The notes below the pieces were generated by a model, which was not told the origin of the DNA, did no database searches, and was given only the letters and a program-made list of their open reading frames with translations. A stretch of 64,000 nt of DNA from NCBI RefSeq assembly GCF_030068605.1, contig NZ_JASJOU010000001.1, positions 682,001 to 746,000 on the forward strand, read 5' to 3'. Origin of the DNA: Xanthocytophaga agilis. Its GTDB lineage: Bacteria; Bacteroidota; Bacteroidia; Cytophagales; 172606-1. Positions 1 to 64,000 of the stretch are shown piece by piece (position 1 is the first letter of the stretch; each line of letters opens with the position of its first letter). The position numbers and the translations under genes are program-made.

Positions 1-1174
1 CTGGATAAATGCCACTTACTACACCTACCAACAGTGAAAATAAAATAAAAATACCGATGGTAGTTGCTACTCCAAACTGAGAGAGAATCAGTGTTTTATC
101 TGCTAGCTGATTAAAATAGGGAAGAGCGATGTTTGCCAGTACAAAACCAATGATAGCAGCAATACCTGTAAACAGATTAGATTCTAATAAAAACTGTTGT
201 ACCAACTGAGCACGGGGAGAGCCTATTGCTTTCCGTACACCTACTTCCCGAACTCTTGTAGAAGATCTGGCTGTATATAAGTTGATATAATTGATACAAG
301 CAATTACAAGGATTAGTACTGTCACCAGAATAAAGATGTAGATAGTTGTTATATCTCCATTGGGGCCAGCTTCATAATCCAGATGGGAGTGTAGATGGAT
401 GGATGTAAGGGGCTGTAATTCCATTCGGTAATCCAATGTTCCCATCTCGCCTTTCAGGTATTTGGGGTAAAAGCCTGATAACTTGGATTCTAGTGTTTGT
501 ACGTTAGCGTTAGGTTTCAGCAAAATATAGGTATATAGACTGAAATTTTGCCAGCCATCAGTCCAGTTAGTTGATAACGAACGAAGCGCACTAAATTGCA
601 AATGTGAATTTGCTGGAATGTCTTCTATTACTCCAGTGACCAGATTCTCAAAGTTATTAGAGAATTGTATAGGTTGATTTAATGCTTTGGATGCATCGCC
701 AAACAGTTTCTCGGCCAGGCTTCTGGTAATGACAATGGATTTATCATGTGTCAGAGCTGTTTTCGGATTTCCATAAAGAAATGAAATACTAAAAATGTCA
801 AAAACCGAAGGATCTGCAAAATAAATATCATTTACTTCCAGTTGTTTTTCACCCAGATGGATAATACCGCCTCCCTCTGGTACAATACGAACAGTTTGTT
901 CAATTTCCGGATACTCCCGTTTCAATGCTTCTGCAAAGGGTGCAGAAGTAGGAGCTAGTTTCAGATTTCCTCCTGGCCATTGTGCATAATGCACTACACG
1001 ATAAATCCGATCAGCTTTGGTATGATACTGATCAAAACTTAATTCATCTGCCACAAATAATACCATTAACCATACTGCTGCAAATCCGATCCCCAAGCCT
1101 GCTATGTTGATGGTTGAAAATAGCTTATGGCGAATCAGGTTTCGCCAGGTTGTTTTAAGATAATTCTTTAACAT
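1..1174 (-). CDS. Large FtsX/MacB-type ABC transporter permease, C-terminal half cut by window edge
   Basis: Reverse-strand reading from the ATG at 1174 is open to base 1 and gives about 391 residues beginning MLKNYLKTTWRNLIRHKLF. It has one N-terminal membrane segment (about residues 20-40), then a MacB_PCD-like extracytoplasmic domain, then a membrane segment near residues 285-310. A cytoplasmic signature REVGVRKAIGSPRAQL follows, and the frame ends at SGIYP, the start of the SGIYPAFVLS-type motif seen in its neighbours. The second half, expected to repeat this plan, lies outside the window. It is the closest downstream paralogue of the four complete permeases at 1228-11619. The substrate is unknown; the family couples an ATPase to export or to cell-envelope remodelling. 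Confidence 0.85.
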   Translation of the reverse strand, partial: MLKNYLKTTWRNLIRHKLFSTINIAGLGIGFAAVWLMVLFVADELSFDQYHTKADRIYRVVHYAQWPGGNLKLAPTSAPFAEALKREYPEIEQTVRIVPEGGGIIHLGEKQLEVNDIYFADPSVFDIFSISFLYGNPKTALTHDKSIVITRSLAEKLFGDASKALNQPIQFSNNFENLVTGVIEDIPANSHLQFSALRSLSTNWTDGWQNFSLYTYILLKPNANVQTLESKLSGFYPKYLKGEMGTLDYRMELQPLTSIHLHSHLDYEAGPNGDITTIYIFILVTVLILVIACINYINLYTARSSTRVREVGVRKAIGSPRAQLVQQFLLESNLFTGIAAIIGFVLANIALPYFNQLADKTLILSQFGVATTIGIFILFSLLVGVVSGIYP

Positions 1175-1227
1175 AATGGTAAATGGTAAAACTTGAGAAA
1201 GAATTCTATTAATATGTATTGCTGAAA

Positions 1228-3681
1228 TTATTCAGATCGTAATGCTTTTACTGGGTTTTGCAACGCAGCTTTTATTGATTGGAAACTGATTGTTAGAATG
1301 GCAATGGAAAACGCAATAATTCCTGCCAATGCAAAAATCCACCAGGATACCTGGATACGATAGGCAAAATTTTGTAGCCAATCATTGGCTACATACCAGA
1401 TAATAGGTGTAGTAATAACAAATGCTATTAGTAGCAGTCTGACAAAGTCCTTTGATAGCAGAGCCAGGATTTGTTGAATGGATGCTCCTAATACTTTTCG
1501 GATGCCTATTTCTTTGGTGCGTTGTTCTGAAGTAAATGTTGCTAGTCCAAATAAGCCCAGACAGGCTATGAAAATAGCCAGAAAAGATGCCAGGGTGAAT
1601 AACTGTGTGTATTGCTGTTCAGTCTGGTATTGTTTGTTATAATTTTCATCCACAAAGAAGTATTCAAATGGATTACCACTGAAGTTATCCTTATAGATTT
1701 TTTCCAGTTCTGCTACTTTAGACTGAATTTGAGGCGTTGTAAGACGAACTACAAAATATTTTCCGTTGTGTCGGGGATAGAAGATAACCGGATCGATCGG
1801 GGCTTGTAACGATTTGTGGTGATAGTCTTTGATCAGGCCAATAATTTCGTATTGTTTGTTTTCTCCCCATTTTATTTTCTTGCCTACTGCCTCTGTTGCA
1901 GATAAAAATCCCAATTCAAGGGCTGCTTTCTCATTAACTATAATTTTATCTACATCATCCCATTTCTTTTCACACTGTTCTGCAGTGAAATTTTCGCCTT
2001 TCACTAACTGTATACCAAACGTTTCGATGAAGTGCTCATCTACAATAGCGATAGAGTAGGACTTTTTTTCATCAAGTGGCCGGGGATTGAGTCGCGTAAT
2101 ACCATTTGCATTATAGTTGTACCAGTTACCAGGCATACAGCCAGGATTACTGTAGCTTTTTACATAAGGTAGTTGAGCTAGTTGATTTAAAAAAACAGTT
2201 GTGGTTTGTTTGAATGTTCCGTCCCTTTCTACATCTTCTACCTTAAAAGCAAGTAATTGCTCCAGATTCATACCCAGTTGAGTATTCTGCATGTATTGTA
2301 GTTGCCCAAACAAAATGATAGTAGAAGCAATCAGACCAATCGAGATACTAAACTGAAACACTACCAGCGACTTACGTATGAATAAACCTTTACCTGACTT
2401 ACTAAATATGCCTTTCAAGGTTTGTAAGGGTTGAAAAGAGGATAGTACAAAAGCTGTGTAAGCTCCTGAAAAAAGAGAACCTGTAACAAGTAACGTAATT
2501 CCAAGTATCCAGAGCCATCCTTCTTGGATGGTATGTAGCGATAAGGGCTTTCCTATAACTGTATTAAACACATCCTGCACTATTACTACCAGCAGCAGAG
2601 CCAAAAGGAAGCCGCTTATATTCAGTAAGATAGATTCTCCTAAAAATTGCTGTATGAGTTGAGAGCGGCTAGCCCCCATTACTTTTCGTACTCCCACTTC
2701 TTTGGCTCGTTTCAGAGATCCTGCTGTGGAGAGGTTTATATAATTGAACCATGCAATAAATAAAATAAGTATAGCAATACCTCCCAAAAGATAGATGAAA
2801 CCCAGGTTCCCTGTAGTAATGTAGTAGTCATTAAGTGATTGTGCCAGATGAATATTTTCTGCTGGTTGCAGGCGAAGTATTTCCTGATCAGTAGGTCGTA
2901 ATTGCTTATTAAGAGTATTTATTTTTTGTTCAACTTTTTTATAGTCTGCATCTTCCTGCAATAGATAGAATATACTCATACATTGACTACTCAATCCATC
3001 CGGTTTGGCCCAATCATTTCCGTTCAGATTGGCAGGATTGACCAGTGTCTGCAACGATAATACTATATTGGATTGTAGATCCGAATTGGCTGGAATGTCT
3101 TTAAAGACAATACTCACTGTATAGTTGTGTTTGCCAAACTGATTATTTAGTGTCAATATTTTTCCAATTGCAGATTCTTTTCCAAAGTATTTAAGGGAAT
3201 AGGATTCTGAAATAGCTACTGTATTTGGTTGATTTAATGAGTTTGATATACCTTGTACTATCGGAAAAGTAAATAGCTCAAAATAAGTACCATCTGCATA
3301 CAATACATCTTCTTCTCTGAATAATTTCGGAGATGTGTTTTTGTCATTAGCTGAATAAGTGACAATACCAGTTCCCATGCCATTATTAGCGATCCTGCAA
3401 TAAGACTGTATGTCGCTGATTCGGTCTTTTGAAATAGGAGCGAGGCCTGGTGGCAAAAAATCCCATGTTTCTGTCTTCCCTGTGCTACTTGCTTCATACA
3501 ATGCTCTGTATAACCGAGGTAGCTTGGTATGGAATGCATTAAAACTCTGCTCAAAGCTTATGTATTCGAGAATCAATAAAAAAGTAGCTATACCCAGTGA
3601 TAAACCTGAAATATTGATCAGAGAAAATGCTTTGTTTTTCCAAAGACTTCGAAATGCAATGGTAAAGTAGCTATGTAGCAT
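1228..3681 (-). CDS. Large FtsX/MacB-type ABC transporter permease (817 aa)
   Basis: This is a double-module permease. It has an N-terminal membrane segment (about 20-40), a MacB_PCD-like domain (about 45-285), three membrane segments (about 290-415) with the signature RAKEVGVRKVMGAS, a fifth segment near 440-462, a second extracytoplasmic domain, and three C-terminal segments with RTKEIGIRKVLGAS. It ends NPVKALRSE, as do its paralogues. I chose the ATG at 3681 (MLHSYFTIAFRSLWKNKAF) because all paralogues start at the equivalent M[IL]xNY; an in-frame TTG two codons upstream is less likely. No ATPase lies next to it. A stem of 7 bp upstream (3718-3724 with 3745-3751) might end the preceding unit but lacks a good T run. 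The substrate cannot be inferred. Confidence 0.9.
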   Translation of the reverse strand: MLHSYFTIAFRSLWKNKAFSLINISGLSLGIATFLLILEYISFEQSFNAFHTKLPRLYRALYEASSTGKTETWDFLPPGLAPISKDRISDIQSYCRIANNGMGTGIVTYSANDKNTSPKLFREEDVLYADGTYFELFTFPIVQGISNSLNQPNTVAISESYSLKYFGKESAIGKILTLNNQFGKHNYTVSIVFKDIPANSDLQSNIVLSLQTLVNPANLNGNDWAKPDGLSSQCMSIFYLLQEDADYKKVEQKINTLNKQLRPTDQEILRLQPAENIHLAQSLNDYYITTGNLGFIYLLGGIAILILFIAWFNYINLSTAGSLKRAKEVGVRKVMGASRSQLIQQFLGESILLNISGFLLALLLVVIVQDVFNTVIGKPLSLHTIQEGWLWILGITLLVTGSLFSGAYTAFVLSSFQPLQTLKGIFSKSGKGLFIRKSLVVFQFSISIGLIASTIILFGQLQYMQNTQLGMNLEQLLAFKVEDVERDGTFKQTTTVFLNQLAQLPYVKSYSNPGCMPGNWYNYNANGITRLNPRPLDEKKSYSIAIVDEHFIETFGIQLVKGENFTAEQCEKKWDDVDKIIVNEKAALELGFLSATEAVGKKIKWGENKQYEIIGLIKDYHHKSLQAPIDPVIFYPRHNGKYFVVRLTTPQIQSKVAELEKIYKDNFSGNPFEYFFVDENYNKQYQTEQQYTQLFTLASFLAIFIACLGLFGLATFTSEQRTKEIGIRKVLGASIQQILALLSKDFVRLLLIAFVITTPIIWYVANDWLQNFAYRIQVSWWIFALAGIIAFSIAILTISFQSIKAALQNPVKALRSE

Positions 3682-3768
3682 AAGCAAAAGTAGTTGAAGG
3701 GTTGTTGATAAGAACCTAACCTCTTTCTATTGTTGGCAATTGATAGAGGTTGTTATTCACAATACAGG

Positions 3769-6159
3769 TTATTCAGATCGCAATGAATTAACCGGGTTGT
3801 CAAATGCGGCTTTCATTGACCGATAGCCAACAGTAATAAGAGCAATGAATAGGGTACAAACAATGGCGATTACAAATATTCCTGGTCCAATGGTGATTTT
3901 ATATTTGAAGTCTTGCAACCAGTTGTTCATTATCCACCAGGCAATGGGTGCTGAAATTACAAAAGCTATTACTACCAGTCTGACAAATTCTTTCCCGAAA
4001 AGTCCCAGTATCTGTTGACTGCTGGCTCCCAATACTTTTCGAATACCAATTTCCTTTGTTTTCTGAACTGCCATAAATGAAACCAATCCATATAATCCTA
4101 ACCCACTGATAAAAATAGCAATACCTGCAAATACCTGAATCAGATTAAACAAGGTGTCTTCCTGTTTATAAAAATTGCCGATACGTTCGTCAAGAAACTC
4201 GTACTGATAGAGAAAGTCGGGATAGGTTTCATTCCATATTTTTTCAATTTCAGGCAATAAGGTTTTAGTTTGAGCAACATTTATTTTAACAGCGCAATTA
4301 TTATATCTATCTGCTTGAGACATAATACAGATCGGCTTAATATCTTCGTGAAAGGAGAGATTGTGAAAATCGTTGACTACACCTACAATACGTGCTGTCT
4401 TTCCCCATAATTCCAGATTTTTCCCGATAGCTTCCTGGGGTGATTTAAGATTGAGCCTTTTTATAAAGGTCTCATTGACCAGGTATTCACGGGTAGTATC
4501 ACTTGGATAAATATTGCGTCCTGCTACCAACTTTATGTCGAATGTAGATAAATACTGGCTATCTGCAGGTCTTGTATATACACTTACATGCTCTGCTTCA
4601 GGACGATTGTCGTAGTTAAAATCTGTTTCGTTATTGTTTTCAGAGGCAGGTGCTTCAAAACATAAAGAGGCATTTTGAATACCTGCTATCTGGCTTAGCC
4701 GATTTCGCAACGAATTCATCTTCACTACATCTTCTGACGGAATCGAAAGCATGACTATGGCATCTTTGCTAAAACCCAGATTGGTTTGTTTAAAATAAAG
4801 CATTTGACTGGCAACTACAATAGTTCCAATGATGAGCATTTGGGAAATGGTAAATTGAGCTACCACCAATGTGCGTCTCAGTGAAAATCCACCAATCTGT
4901 TGTTGTGTTAATTTTCCTTTCAGAGCTAGAATAGGTTGAAAACCAGATAGAATAAGTCCAGGATATGAACCTGATAAAAATACGACAGTAATTGCAAGTA
5001 ATGGAATGAATATAAGTAGTTGCGGATTTTCAACAAGATTTAGAGTAAGCTGAGTGCCAAACCAGTCGTTGACAGAAGGTAGGGCAAGCAGTGCCATTAG
5101 GTAAGCAACCAAAAATGCAAGAACAGTAACAAACCCTGTCTCTGCAATAAACTGCCAGAAGAGTTGAGTTCGTACACTTCCCAGTACTTTACGGATTCCG
5201 ATTTCTTTAGAACGTTTTAGTGCCTGAGCCGTTGCCAGATTTACAAAATTGACACAAGCAGTGATAATCAGAAATACACCAATACAACCAATTGCCCATA
5301 AGTATTTCTTTTCAACTTTACCATCATACTTACTATCAAAATGAATATCTGCCAGTGGTTGCAGGTGATACTGAACAATCTTTGCATCTTTCTTGCTATG
5401 GTACTTTTGAATAAAAGCTGGAAATACTTTGGAAACTGCTTTTGGAGATGTATTGGGATTTAATCGTATAAAACATTGCATACCACTATACGTTGACCCC
5501 CACCGATCCTCTCTTTTTGTCATCCCATCAAAGTGTTTTTTCACAGTTTCATATGAGATATAAATCTCCGTCTTACGATCTGTGTTTTTGGGTAGATCTT
5601 TTAATATACCTGTGATTTTGCACTCTGTCCGGTTATCCAAACGAATGGTTTTTCCAATGGGATTATCCTCTGAAAAATATTTCTTAGCTAGTCGCTCAGT
5701 TAATAAAACACTGTACACATTTTGTAATGCTTGTTTGGCATTGCCCTGAACCAGAGGGAAATTCATAATGTCAAAATATTCCGGTTCTACAAATGAAATA
5801 CCTTCGGACTCTGTAAATTTTTTGATTTGATTGTTGTCGCGTAAAGTAATCAGTTGTTCATCAAATGTAAGTACCCGGGCAACTTTATCTGCAAGGGCAA
5901 CATCATTCCGAAATGCTTTCCCCAGTGGATTAGGAACACCTGGCGTGAAGTCTGGACCATCTGAGTTGAACTCTGTTACAATACGATAAATCCGGTCTGG
6001 GTTTTTGTGGAATGTATCAAAGCGCAGATGGTAGTAAACCAATGTAAAGATTAGCAGACTACAACAAATACCAAGTGCCAGCCCCAGCACATTGATGAAT
6101 GTATAGGTACGATTTCGTTGCAGATTACGTAGCGCTATTTTGAAATAGTTGCGAATCAT
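3769..6159 (-). CDS. Large FtsX/MacB-type ABC transporter permease (796 aa)
   Basis: This has the same two-module plan as its neighbours: N-terminal membrane segment (about 20-42), MacB_PCD-like domain, three membrane segments around 280-410 with the motif RSKEIGIRKVLGSVRTQL, a SGSYPGLILSGFQP turn, a second extracytoplasmic domain, and a C-terminal three-segment FtsX block with TKEIGIRKVLGASSQQIL. It terminates in NPVNSLRSE. The ATG at 6159 gives MIRNYFKIALRNL, matching the start of the paralogues. A clear terminator at 6192-6225 separates it from the gene upstream, so it should have its own promoter. By its motifs (KEIGIRKVLGS, SGSYPGLILSGF) it looks nearer to the 9184-11619 gene than to the other two, which suggests two sub-lineages within the array. 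Confidence 0.9.
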   Translation of the reverse strand: MIRNYFKIALRNLQRNRTYTFINVLGLALGICCSLLIFTLVYYHLRFDTFHKNPDRIYRIVTEFNSDGPDFTPGVPNPLGKAFRNDVALADKVARVLTFDEQLITLRDNNQIKKFTESEGISFVEPEYFDIMNFPLVQGNAKQALQNVYSVLLTERLAKKYFSEDNPIGKTIRLDNRTECKITGILKDLPKNTDRKTEIYISYETVKKHFDGMTKREDRWGSTYSGMQCFIRLNPNTSPKAVSKVFPAFIQKYHSKKDAKIVQYHLQPLADIHFDSKYDGKVEKKYLWAIGCIGVFLIITACVNFVNLATAQALKRSKEIGIRKVLGSVRTQLFWQFIAETGFVTVLAFLVAYLMALLALPSVNDWFGTQLTLNLVENPQLLIFIPLLAITVVFLSGSYPGLILSGFQPILALKGKLTQQQIGGFSLRRTLVVAQFTISQMLIIGTIVVASQMLYFKQTNLGFSKDAIVMLSIPSEDVVKMNSLRNRLSQIAGIQNASLCFEAPASENNNETDFNYDNRPEAEHVSVYTRPADSQYLSTFDIKLVAGRNIYPSDTTREYLVNETFIKRLNLKSPQEAIGKNLELWGKTARIVGVVNDFHNLSFHEDIKPICIMSQADRYNNCAVKINVAQTKTLLPEIEKIWNETYPDFLYQYEFLDERIGNFYKQEDTLFNLIQVFAGIAIFISGLGLYGLVSFMAVQKTKEIGIRKVLGASSQQILGLFGKEFVRLVVIAFVISAPIAWWIMNNWLQDFKYKITIGPGIFVIAIVCTLFIALITVGYRSMKAAFDNPVNSLRSE

Positions 6160-6191
6160 AGGAAAAGAGAGTCAATGTTGTATGAAGTACT

Positions 6192-6225
6192 AAAAAATAG
6201 CATGGTCTATTCTGTAAGACCATGC
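6192..6225 (-). terminator. Rho-independent terminator after the 6233-8647 permease
   Basis: A perfect 9-bp stem (6200-6208 with 6217-6225, GCATGGTCT / AGACCATGC) with an 8-nt loop is followed on the minus strand by TA and six T residues (6192-6197). It starts 8 bases past the stop codon of the 6233-8647 gene. Confidence 0.75.
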
Positions 6226-6232
6226 CTGACAA

Positions 6233-8647
6233 TTATTCTGTACGTAATGATGTAACCGGATTTGCCAATGCTGCTTTGATTGCCTGAAAGCTGACCGTTA
6301 ACAACGCTATTAGTAATGTAGTAACACCTGCTCCCACAACTATCCACCAGGACAAGTCTGTCCGGAATGCATATGTCTCCAGCCATCGATTGGTTGTATA
6401 CCAGATAAAAGGAACAGAGACAACAAAGGCGATCAGAATCAATATGGCAAACTCCTTATATAAAAGTTGGAGTATTTCAGGGATGGAGGCTCCCAGTACT
6501 TTTCGTATACCTATCTCTTTCGTACGTTGGACTGTTGTAAACATGGCTAATCCAAACAATCCCAGACAGGCAACCAGTATAGCCAGAGAGGTGAAAAATC
6601 CAAATACCTGTCCAAACCGCTGATCAGCCTTATATTGTTCATTGAAATGTTCATTCAGGAAAAAATACTCAAACGGATTACCTGGGAAAAATTGTTTCCA
6701 GCTACTTTGGATAGAGGCAATAGAAGCATTGATCTGATTGGCCTCCAGCTTGATAGAGAAGTATCCACGTACATCCGGTATAAGGCGTATTACAAGTGGT
6801 TCATAGGTTTCGCGCAAAGATTGCTGATGGAAATTATCTACTATACCCACAATGGTATATACTTCTCCCCAAAAGTCGATCTGATTTCCAATTGCTTGTT
6901 TAGGATCTGTAAAACCTAGCTGCTGGATACCCATTTTGTTGAGCATAACCGCTTTGGGATCTGTACCGAAGTCTTTGGCAAAGTTACGACCTGCTACTAT
7001 TTTCAGATCATAGGTTTTCAGATAATCATAATCCACTCCAATAACCCGATATTGTTTACCTTGTTTTTCGTCTGCACCATGCAACTTTATTCCACCTGCA
7101 TTCCAGTCTACTGGTTGACCTGGAATGGTTGTAGATGCTGTTATGCTCTTGATGGTAGACTGACGCAATAACTCATTCTTAAATGCTTCCAGTTTACGCA
7201 TGTACGTGGAGTCAGTACCGATAATAGGAGGATTGATAACCAGGGTCTGATCAATATTCATACCTAATTTCTGCTCCCGCATAAACTGAATTTGCCGGAA
7301 TACGGTAGCGGTACCTACCAGCAAAAACAGAGAAGCTGCAAATTGAAACACAACCAAGCCTTTTCGTAAGGCAATTCCCTGACGGGTAGTTACCATGCGG
7401 CCTTTAAGAACGGCAACAGGTTTAAATGCTGAAAGTACAAAAGCAGGATAGAGGCCAGAGAAGAATGTACCTACAACTAACAATATCAATAGAGAGAGCC
7501 AGAATGTACCACTGATAAGCAATGAAATACTCAGATGTTGACCTGATAATGCATTAAATAAAGGTAGTACCAGAACAACCAGTCCCAGTGCCAGTATAAC
7601 AGCCAAACCATTTAATAATGCAGATTCAAAAAGAAATTGTGTAACCAATTGAGATCGTTGTGATCCCACAGATTTGCGTACACCGACTTCTTTTGCCCGA
7701 TTTATCGCTCTGGCAGTTGCCAGATTGATATAATTGACCCATGCAATCACAACTATAAAAAAGGCGATACCCAATAGTAGATATACTGTAGTCCCATCTC
7801 CATTGGCCTCGGCTTCCATCATATAGTGAGAATAGAGGTGGATGTCTTTTAACGGCTGAAGCAGATAGATTGCCGCTGAATTGTATTTTTTATGATCTTC
7901 TCCTGCCAGTTTGTCTACTACACCCGGAAACTTTTTTTCTAAGGCTTTGGGATCTGTTCCTGGTTTCAGTAACAGGTAACTGAGACAACCATCCCATTGC
8001 CAGGCTGTTTCGGGAGTATTGGGTTTAATCTGATTGATAAATGTTTCATAAGAAAGCAACATATCTGCTTTCAGGTGGGTATTATCCGGAAGATCTTTGA
8101 AAACCCCTGTAATTTTAAAGAGACGATCCTGATTCAATCTAAGATCCTTACCCATAGGATTGGTTGTACCGAATAATTTTTGAGCAAGAGACTCTGAAAT
8201 GACAGCTGTATTGGGTTCTTGTAAGGCTGTCTTTGCATTACCGCTTAGTAATGGGTAAGAGAAAAGTGTAAAAAAAGACTTACTGGCAAAGTATACTCTT
8301 TCAATTTTAATGATATTCCCATCTCTATTTACAATTTTAGTCCCTGTTCTGACTAGCTTCACATAATCTTCTATTTCGGTGAATGCATCCTTAAAGGAGT
8401 TGGCTGCTGCAAAGGCTCCGGCGGCCCATTCTGTAGAAAGCTTTCCTTCATTGTAACGATCTTGCTTGATGCGGTATATACGGTCTCCCTTGGTATGAAA
8501 GTTATCGTAGCTTAACTCAAAGTCAACATATTGTAATATGAGCAGACAGGCGGCAATACCTATGGACAATCCAATGACATTTATAAACGAAAATGCTTTG
8601 TGTCGGGATAGATTCCGGATTGCGATGGTAATATAGTTCTTAATCAT
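6233..8647 (-). CDS. Large FtsX/MacB-type ABC transporter permease (804 aa)
   Basis: This double-module permease starts MIKNYITIAIRNLSRHKAF at the ATG at 8647. It has an N-terminal membrane segment (about 20-40) and a MacB_PCD-like domain to about residue 285. Three membrane segments follow with the signature RAKEVGVRKSVGSQRSQL and the turn SGLYPAFVLSAFKPVAVLKG. A second large extracytoplasmic domain leads to C-terminal segments with RTKEIGIRKVLGASIPEI, and the protein ends NPVTSLRTE. It groups by motif with the 1228-3681 gene. The terminator at 6192-6225 ends it. Upstream (8648-8761) there is only a weak 6-bp stem (8711-8716 with 8736-8741), so read-through from the 97-aa gene is possible. 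The substrate is unknown. Confidence 0.9.
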   Translation of the reverse strand: MIKNYITIAIRNLSRHKAFSFINVIGLSIGIAACLLILQYVDFELSYDNFHTKGDRIYRIKQDRYNEGKLSTEWAAGAFAAANSFKDAFTEIEDYVKLVRTGTKIVNRDGNIIKIERVYFASKSFFTLFSYPLLSGNAKTALQEPNTAVISESLAQKLFGTTNPMGKDLRLNQDRLFKITGVFKDLPDNTHLKADMLLSYETFINQIKPNTPETAWQWDGCLSYLLLKPGTDPKALEKKFPGVVDKLAGEDHKKYNSAAIYLLQPLKDIHLYSHYMMEAEANGDGTTVYLLLGIAFFIVVIAWVNYINLATARAINRAKEVGVRKSVGSQRSQLVTQFLFESALLNGLAVILALGLVVLVLPLFNALSGQHLSISLLISGTFWLSLLILLVVGTFFSGLYPAFVLSAFKPVAVLKGRMVTTRQGIALRKGLVVFQFAASLFLLVGTATVFRQIQFMREQKLGMNIDQTLVINPPIIGTDSTYMRKLEAFKNELLRQSTIKSITASTTIPGQPVDWNAGGIKLHGADEKQGKQYRVIGVDYDYLKTYDLKIVAGRNFAKDFGTDPKAVMLNKMGIQQLGFTDPKQAIGNQIDFWGEVYTIVGIVDNFHQQSLRETYEPLVIRLIPDVRGYFSIKLEANQINASIASIQSSWKQFFPGNPFEYFFLNEHFNEQYKADQRFGQVFGFFTSLAILVACLGLFGLAMFTTVQRTKEIGIRKVLGASIPEILQLLYKEFAILILIAFVVSVPFIWYTTNRWLETYAFRTDLSWWIVVGAGVTTLLIALLTVSFQAIKAALANPVTSLRTE

Positions 8648-8761
8648 AAGTTGGTAAGTTGTAGTATGTTGGAAATTCTAAGATGTAGAATACTAACAAT
8701 GTAAAATGAATGGGATTTGCTATTCTTATCTTACTATCCCAAAGACTTATTGTGAAAGATA

Positions 8762-9055
8762 TTATTTCCCTGTCATGAGTTTTTGCTGAATGTGCAAATC
8801 ATCCCGTTTTACAAAAGTGATAGGCACAAATTTCTGAGTTGGAGATCCAATGTAATAGAGGGTCCAGTCTTGGTCGTAATGCTGCAACATATGTCGGATA
8901 CATTCTGCTCTGTCTATAACAGGTACATCACACTCATCCCAGTAGAATAATTCTATCCGATAATGAAGTTGTTGTTTCTGACCATTGATGCTTACTTCTA
9001 TTTCAATCTCTTGTTTGCCTGGAGTGGAAGGGATAGGAATCGCTATATGTGCCAT
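8762..9055 (-). CDS. Hypothetical 97-aa protein between two permeases
   Basis: This is a soluble small protein (MAHIAIPIPSTPGKQEIEI...) without a signal peptide or membrane segment. It is rich in aromatic residues, with a run of acidic residues around residue 40 (YWDECDVPVIDRAEC) and a basic C-terminus. The N-terminal part looks beta-rich (IEIEVSINGQKQQLHYRIELFYW). I do not recognise the family. It lies 114 bp upstream of the 8647 permease and 128 bp downstream of the 9184 permease stop. A 14-bp hairpin is in the gap on its upstream side. ATG at 9055 is the only sensible start. It could be an accessory factor for the flanking transporters or simply a bystander; position alone cannot decide. 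Confidence 0.6.
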   Translation of the reverse strand: MAHIAIPIPSTPGKQEIEIEVSINGQKQQLHYRIELFYWDECDVPVIDRAECIRHMLQHYDQDWTLYYIGSPTQKFVPITFVKRDDLHIQQKLMTGK

Positions 9056-9095
9056 GTGTGGAGAGTGTTTAGTCTGGAAGAATTCATTCTATTTT

Positions 9096-9137
9096 GTCCA
9101 ATATAAGTGCAGTGCCTATACTCCACTTATATCGGAC
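9096..9137 (-). other. Intercistronic hairpin between permease and 97-aa gene
   Basis: Arms 9096-9109 and 9124-9137 pair over 14 bp with a single mismatch and a 14-nt loop. No T run follows on the minus strand, so it resembles an mRNA-stabilising or processing hairpin more than a terminator. Confidence 0.5.
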
Positions 9138-9183
9138 TTAAGTTGTTTTATATATAGGCTTTACTCTGGATGTTAATCAGCCC

Positions 9184-11619
9184 TTATTCAGATCGAAGGC
9201 TTTTTATCGGATTAACGAGGGCAGCTTTGGCTGCACGATAGCTGAGTGTAATCCATGCAATCAACAGCGTAATAATGATGGCAATCACAAATGCTCCAAC
9301 ACCCATTGAAATACGATATACAAAATTGTCCAGCCAGTTGCTCATCAGATAATAGGCAACAGGAATAGCAAGGGCAAAGGCAATAGCAATTAGAATGATA
9401 AATTCTTTAGATAATAATCCAATGATATTAACTATTGAAGCTCCCAGCACTTTTCGGATACCGATTTCTTTTGTTTTCTGAACTGCTAGGAATGAGACAA
9501 GTCCATATAATCCCAGACAGGAAATAAAAATGGCTAGTGTAGCAAAAATTTTATAGGAAAGTGCCAATTGATTTTCCTGATGATAGTAGTGTTCAATAGT
9601 TTCATCAAAGAAATGTCCCTGAAACACATACGCACCAAAGTTCTTCTCCCATATAGCTTTTATCTGATCAACTGTCTGATGCAGGTGATTTGGATGTATC
9701 TTAACACCGGCTGTATAGAAGTTTCGTTTGGAGGCTATGATAACCATAGGTTTCATCTCGTCTCTTGCAGAATTGGCTTTAAAATCTTTTACAACTCCTA
9801 CAATAGGTTTCCAGGATTCCCTACCCATACGTAAGGTTCTGCCAATGGCTTCCTGAGGGTCTTTTACTCCTAGTTTTCGGAGCAATGTTTCATTTACTAC
9901 GATTTCTTTTGCTGTATCACTCTTAGAATATCCTTTTCCTGCTACAAACTTGAGCCCATAGGTTTTGAAGTAATCGTAGTCAGCATATTTAACGAAAGTA
10001 TTAAAGTCTGCATCTGTAGCTGAATTGTTATAGGAAAAGTTGCGTCCCCAGTTGTTATTGGATGAGGGGGGATCATTGGCAAGACTGACTGATACTACAG
10101 CTGGATTTTGAAGCAATTCTCTCTTAAATCCTTCAAAATGAGTCCGATTCAGGCTATCATCCGGATTGATATTAACAACATAGACAGCTTCTTTGGTAAA
10201 ACCGAGATCCAGATCCCGGATAAAATTCATTTGAGTAATGGCTATCAGTGTACCAATGATTAGAACCTGAGAAATGGAAAACTGGAGTACCACCAATCCT
10301 CTGCGTAATGGAATGCCACCAATATTACGGGTGGTAATTTTATTTTTAAGTGCTTGAGATGGTTCAAAACCAGATAAAATAATAGCTGGGTAAATACCAG
10401 ACAACAAGCTAACAATAAGGGTGACCAGAATGATAAACGCAATGATAATAGGATTCTGAAGGAAAGGTATATTTTCTGGTACATTAGATATTTCACGTAG
10501 AAACGGAAGTGCCAGACGCGCCAGAATAATTGCCATAACCATTGCAAATATGACAATAAGAGTCGTTTCTCCCAGAAACTGTCCGATCAGTTGCAATCTG
10601 TTACTTCCCAATACTTTGCGTATTCCAACCTCTTTGGATCTGTTTACTGCCTGAGCTGTTGCCAGATTGATAAAGTTGATACAAGCCATTACCAGAATCA
10701 AAATACCAATAAATGAGAGTGTAAGTAATGTGCTTTTGCTGGTCATATGATCACCCAGATTTTCATACTGGGTATCAAAATGGTTTTCACTCAGTGGTAA
10801 TAATCTGTGAATCGTTTTTGCATTGCCTGTATTAGAATAGTGTTTATCACTAAATTTCTGTAAGGCTTTCTCCAGATTGCTGACTGAATATTTTTCAGGA
10901 AGCAGAAGAAATACTTGGTGACTGCTGCTGGTGCTACCCCAGTTATCTTTTACATAGCCATGAGTAGGGGACGTTTTAAACGTTTCAAAAGAGACTAATA
11001 CTTTAAATGGAAAGTCTGTGTTTTGAGGAGCATCTTCTATAACACCTGTCACTTTCAGTGTTATTGCATTGTCAAGTTTTAAATAGTTACCTGGAGCATC
11101 CTGCCATCTGGTAAAATACTTTTCAGCCTGGGTACGGGTAAGAACCACTGTGTTTGGATCCTTTAAGCTTGTGTAAGCATTGCCTATAAGCCATTGTGAG
11201 TCAAAAATGTCAAAAAAGGCAGGTTCTATAAAAACGACTCCGATATCTTCTATAAATTTCTTTTGGGAAAGATTATCTTCTGGCTGATTGCCGAGCAGTG
11301 TGATCTGACTTCCATAGATACTGTTTATAGAAGCTATTTTTTCGATTTGAGGCATATCCAATCGTAAAGCATCAGGTGCTGGGGTAGGAGCGCCCGGATT
11401 ACGTCCTATATCGCCACTTGGATATTTTTGATCTGTTGCCAGTCGGTAGATCCGGTGGAAGTTTTTGTGGAATGTATCATAGCTTACTTCAAACTGCACA
11501 ATGGTAAAAATTAACAGACATGCAGCAATGCCGATAGCTAATCCCAATATATTGATAATAGTATAGCCTTTACTGCGGAATATATTGCGTAGGCCAATGA
11601 CGATGTAGTTTTTGAGCAT
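9184..11619 (-). CDS. Large FtsX/MacB-type ABC transporter permease (811 aa)
   Basis: This double-module permease contains an N-terminal membrane segment (about 20-40), a MacB_PCD-like domain, three membrane segments with RSKEVGIRKVLGSNRLQL and SGIYPAIILSGFEP, a second extracytoplasmic domain, and the C-terminal block with TKEIGIRKVLGASIVNI. It ends NPIKSLRSE. The frame is open to an ATG at 11646, but I prefer the internal ATG at 11619 (MLKNYIVIGLRNIFRSKGY) because every paralogue begins there; the 9 extra residues (MSALSISKP) fit no signal. The upstream operon is closed by the terminator at 11722-11770, so the promoter should lie between about 11620 and 11720. I did not find a convincing Bacteroidota -7 box there. 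Confidence 0.88.
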   Translation of the reverse strand: MLKNYIVIGLRNIFRSKGYTIINILGLAIGIAACLLIFTIVQFEVSYDTFHKNFHRIYRLATDQKYPSGDIGRNPGAPTPAPDALRLDMPQIEKIASINSIYGSQITLLGNQPEDNLSQKKFIEDIGVVFIEPAFFDIFDSQWLIGNAYTSLKDPNTVVLTRTQAEKYFTRWQDAPGNYLKLDNAITLKVTGVIEDAPQNTDFPFKVLVSFETFKTSPTHGYVKDNWGSTSSSHQVFLLLPEKYSVSNLEKALQKFSDKHYSNTGNAKTIHRLLPLSENHFDTQYENLGDHMTSKSTLLTLSFIGILILVMACINFINLATAQAVNRSKEVGIRKVLGSNRLQLIGQFLGETTLIVIFAMVMAIILARLALPFLREISNVPENIPFLQNPIIIAFIILVTLIVSLLSGIYPAIILSGFEPSQALKNKITTRNIGGIPLRRGLVVLQFSISQVLIIGTLIAITQMNFIRDLDLGFTKEAVYVVNINPDDSLNRTHFEGFKRELLQNPAVVSVSLANDPPSSNNNWGRNFSYNNSATDADFNTFVKYADYDYFKTYGLKFVAGKGYSKSDTAKEIVVNETLLRKLGVKDPQEAIGRTLRMGRESWKPIVGVVKDFKANSARDEMKPMVIIASKRNFYTAGVKIHPNHLHQTVDQIKAIWEKNFGAYVFQGHFFDETIEHYYHQENQLALSYKIFATLAIFISCLGLYGLVSFLAVQKTKEIGIRKVLGASIVNIIGLLSKEFIILIAIAFALAIPVAYYLMSNWLDNFVYRISMGVGAFVIAIIITLLIAWITLSYRAAKAALVNPIKSLRSE

Positions 11620-11721
11620 AGGTTTGGAAATTGAAAGTGCACTCATCTCTACTTTGATAATGCCAATCCATATGCCAAAATGAAAAACGTACGTATTTTC
11701 TCTGTAAAGGGTACTATAAAT

Positions 11722-11770
11722 AAAAACAGGTGTACGAATCTGAACGTAATTGTCCGTTTCCGTACACCTG
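11722..11770 (-). terminator. Rho-independent terminator of the MacAB-like operon
   Basis: A perfect 10-bp inverted repeat, CAGGTGTACG (11727-11736) and CGTACACCTG (11761-11770), has a 24-nt loop. On the minus strand it is followed by TTTTT (11722-11726) and an AT-rich tail. It starts 22 bases past the adaptor stop codon. Confidence 0.75.
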
Positions 11771-11792
11771 AAAAATAAGGTTTTATATATTA

Positions 11793-12887
11793 TTATCCGT
11801 TACTAGCAGCAGTTTCGCTTACTTTGATTTTATCTTCTTTTTTCACGCCGGATACTACCTCTATATTTATGCCATCTGAAATGCCTGTTTTAACAATGCG
11901 TTTTTCGAATTTCTGAGGAGCCGTTTCTACCTCTACAAACACACTGTCTTTCTTGAATTGTAACAGACTTTCTTTGATTGCCAGCACCTGATCTTTTTTG
12001 TCCAGAACAATATCTGCATTGGCACTATAGCCTGCACGAATGAATTCATTTTCTGGTAATACGACCCGTGCTTTTATCTGAAACTTGATAGCTCCTTCCT
12101 TGGTAATACCTTTTGGTGAGATATAATACAAGTTGGCCTGGTATTTTTTGTCTTCAATAGCACCAATCGTCATAGCTAACTCCATTCCTTCTTTGAGTTT
12201 AGCCACTTCGGCTTCGTCTACTTCTCCTTCAAAGATCAGGCTTTTCATGTCTGCTACCGTGGCAATGGTAGTACCTTCATTGAAGTTATTGCGTTCGATT
12301 ACCGAAGTACCCACTTTCACAGGTACATCCAACAGCATACCGCTAATTGTTGAATAGATAATATTGGAAATTTCACTTTTGCGCAGTGAACTTCCACTTT
12401 TCAGAATATGTAACTGGTTCTCTGCTGCATCCACTGCCTGCTTCTTCAGATTGTAGTCCGACAGATAACGGCGGTACTCCTGTTCGGCTACTACTTTCTG
12501 ATCATATAGCTGCTGAAATCTGTCAAACTCTTTTTTCGCTTCATTTAACTGAATTTTAGCTTGTTCGAGCGTATTTTCAGCCTGGTTAATATTGGCAAGG
12601 TTAGGAACAATCTTAATCTTGGCAATAGGCTGGCCTGATTTAACAGTTTGCCCTGCCTCTACAAATAATTCCTCTACGATACCTGAAACCTGTGGCTTTA
12701 TATTTACTTCTTTCAGAGGTACGATAGAACCTGTTGCTATTGTTTTCTTCGTAATGCTGGTTACAAACGGTTTTTCTGTTTTATAGACTGTTGGAGTGGT
12801 CTTGGATTTATTATAAAAATAAATTCCCAGCCAGACAGATCCACCTACCACTATTAAACCTAAGATACTGTAAATGATGCGTTTCAT
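11793..12887 (-). CDS. Periplasmic adaptor (MacA/HlyD family) of tripartite ABC exporter
   Basis: This 364-aa membrane-fusion protein has an N-terminal membrane anchor (about residues 5-22, IIYSILGLIVVGGSVWLGIYF), then a barrel/lipoyl-like half (VEELFVEAGQTVKSGQPIAKI near 75-95). An alpha-helical hairpin of about 100-165 with heptad-like pattern (NQAENTLEQAKIQLNEAKKEF) is followed by the second lipoyl half, a beta-barrel and a membrane-proximal domain ending IKVSETAASNG. In this family it links an inner-membrane MacB-type pump to an outer-membrane TolC-like channel; no TolC homologue is in the window. The ATG at 12887 (MKRIIYS) is preferred over an in-frame GTG two codons upstream. It is the last gene of the operon starting at 17135 and is separated from the upstream permease by a 15-bp hairpin. 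Confidence 0.88.
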   Translation of the reverse strand: MKRIIYSILGLIVVGGSVWLGIYFYNKSKTTPTVYKTEKPFVTSITKKTIATGSIVPLKEVNIKPQVSGIVEELFVEAGQTVKSGQPIAKIKIVPNLANINQAENTLEQAKIQLNEAKKEFDRFQQLYDQKVVAEQEYRRYLSDYNLKKQAVDAAENQLHILKSGSSLRKSEISNIIYSTISGMLLDVPVKVGTSVIERNNFNEGTTIATVADMKSLIFEGEVDEAEVAKLKEGMELAMTIGAIEDKKYQANLYYISPKGITKEGAIKFQIKARVVLPENEFIRAGYSANADIVLDKKDQVLAIKESLLQFKKDSVFVEVETAPQKFEKRIVKTGISDGINIEVVSGVKKEDKIKVSETAASNG

Positions 12888-12979
12888 AGTCACTGAAAAT
12901 AGTTAATGGCTTGTCAAAGTTATCAATGAAATGGGTTGTCGAAATGATTAATTGATGAGTGGTTGAATGGGTCAATGAT

Positions 12980-13025
12980 CTATCTAAAATCAGGTCTTTA
13001 CTCTGGAAGGCCTGATTTTAGATAG
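12980..13025 (-). other. Intercistronic hairpin between permease and adaptor genes
   Basis: A perfect 15-bp stem (12980-12994 with 13011-13025) with a 16-nt loop lies immediately past the stop of the 13030 permease and 93 bp before the adaptor. No T run follows on the minus strand, so partial termination or mRNA protection are the likely roles. Confidence 0.55.
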
Positions 13026-13029
13026 TTGC

Positions 13030-14283
13030 TTATTCATCTCGTAACGCAACCACAGGATCTACCGCAGCAGCTTTGGTAGCTGGTACCATACCAATTAGGG
13101 CACCACCTATGATCAGAACAGCTGTAGCTGTAAGTGCCATTGTAAGATCAACTTCCGGATTAGCAAAAAATCCTCCTTCCGCATTATTCTTTTTAAGAAG
13201 GTAGTTAATACCTGCAATAATACCTGTACTGGCTAATAAACCCATATATCCGGCAACGGTGGTAATTACTATTGTTTCCTGTAAAATCATACTAATGATA
13301 GACCATGGAGTAGCTCCCAATGCTTTTCGAATGCCAATCTCTTTTGTTCGTTCTTTAACTACTATCAACATAATATTACCTACTCCAATGACACCTGCAA
13401 TGATGGTGAATATACTTACAAACCAGCTGAAAGAGCGAATAATCATAAACAATCCCTGAACCTGCATGTATTCTTCCTCGACATTTGCTGAGCCGATTGC
13501 CCGAATATCATCTGGGTGTATACGATGTCTGCTCGCTAAAAGGCGTTTAATCTTTTGTTCTACACCTGCTGCCGGAACACCTTGTTTGGGGACAAAAGCA
13601 AACCAACCAATTTTATTAACCAGATTAAAAGTTTGCTGCAAAGCGGTATTACATACAAATATTTCTTTAGATGCCTGCATTACTTCTTCTGCCTGTGTAC
13701 TTCGCATGGTATAGACACCAATTACAAGAAAGGGGATACCTCTGATCTTGATATACTTGCCTACTGGATTCTCGTCTTTCCCAAATAAAACATCCTTTAC
13801 TGTTGTACCAATCACGGCTACTTTACGTCTATCCTGGATATCTTTTTCGTTGATGTATCGTCCCTGAATCATACTGTAAGGGCGTACCTTAAAGAAGTCC
13901 GGATAGTCGCCATATACTTCATACGAAGCACTTTTTTGCTCATACACTACAGCAAAGCTACCTCCCAGATTCAATCGCGGTGCTACTACTGCCAGTTCAG
14001 GAATATTGTTGCGAATAGCATCTACATCGTCATTGTTAAACTGAACAAATCGACCTGGCTGAAGACCTTTGTAGGCCATACTGGTGCGTTGACCCCAAAC
14101 AAAAATGGCATTTTTGGCTACATCAAATTGCCCTTCTATGCCATTTTCAAATCCACGGCCACTTCCAAGCAGAATTACCAGCATACCAATACCCCAGGCA
14201 ACACCCAATCCGGTAAGTATAGTGCGTAGTTTATTTTTGCGGATGGTAGAATAAATTTCCTGCCATTTGTCAATATCAAACAT
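13030..14283 (-). CDS. MacB-like ABC transporter permease, second copy (417 aa)
   Basis: This is a four-segment MacB-type permease without a fused ATPase. It has an N-terminal membrane segment (about residues 15-40, LRTILTGLGVAWGIGMLVILLG), a MacB_PCD domain (about 45-275), and three C-terminal segments carrying RTKEIGIRKALGATPWSI, ending DPVVALRDE. The ATG at 14283 (MFDIDKWQEIY) has an excellent Shine-Dalgarno AAGGAG at 14290-14295, so the longer frame to 14304 is rejected. It is clearly paralogous to the gene at 14388, whose start (MFDLDKWQEIL) matches. The two probably form a heterodimeric permease served by the ATPase at 16407-17135. Confidence 0.9.
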   Translation of the reverse strand: MFDIDKWQEIYSTIRKNKLRTILTGLGVAWGIGMLVILLGSGRGFENGIEGQFDVAKNAIFVWGQRTSMAYKGLQPGRFVQFNNDDVDAIRNNIPELAVVAPRLNLGGSFAVVYEQKSASYEVYGDYPDFFKVRPYSMIQGRYINEKDIQDRRKVAVIGTTVKDVLFGKDENPVGKYIKIRGIPFLVIGVYTMRSTQAEEVMQASKEIFVCNTALQQTFNLVNKIGWFAFVPKQGVPAAGVEQKIKRLLASRHRIHPDDIRAIGSANVEEEYMQVQGLFMIIRSFSWFVSIFTIIAGVIGVGNIMLIVVKERTKEIGIRKALGATPWSIISMILQETIVITTVAGYMGLLASTGIIAGINYLLKKNNAEGGFFANPEVDLTMALTATAVLIIGGALIGMVPATKAAAVDPVVALRDE

Positions 14284-14387
14284 AACCAGCTCCTTTCTGT
14301 TCATTCCTATATAGGGAACGAGTTAACACTGGTAAAAACACGTTTATCATTTTATTTCTGAATAGAAGGGTAAGGGTAGGAAAGATA

Positions 14388-15728
14388 CTAATCTGCTCGT
14401 AAAGCTTCAATCGGTTTGATATTCGCTGCCTTCATGGCAGGAAATAATCCTGCTAATGCACCTGCAACTACCAATACACCAATTGCAATAAAAATCAGAT
14501 TGAGATTGACTACCGGATAGGTGAAATAACGAATCTCATTTTTAGCTTGTGTAATAAAATAACCTATGAGTTCAAGCATTCCAACACCTGCCAGGAATCC
14601 AAGATAACCGGCTACAGAGGTGATAATGATTGATTCCTGAATTACCAGACTCACAATAGAAAAGGGAGTAGCACCTATTGCTTTTCGAATCCCGATCTCT
14701 TTTGTTCGTTCTTTGATAATAATGAGCATGATATTGCTAACCCCCACAATACCGGCAATCAGGGTACACATGCTGATAAACCATACGAAAGCAGCAATGC
14801 CATCAAACAAGCCCATGAATCGTTCAAAGTTTTCTTCGTTGTTGTTAAGGTTGACTGCTTCTTCATCCTTAACATCAAACTGATGTTTACCAGCAAGTAA
14901 TTGCCTCACCTTTCCTTGTACTTCGCTTACCCGGACGCCTTTTTCAGTAGTAAGGGCCATGGTATGTACACGATTATATAAGTTAAAGGTACTTTGCAGT
15001 GTCGTAATCGGCATAACCGAACGTTCTTCCAGTCGACCTTGTTCGGCTTTATTAGTAAAGACACCCACAACCTGAAAATAAATTCCTGCAACTCTATTGG
15101 AATCTGTTTTTTGGGTATTGGCAGTATTGGTTGTGGTAGTGGTTGTCTCTTCTTTCTTCTTTTCTTTAAGTACCATCACTTTAACATATTTTCCTACTAC
15201 CTCATCCAGTGGCACATCTGCTCCAAATAGTACTTCTTTTACCCGTTTGCCTATCACCATCACCTTGCGACGTTCTTTCATATCCAATGGATTGAGGTTG
15301 CGACCTGCTGCGATTTTAGAACCATTAATATCCAGGTAATCGCGATTTACCCCATGTATCTGGTATGAGCCATTTTTATCTTTATAACTGATTGTATATT
15401 CACCCCAGAAAAATGTTCGAGGGGCCAGCTTTTCAACTCCATCAACCTGATAATTGATAGATTGAGCGTCATCATTGGTGAATATTACCTCACGACCTGG
15501 CTTCATTCCTTTATATGGAAGGGATGTTTTGCCACCCCAGATCCAAAGACTGTTTTTGGCTTCATCAGCAAATTCCCGTTCAATGCCATGCTGCATCCCA
15601 TTTCCTGCACCCAGCAACACCACCAGCATAAATATCCCCCAGAATACACCAAATGCCGTCAATATCGTACGCAGTTTATTCTTGCTCATAGTAGCGAGAA
15701 TTTCCTGCCATTTATCTAAATCAAACAT
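14388..15728 (-). CDS. MacB-like ABC transporter permease, first copy (446 aa)
   Basis: This MacB-type permease has an N-terminal segment (about 18-42), a MacB_PCD domain, and three C-terminal segments with RTKEIGIRKAIGATPFSI, ending KPIEALRAD. The ATG at 15728 has a strong Shine-Dalgarno GGAGGT at 15734-15739. It is 29 residues longer than its downstream paralogue. Much of the excess is a low-complexity stretch near residues 190-215 (EKKKEETTTTTTNTANTQ) inserted in the periplasmic domain between two beta strands. That repeat-rich stretch is encoded around 15108-15172 and could vary in length between strains. Family knowledge suggests export of a peptide, lipid or antibiotic-like compound; the sequence does not say which. 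Confidence 0.9.
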   Translation of the reverse strand: MFDLDKWQEILATMSKNKLRTILTAFGVFWGIFMLVVLLGAGNGMQHGIEREFADEAKNSLWIWGGKTSLPYKGMKPGREVIFTNDDAQSINYQVDGVEKLAPRTFFWGEYTISYKDKNGSYQIHGVNRDYLDINGSKIAAGRNLNPLDMKERRKVMVIGKRVKEVLFGADVPLDEVVGKYVKVMVLKEKKKEETTTTTTNTANTQKTDSNRVAGIYFQVVGVFTNKAEQGRLEERSVMPITTLQSTFNLYNRVHTMALTTEKGVRVSEVQGKVRQLLAGKHQFDVKDEEAVNLNNNEENFERFMGLFDGIAAFVWFISMCTLIAGIVGVSNIMLIIIKERTKEIGIRKAIGATPFSIVSLVIQESIIITSVAGYLGFLAGVGMLELIGYFITQAKNEIRYFTYPVVNLNLIFIAIGVLVVAGALAGLFPAMKAANIKPIEALRAD

Positions 15729-15816
15729 AGAATACCTCCCTCTGACTCTTATGAAGGAAAGAGATTTTTAGATTTTATTTTGAAGAGTAGTAGATTGAAG
15801 AATGTAGATTAATCTA

Positions 15817-16344
15817 TCAGGAGCCTTTACAGAGTTTGATAGATTCTTCGAATTTACGCACCATTTCCTGCACCAGTTTTTCGTCTTTGGTAGACAAACT
15901 CAAGGAAGTATTGTCGTCGTCTTTTTTATTACCTTTTTCGTCTTTCATGTTGAAAGAACCTGAAATAGAATTGTCATTGCCAAAGCCCATATCCATCTTC
16001 ATTTTGTCTGGAGGGACATTGAGCATCAAGGTGTAGTTACCATCTTTTTCTTTTTTGTAACTTACCTTAGTGACGTCTTTTAACAACCAGTTGAGATGAA
16101 ATCCCATTGAAAAGTTATCTTCTTTGTTATCTGTTACCACATTCATTGCCATCTGGCAATTGGTAAATTTAAAATCAGGCTTGGTTTCTTTTTCACCTGA
16201 TTTTTTATTGTCTTCTTTTACTAATGTATTCAGCATTTTCTCCAGCCATTGTGTGTTTTTTTGTAAGGCAGGACTTTGTGCCTGAACAAATGAGGCTGAT
16301 AAGAGAACAAATGCAAATGTGAAGAGAAAGAGTGTCGGTTTCAT
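15817..16344 (-). CDS. Unknown secreted protein inside the exporter operon (175 aa)
   Basis: The N-terminus is a standard Sec signal peptide (MKPTLFLFTFAFVLLSASFVQA, cleavage after AQA-like residues about 22). The mature part is very hydrophilic and lysine/aspartate-rich, with a conserved-looking core FKFTNCQMAMNVVTDN, a predicted beta region (GFHLNWLLKDVTKVSYKKE) and a C-terminal helix ending CKGS. Two cysteines (in TNCQM and KLCKG) could pair. I do not recognise a family. Its place between the ATPase and permease genes is unusual for MacAB operons. A periplasmic partner or cargo of this exporter is a possible role, by inference only. Confidence 0.75.
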   Translation of the reverse strand: MKPTLFLFTFAFVLLSASFVQAQSPALQKNTQWLEKMLNTLVKEDNKKSGEKETKPDFKFTNCQMAMNVVTDNKEDNFSMGFHLNWLLKDVTKVSYKKEKDGNYTLMLNVPPDKMKMDMGFGNDNSISGSFNMKDEKGNKKDDDNTSLSLSTKDEKLVQEMVRKFEESIKLCKGS

Positions 16345-16368
16345 AGATGTAGTGTTTGTGATAGAAAC

Positions 16369-16396
16369 GCTACAGGGTTTGTGAAGACCCTGTAGC
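16369..16396 (-). other. Intercistronic hairpin between ATPase and secreted-protein genes
   Basis: A perfect 10-bp stem, GCTACAGGGT (16369-16378) with ACCCTGTAGC (16387-16396), has an 8-nt loop and lies 10 bases past the ATPase stop codon. The downstream minus-strand tail (GTTTCTATC) is only weakly T-rich, so it may be an attenuator that raises ATPase over permease expression. Confidence 0.55.
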
Positions 16397-16406
16397 TGGG
16401 TGCAGA

Positions 16407-17135
16407 TTATTTAATAGCGGTTTCGATCGCAATAGCAGATTCGTGTGTGGCCATTTCATGAGCTTTACCATCACTGAGTATGAGTCCGTCTTTGAGGCGG
16501 ATAACTCTGTCCGTTTGCTCTGCAATATCGTGTTCGTGGGTTACAATTATGACAGTCATGCCTTGGCGGTTTACATCTTTAAACAGTTCCATCACTTCAT
16601 AGGATGTTTGGGTATCCAAGGCTCCTGTAGGTTCGTCAGCCAGAATTACTTTCGGTTTGGAGATAAGAGCTCTTGCAATTGCAACCCGTTGACGTTGACC
16701 ACCTGACATCTCGTTAGGCATATGTTCAGCCCATTCCCGTAAACCTACTTTATCAAGGTATTCCAATGCCAGTTTGTTGCGTTGTTTGCGGCTGACTTTT
16801 TGATAGTACAAGGGCAATGCAACATTCTCCATTGCATTTTTGAACGAAAGCAGATTGAATGACTGAAATACAAATCCAATAAACTGATTGCGGTAGTAAG
16901 CGGCTTTGGCCTGTGATAAGTTTTTATCAATCAATTGTCCTGCTAATGAATAGGCTCCTTCATCATGGTTGTCCAGAATTCCCAGAATATTCAACATGGT
17001 GGATTTTCCAGAACCTGATGATCCCATTATTGATACGAGTTCTCCTTCCTCAATGGTTAGATCTATGCCTTTTAATACATGCATTTTGTTCTGTGCCAGT
17101 GAGTAGTACTTGTGGATGTTACGTAGTTTTATCAT
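16407..17135 (-). CDS. ABC transporter ATP-binding protein, LolD/MacB type
   Basis: The 242-aa ATPase has Walker [10 protein letters not shown] (about residues 38-46), Q-loop [12 protein letters not shown] signature [15 protein letters not shown] (about 143-157), Walker [13 protein letters not shown] (about 164-175) and the H-loop [16 protein letters not shown]. Its closest relatives by motif order are LolD, MacB-NBD and FtsE, the type VII (mechanotransmission) ABC group that pairs with permeases like those downstream. It is the first gene of the operon down to 11793. Because the five large permeases at 1-11619 have no ATPase beside them, this protein could also serve some of them, but that is inference. 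Confidence 0.93.
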
Positions 17136-17665
17136 AGTCAGTAGTGTGATAAGACATGTATGTTAGACTATTTTTAGCTGCTGATTTATCCTTTATGGAA
17201 ATAAAAAACTATGGTAACCCATTTTTAGAATAAATATTATGTAATGCAAGGTAGTGGGTTTACAATAGTGAAATTTTGTTTTTGGATAGACTGTTTTCTA
17301 TTTGGATGACTGGTTAGAAAACAGGATGAAAAAACGATTGTGTTGGATGAGAACAGTATTTTATTGTCTGTTATTCCGATGAGATGCAAAAGCCACAATA
17401 AAGGTTGCACTAAAACCGAAATTTTTTTTAGAAAAGATGATTTTCGGTTGGAGAATATAGGTGAGTGGAAGCCTCCAGCCATATTTTATATTCTGACAGA
17501 GACATGGATTGAGGAAAGCTTATTTGTATCTGAAGGAACATTTGATTGAGTGAAAAATTATTTTTCTTGTGAATGCAGATAATTTCTGAAAAGAAGTGTC
17601 CATAAGAATACAATCATACATTCCAAAGTAAGAATAACTATTCACTTAAAATCCTTCTGACAAGA
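17136..17665. other. Divergent intergenic region, no gene seen (530 bp)
   Basis: This AT-rich spacer lies between the exporter operon (minus) and the 17666 gene (plus) and must hold both promoters. Short frames on both strands (for example 17340-17549) show no signal peptide, domain or plausible composition. I saw no strong inverted repeat and no exact Bacteroidota -7 box. Confidence 0.5.
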
Positions 17666-18046
17666 ATGAAAACGATAACTACATTAACTCTTATCTTTAA
17701 TAGTTTCCTGTTTGTAAATATGAATTGTGAAAAGGAATCTATGAATCCTGATCATTGTGTTAGAGGGACTGTCATTTATGATGCTTGTGCGGGTTTACGA
17801 TTTGTCCAAATGGAGAAGTCTACGATTGGTACCACATGGCGCTATGGTAATAAAGTATGGGATAATGTAGTTGCTACAAATTTACCAGCTAATATCAGAA
17901 CAGGTTCAATGATTTCTTTTGTCATTGAAAGACGAGCAAAAAGTTTTGAGGATGTTTGTAATAAAGATGATCTTAGGGCCTGTAATATGAATATCAGTTT
18001 GCCCGAAAAAATATACTGTGTTAAGAATGTAAATGGCTGTAAATGA
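17666..18046 (+). CDS. Hypothetical small exported protein (126 aa)
   Basis: The N-terminus is a signal-like hydrophobic stretch (ITTLTLIFNSFLFVNMNC) followed by Lys/Glu/Ser, with a Cys at about residue 21 that could be a lipidation site, though the lipobox (VNMNC) is poor. The mature part carries further cysteines (HCVRG, DACAG, DVCNK, RACNM, IYCVK, NGCK), so several disulfides are likely. I do not recognise a family. The gene stands alone between two intergenic regions and converges on the DUF1206 gene, sharing the terminator at 18165-18196. Confidence 0.65.
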   Translation: MKTITTLTLIFNSFLFVNMNCEKESMNPDHCVRGTVIYDACAGLRFVQMEKSTIGTTWRYGNKVWDNVVATNLPANIRTGSMISFVIERRAKSFEDVCNKDDLRACNMNISLPEKIYCVKNVNGCK

Positions 18047-18164
18047 TTTTAACAACAGCCCTGCTGATTCTGATTTACCGTTCAGATTGACTTTTGTTTA
18101 ATTGAGATCTGTTTCTAGGTGGATGATTAGAATATTTTATACTTTCCTTATGAATTGTATAAAT

Positions 18165-18196
18165 AAAGAAGCCAGAGTACTCACCCTGGCTTCTTT
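18165..18196. terminator. Bidirectional terminator between convergent genes
   Basis: A perfect 11-bp stem, AAAGAAGCCAG (18165-18175) with CTGGCTTCTTT (18186-18196), has a 10-nt loop. The A-rich left and T-rich right arms give T tracts in both directions. It lies between the ends of the 17666-18046 (+) and 18217-19068 (-) genes. Confidence 0.8.
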
Positions 18197-18216
18197 GTTA
18201 TTATGATTACTTTAAT

Positions 18217-19068
18217 TTAAACAGCACTTAAGTCGCGGTATTTTGCTTTCACAAACATGTATACTCCATAGGCTACCAATCCTAACGCCACTATCACCAA
18301 TAATATAGAGCCAAAAGGAGCTTGGTTTTCGATAAAGCTAAGTGCTTCTCCTGATCCACCTGCTTCTTGTGGGTTAGCTTCGATAGCTGCTCTAAATAAA
18401 AAGTACGAAATAATACAGATCACAACCCCTCTGGCGACATATCCAATTTTACCTGCTGTACGAAATATTTCTTTCGCTTTGGCTGATAGTGCTCCATCTT
18501 TTACTTTCTTGGCAAATTTTTCAGTATAGGCTTTGTAAAACTGATGAATCGCTTTACCAAAGAAAATAATTGCTGCTAACATTACAATCCATTTTCCTGC
18601 AGGTACTTCCAGTGCTTTAGCTACCATACCTTGTTGTGATGAACCACTATCAGATGTATTTCCATTTATGATAATTCGAATAGTATAATAGCAAAGTGAG
18701 GCATAAAATAAACCACTGATAGCATAACCAACACGAGTGATCATTCGTTTACCTGAACGATCATTACTTTCCGGATCTTTTATAGCCTGATAGAGTCGCC
18801 AGAAAGAATACCCCAGTAATCCAATTGCTATAAGTCCTAATAGAATATAGCCATAAGGTTGACCTGCCAGAAACTTGATAGAATCTTTTGTGTCTGCTTT
18901 CTCTCCTCCCAGATTAAATGCTGAAAGTGTGGTTAATATACCTGCCAGGCAGTAAACAACTCCTTTTGTCGCAATTCCAGCCCGAATAAGATTTTCTTTG
19001 ATATCACGTGTGTGTTTCATTGCTGATCCGGACACTGACTGCATACCGATTGATTTTGTGTTAAACAT
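18217..19068 (-). CDS. DUF1206 domain-containing membrane protein (283 aa)
   Basis: This integral membrane protein is built of three repeats of a two-helix unit: GIATKGVVYCLAG...GYILLGLIAIGLLGYSFWRLYQA (about 33-100), RVGYAISGLFYASLC...GKAIHQFYKAY (about 115-190), and GYVARGVVICIISYF...GLVAYGVYMFVKAKYR (about 210-278). The repeated R-x-GY...G pattern and aromatic YxxxxA+YR ends are typical of DUF1206, a family with no assigned activity. The start at 19068 leaves about 25 residues before the first repeat; an inner Met at residue 17 is possible. Upstream, from about 330 to 525 bp before the start codon, lies the phased array of dyad elements at 19398-19593; whether it controls this gene is unknown. 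Confidence 0.85.
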   Translation of the reverse strand: MFNTKSIGMQSVSGSAMKHTRDIKENLIRAGIATKGVVYCLAGILTTLSAFNLGGEKADTKDSIKFLAGQPYGYILLGLIAIGLLGYSFWRLYQAIKDPESNDRSGKRMITRVGYAISGLFYASLCYYTIRIIINGNTSDSGSSQQGMVAKALEVPAGKWIVMLAAIIFFGKAIHQFYKAYTEKFAKKVKDGALSAKAKEIFRTAGKIGYVARGVVICIISYFLFRAAIEANPQEAGGSGEALSFIENQAPFGSILLVIVALGLVAYGVYMFVKAKYRDLSAV

Positions 19069-19731
19069 AGTAGCTAAGTTTTAAAGTTTTCTTATGAGTT
19101 TGTGTATGAGATATTTATGATTTAGTGATGTGTATGAAAAAAGTGTACCTGTGCAATTGGACTGTGAAAGAGTGGTTATTTCTGTACCTTTTTACCCATA
19201 AACCTGTTTTTACAAGTTTATTGAGCATGAATGATCTAGTATGTTAAGACCTGATTTCGTTGGAAGAAGCTCAAATAAGAATGAGATAAGGCAGAAAAAA
19301 TTTAAAAAGTTAGTAAGTCTATCGAATTGTCTTATTGGAGAGGCAAATGATTGAAGGGAGGTACTAGGTAGATTTTTTGTTATATTTCTTTGTCGGCTAA
19401 CTGAAAGTATGGTTGGCTGATAAATTGACTGGTATTCGGATATTTCTAAAATGTGACTGGAACTCCAGTCACTGGCGAATATGAACATATTTCCAGTCAA
19501 AGTTAAAAATGAAAAGAGTTTAAATATTTTTGGAAAGTGACTAGTGTTCTGGTCAAAACAAAAAATGACTGGAATTCCAGTCATTTTTCAAAGTAATTTG
19601 ATTTTTGTTCACTTCCCTTGTTGAGGTATTTTTTTCCGGTTGCTAATCTGTATATTACCAATCTGAATATAGTTCAGATATTTTCATCTTAGAGGAGTAT
19701 ACAAGAGGTGCATGATATGTATAGGCGTATT
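19069..19731. other. Intergenic region upstream of DUF1206 gene (663 bp), no gene seen
   Basis: No convincing coding frame is present. The minus-strand frame at 19210-19584 runs through the palindromic array and has no domain or normal composition. The right third (19398-19593) is occupied by a regular 28-bp array described separately. The rest, 19069-19397, is AT-rich and should contain the DUF1206 promoter. Confidence 0.6.
19398..19593. repeat. Phased array of a dyad element, 28-bp period, 6-7 units
   Basis: Units begin at 19398, 19426, 19454, 19482, 19510, 19538 and 19566, exactly 28 bp apart. The consensus core is the 18-bp dyad TGACTGGAATTCCAGTCA, followed by about 10 AT-rich bases. Unit 19566 is a perfect dyad, extended to a 28-bp palindrome (19561-19588). 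Unit 19454 is nearly perfect. Unit 19538 is TGACTAG-TGTT-CTGGTCA. Unit 19426 keeps only the left half (TGACTGG) and unit 19482 only the right half (CCAGTCA). Units 19510 and 19398 are degenerate, yet 19510 still starts TGA. A multi-site operator for a dimeric DNA-binding protein, or a decaying tandem repeat, would both fit. Confidence 0.8.
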
Positions 19732-20211
19732 TTATCCTTCTTTCTGTTCTTTTTTATCTTTCTTATCCTTCTTTTTGACAAAATTTCCCTGAGCATCAAA
19801 TTTCAGTTCTTCTTTAATCTGGTCTTTTTTAATCACGACTTCATATTCTTTTTTATTGTCTTTGCTCTCTTCCTGAAATTCCGTTTTGTCAATTTCGTAA
19901 CCTGCATAGTTTTTCTTCACATAATCAATGATTTTAGCAGGAACCTGTGCTTTGCCAATGCGTTGTTTAGATTCTAACCAGGCACCTTCTGGTGAAAACT
20001 TTGCTTCTGCTTTTTTGTCTGATAACTTAAAGTCAGCTTCAAGTTTACCATTTTTAGTTTTCTTCCATTTGGTATCTGTGGCAGAAGGATATTTTTTCTT
20101 GAATGCAGTCATTACCGGACCTGGAACATCTTTCTCTGTCATGTCCTGAGCATTCGTAATTGTTATGCCGACAAATAGGGTAAATAGCAATAGGAAAGTT
20201 GTCTTTTTCAT
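19732..20211 (-). CDS. PepSY-like (BLIP-like) secreted protein (159 aa)
   Basis: A Sec signal peptide (MKKTTFLLLFTLFVGITITNAQ) is followed by two PepSY-like units: VPGPVMTAFKKKYPSATDTKWKK...LEADFKLSDKKAEAKFSPEGAWLES (about 29-82) and VPAKIIDYVKKNYAGYEIDKTEF...YEVVIKKDQIKEELKFDAQGNFVKK (about 90-147). The F-xxx-YP-A-xxxW and D-xxG-xx patterns are characteristic of the PF11396-type periplasmic family common in Bacteroidota, thought to bind or inhibit periplasmic enzymes. The C-terminus is a Lys-rich tail (KKDKKDKKEQKEG). It is monocistronic and divergent from the nucleoside hydrolase at 20367. Confidence 0.85.
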   Translation of the reverse strand: MKKTTFLLLFTLFVGITITNAQDMTEKDVPGPVMTAFKKKYPSATDTKWKKTKNGKLEADFKLSDKKAEAKFSPEGAWLESKQRIGKAQVPAKIIDYVKKNYAGYEIDKTEFQEESKDNKKEYEVVIKKDQIKEELKFDAQGNFVKKKDKKDKKEQKEG

Positions 20212-20366
20212 GTGTTGTATTGGTTTATGTGTTGTACTGTTTAGAGGTAAAAAGATGAATCAGAAAAAAATCGTTTGCAAATATTGAATATCTTTTGGGC
20301 AATTACCTGTTTTAAAGACAAAAAAATCGTTGAGATAGTTTAAAAATCACTGCTCCTATAACCCCT

Positions 20367-21398
20367 ATGAAAAAACAAGTATGTCTTCTTTTTTTCTTGC
20401 TTTTAGCTTCTGTTATTACGTATGGCCAGAGCCAGAAAATAATTGGTGGAGGAAATACCGTTACTCCCCGAATGCGTGTCATTGTTGACAATGATTTTAG
20501 CGGTGATCCGGATGGCTTATTTCAACTTGCTCATCTAGTACTATCACCGTCTGTGGAAATTCGAGGCATTATTGGCTCACACCTTAGAGTAGGTGATGGG
20601 TTTGATAATTCCCAGACTCAGGCACAGAATGCAGCAGCCAAAGCAAAAGAACTATTAGGTGTAATGGGTGTAAAAAATAGATTTCCGATTGTAGCTGGAT
20701 CTAATACTGCCATGCTTACGGATAGCACACCTGTAAAAAGTGAAGGAGTAGACTTGATTGTCAGAGAGGCTTTGCGAACAGATACAAAGTTACCCTTGTA
20801 TGTACTTTGTGGTGCCGGCCTTACTGAAATTGCGTCAGCTTTACTCGCTTCTCCCCAAATAGCAGAGAAGCTAACTCTTGTATGGATAGGAGGGCCAGAA
20901 TACACAGATATTGCATTACCACCACCTAATTATTCAAGTCCGGAGTATAATCTGAATATTGATATTGCTGCTGCACGAGTCGTTTTTAATCAATCACGTG
21001 TACCTATATGGCAAATACCCCGTAATGCCTATCGCCAGGCATTGCTTCCCTATTCACAATTGTTGCTCAAAGTAAAACCCCAGGGAAAAGTAGGAGGATA
21101 TCTGGCTGGTGTATTGGAAACTCTAATGGTTCGGATTCAGAAATATGTAAACATTGGCGAAACGTATGTTTTGGGAGATAGCCCATTGGTATTGCTTACT
21201 GCCTTGCAATCTTCTTTTGAGGCCGATCCTTCATCAAGCGAATATGTAGTACGTATGTCTCCTGCCATTACTACACAGGGTGCTTATCAGTTTAACCATC
21301 AGGGTCGAAATATTCGTGTTTATACCCGATTAGATATCAATCTGATGTTTAATGATTTTTTTGCAAAGCTGGAATGGAATACACTAAATGGGAAATAG
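20367..21398 (+). CDS. Exported nucleoside hydrolase family protein (343 aa)
   Basis: A Sec signal peptide (MKKQVCLLFFLLLASVITYG) precedes a nucleoside hydrolase (IUNH) fold. The metal-site motif appears as VIVDNDFSGDPDGLFQLAH (about residues 38-56), equivalent to the family DTDPGxDDAxA with an extra spacing. Asn/Asp residues follow near IGSH, and a conserved strand TLVWIGGPEYTD is near 175. Family members hydrolyse the N-glycosidic bond of (ribo)nucleosides; an exported form suggests extracellular nucleoside scavenging or use on a modified nucleoside. No transporter is beside it. It converges on the 21619-22092 gene across a hairpin-rich spacer. Confidence 0.82.
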   Translation: MKKQVCLLFFLLLASVITYGQSQKIIGGGNTVTPRMRVIVDNDFSGDPDGLFQLAHLVLSPSVEIRGIIGSHLRVGDGFDNSQTQAQNAAAKAKELLGVMGVKNRFPIVAGSNTAMLTDSTPVKSEGVDLIVREALRTDTKLPLYVLCGAGLTEIASALLASPQIAEKLTLVWIGGPEYTDIALPPPNYSSPEYNLNIDIAAARVVFNQSRVPIWQIPRNAYRQALLPYSQLLLKVKPQGKVGGYLAGVLETLMVRIQKYVNIGETYVLGDSPLVLLTALQSSFEADPSSSEYVVRMSPAITTQGAYQFNHQGRNIRVYTRLDINLMFNDFFAKLEWNTLNGK

Positions 21399-21411
21399 GT
21401 ATTGATGTAGA

Positions 21412-21459
21412 ATTACCAAAATTCTGATATTTTGTTCTTTCAATCAGAATTTCGGTAAT
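21412..21459. other. Long imperfect hairpin after the nucleoside hydrolase gene
   Basis: Arms 21412-21428 and 21443-21459 pair over 17 bp with one mismatch (ATTACCaAAATTCTGAT against its complement) around a 14-nt loop. No T run follows, so it may be an mRNA 3' end stabiliser or part of the repeat cluster in 21399-21620. Confidence 0.6.
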
Positions 21460-21470
21460 ACTCCGAGTCC

Positions 21471-21593
21471 ATCAGTTTTTTGATAATAGATGAACTCTAC
21501 CAGAAAACTGATGATTACCAAAGCCAAACAGAATTCTGATCAAAACCTGTTTTGACTAAAATATTTATTGAATAAAAATGATACCATATGGTA
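21471..21593. repeat. Cluster of short inverted repeats in convergent spacer
   Basis: Three further dyads follow the long hairpin: ATCAGTTTT/AAAACTGAT (21471-21479 with 21504-21512), CAAAAC-CT-GTTTTG (21541-21554) and the perfect 12-bp palindrome TACCATATGGTA (21582-21593). The words ATTACC and TTCTGAT recur at 21412, 21513 and 21532 and in variants near 21600. Confidence 0.5.
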
Positions 21594-21620
21594 AAACAGA
21601 TTTCTGATACATATCTGTTT
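21594..21620 (-). terminator. Hairpin overlapping the stop of the DUF3995 gene
   Basis: AAACAGAT (21594-21601) pairs perfectly with ATCTGTTT (21613-21620) around an 11-nt loop. The right arm includes part of the stop codon at 21619-21621. On the minus strand the structure ends in TTTTACC, a weak U tract. Confidence 0.5.
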
Positions 21621-22092
21621 AATAACGGATCTGCAGATAAATGTAAAATGCCAGTATCGCTATCAGCAAACAAAGAGGAGAATAAAGACGTGTGTCATAA
21701 TAAGCAAATTGAGTGTGTCTGATCTTTTTAAAAAATCCTACATACTTAAAATCTCCCATAGCCCGTACTCCAAATACTATTGTAATAGCCAGATTGCCAT
21801 AAATGCACCACCAGTCAGAAACAAAAAATGGAAATGTACCTTTATAAATAGGTTTAATAGCCCATATAGAGATAAACGAGGCTACCAATAGAGCCAATGC
21901 AACCACTAAGGTTGCTCCTATACCAGGTTTAAAAGCAAGTTCCTTATCAATTTCAGGGATAACGAGTGAAAGAAAATATTGATTAGGTTGAAACAGGCCT
22001 TTTACTGTCCAGTAGATATGTAGCAAGGAAATAATAAGAAATAAAGAGGCATTAATAGTTTTAGCCAAACTAAAAAGATTTATACTAGACAT
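21619..22092 (-). CDS. DUF3995 domain-containing membrane protein (157 aa)
   Basis: This has four predicted membrane segments: about 8-28 (ASLFLIISLLHIYWTVKGL), 58-80 (GATLVVALALLVASFISIW), 95-112 (CIYGNLAITIVFGVRAMGDF) and 135-153 (LCLLIAILAFYIYL). The LHIYW segment near the N-terminus, the RAMGDFKYVGFFKK loop and the FAYYDTRLYSPLCL segment are characteristic of DUF3995, a family of unknown function. It is monocistronic. The ATG at 22092 is the only sensible start, and a hairpin overlaps its stop codon. Confidence 0.82.
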   Translation of the reverse strand: MSSINLFSLAKTINASLFLIISLLHIYWTVKGLFQPNQYFLSLVIPEIDKELAFKPGIGATLVVALALLVASFISIWAIKPIYKGTFPFFVSDWWCIYGNLAITIVFGVRAMGDFKYVGFFKKIRHTQFAYYDTRLYSPLCLLIAILAFYIYLQIRY

Positions 22093-22375
22093 ACTACAGC
22101 GTTTTGTGAAAAGTTAGGGGTATTGAAAAATATTTCACATACCTTCTACATTATTTTTTGTGCGTTAATCCTGCAATTAAGCTGATTTATAAAATATATT
22201 CGTAAAAAAACTGACTTTTTAGTATTATTTAGTCAGTAAGAATCTAGCATTGGATTTATTGAACTTGATTTTACTTTTTGGTAGTTGAGTATCCGGAATG
22301 AAGAAGTTATATCCTCCCTACTATTTTTTCATTGAATCGCATATCACTCTTACTTTTTCATAAACCCTAACCACC

Positions 22376-23713
22376 ATGAAAACTATACTGATTGCATTGT
22401 TTTTTCTTCAGGCCACTTTTTCCTTTGCTGAGACTATTGCCGATGTCAAATTCAATAAGGGGTATGATAACATAGCCGTTAGCAAATCGTCTGATCTTGT
22501 ACTCAAGCTAAACCTTCAGAAGGGTGTGCCTTACCAAGTCCTTGTCTTACAACAGGGTATCGACATAATGCTGATTCTGGCAGATGAAACAAATCCGAAA
22601 ATACAGGAGATGGATTCACCCAATGGACGGTTTGGGTTTGAAATACTGGAGTTTGTACCCAAAGAGACCAAACTATTTACTTTAACGGTTCGTAAGTTTG
22701 AAGAAGAGACAAATGCCGACAAAGGAGTGATAAGCTTTTATATTAAAAAGTTTACTCCTAAAGAAATAGCGCTGAAAAAGCAAACTGAAAAGGAACTTGC
22801 CATTGAAAATACCAAAAATGTACTGACACTGGATATAGATCACTTTTGGGAGGCTTTTGACAAACTCAAAATCTGCAAAAACCATTGGGATAGTGTTATG
22901 TGTATCCAGAATCTATATCTGGACAAAGCAACCGATGGCCTAAAGGATTTCATAAGAGTCAGGAATTTTTCCGCTGAAGGATTCGTGAATACATTGACAA
23001 AACTACCCAAATACTATGCTTCCGTACGTCCATTTACCTATGAATCGAAAAAGTCAGAACCGCTAATACAAGAAGTATTTGATAAATTGAAGGATATCTA
23101 TGGGAATTTTAAGCCTTTTAAGGTTTGTTTTGCTATAGGCATACACAATACAGGAGGAACTGTCTCCGATAGATTTATTCTGTTGGGAACGGAGATGATA
23201 ACTGCCTGTAAATATGTGGATTTTTCAGAACTGGGAGACAATTGGAAACCAAGTGATACACAGAAAGAACCCAATATCCCACTTAGTATAAGAGGTATAG
23301 TGGCTCATGAATGTATCCATACACAACAGAAGAGTAAGTTAAGCCCCAATGCAGTAGTATGTAATCAGCTTAATTCCTGTATCCATGAAGGGGCTGCCAA
23401 CTTTATTGGAGAACTGCTTACTGGAACAACAAATTATTCTGCTGTCAACGAATATGGAGATTCCCATGAGAATATGTTATGGGATGAGTTTAAGTCAACT
23501 TTGTGCAGTGGAAATGCTTCCAACTGGTTGTATAATGGAAATACTGTAAAAGATAGACCAGCTGATCTGGGCTATTACATTGGCTATAGAATTTCTCAGG
23601 CCTATTATACTAATGCTTCTGATAAGCGACAGGCCATCATCGATATTATTGATATGGATGATCCACTTACATTTCTGCAAAAGAGTGGATATGATCAACA
23701 AAAGAAAAACTAA
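22376..23713 (+). CDS. Secreted HExxH protein, probable gluzincin-type metallopeptidase (445 aa)
   Basis: A Sec signal peptide (MKTILIALFFLQATFSFA) is followed by an N-terminal beta domain of about 110 residues and a catalytic-like domain. This second domain has a zinc-binding motif HECIH at residues 311-315 and HEGAAN at 337-342; the second Glu (E338) is a good third zinc ligand. This HExxH...HEGxA arrangement resembles DUF2268-type predicted zinc proteases. The flanking IRGIVAHE strand and NFIGELLTG helix fit that fold. Several Cys residues (KICKNHW, SVMCIQN, CNQLNSC) may form disulfides, fitting an extracytoplasmic location. It stands alone; a hairpin at 23750-23787 lies just past its stop. 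Substrate unknown. Confidence 0.72.
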   Translation: MKTILIALFFLQATFSFAETIADVKFNKGYDNIAVSKSSDLVLKLNLQKGVPYQVLVLQQGIDIMLILADETNPKIQEMDSPNGRFGFEILEFVPKETKLFTLTVRKFEEETNADKGVISFYIKKFTPKEIALKKQTEKELAIENTKNVLTLDIDHFWEAFDKLKICKNHWDSVMCIQNLYLDKATDGLKDFIRVRNFSAEGFVNTLTKLPKYYASVRPFTYESKKSEPLIQEVFDKLKDIYGNFKPFKVCFAIGIHNTGGTVSDRFILLGTEMITACKYVDFSELGDNWKPSDTQKEPNIPLSIRGIVAHECIHTQQKSKLSPNAVVCNQLNSCIHEGAANFIGELLTGTTNYSAVNEYGDSHENMLWDEFKSTLCSGNASNWLYNGNTVKDRPADLGYYIGYRISQAYYTNASDKRQAIIDIIDMDDPLTFLQKSGYDQQKKN

Positions 23714-23749
23714 AGCATAGCTTACTACTATCCTACTGATGTTTTGTGT

Positions 23750-23787
23750 GAGTGGATAGGGGCCTATACAGAGGCTTTTATCCACTC
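23750..23787. terminator. Shared hairpin reaching into the isochorismatase-like gene
   Basis: GAGTGGATA (23750-23758) pairs with TATCCACTC (23779-23787); an inner GCCT/AGGC pair (23762-23765 with 23772-23775) extends the stem. The right arm lies within the last codons of the 23764-24336 gene. T runs are weak on both sides. Confidence 0.45.
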
Positions 23788-24336
23788 TTCAACTTTCAGG
23801 ACTTCTGCTTGACGAGGAAAAATCTTTGTCATCAGAACCTGATGTACCTCAGCGTCTCGATCTTTACAAGCATCAGATAATACAGTTAACTGATAATCTT
23901 TATCAGCTGCTTCACGCACTGTTGACAACACAACGCCACTGGTAACTACTCCGGTGAGTACCAGATGCTGAATGCCTTGTGCACGTAATACAACCTCCAG
24001 ATCACTACCTGTAAAAGCACTGAAGCGGCGTTTGATTACTGTGATTTCTCCGAATAGTGGCACAATAGATGGCTCTATTTTTAGCATATCTTCGGGATTA
24101 GTATTTGCCATTCGTTCTCTGGAAGCTGCAAAGCTTTTGTTCATCATGCTGATTTCAGGTGCTCCTGGCCGAAAGCCTACAACAACATAAATTACTGGAA
24201 TAGTGTGCTGGCGAGCATGAGTAATGGCTTTGGCTACATTTGCAATCACAGGTTGTGAGTCTGGTAAGGAAGTAAGCAGCATTACCTGCATATCCATTAC
24301 CAGAAGAGCTGTTTTGGAATTGACTTGTGTTGACAT
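23764..24336 (-). CDS. Isochorismatase-family hydrolase-like protein lacking the catalytic Cys (190 aa)
   Basis: The Rossmann-like isochorismatase/cysteine-hydrolase fold is clear: ALLVMDMQ with Asp15, VIKRRFSAFTGSDLE with Lys102, and LVLTGVVTSGVVLSTVREAAD at about 126-146. In active cysteine hydrolases the last motif reads TxxCV; here it is TSGVV (132-136), with Val135 in place of Cys. Other family members with this TxGVVLST form exist, so activity may be different (isochorismatase-like) or lost. It is the third gene of a MarR-MFS-hydrolase operon, 40 bp after the MFS stop, so it probably acts on, or is induced by, the same small molecule. Confidence 0.85.
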   Translation of the reverse strand: MSTQVNSKTALLVMDMQVMLLTSLPDSQPVIANVAKAITHARQHTIPVIYVVVGFRPGAPEISMMNKSFAASRERMANTNPEDMLKIEPSIVPLFGEITVIKRRFSAFTGSDLEVVLRAQGIQHLVLTGVVTSGVVLSTVREAADKDYQLTVLSDACKDRDAEVHQVLMTKIFPRQAEVLKVEEWIKASV

Positions 24337-24376
24337 ACAGATAGTAAATATTGGTTAAGAAATCTACAATATGGAG

Positions 24377-25642
24377 TTACGAATGCAAGGCTATCTCTGC
24401 AGAAGGTGCATCAACAGTTGGTGTAACGTCTGGTTTAAGCTTGGCTTTCTGCAACGAACGTATATGCAGTCCCCCAAGCAACAAAGCCAGAATGCCTTCT
24501 CCTAATACAGTTGCTTGTACACCAATATAATGAGAAATAGTTCCGATAAGTAATCCGCCAATAGGCAGAGCGCTGGAGTAAACCATTAGATACAGGCTGA
24601 TTACACGTCCACGCATGGACGGAGTTACCTGAGTCTGTAAGATGGTATTGCTAATGGTCACCTGCGACATCATGCCAAAGGCCGCAAATGCAATGAAACA
24701 GAGTGCTAATGGATACCAGGAAGTATAGGCAAACAGAATCAGTCCGGCTCCCAGGATAAAAGTATTACGTGCCAGTATGGTATGGAGATCAGAGCCTGTC
24801 TTTAATGACGCCAGATAGAGAGCACCAATAAAAGCGCCAAGGCCAATTGCGCTATCTATCAGTCCAAAGGTAGAGGCTGTTCCTTGAAATATATCTTTCG
24901 CATATACAGGCATAAGTGTAGTAAAAGGTAATACTAGCAGACTTACCAGAGCCAGCATCAGGAGAACAAAGCGAATGGCTGGAGTCTGATTAATATACTG
25001 AAATCCTTCTTTTAGCTCGCCTAGAATATTTTTTGTATGGGATTGGACTACATACGGTGGTAATTTCATCAATAGGAGTGAGGTGATTACTGCAATAAAA
25101 CTAAATGCATTGAGGCCAAAACAAACTACTTCACCCAGATTTTCAATTGCAATCCCTGCAATGGCAGGCCCCAGTAGCTTGGATAAGTTGACCATAGATG
25201 AATTTAAAGCCACTGCATTGGACAAGTCTTTTTTATCATCTACCATGTCATACACCAGTGATTGGCGTGCTGGCATATCAAATCCATTGATGATACCCAG
25301 TATAACACTGAGAGATATGATTTCCCATACTGCATACTTCTGAAAATATACTACAAGAGTAAGCAGTATAGCTTGTATCATAGACAGAACCTGTGTAAGC
25401 AGCAGTACCCGATAGCGATTGTAACGATCTGAGACAACACCACCAATAGTAGAAAAAACAGCAGAAGGAAACAGCGTTGCAAACACACTGACCCCCAGCA
25501 TAAACTTTGACTGAGTTTGTGAGTAAACTATCCAACTGACAGCTGTCTTCTGCATCCATGTACCTAAAAGAGAAATAGATTGTCCTGTAAAATAAAGCCG
25601 GTAATTACGACTTCTGAAAGCATTAAAAGTATTTACGTTCAT
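24377..25642 (-). CDS. MFS transporter of the EntS/MFS_3 type (421 aa)
   Basis: Twelve hydrophobic segments are visible. The N-terminus (FNAFRSRNYRLYFTGQSISLLGTWMQ) is typical of the MFS_3 (EntS-like) exporters. The cytoplasmic signature GGVVSDRYNRYRVLL lies between segments 2 and 3, and GFDMPARQSLVYDMV follows segment 4, another mark of this subfamily. Members export siderophores, macrolides or other small molecules by proton antiport. It sits between a MarR regulator (41 bp upstream) and an isochorismatase-like hydrolase (40 bp downstream), a layout typical of a drug- or metabolite-inducible efflux operon. Substrate cannot be told. Confidence 0.9.
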   Translation of the reverse strand: MNVNTFNAFRSRNYRLYFTGQSISLLGTWMQKTAVSWIVYSQTQSKFMLGVSVFATLFPSAVFSTIGGVVSDRYNRYRVLLLTQVLSMIQAILLTLVVYFQKYAVWEIISLSVILGIINGFDMPARQSLVYDMVDDKKDLSNAVALNSSMVNLSKLLGPAIAGIAIENLGEVVCFGLNAFSFIAVITSLLLMKLPPYVVQSHTKNILGELKEGFQYINQTPAIRFVLLMLALVSLLVLPFTTLMPVYAKDIFQGTASTFGLIDSAIGLGAFIGALYLASLKTGSDLHTILARNTFILGAGLILFAYTSWYPLALCFIAFAAFGMMSQVTISNTILQTQVTPSMRGRVISLYLMVYSSALPIGGLLIGTISHYIGVQATVLGEGILALLLGGLHIRSLQKAKLKPDVTPTVDAPSAEIALHS

Positions 25643-25683
25643 AGTTTATTAGTAGCTGGTTTGATTATTTATATAGATAATAA

Positions 25684-26133
25684 TTAGTCATATTCCAGTA
25701 ATTTTTTCAAGGGGCCTAGTGCTTGGCGTAAAACTTCCTGTTCTTCGGATGTACAGGTAGCATGTAAAGCATGACTTAACCATTCATCTCTCTCATTTCG
25801 GCTGGTATTTAATAATGCTAGTCCCCCTTCTGATAGAGTTATGGTAATCTTTCGTTTGTCTGTTTCTGAAGGAGTGCGGGTAATGTAACCCAGATCCGAT
25901 AAATGATTCAGAATCTGTGACATAGATTGGGTAGTAACCTTTTCTATCCGAGCGATTTCACTGGGCAATAATTCTTTATGTTCATCAAGTAATCGTATCA
26001 CAGATCGTTCAGTAAGGGATAATGTATCACGGGTCGGTGATTTGCTCCGTAACTTTTTCATAAGCCGGGTTACAACAGTTCGTAATTCGGTGGGAAGAGA
26101 ACTCTCTTGTTTGGATGAATCTATCGTAGGCAT
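25684..26133 (-). CDS. MarR family transcriptional regulator (149 aa)
   Basis: The winged helix-turn-helix is clear: LTERSVIRLLDEHKELLPSEIARIEKVTTQSMSQILNHLSDLGYITRTPSETDKRKITITLSEGG covers about residues 42-105, with the wing DKRKITITLSE. Flanking helices form the dimer interface. As first gene of the operon with the MFS exporter and hydrolase it most likely represses its own promoter in 26134-26277 and is released by a transported ligand. I could not pick out a convincing operator dyad there. Confidence 0.9.
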   Translation of the reverse strand: MPTIDSSKQESSLPTELRTVVTRLMKKLRSKSPTRDTLSLTERSVIRLLDEHKELLPSEIARIEKVTTQSMSQILNHLSDLGYITRTPSETDKRKITITLSEGGLALLNTSRNERDEWLSHALHATCTSEEQEVLRQALGPLKKLLEYD

Positions 26134-26277
26134 AGTAATAAAGTAAACTTGTTAAGTTACTTTACAAATTTAATGTCTGAACTCAATGAATTCAAGAAGA
26201 TTTTTATAGTTTAGAAAAAGATAAACACTACAAGATAAATGGATTGGGAAGATTGATTTTAGAGAAAGAAAATAAAT

Positions 26278-26310
26278 AAAAAAAGGGTTGCAAGTTTCTA
26301 CTTACAACCC
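26278..26310 (-). terminator. Strong rho-independent terminator overlapping the topB stop
   Basis: Arms 26285-26295 and 26300-26310 pair over 11 bp (one G-U on the minus strand) around a TTCT loop and are followed by seven T residues (26278-26284). The stem includes the last two topB codons (Gly-Leu) and its TAA at 26302-26304. Confidence 0.85.
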
Positions 26311-28476
26311 AATATTAAAATCTGCCTGTAAAACTAGCTTACCTTCTATCTCTTCTTCAGATCCGGGAGTTCTCAGACCTTTGATCTTACCTGTTTTTCC
26401 TTTTGACAACAGATCGTAGATATGTTTGTCAGTTAATTTCTTGCCTAACACTTCAAACGGTATCTTAAATCCGCACACTTTAAAGTTTCCACATCCATAT
26501 GCGCTATTACCCTTTTTCAGCAGATGTTCCTTGCATTTAGGGCATGTCAGAGCTTCAATGTTAATCTCTTCTTTGGGTTCTTTTGGCTTTTTCGGTTTGG
26601 CTTCTTTTTTTTCTGGTTCTTCTTCCTCGACAGGCGCTGGTGTAGGAGTTGCCGCAATGGCAATCTGTCGATATGCATTCCGTTTTACTTCATTGGTAAG
26701 GTCAATCACCATCTGGATCAGCTCTGCTTTAAACGTTTCCAGTTCATAGTCTCCTTTCTCAATCTGACGCAGTTTTTTTTCCCAGGTTCCTGTAAGCTCT
26801 GCACTTTTGAGAAGTTCGTTTTGAATTGTGTCAATCAGATCAATCCCCATTTGAGTTGCCAGCAGGGCTTTCTTTTTCTTCTCAACGTAATTACGTTTTA
26901 TCAGTGTTTCGATAATATTTGCCCGTGTAGAAGGTCTGCCTATGCCGTTTTCTTTTAGAAGATCACGCATTTCTTCGTTTTCTACTTGTTTACCTGCTGT
27001 TTCCATCCCCCGAAGCAATGTTGCTTCTGTATAGGGTTTGGGTGGTGAGGTCTTTCCCTGGTGAATTCTGGGAGTATGTGGACCCGACTCCCCAACAGTA
27101 AAGACAGGCATCACGCGTTCTTCCTCCTCCTTTTTTTCGTCTTTATCTTCTTCTTTCTTCTCCTCGTCTGTTTTCTTGGCCTTGGCTTCATTAGCGTATA
27201 CCTCTCGCCAGCCTGGTTCCAGAATTTGCTTTCCTGTAGCTTTGAATTCCACCTTACCCACCACACCCAATACAGTAGTATTTGAAATTTTACATTCCGG
27301 ATAGAATACGGCAATAAACCGACGTGCTATCAGGTCGTATACCCGTTTTTCATCTGGAATCAAACCAGTAGGGAGCACATCTGTAGGAATGATAGCATGG
27401 TGATCACTTACTTTGTTGTTATCAAAAACAGTTTTAAGTTTAGGGATTGGACTAAGTAATAAGGGTGCTACAAGTGCCTGATAATATTGCATGCTGCGTA
27501 AAATACCTTCTACTTTGGGATGCAGATCTTCAGACAGATAGGTGGTATCTACCCGTGGGTAGGTAACAAACTTTTTCTCATACAGATTTTGAACGTGTTT
27601 GAGTGTAATCTCCGCGGAGAAACCATATTTTTTGTTGGCTTCCACCTGAAGGGCTGTAAGGTCAAATAACCGGGGATTTCCTTCCTTACCTTCCTTTTTC
27701 TCAAAAGAAGTAACTGTAAAAATAGGATTAGCCTGTAGGTATTCAAGGCCTTTCTGTGCTCGTTCCTGATTGTAAATACGTTCAATAGTAGCTGTAAATT
27801 CTACTTCACGATACAGCGTTTTTAATTCCCAGTAATCTGCAGATTTAAAAGCATTAATCTCTTTTTGGCGCTGAACCAGCATGGCAAGGGTAGGGGTCTG
27901 TACCCGACCAATCGATAAAACAGCCTTGCCATTACCAAATTTGGTTGTGAACAAGCGTGTAGCATTAATACCTAATAGCCAGTCTCCAATAGCACGGGCA
28001 CTCCCGGCAGCATACAGATTATCAAACTGACTACTGTCTTTGAGATTGGCAAAGCCATCTTTAATAGCTTGTTCTGTCAGAGACGATATCCAAAGTCGTT
28101 TGACTGGAGCTTTGCATTTGGCTTTGTGTAGTACCCAGCGCTGTATCAATTCTCCTTCCTGACCGGCGTCACCACAGTTAATGACTTCTTCACAATCTTT
28201 AAGCAGGTTCTCAATGACACCAAACTGTTTCTGCACACCAGAGTTATCAATCAATTTAATTCCAAAGTTGGAAGGAATCATAGGCAGGGCTGATAGACGC
28301 CATGATTTCCATTCAGGTGTATAATCCTGGGGTTCTTTTAAGGTGCAGAAGTGTCCGAACGTCCAGGTTACCTGGTATCCGTTGCCTTCATAGTATCCGT
28401 CTTTGCGTTGCTTGGCTCCTATAACTTCTGCAATATCTTTTGCTACACTGGGTTTTTCTGCAATGCAAACTTTCAT
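26302..28476 (-). CDS. topB: DNA topoisomerase III (type IA)
   Basis: This 724-aa type IA topoisomerase has a TOPRIM domain starting MKVCIAEKPSVAKDIAEVIG (Glu7) with the acidic motif CGDAGQEGELIQRW (Asp103, Glu107), the RVQTPTLAML motif (about 191-200), and active-site Tyr306 in FVTYPRVDTTYLS. The domain-closing motif ENGIGRPSTRANIIETLI is also present. The C-terminus carries a four-Cys zinc-finger-like segment (CPKCKEHL...CGNFKVCGFKIPFEVLGKKLTDK). Two charged low-complexity linkers rich in Lys/Glu lie before YTEATLLRGMETAG and before the zinc finger. It relaxes or decatenates single-stranded DNA junctions. It is monocistronic. Bacteroidota often carry several topB-like copies, so this may not be the only one. 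Confidence 0.93.
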   Translation of the reverse strand: MKVCIAEKPSVAKDIAEVIGAKQRKDGYYEGNGYQVTWTFGHFCTLKEPQDYTPEWKSWRLSALPMIPSNFGIKLIDNSGVQKQFGVIENLLKDCEEVINCGDAGQEGELIQRWVLHKAKCKAPVKRLWISSLTEQAIKDGFANLKDSSQFDNLYAAGSARAIGDWLLGINATRLFTTKFGNGKAVLSIGRVQTPTLAMLVQRQKEINAFKSADYWELKTLYREVEFTATIERIYNQERAQKGLEYLQANPIFTVTSFEKKEGKEGNPRLFDLTALQVEANKKYGFSAEITLKHVQNLYEKKFVTYPRVDTTYLSEDLHPKVEGILRSMQYYQALVAPLLLSPIPKLKTVFDNNKVSDHHAIIPTDVLPTGLIPDEKRVYDLIARRFIAVFYPECKISNTTVLGVVGKVEFKATGKQILEPGWREVYANEAKAKKTDEEKKEEDKDEKKEEEERVMPVFTVGESGPHTPRIHQGKTSPPKPYTEATLLRGMETAGKQVENEEMRDLLKENGIGRPSTRANIIETLIKRNYVEKKKKALLATQMGIDLIDTIQNELLKSAELTGTWEKKLRQIEKGDYELETFKAELIQMVIDLTNEVKRNAYRQIAIAATPTPAPVEEEEPEKKEAKPKKPKEPKEEINIEALTCPKCKEHLLKKGNSAYGCGNFKVCGFKIPFEVLGKKLTDKHIYDLLSKGKTGKIKGLRTPGSEEEIEGKLVLQADFNIGL

Positions 28477-28596
28477 TCAATCAATGTGGTTTTTTCAACC
28501 TGGCAAAGGTCGCATTTTTTCAGGAAAAGGTGAAGGGGTGACTGAAATTAATCGATGGTATAAATAAGTTTATTGAGTTATGTCTAAACATAGGTT

Positions 28597-28633
28597 ACCA
28601 AATATCCCTAACTTTTGTTTAGAGATATTTGGT
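28597..28633 (-). terminator. Hairpin after the MBL-fold gene, weak terminator
   Basis: ACCAAATATC (28597-28606) pairs perfectly with GATATTTGGT (28624-28633), with possible inner pairing in the 17-nt loop. It starts 11 bases past the stop of the 28644-29627 gene, but no T tract follows. Confidence 0.4.
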
Positions 28634-28643
28634 CTTGATAAGC

Positions 28644-29627
28644 TTAATCTGGAAGGGCAAACCCTGTTTGTACCCATTCAAATCCTTTTCCTTTTTTGCG
28701 TACATGCCCTAATCCTGGCCAAGGTAAATGATAGGAAAACACCTGTTGTCGGCTCCTAGCAAGTTCTTCCAGTACGTTTTTACGGGTGGTTGCTGCAAGT
28801 CCAAAATCTGTGTCTCCATCAAATCCCCATTCCGGATGAGCAAATACCAGTACAGGAGAGTGTACCAGATCTGCTACATGTACAAGTTCTTGCCCCGCTG
28901 AAAATATTGTAGAGATTGTATGACCAGGAGTATGTCCAGGAGCAATTTTTAAAGTAAGGCAATTCAGTATTCGTGAACCATCTTCAAAAAGATGCAAATG
29001 AGGCTTTATTTTATCCAAAGTTTTTTTAGTCGTTTTTACAACCATAGTTTTCAATACCTCATCTTTCATTTTACTTTTGGAGAAGTCAGGACTTGGAGAT
29101 TGCCAGAATTCATATTCCAGTCGTGATAAATGGATGTTGGCTGATGGAAATGCTAGTTCTCCATTTTTACCCAACAGGCCTCCCATATGGTCCGGATGAC
29201 CATGTGTAATGACAATATCTGTAATCTGACTGGGCTGAATACCTGTTTTGGGCAGATTTCGCAATAACCATCCGGAAGAATCTCCCAAGATAGTACCACA
29301 GCCTGTATCCAGTAAAATAATCTTATCTCCAGACTTGATGATTAGTATATTCACACCTAAATCAGCACTATCTGGTAGAAAGTTTTCATCCAGTACCTGT
29401 TTTACCTGATTGGCTGGTACATCAGGGGCAAAGCTTGGTTGAACTTTTTTAAACAGAATATGTCCGTCTGTAACAACAAACAGTTCCAGTTTACCTAATG
29501 TAAAAGTATGAATACCATTGTTGACAGGTTGAGTAGCTTGTCTAATACCTGAGAATACAGAGGATACGGGTAAGGTTGCAGATAACCCCAGAAGGAGCCC
29601 TTTTTTGAGAATCGTTCTTCGGTTCAT
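28644..29627 (-). CDS. Exported MBL-fold metallo-hydrolase (327 aa)
   Basis: The N-terminus MNRRTILKKGLLLGLSATLPVSS resembles a twin-arginine signal (RR followed by a hydrophobic core). The metallo-beta-lactamase fold shows GVNILIIKSGDKIILLDTGCG (about 91-111), the metal motif THGHPDHMGG (141-150: His142, His144, Asp146, His147), a later LKIAPGHTPGHTISTI, and VHVADLVHSPVL with a metal Asp. This is the arrangement of lactonase/hydrolase-type MBL enzymes. It is divergent from an HxlR regulator at 29748, which probably controls it, suggesting a role in detoxifying or degrading a small electrophile or lactone. No terminator separates it cleanly from topB. Confidence 0.85.
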   Translation of the reverse strand: MNRRTILKKGLLLGLSATLPVSSVFSGIRQATQPVNNGIHTFTLGKLELFVVTDGHILFKKVQPSFAPDVPANQVKQVLDENFLPDSADLGVNILIIKSGDKIILLDTGCGTILGDSSGWLLRNLPKTGIQPSQITDIVITHGHPDHMGGLLGKNGELAFPSANIHLSRLEYEFWQSPSPDFSKSKMKDEVLKTMVVKTTKKTLDKIKPHLHLFEDGSRILNCLTLKIAPGHTPGHTISTIFSAGQELVHVADLVHSPVLVFAHPEWGFDGDTDFGLAATTRKNVLEELARSRQQVFSYHLPWPGLGHVRKKGKGFEWVQTGFALPD

Positions 29628-29693
29628 ATTCTTTTTGATTCAAAAGTATTTTCTTTGTATCCATTCGTCAAGTATGCACTTTTTGGGTACCTA

Positions 29694-29709
29694 CATACTA
29701 ATTGTATAC
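29694..29709. promoter_or_regulatory. Candidate HxlR operator between divergent genes
   Basis: CATACTAATTGTATAC contains the dyad ATAC-N5-GTAT. A second half site, AGTATG, lies at 29671-29676. HxlR-type regulators bind short TA-rich dyads of this kind near their own promoters. The 120-bp spacer also holds both promoters. Confidence 0.3.
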
Positions 29710-29747
29710 TATTGTTGAAAATCAGAATGATATTTTTTTGATTAATT

Positions 29748-30104
29748 ATGAAAGATTCCAAACGAGAGAGTATTTGTTCCGTTGATTATGGATTTCAACG
29801 CATTGGGGGTAAGTACAAGTGCCGGTTGATCTGGTATATTCATACACATGGAATTGTACGGTATGGTGTTTTGCGACGAATGGTAAAAGGCATTACACCT
29901 AAAATGCTGACACAGACATTACGAGAACTTGAGGAAGATAAACTGGTAATTCGGACAGTCTATCATGAAGTTCCACCTAAAGTAGAATATTCATTAACAC
30001 CAATAGCGGAAGAACTCATTCCATTTATCCAGCATGTAAAAGAATGGGCTGACAGACGTTTAGAAGAGTTAGATAAAGATATTGAACCTATCAGCTGTGA
30101 CTAA
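29748..30104 (+). CDS. HxlR family transcriptional regulator (118 aa)
   Basis: The protein is a single HxlR winged helix domain: CSVDYGFQRIGGKYKCRLIWYIHTHG (about 10-35), RYGVLRRMVKGITPKMLTQTLRELEEDKLVIRTVYHEVPPKVEYSLTPIAEEL (about 38-92), and a C-terminal dimerisation helix. The Cys at about residue 10 occupies the place of the redox-active Cys of YodB/HypR-type members, so thiol or quinone sensing is possible. It is divergent from the MBL-fold gene and convergent with the quinone oxidoreductase gene. The start at 29748 has no visible Shine-Dalgarno. Confidence 0.9.
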   Translation: MKDSKRESICSVDYGFQRIGGKYKCRLIWYIHTHGIVRYGVLRRMVKGITPKMLTQTLRELEEDKLVIRTVYHEVPPKVEYSLTPIAEELIPFIQHVKEWADRRLEELDKDIEPISCD

Positions 30105-30129
30105 GAAGCAGGAGAGAGGATTGTAAGAG

Positions 30130-30161
30130 GATAGTATTGATACTAGGGTATCAATACTATC
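30130..30161. terminator. Perfect 14-bp hairpin shared by convergent genes and overlapping a CDS end
   Basis: GATAGTATTGATAC (30130-30143) and its exact complement (30148-30161) flank a TAGG loop. The right arm and loop encode the last codons of the oxidoreductase at 30143-31102, whose stop codon (30143-30145) begins at the last base of the left arm and extends into the loop. T-rich tails are modest. Confidence 0.7.
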
Positions 30162-31102
30162 TTTCCTGTACTCTGTCTGCTCTCCAGAAACTCATGGGCT
30201 TTTTTACCCTCAGAGAGTTTAAAAAGTGTGGGTGTGGAGATTTGAACATGTTTATTTTGTAACCATGCAAACAACTGCTTGGCTCTTCGAAGGCGTTCTT
30301 CTTTAGAAGTCAGATAGTTCCATAAATCTCCACCAATAATGGTCTGAGATTTCGCGATGATGTTTAATGGATTTCCTATTTCCAGTTTGCCACCTGCCAA
30401 TCCAAAAAGCACTACTTTTCCCAATATTCGTGTCACCTGAAGGCTATCGTCCAGGGTGGTTCCTATACTGTCGTATACTACGTCCACACCTTGTGGAAAT
30501 AGGTTCAATATTTTGGTCTTCCAGTCTTCTGAGTAGAGAAAAGCTTGATCTGCACCCAATAAAAGTGAAATCTCCCGTTTGTTTTCTGATGAGGTCATTC
30601 CAATAACATTGGCACCTTGTAGTTTACAAACCTGGAGTAACCATTGACCAACTCCACCCGCAGAGGCATGAATCAAAACGGTTTCGCCTGCTTTTATCGG
30701 ATGGCTATCAGATGTCAAATACTGAGCAGTGAGTCCTTGCAACATACTTGCTGCTGCCGTTTCGAAACTCACATCTTCTGGTAGAGGAATAATATGATCT
30801 ACAGGGACAGCTACTAGCTCTGCATTGGCAAATGGAACATCGGCAAAGGCAACTCTGTCGCCTGTTTTATACTCAGGATGGTTATTGGCATCTACTATAA
30901 TTCCCGCCCCTTCATATCCATTGATATAGGGAGCTTGTCCCCGTAGAGGATATGTACCATTGCGACGCATCAGATCAGCAAAGTTCAGCCCGATGGCTTT
31001 CATTTCAACCAATACCTCATTGAATTTCGGACTGGGATTTGTAACTTCCTGATATACGAGAACATCGGAATTACCAAAAGTTGATAAGGTCAAAGCTTTC
31101 AT
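30143..31102 (-). CDS. Zinc-independent quinone oxidoreductase, MDR family (319 aa)
   Basis: This is a medium-chain dehydrogenase/reductase of the NADPH:quinone reductase type: N-terminal MKALTLSTFGNSDVLVYQEV, LNFADLMRRNGTYP, GYEGAGIIVDA, and the nucleotide-binding HASAGGVGQWLLQVCKLQGANVIG (about 143-166). No structural or catalytic zinc cysteines are present. Such enzymes reduce quinones or enones with NADPH in the cytoplasm. It lies 44 bp downstream of the PEP-mutase-like gene, so the two are probably co-transcribed, and near an HxlR regulator and MBL hydrolase. The end of the gene doubles as the terminator stem. Confidence 0.88.
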   Translation of the reverse strand: MKALTLSTFGNSDVLVYQEVTNPSPKFNEVLVEMKAIGLNFADLMRRNGTYPLRGQAPYINGYEGAGIIVDANNHPEYKTGDRVAFADVPFANAELVAVPVDHIIPLPEDVSFETAAASMLQGLTAQYLTSDSHPIKAGETVLIHASAGGVGQWLLQVCKLQGANVIGMTSSENKREISLLLGADQAFLYSEDWKTKILNLFPQGVDVVYDSIGTTLDDSLQVTRILGKVVLFGLAGGKLEIGNPLNIIAKSQTIIGGDLWNYLTSKEERLRRAKQLFAWLQNKHVQISTPTLFKLSEGKKAHEFLESRQSTGKIVLIP

Positions 31103-31146
31103 TATAACACAGTCAGTTGCTGATGTTTTATTTACCAGCCAGATTA

Positions 31147-31914
31147 TTAAAAAAGAATAGAAAAGGAGTTGTTTTGTTGTATAGAATGTATAGCTTCTTC
31201 TGCTCGCTTATGTATATACATTGCGGTAAAAGGTCCCATACTAACTCGTTTCACGCCTAGCTTTTGCAAATCTTCAAAGCTGGGTAGAGTTGGCATACAC
31301 ATCACATTAACAGGAAGTGTAGTAGCTTTTACTACTTCTGAGATATCATTTGATTGTGTAATACAGGGAACAAAAATTCCATTAGCTCCTGCTTCTTCAT
31401 AACTTTTTAATCGGGAAAGTGTTTCCTTTAGAGCTGTTTCCATATCCAGGAGAAAACCATCTGTACGAATATTGAGGAATACTTTCATATTATTCCGGTT
31501 CAGATGATTGGCAATTGTGGAAAGAGTTTTTTGAAACTCATGAATGGATTGCAATTGACGGGTAGTCCCTGGAATGGAATCTTCCAGATTTATACCGGCT
31601 ACGCCAATAGCATGGAGTTTGGTTATATTTTCAATTATACCATCAATCGTTCTGCTATATCCACCTTCCAGATCAACAGAAAAAGGGATTTTTACTGCCT
31701 CTGTGACTCTTTTTGCTATCAGAAAAAGTGTTTCAAATGGAATGTTTTCTCCATCTTCATAGCCAAATGTTTTAGCTATTGCCTGACTGGAAGTACCAAT
31801 TGCTTTATAGCCATTTGCTTCAAAGAGTAGTGCACTATGTACATCCCATATATTTCCTAAAAGAAGAGGTGTAGAATTTTGATGGAGTTGTGAAAATGTG
31901 TCAAATGAGTTCAT
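31147..31914 (-). CDS. Isocitrate lyase/PEP mutase superfamily protein (255 aa)
   Basis: The (beta/alpha)8 barrel of the ICL/PEPM superfamily is visible: PLLLGNIWDVHSALLFEANGYKAIGTSS (about 17-43), the metal-binding strand PFSVDLEGGY (about 79-88), GINLEDS (about 110-116), and FLNIRTDGFL, GIFVPCI and VNVMCMPTLP strands. The KKCGH catalytic loop of true isocitrate lyase is not seen, so it belongs with the PEP-mutase/oxaloacetate-hydrolase-like group. The precise C-C or C-P substrate is not predictable. It precedes the quinone oxidoreductase in a likely two-gene operon. Confidence 0.85.
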   Translation of the reverse strand: MNSFDTFSQLHQNSTPLLLGNIWDVHSALLFEANGYKAIGTSSQAIAKTFGYEDGENIPFETLFLIAKRVTEAVKIPFSVDLEGGYSRTIDGIIENITKLHAIGVAGINLEDSIPGTTRQLQSIHEFQKTLSTIANHLNRNNMKVFLNIRTDGFLLDMETALKETLSRLKSYEEAGANGIFVPCITQSNDISEVVKATTLPVNVMCMPTLPSFEDLQKLGVKRVSMGPFTAMYIHKRAEEAIHSIQQNNSFSILF

Positions 31915-32039
31915 AAAAACAGGTCTTTATTTTGAATTGATTTTTACAAAACTACAGTGGCTCGTATGCATAGAATTGTACAAATCGGAACTCCTGGTTT
32001 TTTCACTACATAGTAAAGTCTACAAAATATTTTATGGAT

Positions 32040-33035
32040 TCAATAAGCCGTTTGGAAAATGACATCCAACAATGAGCTGCTTCCTGTTGCATCACCTGGT
32101 AGCTGCCAGATCATAATGCCAGAAGCTTTTTGTTTGGCTAGCTTTGTTTTCCGTTTTATTGTGTTTCGGCCATTGTAATAGATAGTTCTCCCATCCGGCA
32201 TTTTCCACTCATCTTTTGTGTCTGATCCCGAAAAAGACGATTGAATTTCGCTATAGTTCATACTGATAGCAGTCATACCTTCACCGTATCCATAGCCATA
32301 AAATGGAACTCCCAATGTCATTTTTTCTTTGGCTATTCCTCTGGTTTTTCCAAAATAACTCAGATCTTCTTCTGCATGAGCATAGGTCGAATGAGGACCT
32401 GGTTTGTCCGGACTCCACGGACCTGTACGATCATAACTCATTATGTTGACAAAATCGTATTGGGCTAGTGCTTTGTCTGTTAGTTGGTCTTTGTAATAGA
32501 TTGCAATAGCAGCAGTGATGAGTTTGTTGTGTGTTCGTAAGGCAGTTGCCAGTTCGGTTACAAATGGCTCATAGTTTTCGTCCATATCTGCTCCTTCCAG
32601 ATCTACATCAATACCATCCAGTTGATAGGTAAGTATCAAAGACACTAGTTTCTGGATCAGTAGACTTCTATTAGGGGGAGCTAACAGATGTCGGTATTGA
32701 AGATGTATACTACCTCCTCCAATGGAAAATAGTACTTTAACTTTTTGAGCATGTGCCTGTTCAACAAAAGAGGATACTCCGGAAAAATCCTGTATAAAGT
32801 TTCCCAGTGAATCCGGATTGATAAACCAGAGGTTAATGTGGGTTAATTTATCAAAAGGGACCTGAAGATTTAATTTTCCTGATGTATCTGTTTTGTAGGT
32901 GGCTTGTAAAGGGTAGTACCCAATGATTTTGAAGGATGATTTTGTAACTGTTTTAGAATTTTGAGCCAGTAAAAAAGTATGAGGAAATACTAAAGAAACA
33001 ACTAATGGTAAGACAAGCAGGTGAATGAATTTCAT
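32040..33035 (-). CDS. Secreted glycoside hydrolase family 18 protein (331 aa)
   Basis: A Sec signal peptide (about 1-24, ending FLLAQ) precedes a GH18 barrel. The catalytic motif DGIDVDLEG lies at residues 140-148, so the DxxDxDxE signature is complete with Glu147 as proton donor. VKVLFSIGGGSI (about 99-110) is the preceding SxGG strand, and IMSYDRTGPW and MIWQLPGDA are the usual late strands. It should hydrolyse chitin-like or peptidoglycan-type beta-1,4 GlcNAc linkages, outside the cytoplasm. No carbohydrate-binding or sorting domain is fused. It is 125 bp upstream of the PEPM gene and may be a separate unit. Confidence 0.9.
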   Translation of the reverse strand: MKFIHLLVLPLVVSLVFPHTFLLAQNSKTVTKSSFKIIGYYPLQATYKTDTSGKLNLQVPFDKLTHINLWFINPDSLGNFIQDFSGVSSFVEQAHAQKVKVLFSIGGGSIHLQYRHLLAPPNRSLLIQKLVSLILTYQLDGIDVDLEGADMDENYEPFVTELATALRTHNKLITAAIAIYYKDQLTDKALAQYDFVNIMSYDRTGPWSPDKPGPHSTYAHAEEDLSYFGKTRGIAKEKMTLGVPFYGYGYGEGMTAISMNYSEIQSSFSGSDTKDEWKMPDGRTIYYNGRNTIKRKTKLAKQKASGIMIWQLPGDATGSSSLLDVIFQTAY

Positions 33036-33184
33036 GTATTGTTTGGTTGTAGATAATAAATGGGATTCAATAACTTAAGTAAAGTTAAAGGATGTAGTGA
33101 GAAGTATACTATTCCTCTTTATAAGATTTTTTGCAATAAGTCTAACCTGATAGGCTATTTAGCCAACAAAAGTATGATTTTCTA

Positions 33185-33192
33185 TATATTTG
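33185..33192 (+). promoter_or_regulatory. Possible Bacteroidota -7 box
   Basis: TATATTTG is an exact match to the TAnnTTTG -7 element, 61 bp before the start codon at 33254. No good TTTG -33 box is seen at the usual spacing, so the call is weak. Confidence 0.3.
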
Positions 33193-33253
33193 GCCCTTCG
33201 CTGCCTATAACAGCAAATCAAAACTATATATAACTTATTATTAACACAGATAC

Positions 33254-34348
33254 ATGAGTTTTCAGGAAAGCTTTTTGGGGGCAATAAATGAATCTATACG
33301 TCAGTATACTACCTTTTGGAGTTGGTTTCAAACACAGGAAATGATATTCTTTCAAGTTGTGAAGCAACGGGAGAATATAGAAACAGATTTTTTTGAAAAG
33401 CTTTCTGAACAGTTGAATGTTTTTAATGAGAGTCTCTATTTTGTTGTTGGAATGCCAGATGAGGATACAGTTGAACTAATATTTACAGCAGATGGAATAA
33501 TAAAAAATATTGTCTTTGTAGAAGAACTGGTTCAAAGTGCCCCTTTGATAAAAGGATGGAGGTTTACTGCATTGAAACCTGCTACAGATACCTCAAAGAT
33601 TAATATCAAAATGGAAGAATTTGATTTTAATGAGGAAAATATCGGCTTCTATGCCAATGAACATCCGGAACTTCCGGATGAGATTGATATAACTGTTGTG
33701 TATCCCGATTTTGCGGAAGAGGATCGTCAGATGGTGGTTAACGGGATTTATATCTTTCTGGATAATGTGTTAGGCGAGTTAAATTTTGCCTGTATTATAG
33801 ACCAGATAGATATTGTGAGGACACAGGAGGCTCAACAGGAGATTGTACCCATTTCTAAATTGAAAAGTTTTTTGGTCTGGAGAGAAAAAGAATTTGTTGA
33901 GAAATATGAAGGGGTAAGACGTAATACGGATAAAGACAACTATAGCATGTTGCAGGCCAAACTTGAAAATGGTAATATGTTATTGGCAGCTATCAATACA
34001 GACCTGTTGAAGTGGGATAGAAAGGCGTCTCATCCATGGATTATGAATGTTGAAATAGCCTATGATGGTTCAGAACTCAATGGTATGCCGGATGAGGATG
34101 CTTTTACACTAATGGAAGAGATTGAGGAAAATATTACAACCGAACTAAAAGATGCTGAAGGCTATCTGAATATTGGTAGACAAACAGCTGAAGGTACACG
34201 AAATATTTATTTTGCCTGCAAGGACTTCAGAAAGCCATCGAAAGTGTTACATGCTATTCAACAAGTCTATGCTGATCAGTCAGAGATGAGTTATGAAATT
34301 TACAAGGATAAATACTGGCAGTCATTTGAGCATTTTGTCAATGCCTGA
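33254..34348 (+). CDS. DUF695-type two-domain cytoplasmic protein (364 aa)
   Basis: No signal peptide or membrane segment is present. The N-terminal half (about 15-190) resembles the domain found in small immunity-like or housekeeping proteins: FWSWFQTQE at the start and LVQSAPLIKGWRFTALKPA near 85-105. The C-terminal half (about 215-362) matches the DUF695 pattern: MLQAKLENGNMLLAAINTDLLKWDRKASHPWIMNVEIAY, then GMPDEDAFTLMEEIEENI, and EGTRNIYFACKDF near the end. Function is unknown for both. The phrase GMPDED occurs in each half (about residues 74 and 281), suggesting an internal duplication. A bidirectional terminator at 34447-34477 ends it. Confidence 0.75.
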   Translation: MSFQESFLGAINESIRQYTTFWSWFQTQEMIFFQVVKQRENIETDFFEKLSEQLNVFNESLYFVVGMPDEDTVELIFTADGIIKNIVFVEELVQSAPLIKGWRFTALKPATDTSKINIKMEEFDFNEENIGFYANEHPELPDEIDITVVYPDFAEEDRQMVVNGIYIFLDNVLGELNFACIIDQIDIVRTQEAQQEIVPISKLKSFLVWREKEFVEKYEGVRRNTDKDNYSMLQAKLENGNMLLAAINTDLLKWDRKASHPWIMNVEIAYDGSELNGMPDEDAFTLMEEIEENITTELKDAEGYLNIGRQTAEGTRNIYFACKDFRKPSKVLHAIQQVYADQSEMSYEIYKDKYWQSFEHFVNA

Positions 34349-34446
34349 GATGTATACTGTAGAAAGAAAATATGTCGGCATTGTTTTTTTAGTATTCTAC
34401 GTGTCACATTACTGTGGCAGAATTTTGATCTCATACTTGTGTATAG

Positions 34447-34477
34447 AAACCCTGTATTCTTTGGATACAGGGTTTTT
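34447..34477. terminator. Bidirectional terminator
   Basis: A perfect 11-bp stem, AAACCCTGTAT (34447-34457) with ATACAGGGTTT (34465-34475), has a 7-nt loop and a T tract at 34473-34477 on the plus side. It separates the DUF695 gene from the convergent molybdopterin subunit gene. Confidence 0.8.
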
Positions 34478-34485
34478 GGTTATAG

Positions 34486-36648
34486 TTATATCTCATCCAG
34501 TGCAAATGGTAATTTACGGATTCGTTTACCTGTCAGATCAAAGATGGCATTACAGAGGGCAGGGGCAAAAGGAGGAAGTCCTGGTTCTCCGACACCACCC
34601 GGTTTCTCATTATTTTCCATAATATGTACTTCTATCTCTGGAATATCGAGGATACGAGGCATCAGATAGGTATCAAAGTTTTTCTCTACAGTCATTCCAT
34701 CCTGAAAGTGAATAGCATGTAAACAGGCTGCGCCCAGCCCCATAACAATAGCACCTTCTACTTGTGCCTTGATTATATCCGGATTAACATACCAGCCGCA
34801 GTCCATCAACGCGATTATTTTATCAATTTGTAGCTTTTTATCCGCATTTCGGGACACAATCACAATATGGCCAGCTATGCTTCCGAAACATTGGGTAATC
34901 GCTACTCCCCAACCTTTGGTTGTACGCGATTTCCAACTACTGACTGCTTCCAGTTTATCTATAAAAGCCTGGTAGCGATTTTCCAAAAGATGCCTTCTTC
35001 GAAAGTCCATAGGATCTTTTTGTGCTTTGTGGGCCAGCTCATCTATAAAACTTTCACAGGCAAATCCATTGGTTGAAGCATATACCGAACGCCACCACAT
35101 GACAGGCATTGGCACCCGATTTCCTATACCTGCAAAGCTATAATGTGGGATTGATTTATAGTAGGGTTGTAACAATCCTTCTATTCCTCCTTTGTTGTAC
35201 CCTGCAGGTTCAGGATCTGCATAAGGCGTTGAACTCCATTCCTGTCCAATCCATTGGGTAGAGGTAATAGTCTGGAATGCCATAATTTTTCCTTCTTTAT
35301 CCAAACCTCCCCGACAGGCAAAAAAAGCTCCAGGACGAAACGGTCCTGCTATCATATCGTCTTCCCGTGTCCATACTACCTGCACAGGTGCATTGAGTTC
35401 TTTTGAGAGCAAGGCGGCTTCATGAGGATAATCTGTAAACGCTTTACGGCCAAAACCCCCACCCAGAAATGTCATGTGAACAGTTACATTTTCAATGGGT
35501 ATGTTCATTCGCTGACTAAGATCTGCTTGTGTCCAGTTGGCTTCCTGTAAAGGGCCCCACACATCTATCCTGTTATCATGTACATGCACAGTGCAGTTGA
35601 GTGGTTCCATACAGCTGTGAGCCTGATAAGGTGTTTCGTATACTACTGACAATGTATCTGAAGCTTGCTTAAAGACTTTCTCAAACTGGGGCGATGGAGC
35701 AGGTTTTTTGAGATTCTGACGCATTTGTACTTCCATTTGCTCTGTGCTTACATAATCAAAACCTGTGTCATCCCATTCTACACGCAATACTTTGCGACCC
35801 TGCATGGCTGCCCATATCGAATTAGCAACTACAGCTACTCCTTCATACAAACTTCCAAATACAGCCCTTTGTACTTTGCACACATGTTTTACTCCTATTA
35901 TTTTTCTTGTTTCTGTATCATCAAAACTTTTTACTTTCCCCCGAAACCGTGGATTTCGTTCAACGACGGCATAGAGCAGGCCTGGTAACTTTTTATCCAA
36001 ACCAAAAACTGCTGTACCATTGACTTTAGAAGGAATATCATTACGAGGAAGAGGTTTACCAATAATGGTATAGTCTTTTCGTTCTTTTAGAGTTACATTG
36101 GAGGGAGGTTTTATTTTGGTAGCTTCTTCCACCAGTGAACCATAACCTGCTTTCTGGTTAGTCGGCTGGTGGTATACCTGTCCATTTTTAGCAGAACATT
36201 CTGTTACAGGTACATTCCATTGCTTTGCTGCTGCCATAATGAGCATTTGGCGTGCTGTAGCTCCCATCTTTAATAGTTGTTGACACCAGCCCCTTACCGA
36301 AAAACTACCTTCCTGTGGTTGTGGACCATACTTTTTGGGATTAGCTGATGCGGATACTACAGTGATCTGATCCATACCTACTTCCAACTCTTCTGCCAGG
36401 ATTTGTGGAATGGTCTGCTGAGTGCCTTGTCCCATCTCTGACCGATGATTCATTAGCTTTATATCACCATTCGTATCTATGGATATCCAGGCTACCAGTT
36501 CAATTACCGAACTCGCGGTTTGTGAGTTTATCACTTTTACTGTGTGATCACAGCCTGAGATGTAGTAACCCAGCGTTAATGAAAGCGTTGAGAGCCCTGA
36601 TAAACGGATAAAATCTCTGCGGGAAAAGGATTCTTGCTGGTCTTTCAT
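34486..36648 (-). CDS. Molybdopterin-binding subunit of an IorB-like aldehyde/isoquinoline oxidoreductase (720 aa)
   Basis: The N-terminus has a twin-arginine motif ([20 protein letters not shown]) for folded export. The protein follows the isoquinoline 1-oxidoreductase beta (Ald_Xan_dh_C2) pattern: [22 protein letters not shown] (about 65-86), [13 protein letters not shown], the molybdopterin region [22 protein letters not shown], and the C-terminal [12 protein letters not shown] and [21 protein letters not shown], with the conserved active-site Glu in GVGEPG. It overlaps the [2Fe-2S] gene by 4 bp (ATGA), as expected for a paired enzyme. Because its partner carries an internal stop codon, the complex may not assemble. 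No cytochrome c subunit is seen nearby. Confidence 0.9.
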
Positions 36649-37121
36649 TCTGTGGTTTGTTTTTTGGAAAAGGTGGCAGCTGTTTTAATGGCTTTTCGTA
36701 TTCGGGTATAAGTGCCACAGCGGCAGATATGTCCCTGCATTGCCAGGTTAATATCTTGGTCCGTAGGATTGGGATTCTCTTTGAGAAAAGCCGCAGCTGT
36801 CATAATTTACCCACTTTGACAATAACCACACTGAGGTACTTGCTCTGTAATCCACGCCTGTTGTACAGGATGTGAATTATCTATTGATAAACCTTCAATG
36901 GTAGTTATTGGTTGGTCCGTTACTGCTGATACCGGAATAGAACAAGATCGGACAGGTGTTCCATTCAAATGGATTGTACAGGCTCCGCATTGTGCTATGC
37001 CACACCCAAACTTTGTTCCGGTCAAACCTACCAGATCCCGAATTACCCATAGTAGTGGCATAGCTTCCTCAGCCTCAATTGTATAACGTTTCTGGTTGAT
37101 CAAAAGTGTGTAAGAAGGCAT
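36645..37121 (-). pseudogene. IorA-like [2Fe-2S] subunit gene interrupted by one in-frame TAA
   Basis: The frame from the ATG at 37121 encodes 104 residues: plant-type ferredoxin Cys40, Cys45, Cys48 and Cys60, then CGYCQSG with Cys98 and Cys101. It stops at TAA (36807-36809). The same frame then continues without any other stop as [20 protein letters not shown] and [19 protein letters not shown] to a TGA at 36645, overlapping the ATG of the next gene. The residue at the stop is normally Gln (CQSGQIM), and CAA to TAA is one transition at 36809. The full length would be 158 aa, normal for the family; residues 105-158 hold the second-cluster ligands Cys133 and Cys135. It is therefore a recent nonsense mutation, a sequence error, or a recoded codon. 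Confidence 0.8.
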
Positions 37122-37163
37122 AGTAGATAGTTATAAAAGATACTTCTGAAAGTTGGATGTAGT

Positions 37164-38267
37164 TTAATTAGCAGGTTCAAACACAAGATGACGCTCAAAG
37201 AAAGGTAAGAGGCGCGAATAAAAGCGACCGTTTTCTGTCCAGGTCTTGTCCCAGGGATCACCCCGGTATTCTTCTGCTTCATGTTCTATACCGAGATCTT
37301 CCAGCTTTCTGCTGAATTCCTGATTGGAATATACATGTGCCTGAGTGGGATCGAATCGCCCCCAGTCAAACGCTATGCCCCTCATCGAACGTAGATTGGA
37401 TGCGGATTCTTCTAGGGTAGCATCCAATAAAAAACCATCTTTTGTTTTCTTCGTGTTAGCTGTATGTAGCTTGGGTTCACCTTTTTCAGGTTCCATGAAG
37501 TAATCACAATAAAAAGGAGGACGATTGGGGTTCGGCAAAAATGCCTGACTGACCGTTATAAAGAGTTTTGAACGGCCATCACTACCAAGCTCATCGACTG
37601 TTTTGCACTGATATAATTTTTTCCAGTCCACCTGTACATAAGACCACGGAATCTGCCCTGATCCGGTAGCAACCGGATGTAATGCATACACCACACTGAA
37701 AAGATCCGCATGAACCATTGCTAGTTTCAGTGCTCCACGGCCACCCATGAAATCTCCTGCCAGACCCCGGCTATTCCGATGTGGAAGTGTTCTGAATCGT
37801 TTATCAACAAAGGGGACCAGTTCTTTGGTAATAAAGTCAAGCCAACGTCCGGAAATAGGAGAGTTTTCATAAATGCTTCCTGTAGTGGGAGTACTAAAGT
37901 CAGCAGCTACAAAAATGAAATCCTGAATCATTCCATTTGCTATACCTCGATCAAGTAGTTTAATCAAATTGCCATTTTTAAACAGTTTTTCAGCACTCCA
38001 GAAGATGCTATGAAAGTAATAAATTACCGGATATGATTTTTTGGAGGAGGCATATCCTGAAGGTAGATATACTTTGATAGTTCGGTTTGGGTCTAGCCCA
38101 ATCCGGTTTTCTTTTAGAATCTCAGATGGGAGTTTTTCTGTTAGCAGAGTTCCTTGTTTTACTTCTGGAATCTGCAAAGAGGTAACTTTTGCGTTTGATT
38201 GGGCAAGTCCAGTGCTAATCAAGTCTGTAAAGACTAACAAAAAAATCAGAAATTTCAGATGTGCCAT
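37164..38267 (-). CDS. Secreted esterase-family alpha/beta hydrolase with Phe at the nucleophile position (367 aa)
   Basis: A Sec signal peptide (MAHLKFLIFLLVFTDLISTGLAQ) precedes a putative-esterase (esterase D type, PF00756) fold: TIKVYLPSGY, SYPVIYYFHSIFW, DFIFVAADFS, ELVPFVDKRFRTL, and a nucleophile-elbow region GLAGDFMGGRGALKLAM. The elbow should read GxSxGG; here residue 173 is Phe (codon TTC at 37749-37751), so the Ser nucleophile is absent. TCC to TTC is one transition at 37750. The C-terminal LVFEPAN tail is short. The gene is 42 bp upstream of the [2Fe-2S] gene and likely heads that operon. It may be an inactive or non-catalytic member. Confidence 0.82.
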   Translation of the reverse strand: MAHLKFLIFLLVFTDLISTGLAQSNAKVTSLQIPEVKQGTLLTEKLPSEILKENRIGLDPNRTIKVYLPSGYASSKKSYPVIYYFHSIFWSAEKLFKNGNLIKLLDRGIANGMIQDFIFVAADFSTPTTGSIYENSPISGRWLDFITKELVPFVDKRFRTLPHRNSRGLAGDFMGGRGALKLAMVHADLFSVVYALHPVATGSGQIPWSYVQVDWKKLYQCKTVDELGSDGRSKLFITVSQAFLPNPNRPPFYCDYFMEPEKGEPKLHTANTKKTKDGFLLDATLEESASNLRSMRGIAFDWGRFDPTQAHVYSNQEFSRKLEDLGIEHEAEEYRGDPWDKTWTENGRFYSRLLPFFERHLVFEPAN

Positions 38268-38634
38268 GTTATGAAAAGTTAGATTAGAAGAATCTTTGAT
38301 GCGGCAATACTGATTATTCAGGATATAATCAAACCTGATTTACTATGTGCTGGTGTTGAATTGAAAGTACAAAGGAAAATAATCTGAAAAATAGAGGATT
38401 GACCACTTACATATGTGGGTATACCAAATACTGTATTTTATTGATTAGGAGAAATCGGGATTACCATCTTTATGATAATTTAAAAGCCACAGGAATTGGA
38501 GCATTAGATAATGAATCCTGCAAAGTGAGTATAGTAGAGGTAAACCTATGCTATACTCACTATATCAAAAATACTGATAGGCAGAAGTAAATGGTGATGT
38601 TTGGTAGTAGATATTTTGAATTAGGGAGGTCGAC
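38268..38634. other. Intergenic region (367 bp), no gene seen
   Basis: It lies between the esterase start (minus) and the end of the 38635 lipoprotein gene. It should hold the esterase promoter near 38270-38400 and contains the long hairpin at 38524-38561. The short plus-strand frame at 38399-38590 has no plausible features. Confidence 0.5.
38524..38561 (-). terminator. Long hairpin downstream of the 38635 lipoprotein gene
   Basis: Arms 38524-38540 and 38545-38561 pair over 17 bp with two mismatches around a TAAA loop; the outer 11 bp are perfect. It lies 74 bp past the stop codon, with only a short T run. Confidence 0.5.
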
Positions 38635-39252
38635 CTAGTTTGTGCCAATATAGTGGACAAAATCCAAACCTTCCAGATAGGATATCTTCCAGACCCCATT
38701 TTCTTTCTTAGCCTGTACCTTGTAATAAAAATCATTTCCCCAGGTCCATTGAAATGATGCCTGATCAGAGGACTGTTTCAGGTTAGTAATTACCAGTTTA
38801 TTCCAGTATTCCTCTGGATTATCCTGACAATTACACCAAGCATTTACATCTGTTGAATAAGGAGACATATCGTTTTTGAGCCATTCTACTTTTCCTTGTT
38901 TCAGATCCTGGTCTATACGTGAGGCTATATTCTGGTAGTTTTTTAGGAAATCGTTTGAAAAGAATCCTGTTTGCTCCAGTGTTTTTATTCGTTCGTTCTG
39001 TGCATTCCAGTCGATACCGGAATAAAGCGAGTCAGACGTGGTTTTCGTAATAGGGGTGAAATCTTCAGCGATACCTTCCTTTTCATACCACTCATAGGTC
39101 TTTCTAATAAGAGCTGTTAACTCAATACTATCGGTAGCAATAGATGTTGATTGATTTACAGAATGATGTTCTTCTGATTGTTCAGATTGACTGCAATCAG
39201 TAAATACTAACAAAACAACTATAAATGTTGCGAAATACAGGTAGGATTTCAT
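38635..39252 (-). CDS. Probable lipoprotein, DUF3828-like (205 aa)
   Basis: The signal sequence MKSYLYFATFIVVLLVFTDC ends in a Cys at residue 20, with a non-canonical lipobox (FTDC), followed by a Ser/Glu-rich linker. The folded part begins about residue 45 (LTALIRKTYEWYEKEGIAEDF). It has the short helix pattern SNDFLKNYQNIASRIDQDL, a paired-Cys segment NAWCNCQDNPEEYW and the beta end DFYYKVQAKKENGVWKISYLEG, which resembles DUF3828 (NTF2-like) proteins. No function can be stated. It is a single-gene unit. Confidence 0.7.
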   Translation of the reverse strand: MKSYLYFATFIVVLLVFTDCSQSEQSEEHHSVNQSTSIATDSIELTALIRKTYEWYEKEGIAEDFTPITKTTSDSLYSGIDWNAQNERIKTLEQTGFFSNDFLKNYQNIASRIDQDLKQGKVEWLKNDMSPYSTDVNAWCNCQDNPEEYWNKLVITNLKQSSDQASFQWTWGNDFYYKVQAKKENGVWKISYLEGLDFVHYIGTN

Positions 39253-39354
39253 TGGTAAAACATGTTAGGTTTTGCAAGTACGGAATAGAATAGGAAATGT
39301 AGGTAATCAGATGCTGTAATTCTTTCAACGTATAACCAACTCTGGTAGAAATGT

Positions 39355-39399
39355 AAAAACAAAGCCTTAGTCCAATATACTATCAAACTAAGGCCTTGT
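39355..39399 (-). terminator. Terminator of the adhesin-OmpA operon
   Basis: A 13-bp stem with one mismatch (39359-39371 with 39387-39399) around a 15-nt loop is followed on the minus strand by a T run (39355-39359). It lies 80 bp past the OmpA-family stop. Confidence 0.75.
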
Positions 39400-39478
39400 T
39401 TTAAGAAATGATAAGGGTTATATAATCTGGGATCACTAAATAAGAGTTAACAGATAGTGGGTTATTGTGATATCGCAC

Positions 39479-40876
39479 TTATTTGGTTTCTGGCGATTCT
39501 ATCTCGATTTCTACGCGTCTATTTTTTCTTCTGTTTTGTTCAGACGTATTAGGAACCAGTGGTTGACTTTCTCCTGCTGAATCCACATTCATTCTGTTTC
39601 TGGCAACACCCTTTTGTGCAAGGTAATTAGCTACTAGGGTAGCACGTTTTTTTCCTACACGGAGGTTTACTTCTTCTGTACCCAGATCACAGGTATGTCC
39701 CACAATAGAAACGCTTAGTTCCGGATGGGCTAGCAGAATCGCTGCGACACTATCCAGGTGCGATTTCATACTTTCAGGAATTTCAGTTTGACCCAGTTCG
39801 TCAAATTCCATTGGTTCTTCTACAACCTGCTTTTCTTTATTGGTTATTGTCTTCTGAGAAGGTGATGGCGTAGTATTTGATGGAGTATTGGTTGGCTGAT
39901 TCTGCGTTGTTTCCACTTGTTGTTCAGTAGTTTCAACCTTTTTATCTTCTTCCTGTGTTGTTTTCTGTGGTTGAGTTGCCGGAACATCGGTAGTCACAGC
40001 TTGTGGCTTATTTGCCTCTGTATCTGCATCTTTTGATTTACGTTTACCAAAGGTCAAACGAACCTGTACCCCAAATCCTGTTAGTTTTGGATTGCTTGCA
40101 TACCCAGTGCTCAATACGCTGGATGTTTTTATTGCATTGACATTGGTTGATTCATATGAAACTAATGGCTGGTTATGTGCCCCTTTTCTCATATTGGTAA
40201 GACCATAATCCACATAGATTCCTGTATATAAACGCAAGACTGGAGAAAGTCTGAAACTAAGTCCTGTAGCTGCACTCAGTGTGGCAGTAGGTTTCAGGGA
40301 TGTTTTGGTTGCGCTTTGCCAGTTATTTACAGACCCAAATCCGTGTTGTGGTAAATCGTGAACCTCTACATTAAAATCCGGATAATATCCGGTAGTAGTT
40401 ATCTGGGCAGACTTTGTTTTGATAGTTGCATTAAATGGAAATATAATACGTGTACCTGCATCGATATACCATTGTGTTTTCTCTCCATCTGTATGATATT
40501 GTAACATAACAGGTATACCTACAGCCCAGAAACGTTGATCTTCTTTGTATCCTATCGTGCTTACATTGTATTGAAAGGCAGATCCTTCAGTATCCACCTG
40601 ATAGGAAGAAAATACAGCACCATCTCGTAATGTTACTTTGGTAGCGTAATAACTACCGGAAATCCCTGTAAGTAATCCCCACTTTGATGCTAACGGAAAT
40701 GTATAATTTACACCCAATGAAGCCCCTGGTTGTAACCGCACATTACTAGTAGGTAACGTATACTTCAGACCTTGTAACCCACCATTTAATTCAACTCCAA
40801 ACTCCTGTGCACTGGCAGCAAAAGGGCTTGCCAGAAAAAATAACCAGGCTGATATCTTTATATATTTATATTTCAT
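39479..40876 (-). CDS. Outer membrane beta-barrel protein with C-terminal OmpA domain (465 aa)
   Basis: A signal peptide (ending AASAQ, about residue 24) is followed by an eight-strand-like porin domain (EFGVELNGGLQGLKY... to ...GFGVQVRLTFGKRK, about 25-280). A Thr/Gln/Glu-rich linker (about 285-355) leads to an OmpA peptidoglycan-binding domain (about 365-462): LSVSIVGHTCDLGTEEVNLRVGKKRATLVANYL and RNRMNVDSAGESQPLVPN, ending NRRKNRRVEIEIE. It should tie the outer membrane to the wall. It lies 35 bp after the 1177-aa secreted protein, so the two are co-transcribed. Confidence 0.88.
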   Translation of the reverse strand: MKYKYIKISAWLFFLASPFAASAQEFGVELNGGLQGLKYTLPTSNVRLQPGASLGVNYTFPLASKWGLLTGISGSYYATKVTLRDGAVFSSYQVDTEGSAFQYNVSTIGYKEDQRFWAVGIPVMLQYHTDGEKTQWYIDAGTRIIFPFNATIKTKSAQITTTGYYPDFNVEVHDLPQHGFGSVNNWQSATKTSLKPTATLSAATGLSFRLSPVLRLYTGIYVDYGLTNMRKGAHNQPLVSYESTNVNAIKTSSVLSTGYASNPKLTGFGVQVRLTFGKRKSKDADTEANKPQAVTTDVPATQPQKTTQEEDKKVETTEQQVETTQNQPTNTPSNTTPSPSQKTITNKEKQVVEEPMEFDELGQTEIPESMKSHLDSVAAILLAHPELSVSIVGHTCDLGTEEVNLRVGKKRATLVANYLAQKGVARNRMNVDSAGESQPLVPNTSEQNRRKNRRVEIEIESPETK

Positions 40877-40911
40877 CGTTTTACTTTTTAGAGAATAGGA
40901 ACTTTACTAAT

Positions 40912-43900
40912 TTAGTTTACTATCACGTTTACGGTTGCTTTCTGACCGTCGTTCAGGATCAGTGTAACAATGTACATACCACTTACTAAAGGCATTGTTA
41001 CCTGATTTTCCTGTTTTACAGAAGTTATCTGTTGTGCTACATTCCCTACAAGATTTGTGATAATCAGTTTGGCTCCCTGCAAAGCCGTATTTGTATAGTT
41101 GCAGGTAATGGTAACAGTTTCTCCCGGCCTGGATGGGTTTGGATAGACTTTAATACCACTGGCTACTGTACTACTACCTGTTAAAACAAGGGCACAAGAT
41201 TGTACTGTATTTCCATTGTTATCGGTGGCGAGCACATAGTAAGATCCATTCAGCGTAGATGATTCATTATAGAAGTCTTCTGTTGCTCCAGCAACTGCTG
41301 CCCCATTTTTATACCATTGCCATGATACATAATTTCCACCTGTATTATCAAAGAAGATTACATCGTTCCAGTGTTGTCTTACCCGACCAAATAATTGATA
41401 GGTAAAATTGTTCTCTATAGGTTCTGCAGGAAAATGGTTTGCATCACCAGGCTGGGTAACAGTAACTATTGTGGATCCTTCATGAACAGGTGTCAGTATA
41501 TCACCATTGATAGTAGCAATGTTGGTGTTAGTTATTATATAGTTTACAGGTAATCCACTGTTTGTAATGGCTGTTAGTTGCATTGGAGCAGCCGAACCAT
41601 CACAGCCCACTGTTAAATCCTGTTGCCAGGTGATAAACTGTGGTGCTTTTGTGATAGTCAGCACATTTCCAGTATAGGTAATGATGTAATTAGCTCCTGC
41701 GCTGAGTGTATTCTGATTAATAGCATACACACCTGCATTTTCTCCTGAATCTCTGTTAAGGCTCCCTGAGAGTACACTGTTATTATCTCCATTTTTAAAT
41801 CCGGAAACTATAAAAGTGAGAGCTGGATCTGCAGTTCCATATACTTTGCTTTGGGCATCAGCCGTAATCAGCAGAGAGGCCTGAGTAATAGTTAAGCTAT
41901 TATCTGTGAGTGAGATACTATAATTATTTCCAGCGGAAAGGCCACCTTGTGTTATTGTATATGTGCCAACGTTTTCTCCTGTTACACGTGATAATGTACC
42001 TGTCAGAATACTAGCATCATCTCCACTAACAAATCCACTGGTAGTATAGGTAAATACAGGATCAGCTTCACCATATACTTTACTCTGGACATCAGCTACA
42101 ATCTGAAGTGTGGCTTTAGTAATCGTCAAGGTGTTGGACGTATAGGCAATAGTATAGTTATTGTTAGTTACACTCAGCGTATTTTGATTGATTGTATAAC
42201 TTCCTGCATTTTCACCAGTATTGCGGCTAAGTGATCCTGTAAGAATACTGCTATTGTCACTACCAACAAATCCGGAAGCTATATAGGTGAGCAGAGGATC
42301 AGATGTACCATATACTTTACTCTGTGAATTGGCGACAATAGTGATTGGTGCCTTTGTAATAGCCAGAGTTGCACTCTGATAGGTAATGTTGTAATTAGTA
42401 GACGTATAACCATTGGGTGTAATAACATAGTTACCCATAGTAATAGCACCCTGTGAAGTACCAGTATAGAAAAGGCTACCAGAAAGATTTGTAGTTGTAT
42501 CTCCATTTACAAACCCACTGAATGTAACTCCATTGCCTCCCGTATAACCAGAACCGTTATAGGCGCGTGTATCATTGTTAGCAATAATGGTAAGTGGAGC
42601 CTTATTGATGGTAAGTGTAAATGTCACTTCCGGGGCTACATCATAGGTATTATTTCCCAGTTGACTACCTGTGATGGTTACAGTTCCTGCAGCTACTATT
42701 CTTATTTTCCATTTGTTTCCATCTGTCGCGTCCTGATAGGGGAGTGCTACACTGGTGTTGCTGGAACTATAGCTGACGACTAAGCCTGAACTGGTTGTTG
42801 CACCGGGTTCAAAATCTATATCTCCATACGTTTTGATAGTATTTGATGCGCTAATTGTCTGTGCAATTGAACCTGTATTTTCATAAGCTCCAATATCTAT
42901 AAAGCTACCATCTGCATGATGGGTAATCCGGCTATTGCCTGCGAGATCATTACTGGTCACATTTAATCCAGGATACAGAGCATTCTTTCCTGCGTTCACC
43001 AGCGGACTACCCAGAATTACCTGATAGTTTCCTGTGGCAAAAGGAGCCGTAGCAAAGGAAGGGGCCAGGATAAATTGGGGATTCGTAGCACCATCCAACA
43101 TATGTGTGCCAGAATTAGCAGTTATACCTTGAATTAAACTGTATTCATTGGTAAGAGTGCCTAGAGTAGTAATCCCCGAGCTATTGCCATACACAACACT
43201 ATTGTAAATAGCCAGAGAAGAAGTATTATCTCCGTACACAGCTCCTGCTGTGGTAGCATTATTACCAGCAATAGTGGAATTGATCATAGAAACACTACTT
43301 CCATTTGCATATACTGCTCCACCAATACCTGTTGCTTTATTTCCGGAAAACAGCACATCTCTGAAAGACCATGTTCCTGCACCGGCAAAAATTCCACCAC
43401 CATTTGTTCCGGAAGAGTTTCCTCTGAACTGCACCTTGTTTGCATTAACACCTCCATTGTTGCCACCATAAATAGCCCCACCGAAAGAGGTAGCGTTATT
43501 GGAATTGAAAGCAACATTTGTAAGGCTAGGTGTAGAATTTAAAAAAATATAGATGGCACCACCTACATCTGCGTTGTTATTCGTAAACGTAACAGATGTC
43601 AATGAAGGAGAAGAGTCGGAGTAGTTAGCCATACCTCCACCATTGGAGCTACTGTTGCTGTCAATAACGACATTTGACAAAACAGGGGAGCTACTGTAAA
43701 TACAAAAAATGCCCCCACCCAAATTAGACGCATTGTTATTAGTAATAATCAGATTACTTAATAGTGGAGAAGCCGCGTTTGTCAGATACAACCCACCTCC
43801 ATAATAACAGTAAACATTTATAGTGGAAACAGTAAGAGTTATAGCATTATTTGCATTTCCTCCTGTAATCGTAAAACCGTTTAATTCAGCACCACCAACT

Positions 43901-44445
43901 GTATTAACACCAAGAACAACGTGATAAGCATTATCAGAGGCATCATTGGTTGTACCAAGATCTCCACTCAAAATAGTGGAATTTGCTATATTGGTTAAAT
44001 CACGGTTACTTACAGACATTTCAGTTCCTGCAAAACCACCATAGATTTTTACATCTGTGGGCAATTTGAATGTTTTGGCTCTATTGTCGCCGGAACCATC
44101 CACTGTATACATAGGGTAATAAGTTCCCCCTGATACCCAGATTTGCTTGACAGTTTCTGAAGTACCCGTATTCAATAGAGTGGCTACCTGAATAGCATTA
44201 CCTAGTTCACCCATTGCATTGCCCCAGCTATCGCCAGTACCTGATGAACCTTTTTTAACATACAAAATACCATTGGCATCAGGTGTCTGTGCCCAGGTCG
44301 CAGTAGTAAGACCTAAAAAGGCAAGAAAACAGCATATATGAAGTTGAGGGTTCCATAATACAGATCGACACTGTAAATAAAAAAATAGAATAAATCGTTG
44401 AATAACAGATGGGTAGTGAAAAGACATAAGTAGGATTTTTCTCAT
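40912..44445 (-). CDS. Secreted beta-helix and MBG-repeat protein with T9SS sorting domain (1177 aa)
   Basis: After a signal-like segment (about 35-52, HICCFLAFLGLTTATWAQ) comes a right-handed beta-helix of the polymorphic outer-membrane type (about 60-540), seen in repeats such as GGGIFC, NNGGVNAN and GGAIYGG. Then come about four MBG-like repeats of about 78 residues (about 615-935), each with QSKVYGxxDPxLTY, a GD word, SGEN/TGEN and LTITKA. A short linker with VSWQWYKNGA (about 1030) precedes a C-terminal sorting domain (about 1095-1177) with the typical KVYPNPSRPGETV start and SGMYIVTLILNDG end. It is likely an adhesin or matrix protein exported by type IX secretion. An inner ATG at 44427 is an alternative start. 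Confidence 0.88.
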   Translation of the reverse strand: MRKILLMSFHYPSVIQRFILFFYLQCRSVLWNPQLHICCFLAFLGLTTATWAQTPDANGILYVKKGSSGTGDSWGNAMGELGNAIQVATLLNTGTSETVKQIWVSGGTYYPMYTVDGSGDNRAKTFKLPTDVKIYGGFAGTEMSVSNRDLTNIANSTILSGDLGTTNDASDNAYHVVLGVNTVGGAELNGFTITGGNANNAITLTVSTINVYCYYGGGLYLTNAASPLLSNLIITNNNASNLGGGIFCIYSSSPVLSNVVIDSNSSSNGGGMANYSDSSPSLTSVTFTNNNADVGGAIYIFLNSTPSLTNVAFNSNNATSFGGAIYGGNNGGVNANKVQFRGNSSGTNGGGIFAGAGTWSFRDVLFSGNKATGIGGAVYANGSSVSMINSTIAGNNATTAGAVYGDNTSSLAIYNSVVYGNSSGITTLGTLTNEYSLIQGITANSGTHMLDGATNPQFILAPSFATAPFATGNYQVILGSPLVNAGKNALYPGLNVTSNDLAGNSRITHHADGSFIDIGAYENTGSIAQTISASNTIKTYGDIDFEPGATTSSGLVVSYSSSNTSVALPYQDATDGNKWKIRIVAAGTVTITGSQLGNNTYDVAPEVTFTLTINKAPLTIIANNDTRAYNGSGYTGGNGVTFSGFVNGDTTTNLSGSLFYTGTSQGAITMGNYVITPNGYTSTNYNITYQSATLAITKAPITIVANSQSKVYGTSDPLLTYIASGFVGSDNSSILTGSLSRNTGENAGSYTINQNTLSVTNNNYTIAYTSNTLTITKATLQIVADVQSKVYGEADPVFTYTTSGFVSGDDASILTGTLSRVTGENVGTYTITQGGLSAGNNYSISLTDNSLTITQASLLITADAQSKVYGTADPALTFIVSGFKNGDNNSVLSGSLNRDSGENAGVYAINQNTLSAGANYIITYTGNVLTITKAPQFITWQQDLTVGCDGSAAPMQLTAITNSGLPVNYIITNTNIATINGDILTPVHEGSTIVTVTQPGDANHFPAEPIENNFTYQLFGRVRQHWNDVIFFDNTGGNYVSWQWYKNGAAVAGATEDFYNESSTLNGSYYVLATDNNGNTVQSCALVLTGSSTVASGIKVYPNPSRPGETVTITCNYTNTALQGAKLIITNLVGNVAQQITSVKQENQVTMPLVSGMYIVTLILNDGQKATVNVIVN

Positions 44446-45084
44446 TAATCAGACCTGGAAATTTTGTCGCAAATTATCGGACTGTCCAGCTAAAAAAAAC
44501 GTAAAAATACCTGTGATATAACTTTTACAGATTTGAGGGAAAACAAAGGAGTGCAAATCTATTATACTTTAGATATAAAATCAGGGCTGGTCTGAATCCA
44601 AATGGACGATGTGTCTTTATTGGATGGTAGTAGTTTGGTTAGTTGTAGCCAAAAGTAGGAATGAAAGCCTTCTTTTATATATAAGTTATTTAAAATAAGT
44701 AGTAAATGAAAATGAAGTAAGCTTCGTAATTAGCAGGTTTGAGGATGGAAAAAATATTTAAATTTTGCGTTAAGTTCTTGATTGATTATATCAAAAATGA
44801 GGAATCTAAATACAGCTTTTGAGTATATTCTTCTTAATATTACAACTTGTTGGATAATTGTAAATAACCATTACTGATTTGAAATGTCTGTACTCACTCT
44901 GGTATACAATAGAAATTTTAGGGCTGATGATATTTTTACTATTTTGAATACTCCATACCATATTGACATATCTTTTACTTCTATGTATGGCGTATGAAAA
45001 TATAGTTATCTGTCTCTTCTAAACCCTATAGTTAATACATTACTATTTCTTCGGCTTTGTCATTTTTGTTTCACAATTCATTCA
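44446..45084. other. Divergent intergenic region (639 bp), no gene seen
   Basis: This AT-rich spacer lies between the T9SS protein gene and the GH95 gene. CAAATCTA at 44554-44561 reads TAGATTTG on the minus strand, an exact -7 match about 110 bp before 44445, without a clear -33 box. I found no coding frame or strong dyad. Confidence 0.45.
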
Positions 45085-47523
45085 ATGATAGACATTTTCA
45101 AACAAATTCCTTATACAATGTTCTTACAAATAGGTAGAAAGTTCATCCTTTGCTTACTTTATGGATTATTTACAATTCATGTCTTTGGACAGTCTGATCA
45201 TTTGCTTTGGTATAAACAACCTGCAGAGCATTTTGAAGAAAGTCTGGTTTTGGGCAATGGCAGAGTAGGAGCTACTGTTTTTGGTGGTGTAGCAACTGAT
45301 AAGATTTACCTGAATGATGCTACATTATGGTCGGGGGAACCCATTCCACCGAATAAAACACCGGATGCTTACAAACACATTGCAGAGATTCGGCAAGCGC
45401 TTCAAAATGAAGATTATCGGCTTGCAGATCAACTGCAACGGAAAGTTCAGGGTAAGTTTTCCGAATCTTTTTCTCCGCTAGGTACATTAACTATAAACTG
45501 GAAACATGAAAACCAGTTTCAGAACTATTCCCGTCAACTGGACATACAAACTGCTGTTGCCAAAACTGTCTATGATATAGGTCAGACAAAGTTTACCCGT
45601 GAATATCTGGTTTCTTATCCGGATAAAATCTTTGCTATAAAGCTAAAAAGCAGCCAGCCCGGAAGAATAAATTTTGACATTCAGTTTAACAGTTTGCTTA
45701 AATACAAGCCAACAAGTAAAAACCAGATCTTACAGGTCGAAGGATATGCTCCTATCAAGGCTGAGCCCGGTTATCGGAACTTAAAAGACCCGATTCAATT
45801 TATAGAAGGGCGAGGTACCCGTTTTTCCGTACTTGCAGGCTTGAAAACTGCTTCAGGTAAAGTTATCACTACAGATAGTACACTAGGTGTCCGAAATGCA
45901 ACAGAAGTTGTGATCTATGTTTCAGTAGCAACAAGCTTCAACGGATTTGATAAGAATCCTGCCACAGAAGGTCTCAACAATCATGAGATTGCTTTACAGC
46001 AGCTCAATCATGCAATGAAAAAGCCCTTTTCCCAGATCCAAAAAGACCATACTGCCGATTATCAACAGTTTTTTAACCGCGTTTCGCTGGATCTGGGAGG
46101 CTCAAATGTTTCTGAGCTACCTACTGATGAACGCTTGAAACGCTATGATACGGGTGAAGAAGATAAAAAGCTGGAGGTTTTATACTTTCAGTACGGACGG
46201 TATCTGCTTATCAGCAGTTCTCGTACCCCGGGTGTTCCAGCCAACCTACAGGGTATATGGAATCCCTATATGCAACCACCTTGGAGCAGCAACTATACCA
46301 CAAATATCAATGTACAGGAAAACTACTGGCTGGCAGAGAATACCAATCTCTCCGAAATGCATCTGCCTTTAATGGGCTATATTAAAAACATAGCTGCTAC
46401 AGGCAAAATTACTGCTCAACAGTTCTATGGAGTAAAGGGCTGGTGTCTGGCGCATAATTCAGATATATGGGCAATGACTAATCCAGTAGGTGATTACGGG
46501 CAGGGTGATCCGGGCTGGGCTAACTGGAACATGGGAGGTACTTGGATTGCTACTCATCTCTGGGAACATTACCAATTTAGCAAAGACATAGATTTTCTTA
46601 AGAACGAAGCATATCCTTTGATGAAGGGAGCGTCTCAGTTTTGTCTGGACTGGCTGGTTTCAGATAAAAATGGTAAGCTGATTACTTCTCCTTCTACCTC
46701 TCCGGAAAATCTTTACCTTACCCCGGATGGCTATGCAGGGGCTACTCTTTATGGGGGTACTGCTGATCTGGCCATGATTCGTGAATTATTTCAGCAAACG
46801 ATTTCGGCATCTGAAGCATTACATTCGGATGAGGAGTTTAGAAATAGTTTGTCCAAAGCATTGGCTCAATTATATCCCTATCAGATTGGTAAAAAAGGTA
46901 ATCTGCAGGAGTGGTATTATGACTGGGAAGATCAAGACCCCAAACACCGACATCAATCCCATCTGTTTGGATTATTTCCTGGTCATCATATTAGTCCTTC
47001 TCTTACACCTGATCTGGCCAAAGCCTGTGAGCGAAGTCTGGAAATTAAAGGAGATGAAACAACCGGATGGTCGAAAGGGTGGCGTATCAATCTTTGGGCT
47101 CGTTTGGGTGATGGAAACCATGCCTATCGGATGATTCGGGAATTGCTGCACTATGTAGAGCCAGATGCTATACGGAGTCGTAGTTCTAATAAAGGTGGTA
47201 CCTATCCTAATTTATTTGATGCGCATCCTCCATTTCAGATTGATGGGAATTTTGGAGGTTCTGCTGCCTTTGCAGAAATGTTGGTCCAGTCCTCCGAAGA
47301 TAAAATTCATCTTTTACCTGCTCTGCCAGATGTATGGAGTACAGGCTCTGTCAAAGGTATCTGTGCCAGAGGAGGTTTTGAAGTTTCTATTAGCTGGAAA
47401 GACAAACAACCTCTAACTGTAACAATTTTCTCCAAGCGGGGTGGTTCTACAACGGTAGTCTTTAAACAACAAACCAGAAAAATTACTCTTAAGCCAGGTC
47501 AGAACTTGCAAATAAACTGGTGA
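45085..47523 (+). CDS. Alpha-L-fucosidase, glycoside hydrolase family 95 (812 aa)
   Basis: The domain order is that of GH95: an N-terminal beta-super-sandwich with LLWYKQPAEHFEESLVLGNGRVGATVFGG (about 40-68) and IYLNDATLWSGEP, then an (alpha/alpha)6 barrel with LQGIWNPYMQPPWSSNYTTNINVQENYWLAENTNLSE (about 390-426). DPGWANWNMGGTWIATHLW follows, then SPSTSPEN, HRHQSHLFGLFPGHH and FQIDGNFGGSAAFAEML, and a C-terminal beta domain. The family inverts terminal alpha-1,2-fucosides. A signal peptide lies in the first 36 residues; the inner ATG at 45118 (MFLQIGRKF) is an alternative start. It forms a pair with the GH29 gene 155 bp downstream. Confidence 0.92.
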   Translation: MIDIFKQIPYTMFLQIGRKFILCLLYGLFTIHVFGQSDHLLWYKQPAEHFEESLVLGNGRVGATVFGGVATDKIYLNDATLWSGEPIPPNKTPDAYKHIAEIRQALQNEDYRLADQLQRKVQGKFSESFSPLGTLTINWKHENQFQNYSRQLDIQTAVAKTVYDIGQTKFTREYLVSYPDKIFAIKLKSSQPGRINFDIQFNSLLKYKPTSKNQILQVEGYAPIKAEPGYRNLKDPIQFIEGRGTRFSVLAGLKTASGKVITTDSTLGVRNATEVVIYVSVATSFNGFDKNPATEGLNNHEIALQQLNHAMKKPFSQIQKDHTADYQQFFNRVSLDLGGSNVSELPTDERLKRYDTGEEDKKLEVLYFQYGRYLLISSSRTPGVPANLQGIWNPYMQPPWSSNYTTNINVQENYWLAENTNLSEMHLPLMGYIKNIAATGKITAQQFYGVKGWCLAHNSDIWAMTNPVGDYGQGDPGWANWNMGGTWIATHLWEHYQFSKDIDFLKNEAYPLMKGASQFCLDWLVSDKNGKLITSPSTSPENLYLTPDGYAGATLYGGTADLAMIRELFQQTISASEALHSDEEFRNSLSKALAQLYPYQIGKKGNLQEWYYDWEDQDPKHRHQSHLFGLFPGHHISPSLTPDLAKACERSLEIKGDETTGWSKGWRINLWARLGDGNHAYRMIRELLHYVEPDAIRSRSSNKGGTYPNLFDAHPPFQIDGNFGGSAAFAEMLVQSSEDKIHLLPALPDVWSTGSVKGICARGGFEVSISWKDKQPLTVTIFSKRGGSTTVVFKQQTRKITLKPGQNLQINW

Positions 47524-47678
47524 TTGTTATTTACTGAGAAGCATATACTATTTTGTTCAAATCAAGTGTATTTTTGCTGCCATACCGGATTATCAGATTA
47601 CTATTTAAGTACTGCAGGCATAGCTACTAAAAATACAGTTGCCGGTGATAGCTATTACCTGTAAAATTTCTTCTAACT

Positions 47679-49604
47679 ATGAGAATACTCTTTTTTTCGG
47701 CCATTGCTGCTTTTATCTTTATTTGTTGTGCTTGTACTCCAAAAGAGCCACAGAGCCCGCCTTCCGGGTATGGAGCATTACCTTCTCCACAACAGATTGA
47801 ATGGCAGCAAATGGATATGTATGCATTTGTCCATTTCACAATCAATACATTTACTAATAAAGAATGGGGATATGGTGATGAAGATCCTGCGTTATTTAAT
47901 CCAACTGAATTCAATGCCGATAGTATTGTAGCTGCTGCAAAATCTGCAGGACTGACAGGTTTGATTCTAACATGTAAGCACCACGATGGCTTTTGTTTAT
48001 GGCCTACCAAAACTACCACACATAATATTAGTAAAAGCAAATGGAAGGATGGGAAGGGGGATCTGGTGAAAGAGTTTTCGGAAGCTTGTAAAAGAGGCGG
48101 AATCCGATTTGGGGTATATCTTTCTCCTTGGGATAGAAACAATGCCAAGTATGGCGAACCTGAATATCTGGAGATTTATCGTGCTCAAATGAATGAATTG
48201 TTGACTCAGTACGGCCCTGTTTTCGAAATCTGGCATGATGGTGCGAATGGTGGTGACGGGTATTATGGAGGGTCTCGAAAAACAATTAAAATTGATCGTT
48301 CAACCTATTATAAGTGGACAGAAACTTGGGGTTTAGAGAAAAAACTGCAACCACAAGCTGTTATCATGAGTGACATTGGTCCGGATGTTCGTTGGGTAGG
48401 TACAGAAACAGGATTCTCCGGAGATCCTTGCTGGGAAACTTTTACTCCTGAAAGTGATAAAGATTCCTCCGAACCAGCTCCCGGACAGGTGCAATATTGG
48501 AAATCGCTGAATGGTACCCGCAATGGTCGCTATTGGCTACCTGCTGAAACAAACTTCTCTATTCGTCCGGGTTGGTTTTATCATACCAGTGAAGATGATA
48601 AGGTTAAAAGTTCCAATGAGCTAATGAACCATTATTTTGCGTCTATTGGCCATGGAACTACTATGTTGTTAAACATACCTCCAACACCTAAAGGATTGGT
48701 GCATCCTACAGATCAGGCTTCGCTGGCAGGTTTTGGGAAGCTTATCAAAGAGATGTATGCTGTTAACTACGCAGAGGGAGCAACCATAACCACCAGTAGT
48801 GTCAGAGGTGCTACTAAAGACTATGCTCCGGAGAATGTATTGGATAATAACCCTTTTACATACTGGGGTACAGAAGATACGGTAACAACTGGAGAATTAA
48901 CACTTACCCTGAAAGCTCTTTCTACCTTTAGTGTTTTCCGGTTACGGGAAAATATCAAACTGGGACAACGCATTGATGACTGGGCAGTGGATATATGGGA
49001 AAACAATCATTGGAAAGAGGTTGGTAAAGGATCTGCTATTGGCTATTGCCGTCTGGTTCGTTTGACTCAGCCTGTGACTACACAAAAGGTACGTGTCCGA
49101 ATCACAAAGTCAGCAGCAAGTATTTGTTTGAGTGATGTAGCTTTATTTAAAGAACCTGTACCTCTTGCAGAGGCAGTCGGGAAATCACAAAAAGGAATAG
49201 TTGATAAAAAGGGATGGACTACAGATGCAAAACTATCTGCTGCTATTGATAACAATGACCAGACAAATGTAAACCTGAGCATGGATGAGTGGAAAAAAAT
49301 ATCTTCACAGGGACTAACTGTTGATATGAAGAAGGCAGTGAAGATCAAAGCATTTACTTATCTGCCAGTGAGAGACAATGGATATGTAGATAAATTTAAC
49401 TTCTATACCAGTCAGGATGGAAAACGCTGGGATTTACAAAAAGCAGGAGAGTTTTCAAACATTAAGGCCAATCCTATTTCACAGCGTGTTGATTTAGAGA
49501 AACCAGTTAGCGCCCGTTATTTCCGGTTTGAGCCATTGCATGTGATTAGGTCTTTTAATCAAAAAGAAGCGGTAGGAATTACAGAGTTGGGAATTATTGA
49601 GTAA
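47679..49604 (+). CDS. Alpha-L-fucosidase, glycoside hydrolase family 29, lipoprotein (641 aa)
   Basis: The signal ends in several cysteines (C16, C17, C19 in FICCACTPKE), so it is likely lipidated and surface- or periplasm-anchored. The GH29 barrel shows FVHFTINTFTNKEWGYGDE, GLILTCKHHDGFCLWPT (about 94-110), KRGGIRFGVYLSPWD and FEIWHDGANG, where Asp187 is the expected nucleophile. Two F5/8 type C (discoidin)-like modules follow (about 355-480 and 500-640, for example TTGELTLTL and SQRVDLEKPVSARYFRFEPL). Family members release alpha-1,3/1,4/1,6-linked fucose with retention. Together with GH95 this covers most fucosyl linkages of glycans. Confidence 0.92.
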   Translation: MRILFFSAIAAFIFICCACTPKEPQSPPSGYGALPSPQQIEWQQMDMYAFVHFTINTFTNKEWGYGDEDPALFNPTEFNADSIVAAAKSAGLTGLILTCKHHDGFCLWPTKTTTHNISKSKWKDGKGDLVKEFSEACKRGGIRFGVYLSPWDRNNAKYGEPEYLEIYRAQMNELLTQYGPVFEIWHDGANGGDGYYGGSRKTIKIDRSTYYKWTETWGLEKKLQPQAVIMSDIGPDVRWVGTETGFSGDPCWETFTPESDKDSSEPAPGQVQYWKSLNGTRNGRYWLPAETNFSIRPGWFYHTSEDDKVKSSNELMNHYFASIGHGTTMLLNIPPTPKGLVHPTDQASLAGFGKLIKEMYAVNYAEGATITTSSVRGATKDYAPENVLDNNPFTYWGTEDTVTTGELTLTLKALSTFSVFRLRENIKLGQRIDDWAVDIWENNHWKEVGKGSAIGYCRLVRLTQPVTTQKVRVRITKSAASICLSDVALFKEPVPLAEAVGKSQKGIVDKKGWTTDAKLSAAIDNNDQTNVNLSMDEWKKISSQGLTVDMKKAVKIKAFTYLPVRDNGYVDKFNFYTSQDGKRWDLQKAGEFSNIKANPISQRVDLEKPVSARYFRFEPLHVIRSFNQKEAVGITELGIIE

Positions 49605-49630
49605 CCAAACATCCTAGGATATTTTACATA

Positions 49631-49680
49631 TTGCCAGATTGAGTATCTCATAAGTGATACTCAATCTGGCAATTGTTTTT
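49631..49680. terminator. Strong terminator after the fucosidase pair
   Basis: A perfect 17-bp stem (49631-49647 with 49656-49672) with an 8-nt loop is followed on the plus strand by TTGTTTTT. It lies 27 bp past the GH29 stop and may also serve the convergent MerR gene. Confidence 0.85.
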
Positions 49681-49708
49681 AGTGATTTACCCTATAATTG
49701 GTACCATA

Positions 49709-50485
49709 CTACTCTTTTAACTGAGTTTTAGCAAAGTAGCTCATAGCTTTGCTCATAAATAATGCAAACTCGGGGTTAGGTTTCCCATTGATGACCGTAT
49801 AGCGTTCATCGGTTACATACAACTTTCCTAACCCACTATAGGCTTCTGCTTGTTTATTGGGGTCATTTACAGTTCCCCAAAATTTACGGATAATAGTATA
49901 GTGTCTGATAATCTGTTTTTGTACCGATTCACTTTCAGGGTCCAGATGGAGCATGCTCACCAATATTTGAGTAATTTCTTCGCTCTCTGCCTTTAATTGC
50001 GTAAAATCTGCTTTACTCATCTGACGCAATGTTTTTTCAGATTGTTCCACTGCTTGTGCGCCCCATTTTCTTATCGCTTCATTTCTGTAGGCGTCTGCCT
50101 GCCCTTTGGCGAAGCCTGCATATAACTCATCGTCTGTTATCATCTGTTGTTTATCTTTTAGTTTTACAATTGTTTTATCAATCGTCAGGAGTAACTGAGT
50201 AAGACGAGCACGTCTGGACTTTAAAGATGATTTATGACCTTCAAGTGCTTGTACAAGGTCAAAATCAGGATTATCCAGGATAGTGCAGATTTCCTGCAAA
50301 GAGAAATCCAGTTCTTTGTAAAAGAGTATCTGCTGTAATCGTAGTAATTCCTTTTCCCCATACAATCTGTACCTGGCCTCAGTACGGATTGACGGTTTGA
50401 GTAATCCTATTTCATCGTACAGGTGTAGTGTGCGCACACTTACACCTGCCAGCTTTGCCAGTTTAGTAACCGAATATCGACTCAT
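49709..50485 (-). CDS. MerR family regulator with TipAS effector domain (258 aa)
   Basis: The N-terminal MerR winged helix (about 1-70) reads YSVTKLAKLAGVSVRTLHLYDEIGLLKPSIRTEARYRLY, with a coiled-coil dimer helix to about 115. The C-terminal 140 residues match the TipAS antibiotic-recognition domain: ELYAGFAKGQADAYRNEAIRKWGAQAVEQSEK, then QIIRHYTIIRKFWG and NPEFALFMSKAMSYFA. TipA-type regulators sense thiopeptide-like or other amphipathic drugs and activate efflux. No target is adjacent on its own strand: the PanE-like gene lies upstream and is transcribed the same way. No pump is beside it here. Confidence 0.9.
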   Translation of the reverse strand: MSRYSVTKLAKLAGVSVRTLHLYDEIGLLKPSIRTEARYRLYGEKELLRLQQILFYKELDFSLQEICTILDNPDFDLVQALEGHKSSLKSRRARLTQLLLTIDKTIVKLKDKQQMITDDELYAGFAKGQADAYRNEAIRKWGAQAVEQSEKTLRQMSKADFTQLKAESEEITQILVSMLHLDPESESVQKQIIRHYTIIRKFWGTVNDPNKQAEAYSGLGKLYVTDERYTVINGKPNPEFALFMSKAMSYFAKTQLKE

Positions 50486-50551
50486 ATGCCACCTGATTTA
50501 TTGACAGATACAAACATACAGTATGACGTAAGGTAAGAGTCAAGTCTTTTT

Positions 50552-51493
50552 TTACTTTTTTTGAGGAAGGGCTTGCAAGCCTATTTCTGACTTTAGTAAA
50601 GTGAGTTCTCCCAGAAGTTGGGTCTCTCTTACAAATGATTCTTTATTCAATGTTTGGGCAATACGAACAATCTCAAAATTCAGGGTATCTATCTCCGTTG
50701 GGCGGTTATTTTTGATATCCTGAAGAGTAGAAATAAGTTGCCCATCTGAAAACCGACTGATCTGTAGAAGACCCTCTGTAACCTCATTGTATGGAAGGTC
50801 TATTCCTTTTGTGTTGGCAATAGCCAGACATTCCCTGATGACGCGCTGGGCTATTGCCAGAGCCTTTTCATTGCGGTGAAAAATACCATTATCGCTATCC
50901 AGCAGAGGACAAACAGAGTTGAACACACTGTTAATAATTGCTTTTTTCCAGATGACAGGCTGAATATTGGCTTCGACTCTGAAAGGAAAATAACTACTGG
51001 TAAGTTGATCTACAATGGATGATAAAGCACTGTCTTTATGCTGTATGATACCAATAGGAGAGACAGTAACTGGCTTGAAGCGGACTTGCCATTCGGAAAT
51101 TACCTGACTTGTTGCAAAAAGCACACAACGGTAGATGTCCGGAAAGCCATTGGCCTCAAAGGGATTTTCTATACCTAATCCATTCTGGAGAATGACAATG
51201 GGTGAGTTACCTGTTTTTCCTTTGAGTTTTTGTGCCAGTTGCGTATTTCCGTATGATTTGTTTGTCAGAACAATAATACCTTTCAGTTCAGATAGATTGG
51301 ATAAAGTTTCCACCTCAACGGAAGCTTCTACAATTGTTTGATCACTCAAAGTTACCTGAATAGTTTCTGTTGAACTAGAGCCTGTATCCACACTGCCCCG
51401 TAGCAGAATGACTGTCTTTCCCTGTTTTTTCAGAAATACAGCCAGGGCTTTTCCTATTGCCCCTGCGCCAATGATATAGATAGTCTGATTCAT
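50552..51493 (-). CDS. Ketopantoate reductase-like protein (ApbA/PanE family, 313 aa)
   Basis: The Rossmann motif IYIIGAGAIGKALAVFLKKQGKTVILL (about 5-31) starts the NADPH domain, with IIVLTNKSYGNTQLAQKLKGK and IVILQNGLGIENPF (about 97-110) following. The C-terminal helical domain contains PVIWKKAIINSVFNSVCPLLDSDNG with the catalytic Lys, and NNRPTEIDTLNFEIVR near 265-280. This fits ketopantoate reductase, which reduces 2-dehydropantoate to pantoate in CoA synthesis, but many family members act on other 2-keto acids. It ends a GNAT-MarR-PanE operon, with an 11-base gap from the MarR gene. So an accessory, MarR-controlled role is as likely as housekeeping CoA synthesis. Confidence 0.82.
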   Translation of the reverse strand: MNQTIYIIGAGAIGKALAVFLKKQGKTVILLRGSVDTGSSSTETIQVTLSDQTIVEASVEVETLSNLSELKGIIVLTNKSYGNTQLAQKLKGKTGNSPIVILQNGLGIENPFEANGFPDIYRCVLFATSQVISEWQVRFKPVTVSPIGIIQHKDSALSSIVDQLTSSYFPFRVEANIQPVIWKKAIINSVFNSVCPLLDSDNGIFHRNEKALAIAQRVIRECLAIANTKGIDLPYNEVTEGLLQISRFSDGQLISTLQDIKNNRPTEIDTLNFEIVRIAQTLNKESFVRETQLLGELTLLKSEIGLQALPQKK

Positions 51494-51503
51494 CTTTATC
51501 TGT

Positions 51504-51995
51504 TTAGGTAGTTGTTTTTCTTTTTTCAGTTATCTCCTGAGCTCTCTGAGAAAAGCTTTTCTTCTTTAATTGTTCTTCAACTTCGATAATTGCCTGCATT
51601 AGATTGTGCTGAGTGTCAGTAAGATCTGCAATGGCTGCCGTCATTATTGACCAGACAGGTTTCATTTGTTCCACCAGTTGTTTGCCCTTATTGCTCAATT
51701 GTATCAGTCGTTTTCGCTCATCGGTTTTGTCTCGTTTGGATTGGATGAGTTTCTGCTTTTCCAGTTCTTTTAACAAACTGATTGTGGAGGGATGTGTATA
51801 TCCGATTTCTGCCGCAATCTCAACTACACTTAGGACTGTTCGGCTATGTAAGGCATACATGACAGGAAACCACTTAGGTTCAAAGTCGATCTGATGGGCT
51901 TTGTATATCTGCTGTCCATCTTTACGAATGAGTTCGCTGAGTCGTTGTAGTCTGCTTGCAATGGCTAATAAGCCTGCTTCATCTATAGTGCTCAT
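51504..51995 (-). CDS. MarR family transcriptional regulator (163 aa)
   Basis: The winged helix domain runs about residues 30-110: WFPVMYALHSRTVLSVVEIAAEIGYTHPSTISLLKELEKQKLIQSKRDKTDERKRLIQLSNKGKQ. The Glu-Arg-Lys-Arg wing is typical. Flanking helices dimerise it. I start it at the ATG at 51995 (MSTIDEAG); the frame extends to a TTG at 52001 that would overlap the GNAT stop codon. The GNAT gene ends 2 bases before it, so translation is probably coupled. It likely regulates the GNAT-MarR-PanE operon. Confidence 0.9.
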   Translation of the reverse strand: MSTIDEAGLLAIASRLQRLSELIRKDGQQIYKAHQIDFEPKWFPVMYALHSRTVLSVVEIAAEIGYTHPSTISLLKELEKQKLIQSKRDKTDERKRLIQLSNKGKQLVEQMKPVWSIMTAAIADLTDTQHNLMQAIIEVEEQLKKKSFSQRAQEITEKRKTTT

Positions 51996-51997
51996 AA

Positions 51998-52495
51998 TCA
52001 AGCTTGATTTAAATGCAGGTGATAGAATAGTGTATCAACAGGCATAATCGGGAAATAGGAGGGAAGCGCTGATTTAAGTAATGGCTGAAATCCATTTCGT
52101 TCATAAAAACGCTGGGCTGCCCGTAGTACTTCTACTGTTCCAAGATAAAGATCCTTAATCTGGTGTTCTTTGCTGTATACAAACAGAATTTCCAGTAAGC
52201 TTTGGGCTATACCATAGTCTCTGCCTCTGTATTCCTTTTTGACAAACATTTTTCGAATAGCTCCAGCCTGATGGCTTGTGGCAATAAGTGCAATTGTTCC
52301 TACTAATTTATTCTCATCAAATGCACCCCAGAATCCACCGCCTGTATTGTGATAATAGGTTTCAATATCAAACAGGTCAGATTGAGCTTCCAAGGTGACA
52401 GGGATATTAAACTCCAGTTGCTGTATTGGCAGAATCAGTTCCTGAATCTGCCTGCAATGTTCGTTTTGTAACGGTTTGATGATGAACTTGTTCAT
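51998..52495 (-). CDS. GNAT family N-acetyltransferase (165 aa)
   Basis: The GNAT fold is recognised by motif A, GAIRKMFVKKEYRGRDYGIAQSLLEIL (about 85-111), the acetyl-CoA pyrophosphate loop being RGRDYG. A preceding strand KLVGTIALIAT and motif B DLYLGTVEVLRAAQRFYERNGFQPL follow. The substrate is unknown; comparable MarR-linked GNATs act on small amines or peptides. It is the first gene of the operon with MarR and PanE-like genes, and its promoter should lie in the 126-bp divergent spacer at 52496-52622. Confidence 0.88.
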   Translation of the reverse strand: MNKFIIKPLQNEHCRQIQELILPIQQLEFNIPVTLEAQSDLFDIETYYHNTGGGFWGAFDENKLVGTIALIATSHQAGAIRKMFVKKEYRGRDYGIAQSLLEILFVYSKEHQIKDLYLGTVEVLRAAQRFYERNGFQPLLKSALPSYFPIMPVDTLFYHLHLNQA

Positions 52496-52649
52496 AGACG
52501 TTTGTTTTTGTATAAATATATGTAGTTTCCTACGTACATGTATACGTAGTTGAAAAATATTTTTGTGAAACTTTCAGAAAACCGTCTATGGGCTAGGCTG
52601 TTGAGATATTTTTTGTAAATTCTTGTTACATGCTAAACAAATTGTAACA

Positions 52650-53015
52650 ATGAAAGAGCTATTGTATTCAATTGGCTTGCTGGCCTCGGTTAGTATTAGT
52701 TTGGGCTGGCTTTTTAAACTTCTGAACTGGCTTGGCGCAGATCAATTGTTTACCTATGGATTTCTGGGGTTAGTATTGTTGTTTCTTCCATTACTGGCTA
52801 TTGATCAGTTTAGTACAATGCTGGTTACAAATACAACAAATCAGATAAAGGTAGGATTGGGATTGGTTAGTGCTTTCTTAACGGGTATTGCTATTGTATG
52901 TAAACTGCTTAACTTACGAGGAGCAGACTTACTATTAATTGCAGGCACATTATTGTTTGCGTTTGACTTTTTACCATTTTTGTTTTTCCAGATGTACAAA
53001 AAGTCACTGAGGTAA
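52650..53015 (+). CDS. GldL-like small membrane protein with internal repeat (121 aa)
   Basis: Four hydrophobic segments are present in two repeated halves: SLGWLFKLLNWLGADQLFTYGFLGLVLLFLPLLAI and GIAIVCKLLNLRGADLLLIAGTLLFAFDFLPFLFF. The shared pattern KLLN-x-xGAD-xL...FLP resembles the N-terminal part of GldL (gliding and T9SS motor), but the protein lacks the GldL cytoplasmic region. I start it at the ATG at 52650 (MKELLYSIG); the frame extends to a TTG at 52623. Function is unknown. It stands alone. Confidence 0.75.
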   Translation: MKELLYSIGLLASVSISLGWLFKLLNWLGADQLFTYGFLGLVLLFLPLLAIDQFSTMLVTNTTNQIKVGLGLVSAFLTGIAIVCKLLNLRGADLLLIAGTLLFAFDFLPFLFFQMYKKSLR

Positions 53016-53179
53016 TAATACATTCTTGCTGATACTTTGAAGGTTCAGCGCTTCTGAGTATAGGCAATAGTATGGAAGAATATTGGAGAATGTTCTTTTG
53101 TTGTTTAAATACTGCATCCAAACTTTTCAGTATGACTTCCTTACTGGAGATGAGTTGGTCTATCTTCCCATAATTTCCA

Positions 53180-53347
53180 TTAGTCTGCCAGAAAATATCT
53201 AATTGAAGCTTTCACTGCTATGACGTAGTAACTGGTGGATTGTTGTTTGTATTTCCCATGTGAACAGCAGTCAATGCTAATACAGGATACACATAGAGCC
53301 ATAAAAAGTATCACGTACAGATAAATGAGGGGTATCCGGTGCTCCAT
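53180..53347 (-). CDS. Possible tiny lipoprotein (55 aa), tentative
   Basis: The frame from the ATG at 53347 starts MEHRIPLIYLYVILFMALC, followed by VSC, which is a short basic N-terminus, a hydrophobic core of about 14 residues and a good lipobox (LCVSC) at about residue 22. Only about 33 residues follow (SIDCCSHGKYKQQSTSYYVI...). The frame ends with TAA at 53180-53182. Small lipoprotein genes of this size are easily missed, but no ribosome site or homologue supports it, so chance is possible. Confidence 0.3.
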   Translation of the reverse strand: MEHRIPLIYLYVILFMALCVSCISIDCCSHGKYKQQSTSYYVIAVKASIRYFLAD

Positions 53348-53409
53348 CCGGGAATTCAGTAAGATGGCCTGATACTGAAGATAGATATTTTGCTGTGAGA
53401 ATGAAGAAT

Positions 53410-53438
53410 AAAAGGAATAGCTGTCAAACAGCTATTCC
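53410..53438 (-). terminator. Terminator of the dihydroorotase-GT2 operon
   Basis: A perfect 11-bp stem (53414-53424 with 53428-53438, GGAATAGCTGT) with a CAA loop is followed on the minus strand by TTTT at 53410-53413. It lies 2 bp past the GT2 stop. Confidence 0.75.
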
Positions 53439-53440
53439 AC

Positions 53441-54412
53441 TCAAAATCCTACTTTATCTGCAACCAGATAATCATTTGCCTTCTGTGGGTTGGATGTGGT
53501 GAGCATTTCGCCCAGAAAGCCTGCCAGAAAGGTTTGTGCACCTAGAATAATGGCTACCAGACCTACAAAAAACAAAGGTTGATCCGTAACGCTACGTACT
53601 GTTTTGTGCAGATACAGGTTGTTATAGGCTTTGTCGATAATAAGCCAGATGGCTACAATGGCTCCAAAGAGAAAAGAAAGTGAACCCAGAGTCCCAAAGA
53701 AGTGCATAGGACGTTTCCGGTAGCGGGTCACAAACGAAATTGAAAGCAGATCCAGAAAGCCAAAGACAAACCGTTCGAGTCCGAATTTAGTATGACCATA
53801 TTTGCGGGGACGATGCTCTACCACTTTTTCGCCAATCTTTGAGAATCCACTCCATTTGGCTATTAAGGGAATATAGCGATGCATCTCTCCGTATACTTCT
53901 ATGTTTTTGGTTACACGGCTATTGTAGGCTTTCAGGCCACAGTTGAAGTCATGCAACTGAATGCCGGAGATCCAGCGGGTTACACCATTAAATAATTTGG
54001 TCGGTATAGTTTTACTGATAGGATCATACCGTTTCTTTTTCCAGCCCGATACCAGATCATACTTTTGTTGAGTGATCATGGTATAGAGTTCAGGTATTTC
54101 GTCCGGACTATCCTGTAAGTCGGCGTCCATGGTAATTACTACATGACCCACTGCACTCCGGAAGCCTACATGCAATGCGGCAGATTTGCCATAGTTTCTG
54201 TTAAACTGTATGCCTTTAACTGCTGGATTCTTTTGTGAAATTTGTTGTATCACATCCCAGGAATCATCTGTACTACCATCATCAATAACAATGACTTCAT
54301 AGGTAAACGCATTCGCTTTCATTACCCTCGCTATCCATTCGCAAAGCTCGGGTAAAGATTCAGATTCGTCCTTGGCGGGTATTACTACCGAAATTTGAGG
54401 TTTTTCAGACAT
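53441..54412 (-). CDS. GT2 glycosyltransferase with C-terminal membrane anchor (323 aa)
   Basis: The GT2 fold reads ISVVIPAKDESESLPELCEWI, VIVIDDGSTDDSWDVIQ, the nucleotide-metal DxD within VITMDADLQDSPDEIPEL (about 91-109), and FNCGLKAYNS. Two membrane segments at the end (about 243-263 and 285-308) follow an amphipathic linker rich in Arg/Lys. This is the layout of polyprenyl- or dolichyl-phosphate sugar synthases (DPM1-like), which put a sugar on the lipid carrier at the inner membrane. It sits next to the DUF4199 pair and the dihydroorotase-like gene, all on the same strand. Confidence 0.9.
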   Translation of the reverse strand: MSEKPQISVVIPAKDESESLPELCEWIARVMKANAFTYEVIVIDDGSTDDSWDVIQQISQKNPAVKGIQFNRNYGKSAALHVGFRSAVGHVVITMDADLQDSPDEIPELYTMITQQKYDLVSGWKKKRYDPISKTIPTKLFNGVTRWISGIQLHDFNCGLKAYNSRVTKNIEVYGEMHRYIPLIAKWSGFSKIGEKVVEHRPRKYGHTKFGLERFVFGFLDLLSISFVTRYRKRPMHFFGTLGSLSFLFGAIVAIWLIIDKAYNNLYLHKTVRSVTDQPLFFVGLVAIILGAQTFLAGFLGEMLTTSNPQKANDYLVADKVGF

Positions 54413-54431
54413 TAATGCTGTAAATAAATGA

Positions 54432-54478
54432 ATAATAAGAGAGTATATACATAGTTAACGTATAAGCTCTCTCATTAT
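54432..54478 (-). terminator. Imperfect hairpin between DUF4199 and GT2 genes
   Basis: A 12-bp stem with one mismatch (54432-54443 with 54467-54478) plus inner TATAC/GTATA pairing, with a T-rich minus-strand tail. It may cause partial termination within the operon. Confidence 0.45.
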
Positions 54479-54486
54479 AGAAAGAA

Positions 54487-55032
54487 TTATTGTAAAAATA
54501 CATCACGATCTTTTTTCATGATAGCTCCAATAATAAGGGAGAAAATTACACCAATAATAGCATATAGTATTGGACTTATTATAAAGCTATAGGTAAACAT
54601 AGCCTCTGTAAACGGACGAGATATTTCAATAGCCTGATCCACTTGTTCATCACTCATAGTTCCTTTTTCTTCCATTTGTCGTCTGGCATTATCAATTACT
54701 TTTTCTGCAAATGAAGAGTCGATTACCTTAACATACAGAGTAGTAAAGATTCCAGAAACAAGCCCCATAACTACACAAAGCAATGTCCCAAGCCCAATTG
54801 ACTGTCCTAAACTTAAATATCCACCATTGTTTTGTCTGAAATCTTTTAAAGCTAAAATAATCGCTACAATTGGGGCTCCCCAAAAAAGTAGAGTGGAGAG
54901 ATAACCTATTGCTTGATTAAAAGATAGTTCCGTAATATTTAAAATCGCACCAATTATTGTAAGTACCAGGCCTGCGTATAAACCATAACGAAGTGCATAA
55001 GGTACCGGAGATGGTTGTTGTGTTGTTTCCAT
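54487..55032 (-). CDS. DUF4199 domain-containing membrane protein (181 aa)
   Basis: Four membrane segments are predicted: about 13-34, 42-61, 75-98 and 145-170 (SFIISPILYAIIGVIFSLIIGAI). The DUF4199 pattern is present: ALRYGLYAGLVLTIIGAI at the start, ALKDFRQNNGGYLSLGQSIGLG in the middle, and VIDNARRQMEEKGTMSDEQVDQAIE as a cytoplasmic or periplasmic helix. The family has no known activity and is largely limited to Bacteroidota. It lies 82 bp after its paralogue at 55115 and shares the dihydroorotase-GT2 operon. Confidence 0.82.
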   Translation of the reverse strand: METTQQPSPVPYALRYGLYAGLVLTIIGAILNITELSFNQAIGYLSTLLFWGAPIVAIILALKDFRQNNGGYLSLGQSIGLGTLLCVVMGLVSGIFTTLYVKVIDSSFAEKVIDNARRQMEEKGTMSDEQVDQAIEISRPFTEAMFTYSFIISPILYAIIGVIFSLIIGAIMKKDRDVFLQ

Positions 55033-55114
55033 AAAATCAGGGTAAGTGGTTTGTTTAGAAAATATATGTACTTACAAAGAAGTGAACGCTGTAAGGGTAC
55101 GCTATTCTACAAAC

Positions 55115-55693
55115 TTATTTCTTCTTTTTTACTTCTGTTTCCTGCTTTTGTGATAAGTGGTTTACATTTTTGCGCATGATTGCTGCAATCATCCCTATTA
55201 CCAGAATTTCAATCCCTATATTTTTGACAAATGCTCCTCCTGGAAAGAAAATGGTATCAAATGGTGTAATCTGAGGGAGAGCTGCCAGTTGTGTTCGGAT
55301 CATTTGCTGAAGTTGAGGACTTTTAGTAATCACATCGCTAGTGAGCCGTTGAGACATATCTTTTTGTAGATACAGAATAAAGTTTTTGAATACATCCGGA
55401 TCCAGAAATACAACAATACCATAAATCACCAGACACATTAATAACGTACCAATGATAGCAGTTCCCATTCCGATTACAGCTCCTTCCCAGAAATGCAATA
55501 CTCCATTTTGTTTTCGGTCTCTGAAATAGCCCATTGCATAAATGATACAAAGGAGGGTTATTATAATATCCAATGTACTTAAACGCGTTAAAGCAGGTTC
55601 TCCAACTTCATATTGGAGCACTAAAAAATAGGCTATTCCAGAAAGTCCGGCTACTGTACCAAATATTAACGCAATACGTAAATACGGATTCAT
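55115..55693 (-). CDS. DUF4199 domain-containing membrane protein, paralogue (192 aa)
   Basis: It has the same four-segment plan as the gene downstream: LRIALIFGTVAGLSGIAYFLV, TLDIIITLLCIIYAMGYFRDRKQNGVLHFWEGAVIGMG, ALIGTLLMCLVIYGIVVF-like third segment and a last segment IGIEILVIGMIAAIM. The YFRDRKQNGVLHFWEG region is the family signature. The ATG at 55693 directly follows the TAA of the dihydroorotase gene, so they are translationally coupled. The C-terminal tail (KQETEVKKKK) is lysine-rich. Confidence 0.82.
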   Translation of the reverse strand: MNPYLRIALIFGTVAGLSGIAYFLVLQYEVGEPALTRLSTLDIIITLLCIIYAMGYFRDRKQNGVLHFWEGAVIGMGTAIIGTLLMCLVIYGIVVFLDPDVFKNFILYLQKDMSQRLTSDVITKSPQLQQMIRTQLAALPQITPFDTIFFPGGAFVKNIGIEILVIGMIAAIMRKNVNHLSQKQETEVKKKK

Positions 55694-56989
55694 TTATTTT
55701 GAATTACGAATTTCAGAATTCTGTCTGACAAGTTTTGCCTGTCCCTGATTAATCACTCCCCACACTTTCCCTTTAAAATTCTTGCCAATAAATGGAGTAT
55801 TTTTAGATAAGGAACGAATGTCTTTATCTGTAAATGTCCATTCTGTATCTGTATCAAAAAGAGTCAGATTGGCAGGTTGATTTTCAGAAATTGAGATGGT
55901 TGGTAAGCCTAAAATATGACGTGGTTGTTTGCTTAGAAGTGCTATAAGTTGTTCGGAAGAAAGTTTGGTATTGTGTGTATTCAGAACAGCAAAGGCCGTT
56001 TCCAGTCCGATAATTCCAAAAGATGCCAGATCAAACTCAAGATTTTTTACTTCCACATCCAATGGATGGTGATCCGATACGATGGCATCAATGGTTCCAT
56101 CTGCCAGACCTATCCACAACGCATCTATATCACTTTGTCCACGGAAAGGAGGATTTACCTTCAGGTTGGTATCAAACTCCATTAAATCGCCATCAGTAAA
56201 GGCAATCTGGTGTGCTGCAATATCGCAGGTTACCTGTAAGCCTTTTTGCTTGGCTTGACGGATTAATTCTACTGACTCTGCTGTTGAGATACAGGTAAAA
56301 TGTATTTTGCCTCCTGTATATTCCAGAATACGCAGATCACGCATAATCATCATACTCTCAGCCATGCGTGGCATTCCCTTCATGCCTAACATTGTGGCTG
56401 GCAGACCTTCGTTCATGGTTCCAAACTTGGTGAGCAAGGTATCTTCCGGTCGGTTGATAAACAATCCCCCAAATGGCTGCATGTATTGTAGTACTTTCAA
56501 TACCATGTCAGAATTCTGGAGAGGTTCATGACCATCTGAGAAAGCTATTACTCCAGCCTGATGCAAATCCATCATCTCTGTCAGATCTTTGCCGTGTGCA
56601 TCGATGGTTACCGCTGCAATCGGATGAATTTTTACTGCATGGTTACTGCCTGTATGAGTTAAATAACTTACAGATCCTTTGGTCTGAATAATCGGTTGTG
56701 TATTGGGTAACAATGCGATTTCCGTAAAACCTCCCACTGCTGCAGCTTCCCGAACCGAACGCAAAGATTCTCTGTACTCATAGCCTGGATCTGGTGCAGA
56801 GACACGCATATCTACCCAGCCTGTTGAAACTTTCAAATTAGGCTGATCAATGGTAAGGTCTGTTTGTATACTGATCTGATCCGCAATCTGTGTAATGATT
56901 CCATTTTCAATAAGAATGCTTTTGGTCTGCCCGTTAAAAGGCGAAGCTGAATCCAGAATTTGGGCTGATTGGATGAGAATTTTTGTCAT
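55694..56989 (-). CDS. Dihydroorotase-like protein lacking the HxH metal motif (431 aa)
   Basis: The fold and length are those of class I dihydroorotase. STGWVDMRVSAPDPGYEYRES (about 55-75) replaces the usual GxxDxHxHxRxPG, and Arg62 and Ser64 stand where the HxH zinc ligands should be. ALLPNTQP (about 93-100), GMKGMPRMAE, KIHFTCIST, VNPPFR and SDHHPLDVE (about 310) are all present. In several Bacteroidota a dihydroorotase-type protein without HxH is either inactive, a structural partner of carbamoyltransferase, or uses a changed site. It is the first gene of the operon with two DUF4199 genes and the GT2. No other pyr gene is near. Confidence 0.85.
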   Translation of the reverse strand: MTKILIQSAQILDSASPFNGQTKSILIENGIITQIADQISIQTDLTIDQPNLKVSTGWVDMRVSAPDPGYEYRESLRSVREAAAVGGFTEIALLPNTQPIIQTKGSVSYLTHTGSNHAVKIHPIAAVTIDAHGKDLTEMMDLHQAGVIAFSDGHEPLQNSDMVLKVLQYMQPFGGLFINRPEDTLLTKFGTMNEGLPATMLGMKGMPRMAESMMIMRDLRILEYTGGKIHFTCISTAESVELIRQAKQKGLQVTCDIAAHQIAFTDGDLMEFDTNLKVNPPFRGQSDIDALWIGLADGTIDAIVSDHHPLDVEVKNLEFDLASFGIIGLETAFAVLNTHNTKLSSEQLIALLSKQPRHILGLPTISISENQPANLTLFDTDTEWTFTDKDIRSLSKNTPFIGKNFKGKVWGVINQGQAKLVRQNSEIRNSK

Positions 56990-57176
56990 TGGGAGGGATA
57001 ACGTTTTTTCCGCTGCAAAAGTAATGAAGGAAAAGGAGTTTACAAGGATGTACTAGTTTTTGATTTTTGCATTAAGTATAAATCACTTGATATTGAACAG
57101 CAAATGCAAAATATTTCTGTTAAACTCAATTCATCCCAATAACAGGATGGATAAAATATGCGAAGAAAAATAGCTT

Positions 57177-57216
57177 TTCCACTCAAACAACGTTGATGTG
57201 TGTTGTTTGAGTGGAA
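57177..57216 (-). terminator. Terminator of the YgiBC-like operon
   Basis: A perfect 15-bp stem (57177-57191 with 57202-57216) with a 10-nt loop lies 15 bp past the stop of the 57231-58370 gene. On the minus strand it is followed by a run of A and then TATTTTTC. Confidence 0.75.
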
Positions 57217-57230
57217 GGGAGGGTTTATAT

Positions 57231-58370
57231 TTATACAATTACATGAGGTATAAATCGGCTCGTATTGTTCGTTACCAGTGTTGTATTTTCGCGAATACCG
57301 ATACCGGCAGATTCCTGCCCGATGACCCACGAACCAATTACTGCATAGTTGCCTTCAAATTCAGGCAGTGGGTAAAACTCCTGAAAAATAAAGCCTTCTT
57401 CTCCATATTCTCCTTCTGTTTCCAGAATGGTGTTGCCATTTTCTACAATTTCCACATTAGCACCTTCACGGCTTAGTAAGGGCTTGGCTACATAGGTATC
57501 CCATGAGGCCGGTTTCTCAAAATAAGAGGGAAGCAGGTTGGGATGGTTAGGAAATAGCTGCCAGAGAATAGGCAAAATCGCCTTATTGGACAATATCATT
57601 TTCCAGGCAGGTTCAATCCAGAGTGTATGGTTTCTGTCTGTAACCAGATTTTTACCAAATTCTTCATGTACCATCCATTCCCATGGATACAGTTTAAAGA
57701 TATTCTGCATGTCCACCTCCTGATTGTCGACAAAGGTCTGTGTCTTTGAATCCCACCCAATCTCGTCTATATAGATAAACTCAGTCACTAATTCTGCTTC
57801 GAGTGCACAGGCCCGGATATATTCTACCGTAGTCAGGTCTTCCAGTGAGTCTTTGATACAGGTAAAATAGATTTTTCCAGGCTTCAGATAGGATTTTACT
57901 GAACGAAAATAATCTACCAGCTTTTCATGAATCGAATTAAACTGATCTACTCCACGACGTACTTCTTCTGACCAGAAATATTGCACAATACCAGCCTCAT
58001 ACAAAGAGGTAGGGGTATCTGCATTGTATTCCAGCATTTTGGGAGGATGAATTCCATCATAAGCCAGATCAAATCTTCCGTATAGTGAGGGTTCATCGTT
58101 TTCCCAGCTTCTTTCTATTAATGGGATAACAGACGCCGGAATGTGAAACAGATGATAGAGGTTATGATCCATTACATATTGCACAGCTTCCAGACACATC
58201 TCATGCAGAGTATTGGTAGCTTTCTCCAACTGTTCAATTTGTAGATAGGTGAATTGATAATAAGCCGATTCGTCCCAATATTTTATACCTTCCAGCGAAT
58301 GAAAACCAAACCCCAATGTTTCTACTTTGTTTTGCCAGAAGTTTCGTGGGGTAATTGCAATGCGTTTCAT
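57231..58370 (-). CDS. Glutathionylspermidine synthase family protein, YgiC-like (379 aa)
   Basis: This is an ATP-grasp-type protein of the GSP-synthetase family: MLEYNADTPTSLYEAGIVQYFW (about 112-133), FKLYPWEWMVHEEFGKNL, PILWQLFPNHPNLLPSYF, and the C-terminal YVAKPLLSREGANVEIV (about 311-327) and EEGFIFQEFYPLPEFEGNYAVIGSWVIGQESAGIGIRE. The last motif marks YgiC/YjfC-type enzymes rather than the bifunctional spermidine ligase/amidase. They form an amide between a peptide-like substrate and an amine, with unknown substrate. It is the third gene of an operon behind two small lipoproteins, as E. coli ygiC follows ygiB. Confidence 0.88.
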   Translation of the reverse strand: MKRIAITPRNFWQNKVETLGFGFHSLEGIKYWDESAYYQFTYLQIEQLEKATNTLHEMCLEAVQYVMDHNLYHLFHIPASVIPLIERSWENDEPSLYGRFDLAYDGIHPPKMLEYNADTPTSLYEAGIVQYFWSEEVRRGVDQFNSIHEKLVDYFRSVKSYLKPGKIYFTCIKDSLEDLTTVEYIRACALEAELVTEFIYIDEIGWDSKTQTFVDNQEVDMQNIFKLYPWEWMVHEEFGKNLVTDRNHTLWIEPAWKMILSNKAILPILWQLFPNHPNLLPSYFEKPASWDTYVAKPLLSREGANVEIVENGNTILETEGEYGEEGFIFQEFYPLPEFEGNYAVIGSWVIGQESAGIGIRENTTLVTNNTSRFIPHVIV

Positions 58371-58409
58371 GTAGGTAATGTGTGGTGATACAAATAAATG
58401 ATAACTCCC

Positions 58410-58742
58410 TTAACTTCGTCCTGAGCCTACACTAAAAGCAGATCTTCCGAATCCACCTCGTGAAATAGTCTGGCTTCTGGCTGTGCTGGAGTGAGGTGTT
58501 GAATACGATTCGTACCCTGTTGAACGATACACAGGACGACCTAATGTAGAAAGGAAATACAAACCTACAGGAGAAAATCCATGGTATCGATAAGGATGGT
58601 AAACGTGCGTATAGTGCGCATTTGTATCAGAACGGAGATACAAATGCGAGTTTTTTGCTGATTTGTCTTCTTTACTCGAACAGGCTGAAGCTGAGAGTAC
58701 AGCCACAACTAACGCTATATTGATGAATTGGCTCTTTTTCAT
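58410..58742 (-). CDS. Small lipoprotein with RGGFG tail, possible YgiB counterpart (110 aa)
   Basis: The signal with lipobox (MKKSQFINIALVVAVLSASACSS) gives a lipidated Cys at about residue 21. The rest is short, His/Tyr-rich (HYTHVYHPYRYHG) and ends in a flexible Ser/Arg/Gly tail SRGGFGRSAFSVGSGRS. E. coli YgiB (DUF1190), encoded next to YgiC, is also a small lipoprotein with a Gly-rich RGGFG-like end. I infer that this is a functional counterpart and perhaps a substrate of the ATP-grasp enzyme. Sequence similarity elsewhere is weak. Confidence 0.65.
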   Translation of the reverse strand: MKKSQFINIALVVAVLSASACSSKEDKSAKNSHLYLRSDTNAHYTHVYHPYRYHGFSPVGLYFLSTLGRPVYRSTGYESYSTPHSSTARSQTISRGGFGRSAFSVGSGRS

Positions 58743-58770
58743 TTAGATAACTCTTTAGCAGAAAATGCTG

Positions 58771-59145
58771 TTATTGGTTTTCTGGAAGCGGATTTCCTGG
58801 TTTTAATGTAACATAGATATTGTATTCAGTTGGGACCTGTACATTAATAACGTCCCCGTCTGCATTTTCTGCTTCCTGTAATTGTAGGCCTAACGCTGGA
58901 ATAGTATCCCGAACAACCTTGGTTCCGATGGCAACATTGTCTTTCCATATCGTATACGTAATCACCAGTTCGTCTTTGTCTGCAGAAATGTGATTAACCT
59001 GTACAGGCATTTCAATACTTGCCTTTTTATCTAGAGACGCTGCATCTCCTTCTTCTTCCGATTTACAAGAGGTAACCAGTAGTGTACTTGTGAAAATTGT
59101 AAAAAAGACCCATAGGCGTAATCCTGATTTTGAAATGGTTTTCAT
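58771..59145 (-). CDS. Hypothetical lipoprotein, first gene of the YgiBC-like operon (124 aa)
   Basis: The signal with a good lipobox (LLVTSC, Cys about residue 27) is followed by an acidic linker (KSEEEGDAASLDKKAS). The mature part looks beta-rich (VQVNHISADKDELVITYTIWKDNVAIGTKVVRDTI) and ends with VTLKPGNPLPENQ. I do not recognise a family. It is 28 bp ahead of the 58410 gene, so it is part of the same unit; a role beside YgiB/YgiC is inferred from position only. Confidence 0.65.
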   Translation of the reverse strand: MKTISKSGLRLWVFFTIFTSTLLVTSCKSEEEGDAASLDKKASIEMPVQVNHISADKDELVITYTIWKDNVAIGTKVVRDTIPALGLQLQEAENADGDVINVQVPTEYNIYVTLKPGNPLPENQ

Positions 59146-59868
59146 TGGGATAAAGTTACTTGGTTATTGATTGTCGACAAGCGTTGTGTTTTAGCTGAGC
59201 AGATATTCCTTTATGAATGAGATGCTACTTTGTAACCCATCTTTACCAGATAAATAATTTCAGCAAGGTAATTTATGAAAACAAAGATCATCCATCCTAA
59301 TTTCTGGCTGTTCACATGATGGGGTGATTGGGATAGATGGATTAGGAAGAATTCAGCGATCTAAAATCAGCTTATAAAACTTTTTGAGCCTTTTATAACG
59401 TGTAGGTGGAGCATGCGTATAATTCTATGCACACAGCAAATGGAAGAAGCAGTTTGATTTATCTGGAAGAAAATAATCTTTGCCTGGAGTTTACCAAAAA
59501 TTGCTGATGCGTTGAATTAACCGCAAAAAAGTTTTTGCATAGAATCAACCGCAAGTTTTATGTTTGACCTGAATTCACCGCAAAAAGTTTTATGGGTATA
59601 ACTCAGTTCAAACCCTTGATTTGCATAGAAATATTCACGCTATAAGGATCTCTCAGGACAGGATCTTATTGGGTAATTAGGTGAGTTACGCTGGTTACAT
59701 ACAGTTATCCAATTGGTTACAAATATAAATACCTGTAAGTGAGGCCTGTTATACCGGTTATACTTGTTTTTTATACTCGTGAAAAGTAAGCCAGAGTCTA
59801 CACTATTTTTAATGCATAGACTCATGGTTTATATTTTTCAGTTGATAAAGCTTTTTAATAAATGTTAA
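59146..59868. other. Intergenic region (723 bp), no gene seen, contains a tandem array
   Basis: It lies between the sialidase-family gene end and the start of the YgiBC-like operon, both minus strand, so it should hold that operon's promoter near 59150-59300. The stretch 59487-59640 is a tandem array of about 28-bp units, described separately. The minus frame at 59640-59825 has no plausible features. Confidence 0.5.
59487..59640. repeat. Tandem repeats of 28-29 bp
   Basis: Three good units start at 59514, 59542 and 59571, with consensus GAATYMACCGCAAAAAGTTT, spaced 28 and 29 bp. A diverged unit precedes them at 59487, and degenerate ones follow (about 59600 and 59628). TTTGCATAGAA occurs at 59534 and again at 59620, three periods apart. 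The first unit is itself a partial dyad (GCAAAAA-AG-TTTTTGC). Confidence 0.6.
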
Positions 59869-60930
59869 CTAATCTACTTTCAATACCACATGTTTGATAT
59901 TCTTCCGGTCATGGGTGTAAGTGATATGAACCAGTCCATCTGCACTCTGAATCACAGCAGGATAGCTAAACTCTCCTTTGGTTTCATCTTCCAGTTTATA
60001 CACATCTGTCCAGTGAATACCATCTTTGGAAATAGCTGCATTGAGTTTATAACGGCCATTGAACCAGTTTGGTCCCTTTAGTAAGGGGTTATATATCAGT
60101 ATATGGTAGCCGTTACGAAGAGTCACTGCATCTGTACCTGAGTTGGGATTGGGTACATCTATAGTGGATAATGGCTCCCAGGTAGCACCGTTATCATGTG
60201 ACCATGTTTGCACAACTTTGTTCTGACGGCTACGACAAAGCAGTTGCAAGGTTTTATCCGAATGAACCAGGATACTCGGTTGAATAACCCCGAATGTATC
60301 ACAGGCAATCGTGATTTTCTTCCAGTTTTTACCTTCGCTATCCGTCTTCTCCAAATGAATGTTCCATACTTTTTCATCTGCACTTTCTGTACTCGAAGGG
60401 TAAAGGATATCTCCATTCTTTAACTGCTCGGGTTTATTTTTAATAGGACCCAGCATTTCATTGGGTAATTTTTCGGCAGCAGACCAGGTTTTTCCATTGT
60501 CTTTGGAATATTTTACCATTCCCCACCAGTCACGGGGGGACTTACCTACTTTATAGAACAGGAATAGCTTGCCTGTTTTGGAACAGAATAATACAGGGTT
60601 CCAGCAGGGATAACGGAGTGTATCATTGATAATCCCATCGGCTACTTTCTCAGGTTTACTCCACTGATTGTTGACATTACGGGCAATCCAGATACATACA
60701 TCCGGACTGCTCTCATAGGCTCCAGCAAACCAGGATGCCAGAATACTCTTATCTGGGAAACTAACTATTGTAGAGGCATGGCAGGCAGCAAAAGGAGGGT
60801 TGTTTAGTATAAATTCCTGGCTAACAAGAGTAGCTTTGGGTGATTTACTTTGGGAAGAAACAGAACTGTTGAAAACGAGGGAAAGAAACAGACTTTGTAC
60901 TATAAAATAGGATGCTTTGGCAAAAAACAT
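59869..60930 (-). CDS. Exported sialidase-family (BNR repeat) protein (353 aa)
   Basis: A Sec signal peptide (about 1-26, ending SSVSSQ) precedes a six-bladed propeller. Asp boxes SKDNGKTW (about 140) and SHDNGATW (about 244) and the related SKDGIHW are visible. HASTIVSFPDKSILASWFAGA (about 50-70) is the usual first blade of predicted neuraminidases, and EFSYPAVIQSADGLVHITYTHDRKNIKHV the last, with an Arg in THDRK. This group (predicted neuraminidase, COG4692-like) may act on sialic acid or another acidic sugar; not all catalytic residues can be checked by eye. Confidence 0.85.
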   Translation of the reverse strand: MFFAKASYFIVQSLFLSLVFNSSVSSQSKSPKATLVSQEFILNNPPFAACHASTIVSFPDKSILASWFAGAYESSPDVCIWIARNVNNQWSKPEKVADGIINDTLRYPCWNPVLFCSKTGKLFLFYKVGKSPRDWWGMVKYSKDNGKTWSAAEKLPNEMLGPIKNKPEQLKNGDILYPSSTESADEKVWNIHLEKTDSEGKNWKKITIACDTFGVIQPSILVHSDKTLQLLCRSRQNKVVQTWSHDNGATWEPLSTIDVPNPNSGTDAVTLRNGYHILIYNPLLKGPNWFNGRYKLNAAISKDGIHWTDVYKLEDETKGEFSYPAVIQSADGLVHITYTHDRKNIKHVVLKVD

Positions 60931-61017
60931 GTGATAAGGTAATTGAATAGAAACTAATTATGGTGTAATAGATTGGGAATAACTCAATATTGGGATCATG
61001 GGTGTATCTTCACAAGA

Positions 61018-61070
61018 TATAAAGAATAAACCAGATCACAAACATTGTACAATTTGGTTTATTCTTTATA
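61018..61070 (-). terminator. Terminator after the BatA-domain gene
   Basis: A perfect 16-bp stem (61018-61033 with 61055-61070, TATAAAGAATAAACCA) with a 21-nt loop lies 30 bp past the stop of the 61100 gene. The T-rich descending arm substitutes for a weak T tail. Confidence 0.6.
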
Positions 61071-61099
61071 CAACTTCTTATGCAGGAGATGAATAAAGC

Positions 61100-63163
61100 C
61101 TATCCTTTTACAAACCGGATAATCAGAATTTCAGCTAGTAAAAAGAATAAAGCTGCAATCAGGCAATATTTCCAGAAATTCTTTCCCTGACTTTCTGACT
61201 TGAACTCATTGACAAATTCGCCTTCGTTGAGTGCACTAAAGATTTGTACATTCTTATATCTGCCAAAGATTTGTTTCAACTCAGTAGGAGAGTAGCTATC
61301 AGGCTGAGATTCTTTCTTGTCGTAATTAAAGGCAAGTATCTTTTGCACTTTGCCATTCAGGGTAAGTTCATAATATCCTGCTTCTGCCAGTTGTTTGCTT
61401 CCTGTTTGCGAATTTTCCGGAATGTCGAACAATAACTGTTTTCCACTGATGCGTTGAGAAGGGATCAATTCCAGATTATCTCTTTTCAGATGAAAAACAG
61501 GTTCTTTGCCTGCTTCATTGATTTCAACTACTATACTTGGTTCCTGAAAGGAGAAAGAAAGACGTTCCTGTGATTTACTTAGTGCTGCAATTTTGTATAA
61601 TATAGGTACAAAAAGAGCATGCTTTTGGAATGTGCTAAAATTGTCTGTGAGAGGAGATGCACACAGGTATACTTTGCCTCGTTGCACATCAAAACGACTT
61701 AAGAAGGGAGTTCCTGTTTTTAGACGCAGCAACGAACTGCCACGACCTGTCCATTGCCAGACCGGATTGGCTGCTGGCATTGCCATACGTTCTTTTTGTG
61801 TTGTATTTTCAAAGATTGACTCAAAAAATGGATTACGTGTATCCGGAGCATCAATCGCTTCAAATGTTTTATCTGGCGACGTTGTATTCTGAGGTGATGG
61901 TACACCTAATCGACTTAGTAATGACCCATAGATGGTACTATTGTTGGCAGGGCCTGGAAAAATAATCAAACTGCCACCTTTTTTCACAAAGGCTTCCAGT
62001 GAAGTTGGAAGAGAGCCGCTGAGGTCTGTAACACCGTCCAGAATAGCCAGATCTGCTGTATTCAGCAATGTAGGGTCAACATTCTGAGCATTGAGGCTAC
62101 GAGCCTGAAATATAGTTTCGTTGCTGAAAAGGTTCTGGATATAATTACCGGTAGCACCTCCAAACATATGTACAATATTGATAGTTGGCGAGGCATTCAA
62201 GACAAAATAGAAGTCGTTATCAAATGTAACCGGAAAATCTTCAAAGGATATTCTACCTTTCTTCAAACCCCTTTCTTTTACCAGAAAATCAAATGCGGCT
62301 ACCACAGAATTGTTGGCATCAAGGTTTACAGAAGACGAAGAAACCTGTTTTTCATCCAAGAAAAGCTTAACCGGAAGGTTTTTTACTGCATCCTTGCCCG
62401 TATTGACCAACCGTACATTCAACGTATTTGTTTCCATTTCTTTCACAAATGGAGTAGCTAACCACACAGAATCTACATACAAATTGGCTGTTTCTTCGGT
62501 TTGTACAGGTACAAGAAAAATACGGCTATTGGTATCAATTTTTAACTTATTGAGATCACCAACCGTGCTTTTCTGAAAGTCAGAAAACCATATAAACTGG
62601 TTTTGAGTGGAGGGAGAATTTCGTGAAAGCAGGTTGTTTTGCCTTTTGTAGATACTTTCCAGCGTCCGGGAAGTAGGAGAGAAGTTGATCTCTGTGAGAC
62701 GATCTTTTAGTTTATCAGGAGTAGCCAGGTATTGATCCCGGCTCTCAAAGTCATTAGTAAGCAGTTGTATAGAGGGTGTCTTGGGTAGTGCACCCAGCAA
62801 TTCATCCGCTTCATCTGTAGCCAACTGCAGATACTGACGTTTGCCTGTTTCGTTCTGCATACTCAGCGAATTATCCAGATAGATACCTGTATTTCCCTGA
62901 CTAGACAAACTTTGTTGTTTGGGACTTTGGATAAAGGGTTGGGCAAATGCCAATACCAGAAATGTAATAAAGAGGATACGGGTTGCCAGAATAAGCCACT
63001 GCTTTAGTCTCCGAAACGAATTGGTACTTGTTTTTACCTCCTTCAGAAAGGCGACATTGGTAAAATATACCTTACGGGTACGGCGAAAATTAAACAGGTG
63101 AATGGCTATCGGGATGGCTACCGCAAACAGACCGAACAAAAATGAAGGATACAGAAAACTCAT
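61100..63163 (-). CDS. BatA-domain membrane protein (687 aa)
   Basis: The N-terminal BatA domain (about 1-80) is MSFLYPSFLFGLFAVAIPIAIHLFNFRRTRKVYFTNVAFLKEV, with two membrane helices (about 8-24 and 58-78). A vWA-like region follows (GIYLDNSLSMQNETGKRQYLQLATDEADELLGAL, about 93-126), with the metal-site DxSxS form DNSLS. A beta-rich periplasmic or extracytoplasmic part of about 400 residues and a single C-terminal membrane helix (about 665-684) complete it. Bacteroidota Bat-type proteins relate to aerotolerance and the MoxR-linked envelope machinery. No MoxR or batB/D gene is adjacent in the window. Confidence 0.87.
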   Translation of the reverse strand: MSFLYPSFLFGLFAVAIPIAIHLFNFRRTRKVYFTNVAFLKEVKTSTNSFRRLKQWLILATRILFITFLVLAFAQPFIQSPKQQSLSSQGNTGIYLDNSLSMQNETGKRQYLQLATDEADELLGALPKTPSIQLLTNDFESRDQYLATPDKLKDRLTEINFSPTSRTLESIYKRQNNLLSRNSPSTQNQFIWFSDFQKSTVGDLNKLKIDTNSRIFLVPVQTEETANLYVDSVWLATPFVKEMETNTLNVRLVNTGKDAVKNLPVKLFLDEKQVSSSSVNLDANNSVVAAFDFLVKERGLKKGRISFEDFPVTFDNDFYFVLNASPTINIVHMFGGATGNYIQNLFSNETIFQARSLNAQNVDPTLLNTADLAILDGVTDLSGSLPTSLEAFVKKGGSLIIFPGPANNSTIYGSLLSRLGVPSPQNTTSPDKTFEAIDAPDTRNPFFESIFENTTQKERMAMPAANPVWQWTGRGSSLLRLKTGTPFLSRFDVQRGKVYLCASPLTDNFSTFQKHALFVPILYKIAALSKSQERLSFSFQEPSIVVEINEAGKEPVFHLKRDNLELIPSQRISGKQLLFDIPENSQTGSKQLAEAGYYELTLNGKVQKILAFNYDKKESQPDSYSPTELKQIFGRYKNVQIFSALNEGEFVNEFKSESQGKNFWKYCLIAALFFLLAEILIIRFVKG

Positions 63164-63306
63164 TTGGCAAATATAAGCGACGAGCGTAACGAATGAACAA
63201 ATCTGACAGTTTTTTATAAAGAACGAAATTTTCGCTTTTGTGTTGAATTTTCAAAGCGTATCTTTTTCAATTTCACCTTTAGACTATCTCTCAATTGCCT
63301 GAAAAT

Positions 63307-63337
63307 AAAAAAACTGACCGGAGTTTCGTCCGGTCAG
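63307..63337 (-). terminator. Strong terminator after the SIMPL-domain gene
   Basis: A perfect 9-bp stem, CTGACCGGA (63314-63322) with TCCGGTCAG (63329-63337), has a 6-nt loop and is followed by seven T residues on the minus strand (63307-63313). It lies 23 bp past the gene at 63361. Confidence 0.9.
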
Positions 63338-63360
63338 CGTCAAGTTACAGAATTAGTTTC

Positions 63361-64000
63361 TTATTTAATGGAAAAAAAGGCCTGGATTTCGTAGCGGATC
63401 TTAATTTTCTTAAAATCAATTTCAGAACCTGTAGCATCTCCACCTTCCATTGCTACCTGTGATATCCTGTTCGACAAGTATGCTTGATTGTAAGGCATTG
63501 GCATACCTTCTGTATCTCCGGATTCATGTACTTCCAATACTCCACCTACTTGTTCGCCAATACTTTGTAGCAGATAACCCGCTTTTTCTTTAGCAGCCTG
63601 AAGAGCTTTTATCTTTAGCTCTTTACGGTATTCAGCCATTTTGGAGTGATTATACCGACCAATATTGACATTCTCAATGCCTTTGCCATCTACTTTGGAG
63701 AGGATGTTGTCAATCTTTGACAGGTCACTTACCTTTAATACATATCGTTTCTTTTCCAGAATATCCGTTGGCTTTTCCTTCTTATTAGTATACAACCACC
63801 AGTTTGGAGTGCCACCATATATGTTTTCAATTTGAAGATTTTCTTTCGCAATTCCTGCATCTTTTACTGCTTGCTGAAGTTGTTTTTCCAGCGTTTCGAT
63901 AGCAACTTTTGTTTTATTGGATTTGTCTGTAAAATATTCTTTTAGTGAAATGTTGAAATAAATTTCATCCGGAATTACCTCCATTTCTGCACTGCCTGTA
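63361..64000 (-). CDS. SIMPL-domain (DUF541) protein, N-terminus cut by window edge
   Basis: The reading frame stays open to the right edge and reads TGSAEMEVIPDEIYFNISLKEYFTD; the GSAEMEVIPDE stretch is typical of the first strand of the SIMPL domain, so the true start, probably with a signal peptide, lies beyond base 64000 and the Met at 63984 is internal. The visible 213 residues include RYVLKVSDLSKIDNILSKVD (about 85-105), the helix SKMAEYRKELKIKALQAAKEKAGYLLQSIGE (about 118-148), and the terminal IDFKKIKIRYEIQAFFSIK. Family members are periplasmic and often linked with oxidative stress; function is unknown. A strong terminator follows. Confidence 0.85.
   Translation of the reverse strand, partial: TGSAEMEVIPDEIYFNISLKEYFTDKSNKTKVAIETLEKQLQQAVKDAGIAKENLQIENIYGGTPNWWLYTNKKEKPTDILEKKRYVLKVSDLSKIDNILSKVDGKGIENVNIGRYNHSKMAEYRKELKIKALQAAKEKAGYLLQSIGEQVGGVLEVHESGDTEGMPMPYNQAYLSNRISQVAMEGGDATGSEIDFKKIKIRYEIQAFFSIK

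Follow-up and report, generated by a model that had tools for sequence, protein, structure and literature searches.

Operators of the 434, P22 and SinR type consist of a few sites, and iterons and parC-type centromere arrays are phased repeats that adjoin replication or HTH genes. The GTAG- and CGTC-tagged REPs of BIME mosaics are clustered, dispersed, intergenic palindromic units with a bias toward the ends of convergent and unidirectional genes, and the paper on them emphasizes GT-paired stems and roles that they may have as RNA (PMC3733652). In cluster A mycobacteriophages the repressor binds at many sites away from the early promoters, the stoperators, and related phages differ in site motif as they do in repressor (PMC6550527, PMC9283540).

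The arrays investigated here share features with each of these systems. The closest known kinds are REP/BIME mosaics with respect to distribution and stoperators with respect to possible action; neither fits fully. Unlike REP/BIME, the arrays have steps mostly of 28, 29 or 39 bp, nearly independent half-sites, and matching arrays upstream of XRE genes. As with stoperators, the site words vary with the repressor; however, stoperators are described as 13-bp asymmetric sites in phage genomes, mostly in one orientation (PMC6550527), whereas the arrays are dyad pairs of putative sites on a bacterial chromosome. Asymmetric sites oriented with transcription were not found: each unit is a pair of inverted half-sites and often lies between convergent genes. 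The reading we favor, with a probability of about 55%, is that the array in the window is a solitary copy, on the chromosome, of an operator array that serves a family of small XRE proteins of the phage-repressor type.

The window is a stretch of 64,000 nucleotides from Xanthocytophaga agilis. Seven 18-bp units start at an exact 28-bp step in a gene-free spacer of 663 bp (positions 19069-19731) whose flanking genes, PepSY-like on one side and DUF1206 (PF06724, E 3.7e-58) on the other, are both on the minus strand (Table 1). The TG..CA score of five units in 28-bp phase is 18/20 at the array and at most 15 in 20 first-order Markov sequences made from the window. The sequence TGACTGGN4CCAGTCA has eight matches with up to three mismatches in the window, three of them in the array; 100 shuffles gave a mean of 2.22 and a maximum of 6. 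The exact phasing, the single perfectly palindromic unit and the gene-free spacer upstream of DUF1206, all claimed in an earlier sequence-only reading, were borne out. No XRE gene of the array-linked family lies near. The extent it gave, 19398-19593, covers the real core units and is too short: an eighth, decayed unit follows, and the profile-defined end lies at about 19684, with decay beyond the last intact unit. The 3' end of the PepSY-like gene is 47 bp away from this profile-defined end and 149 bp away from the last intact unit. The decaying arms that it described are present in units 1, 5 and 8; because half-sites are drawn from a lexicon, however, some seemingly broken units hold another word, and decay alone does not account for them. 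Two further arrays are present in the window. The second is flanked by two minus-strand genes and contains units such as TGCGTTG-AATT-AACCGCA; the third sits between convergent nucleoside hydrolase and DUF3995 genes and was missed by a word-blind scan.

Table 1. Array units and arrays in the window, with positions counted from its first nucleotide.
Feature	Positions	Strand	Description
Unit 1	19398-19415		TAACTGA-AAGT-ATGGTTG; right half differs from the ATGGTCA word at one position; in 28-bp phase
Unit 2	19426-19443		TGACTGG-TATT-CGGATAT; left TGACTGG, right is the ATATCCG word
Unit 3	19454-19471		TGACTGG-AACT-CCAGTCA; perfect arms, AACT centre
Unit 4	19482-19499		TGAACAT-ATTT-CCAGTCA; X. flavus counterpart TGAACAG-AATT-CCAGTCA
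Unit 5	19510-19527		TGAAAAG-AGTT-TAAATAT, decayed; left TGAACAG kept in X. flavus
Unit 6	19538-19555		TGACTAG-TGTT-CTGGTCA
Unit 7	19566-19583		TGACTGGAATTCCAGTCA, perfect 18-bp palindrome
Unit 8	19594-19611		Decayed TAATTTG-ATTT-TTGTTCA, like the family unit TGATTCG-ATTT-CTGTTCA; within the profile match
Whole array, family profile	19398-19684	-	Minus when aligned to XRE-linked arrays; profile matches both strands; 3899-4185 in locus L043
Second array, TGCG-type words	59414-59639		Steps 67, 27, 28, 29, 28, 29; X. flavus counterpart
Third array, weak and decayed	21405-21562		Profile E 1.8e-11; X. flavus counterpart

The window array belongs to a dispersed family in the genus Xanthocytophaga and is not an operator peculiar to the DUF1206 gene. 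In the X. agilis genome (9.77 Mb in 66 contigs), TGACTGGN4CCAGTCA occurs 83 times with up to two mismatches, against 9 for a backwards control, and the relaxed TGACYGGN4CCRGTCA 80 times with at most one mismatch, against 1. Half-sites facing each other across the 10-bp linker number 37 against 3 for the control, and in X. flavus 28 against 1; no comparable excess was found in the other 37 of 39 relatives' genomes, where the largest was 4 against 1 (G033). A profile grown from one array detected arrays in 50 of 62 fetched X. agilis loci and 25 of 25 X. flavus loci, numbers that are not rates because loci with a hit to the motif or in BLAST had been preselected and X. agilis loci served to train the profile. 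TGCGGT-type words were found at 67 places in the X. agilis genome (control 13), and all 20 loci picked from among the listed places contain three or more units with this architecture when units are called by a permissive walk. The arrays examined were 51 of TGAC type and 20 of TGCG type in X. agilis, totals that are lower bounds (at least 51 and at least 20), and 28 in X. flavus. The sequence-only reading held that absence of the motif elsewhere would point to a random or decayed repeat, and proposed a search of the genome and relatives; with the motif repeated genome-wide and the window array at a position common to the sister species X. flavus, that objection fails. A third Xanthocytophaga genome (72% complete) gave no array match, and an XRE search of it only a 337-residue frame. 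In other taxa, 37 contig stretches contained a 1.5-unit pattern; 31 scored at most 14, five from X. flavus scored 17-19, and one from Streptosporangium carneum scored 17. The latter (L118, 7800-7885), three near-identical 28-bp repeats with the same core, is a plain tandem repeat, probably of independent origin. A full-text literature search yielded no description of such arrays among the matches listed, in which Xanthocytophaga was named in a validation list and a taxonomic paper.

A unit consists of a pair of 7-bp half-sites in inverted orientation, separated by an AT-rich centre of 4 bp, and the half-site lexicon includes TGACYGG, TGACCAT, TGAACAG, TGATTCG and ATATTCG. Among neighboring strict units no more than 50 bp apart, steps of 28, 29 or 39 bp account for 93 of 100 in the TGAC set, 51 of 55 in X. 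flavus and 62 of 69 in the TGCG set, which uses both 28 (36 cases) and 29 (26 cases) freely and has no direct step of 39. These steps correspond to 0.67, 0.76 and 0.71 of a turn modulo 10.5 bp, indicating that the rotation is kept while the distance may grow by one turn. In 256 control regions there were 28 unit pairs and no spacing occurred more than twice, although the control spacings of 124, 85, 58, 28, 84 and 56 are family-like and may represent unnoticed arrays.

Left and right halves of a unit match at 4.35 of 7 positions in the TGAC set, against 4.23 after shuffling (3.1% of 2,000 shuffles are as good), and at 3.83 against 3.95 in the TGCG set, where there is no excess. The two half-sites are therefore nearly independent draws from a small lexicon, which argues that hairpins are not the feature that is kept; the conserved stem per unit expected of a REP was not found, the slight left-right excess being confined to the TGAC set. 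These values bear on the proposal that the arrays are RNA elements, that is, hairpins or terminators transcribed at gene ends. The slight matching in the TGAC set is in its favor, as is the folding of some stretches, which surpasses that of shuffled sequence (in the window array z is -6.0 for one strand and -6.3 for the other; in L063, -3.9 and -5.9), and the palindromic unit at 19566, together with its A and T tracts, resembles a bidirectional terminator. However, the matching excess is small and missing from the TGCG set, the covariation term contributes -0.96 of -12.89 kcal/mol with two-sided changes in 7 of 37 pairs, and in 31 arrays the similarity to their own reverse complement is 6.51, compared with 6.95 to that of another array. 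We consider an RNA element very improbable, and an RNA hairpin or cruciform was rejected as the conserved feature on the grounds of half-site independence, weak covariation and reverse-complement similarity.

Arrays are located directly upstream of a gene for an XRE protein of 75-80 residues at three loci in X. agilis and two in X. flavus, one of the latter genes having an internal stop. Further XRE paralogues were identified by protein search alone, and they too are preceded by phased arrays, built from other words. A total of 27 small phage-repressor-like XRE loci were tested in the two species, derived from 31 hits after leaving out one stop-ridden sequence, one partial sequence and two frames of more than 340 residues. 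A 28-bp-phased array is present upstream of 20: at 16 the upstream TG..CA score is at least 13/16 and 28 is the sole best period among 20-40, and at four others TAAC-word units are in 28-bp phase. Among 19,516 control windows 0.6% reach a score of 13 and none reaches 14. The five class A loci were first met via their arrays; those found by protein alone have arrays in 15 of 22 cases. The 28-bp array is absent at seven of the 27 loci, two of which (L206 and L242) score 13 at period 29, and with a strict palindrome score 28 is not singled out at many loci, L211 and L243 for instance being beaten by other periods. The family thus has inverted half-sites upstream of XRE genes, as in 434-type systems, while the window array is without such an XRE gene nearby. 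Like operators of the 434, P22 and SinR type, the XRE-linked arrays are putative palindromic operators adjoining a repressor-like gene, but the arrays comprise up to about a dozen sites at a near-constant step and mostly lack an adjacent regulator. The natural solved structures that best match the XRE profile are 434 repressor and SinR, and P22 C2 was also matched.

The half-site words vary with the recognition helix of the XRE protein. VAQGNLSS helices are associated with TGAC, TGAA and ATAT words, TAQGNLSS with TAAC, INQSNIST with TGCGGT and TGCGTG, LGQSNISQ with TGCGCAT and TGCCGTG, MGQGNISK with TGAACAG and TGAACGG, and LGQSNISA with mixed words. The third base of the word is A in 26 of 26 cases for QGN helices and C in 25 of 36 for QSN helices, and words and helices are correlated overall (Mantel r 0.50, 20 of 720 permutations), with the words of classes A-D and F read by eye, those of class E by a TG..CA rule, and some units overlapping. 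Solitary arrays combine words of several XRE classes, so a rule of one repressor for one array does not hold.

Among 291 genomes of the order, matches to the XRE proteins with E below 1e-30 occur only in X. agilis and X. flavus; at E 1e-10 nine genomes have matches, those beyond the two species being no better than 1.3e-15 and mostly in longer frames. Viral relatives of the XRE proteins (29-40% identity) lack arrays, with one of 49 upstream regions reaching 13. The module proteins that were profiled include a BT4734/PriCT/VapE-type primase-helicase, AAA_25, an Amidase_2 endolysin-like protein and an HTH_17 protein; O/DnaD-like replication, Holliday-resolvase and DUF6633 families were matched more weakly. 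The modules thus seem to derive from phages, and any one of them has just a subset of these genes. One module recurs at L042, L063 and L211 and contains a small coiled-coil-looking protein, an O/DnaD-like protein, a protein with a sub-threshold DUF6633 match, an array and an XRE gene; the array and XRE parts of it were read at L246 and L247 in X. flavus. Palindromes resembling GTAGGGGC...GCCCCTAC were seen by eye next to some XRE-linked arrays (upstream of the array at L063 and L042, at 4235-4270 of L087, and in the upstream region of L207) and recall published GTAG-tagged REPs. The gene neighborhoods also bear on the idea of centromere-like or nucleoid-organizing sites, at each of which an array would nucleate a filament as parS or parC arrays do. 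Many dispersed copies exist and phased arrays adjoin a small HTH gene that could autoregulate, and, as with iterons and parC-type arrays, phased repeats adjoin replication or HTH genes. Related TGCG words, however, occur with two replication gene types (L199; L202-204), and no partition gene is among the 15 profiled module proteins, which are a minority of the neighbors; we regard this explanation as highly improbable.

Placement relative to genes was determined with gene calls from a custom hexamer scorer trained on the window. The 51 X. agilis arrays occupy 23 convergent, 26 tandem and 2 divergent gaps, compared with 8, 48 and 32 among 88 background gaps of 150-2500 bp (convergent excess, P 1.7e-6), and in the median they lie 84.5 bp from 3' ends, compared with 240 bp from 5' ends. 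The 28 X. flavus arrays are similarly distributed (14 convergent, 12 tandem, 2 divergent, against 6, 25 and 20 of 51; P 3.4e-4), and the bias is weaker for the TGCG set (7, 11 and 2 of 20, against 3, 25 and 11 of 39; P 0.023). Such placement, with divergent gaps avoided, argues against ordinary promoter control across the family. The window array could still be a multi-site promoter operator of the DUF1206 gene, given that it occupies part of the spacer preceding that gene and that X. flavus has the array too. Against this, its start is 330 bp from the gene start, the placement across copies (2/51 divergent versus 32/88, and closer to 3' than to 5' ends) is not that of promoters, and the array type recurs at dozens of places beside genes of differing size and strand; this candidate was rejected as extremely unlikely.

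Dispersed palindromic units at gene ends are what is seen with REP/BIME elements, and the convergent and tandem placement is as reported for REPs (PMC3733652). The arrays may accordingly be selfish or neutral repeats of this kind, 28-bp tandem repeats that spread long ago and are decaying at insertion-tolerant gene ends without a bound protein or a function. The comparison of the two species is relevant here. Eighteen array positions, defined by at least one flank aligning at 88% or more, are common to X. agilis and X. flavus. Array identity between the species is mostly like that of the flanks. Half-sites diverge less than linkers when all loci are counted (89/1372 versus 68/714, P 0.014), but the difference disappears once three loci with poor or odd alignments are left out (36/1008 versus 18/514, P 1). 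Site constraint is therefore not robust, purifying selection on the sites is not established, and a neutral relic is a serious rival. Interspecies indels near multiples of 28 (gap totals of 57, 57, 55 and 111 at four loci) also fit tandem-repeat slippage. What a neutral repeat leaves unexplained is why this architecture recurs, in different words, in front of XRE paralogues, and why the step changes from 28 to 29 or 39 and seldom to other values. Recent insertion is likewise not seen: in a 183-kb colinear block all four arrays found in X. agilis have an X. flavus counterpart, one of them shortened, and recent transposition was rejected, as no empty site was found there and the one apparent absence proved to be the shortened array. 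Overall we see the neutral-repeat explanation as possible, if on the unlikely side.

Two further observations concern the history of the arrays. In a rearrangement between the species (L045 and L082 versus L188 and L189), both breakpoints are at arrays and the flanks of two arrays have been exchanged; a 45-kb interval lies between two arrays in X. flavus, its ends meet at one array elsewhere in X. agilis, and it appears to have been excised or moved. Such exchange suggests that arrays at times act as recombination points. Debris of phage-like modules was rejected as the source of solitary arrays: of 90 solitary loci, eight had a match at E 1e-5, either to module-recurrent genes (those present at no fewer than three of 11 module loci) or to one of two XRE sequences. 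Four of these matches were to one large protein family not tied to arrays, and the other four were to an XRE open frame starting in array DNA, in the array or 13-58 bp past its edge.

Returning to an XRE operator family, the dispersed arrays and those directly upstream of XRE genes in phage-like modules have the same architecture. Together with the matching words and the co-distribution, this makes XRE binding the simplest account, and solitary arrays probably bind XRE dimers. The sequence-only reading had proposed, as an alternative to a decayed tandem repeat, a multi-site operator for a cooperatively binding dimeric regulator. Its general idea stands, in that the array is phased, operator-like and fits a dimeric HTH protein. 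A DUF1206 promoter operator is unlikely, and in place of the TetR/MarR-type candidates it named, the likely binders are phage-repressor-type XRE proteins. On each 18-bp unit an XRE dimer would bind with one subunit per half-site. Because neighboring dimers would be set at a constant rotation of about 0.7 turn, they could contact each other and coat the array cooperatively. Within modules, binding to the array would autoregulate the xre gene. At solitary sites by gene 3' ends, judging from placement and from the analogy with stoperators, the coated array may be a roadblock to read-through transcription or a repressor sink. The arrays would be old and vertically inherited, with whole units lost or gained and with occasional use as recombination points. 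A more far-reaching version, which we consider doubtful, is chromosome-wide addressing: module-borne XRE paralogues would read a shared 7-bp lexicon, and more than 70 mixed arrays, mostly at gene ends, would be platforms that, coated by homo- or heterodimers, stop read-through or retain the modules' repressors, and would thereby link the borders of host genes with mobile-element immunity.

If XRE proteins bind the arrays, mobile-element repressors would have dozens of multi-site platforms on a bacterial chromosome, all outside promoters. Two usually separate topics, dispersed intergenic repeats and the specificity of phage immunity, would then be joined, and the correspondence between half-site words and recognition-helix residues would provide a natural code for testing XRE specificity and dimer mixing.
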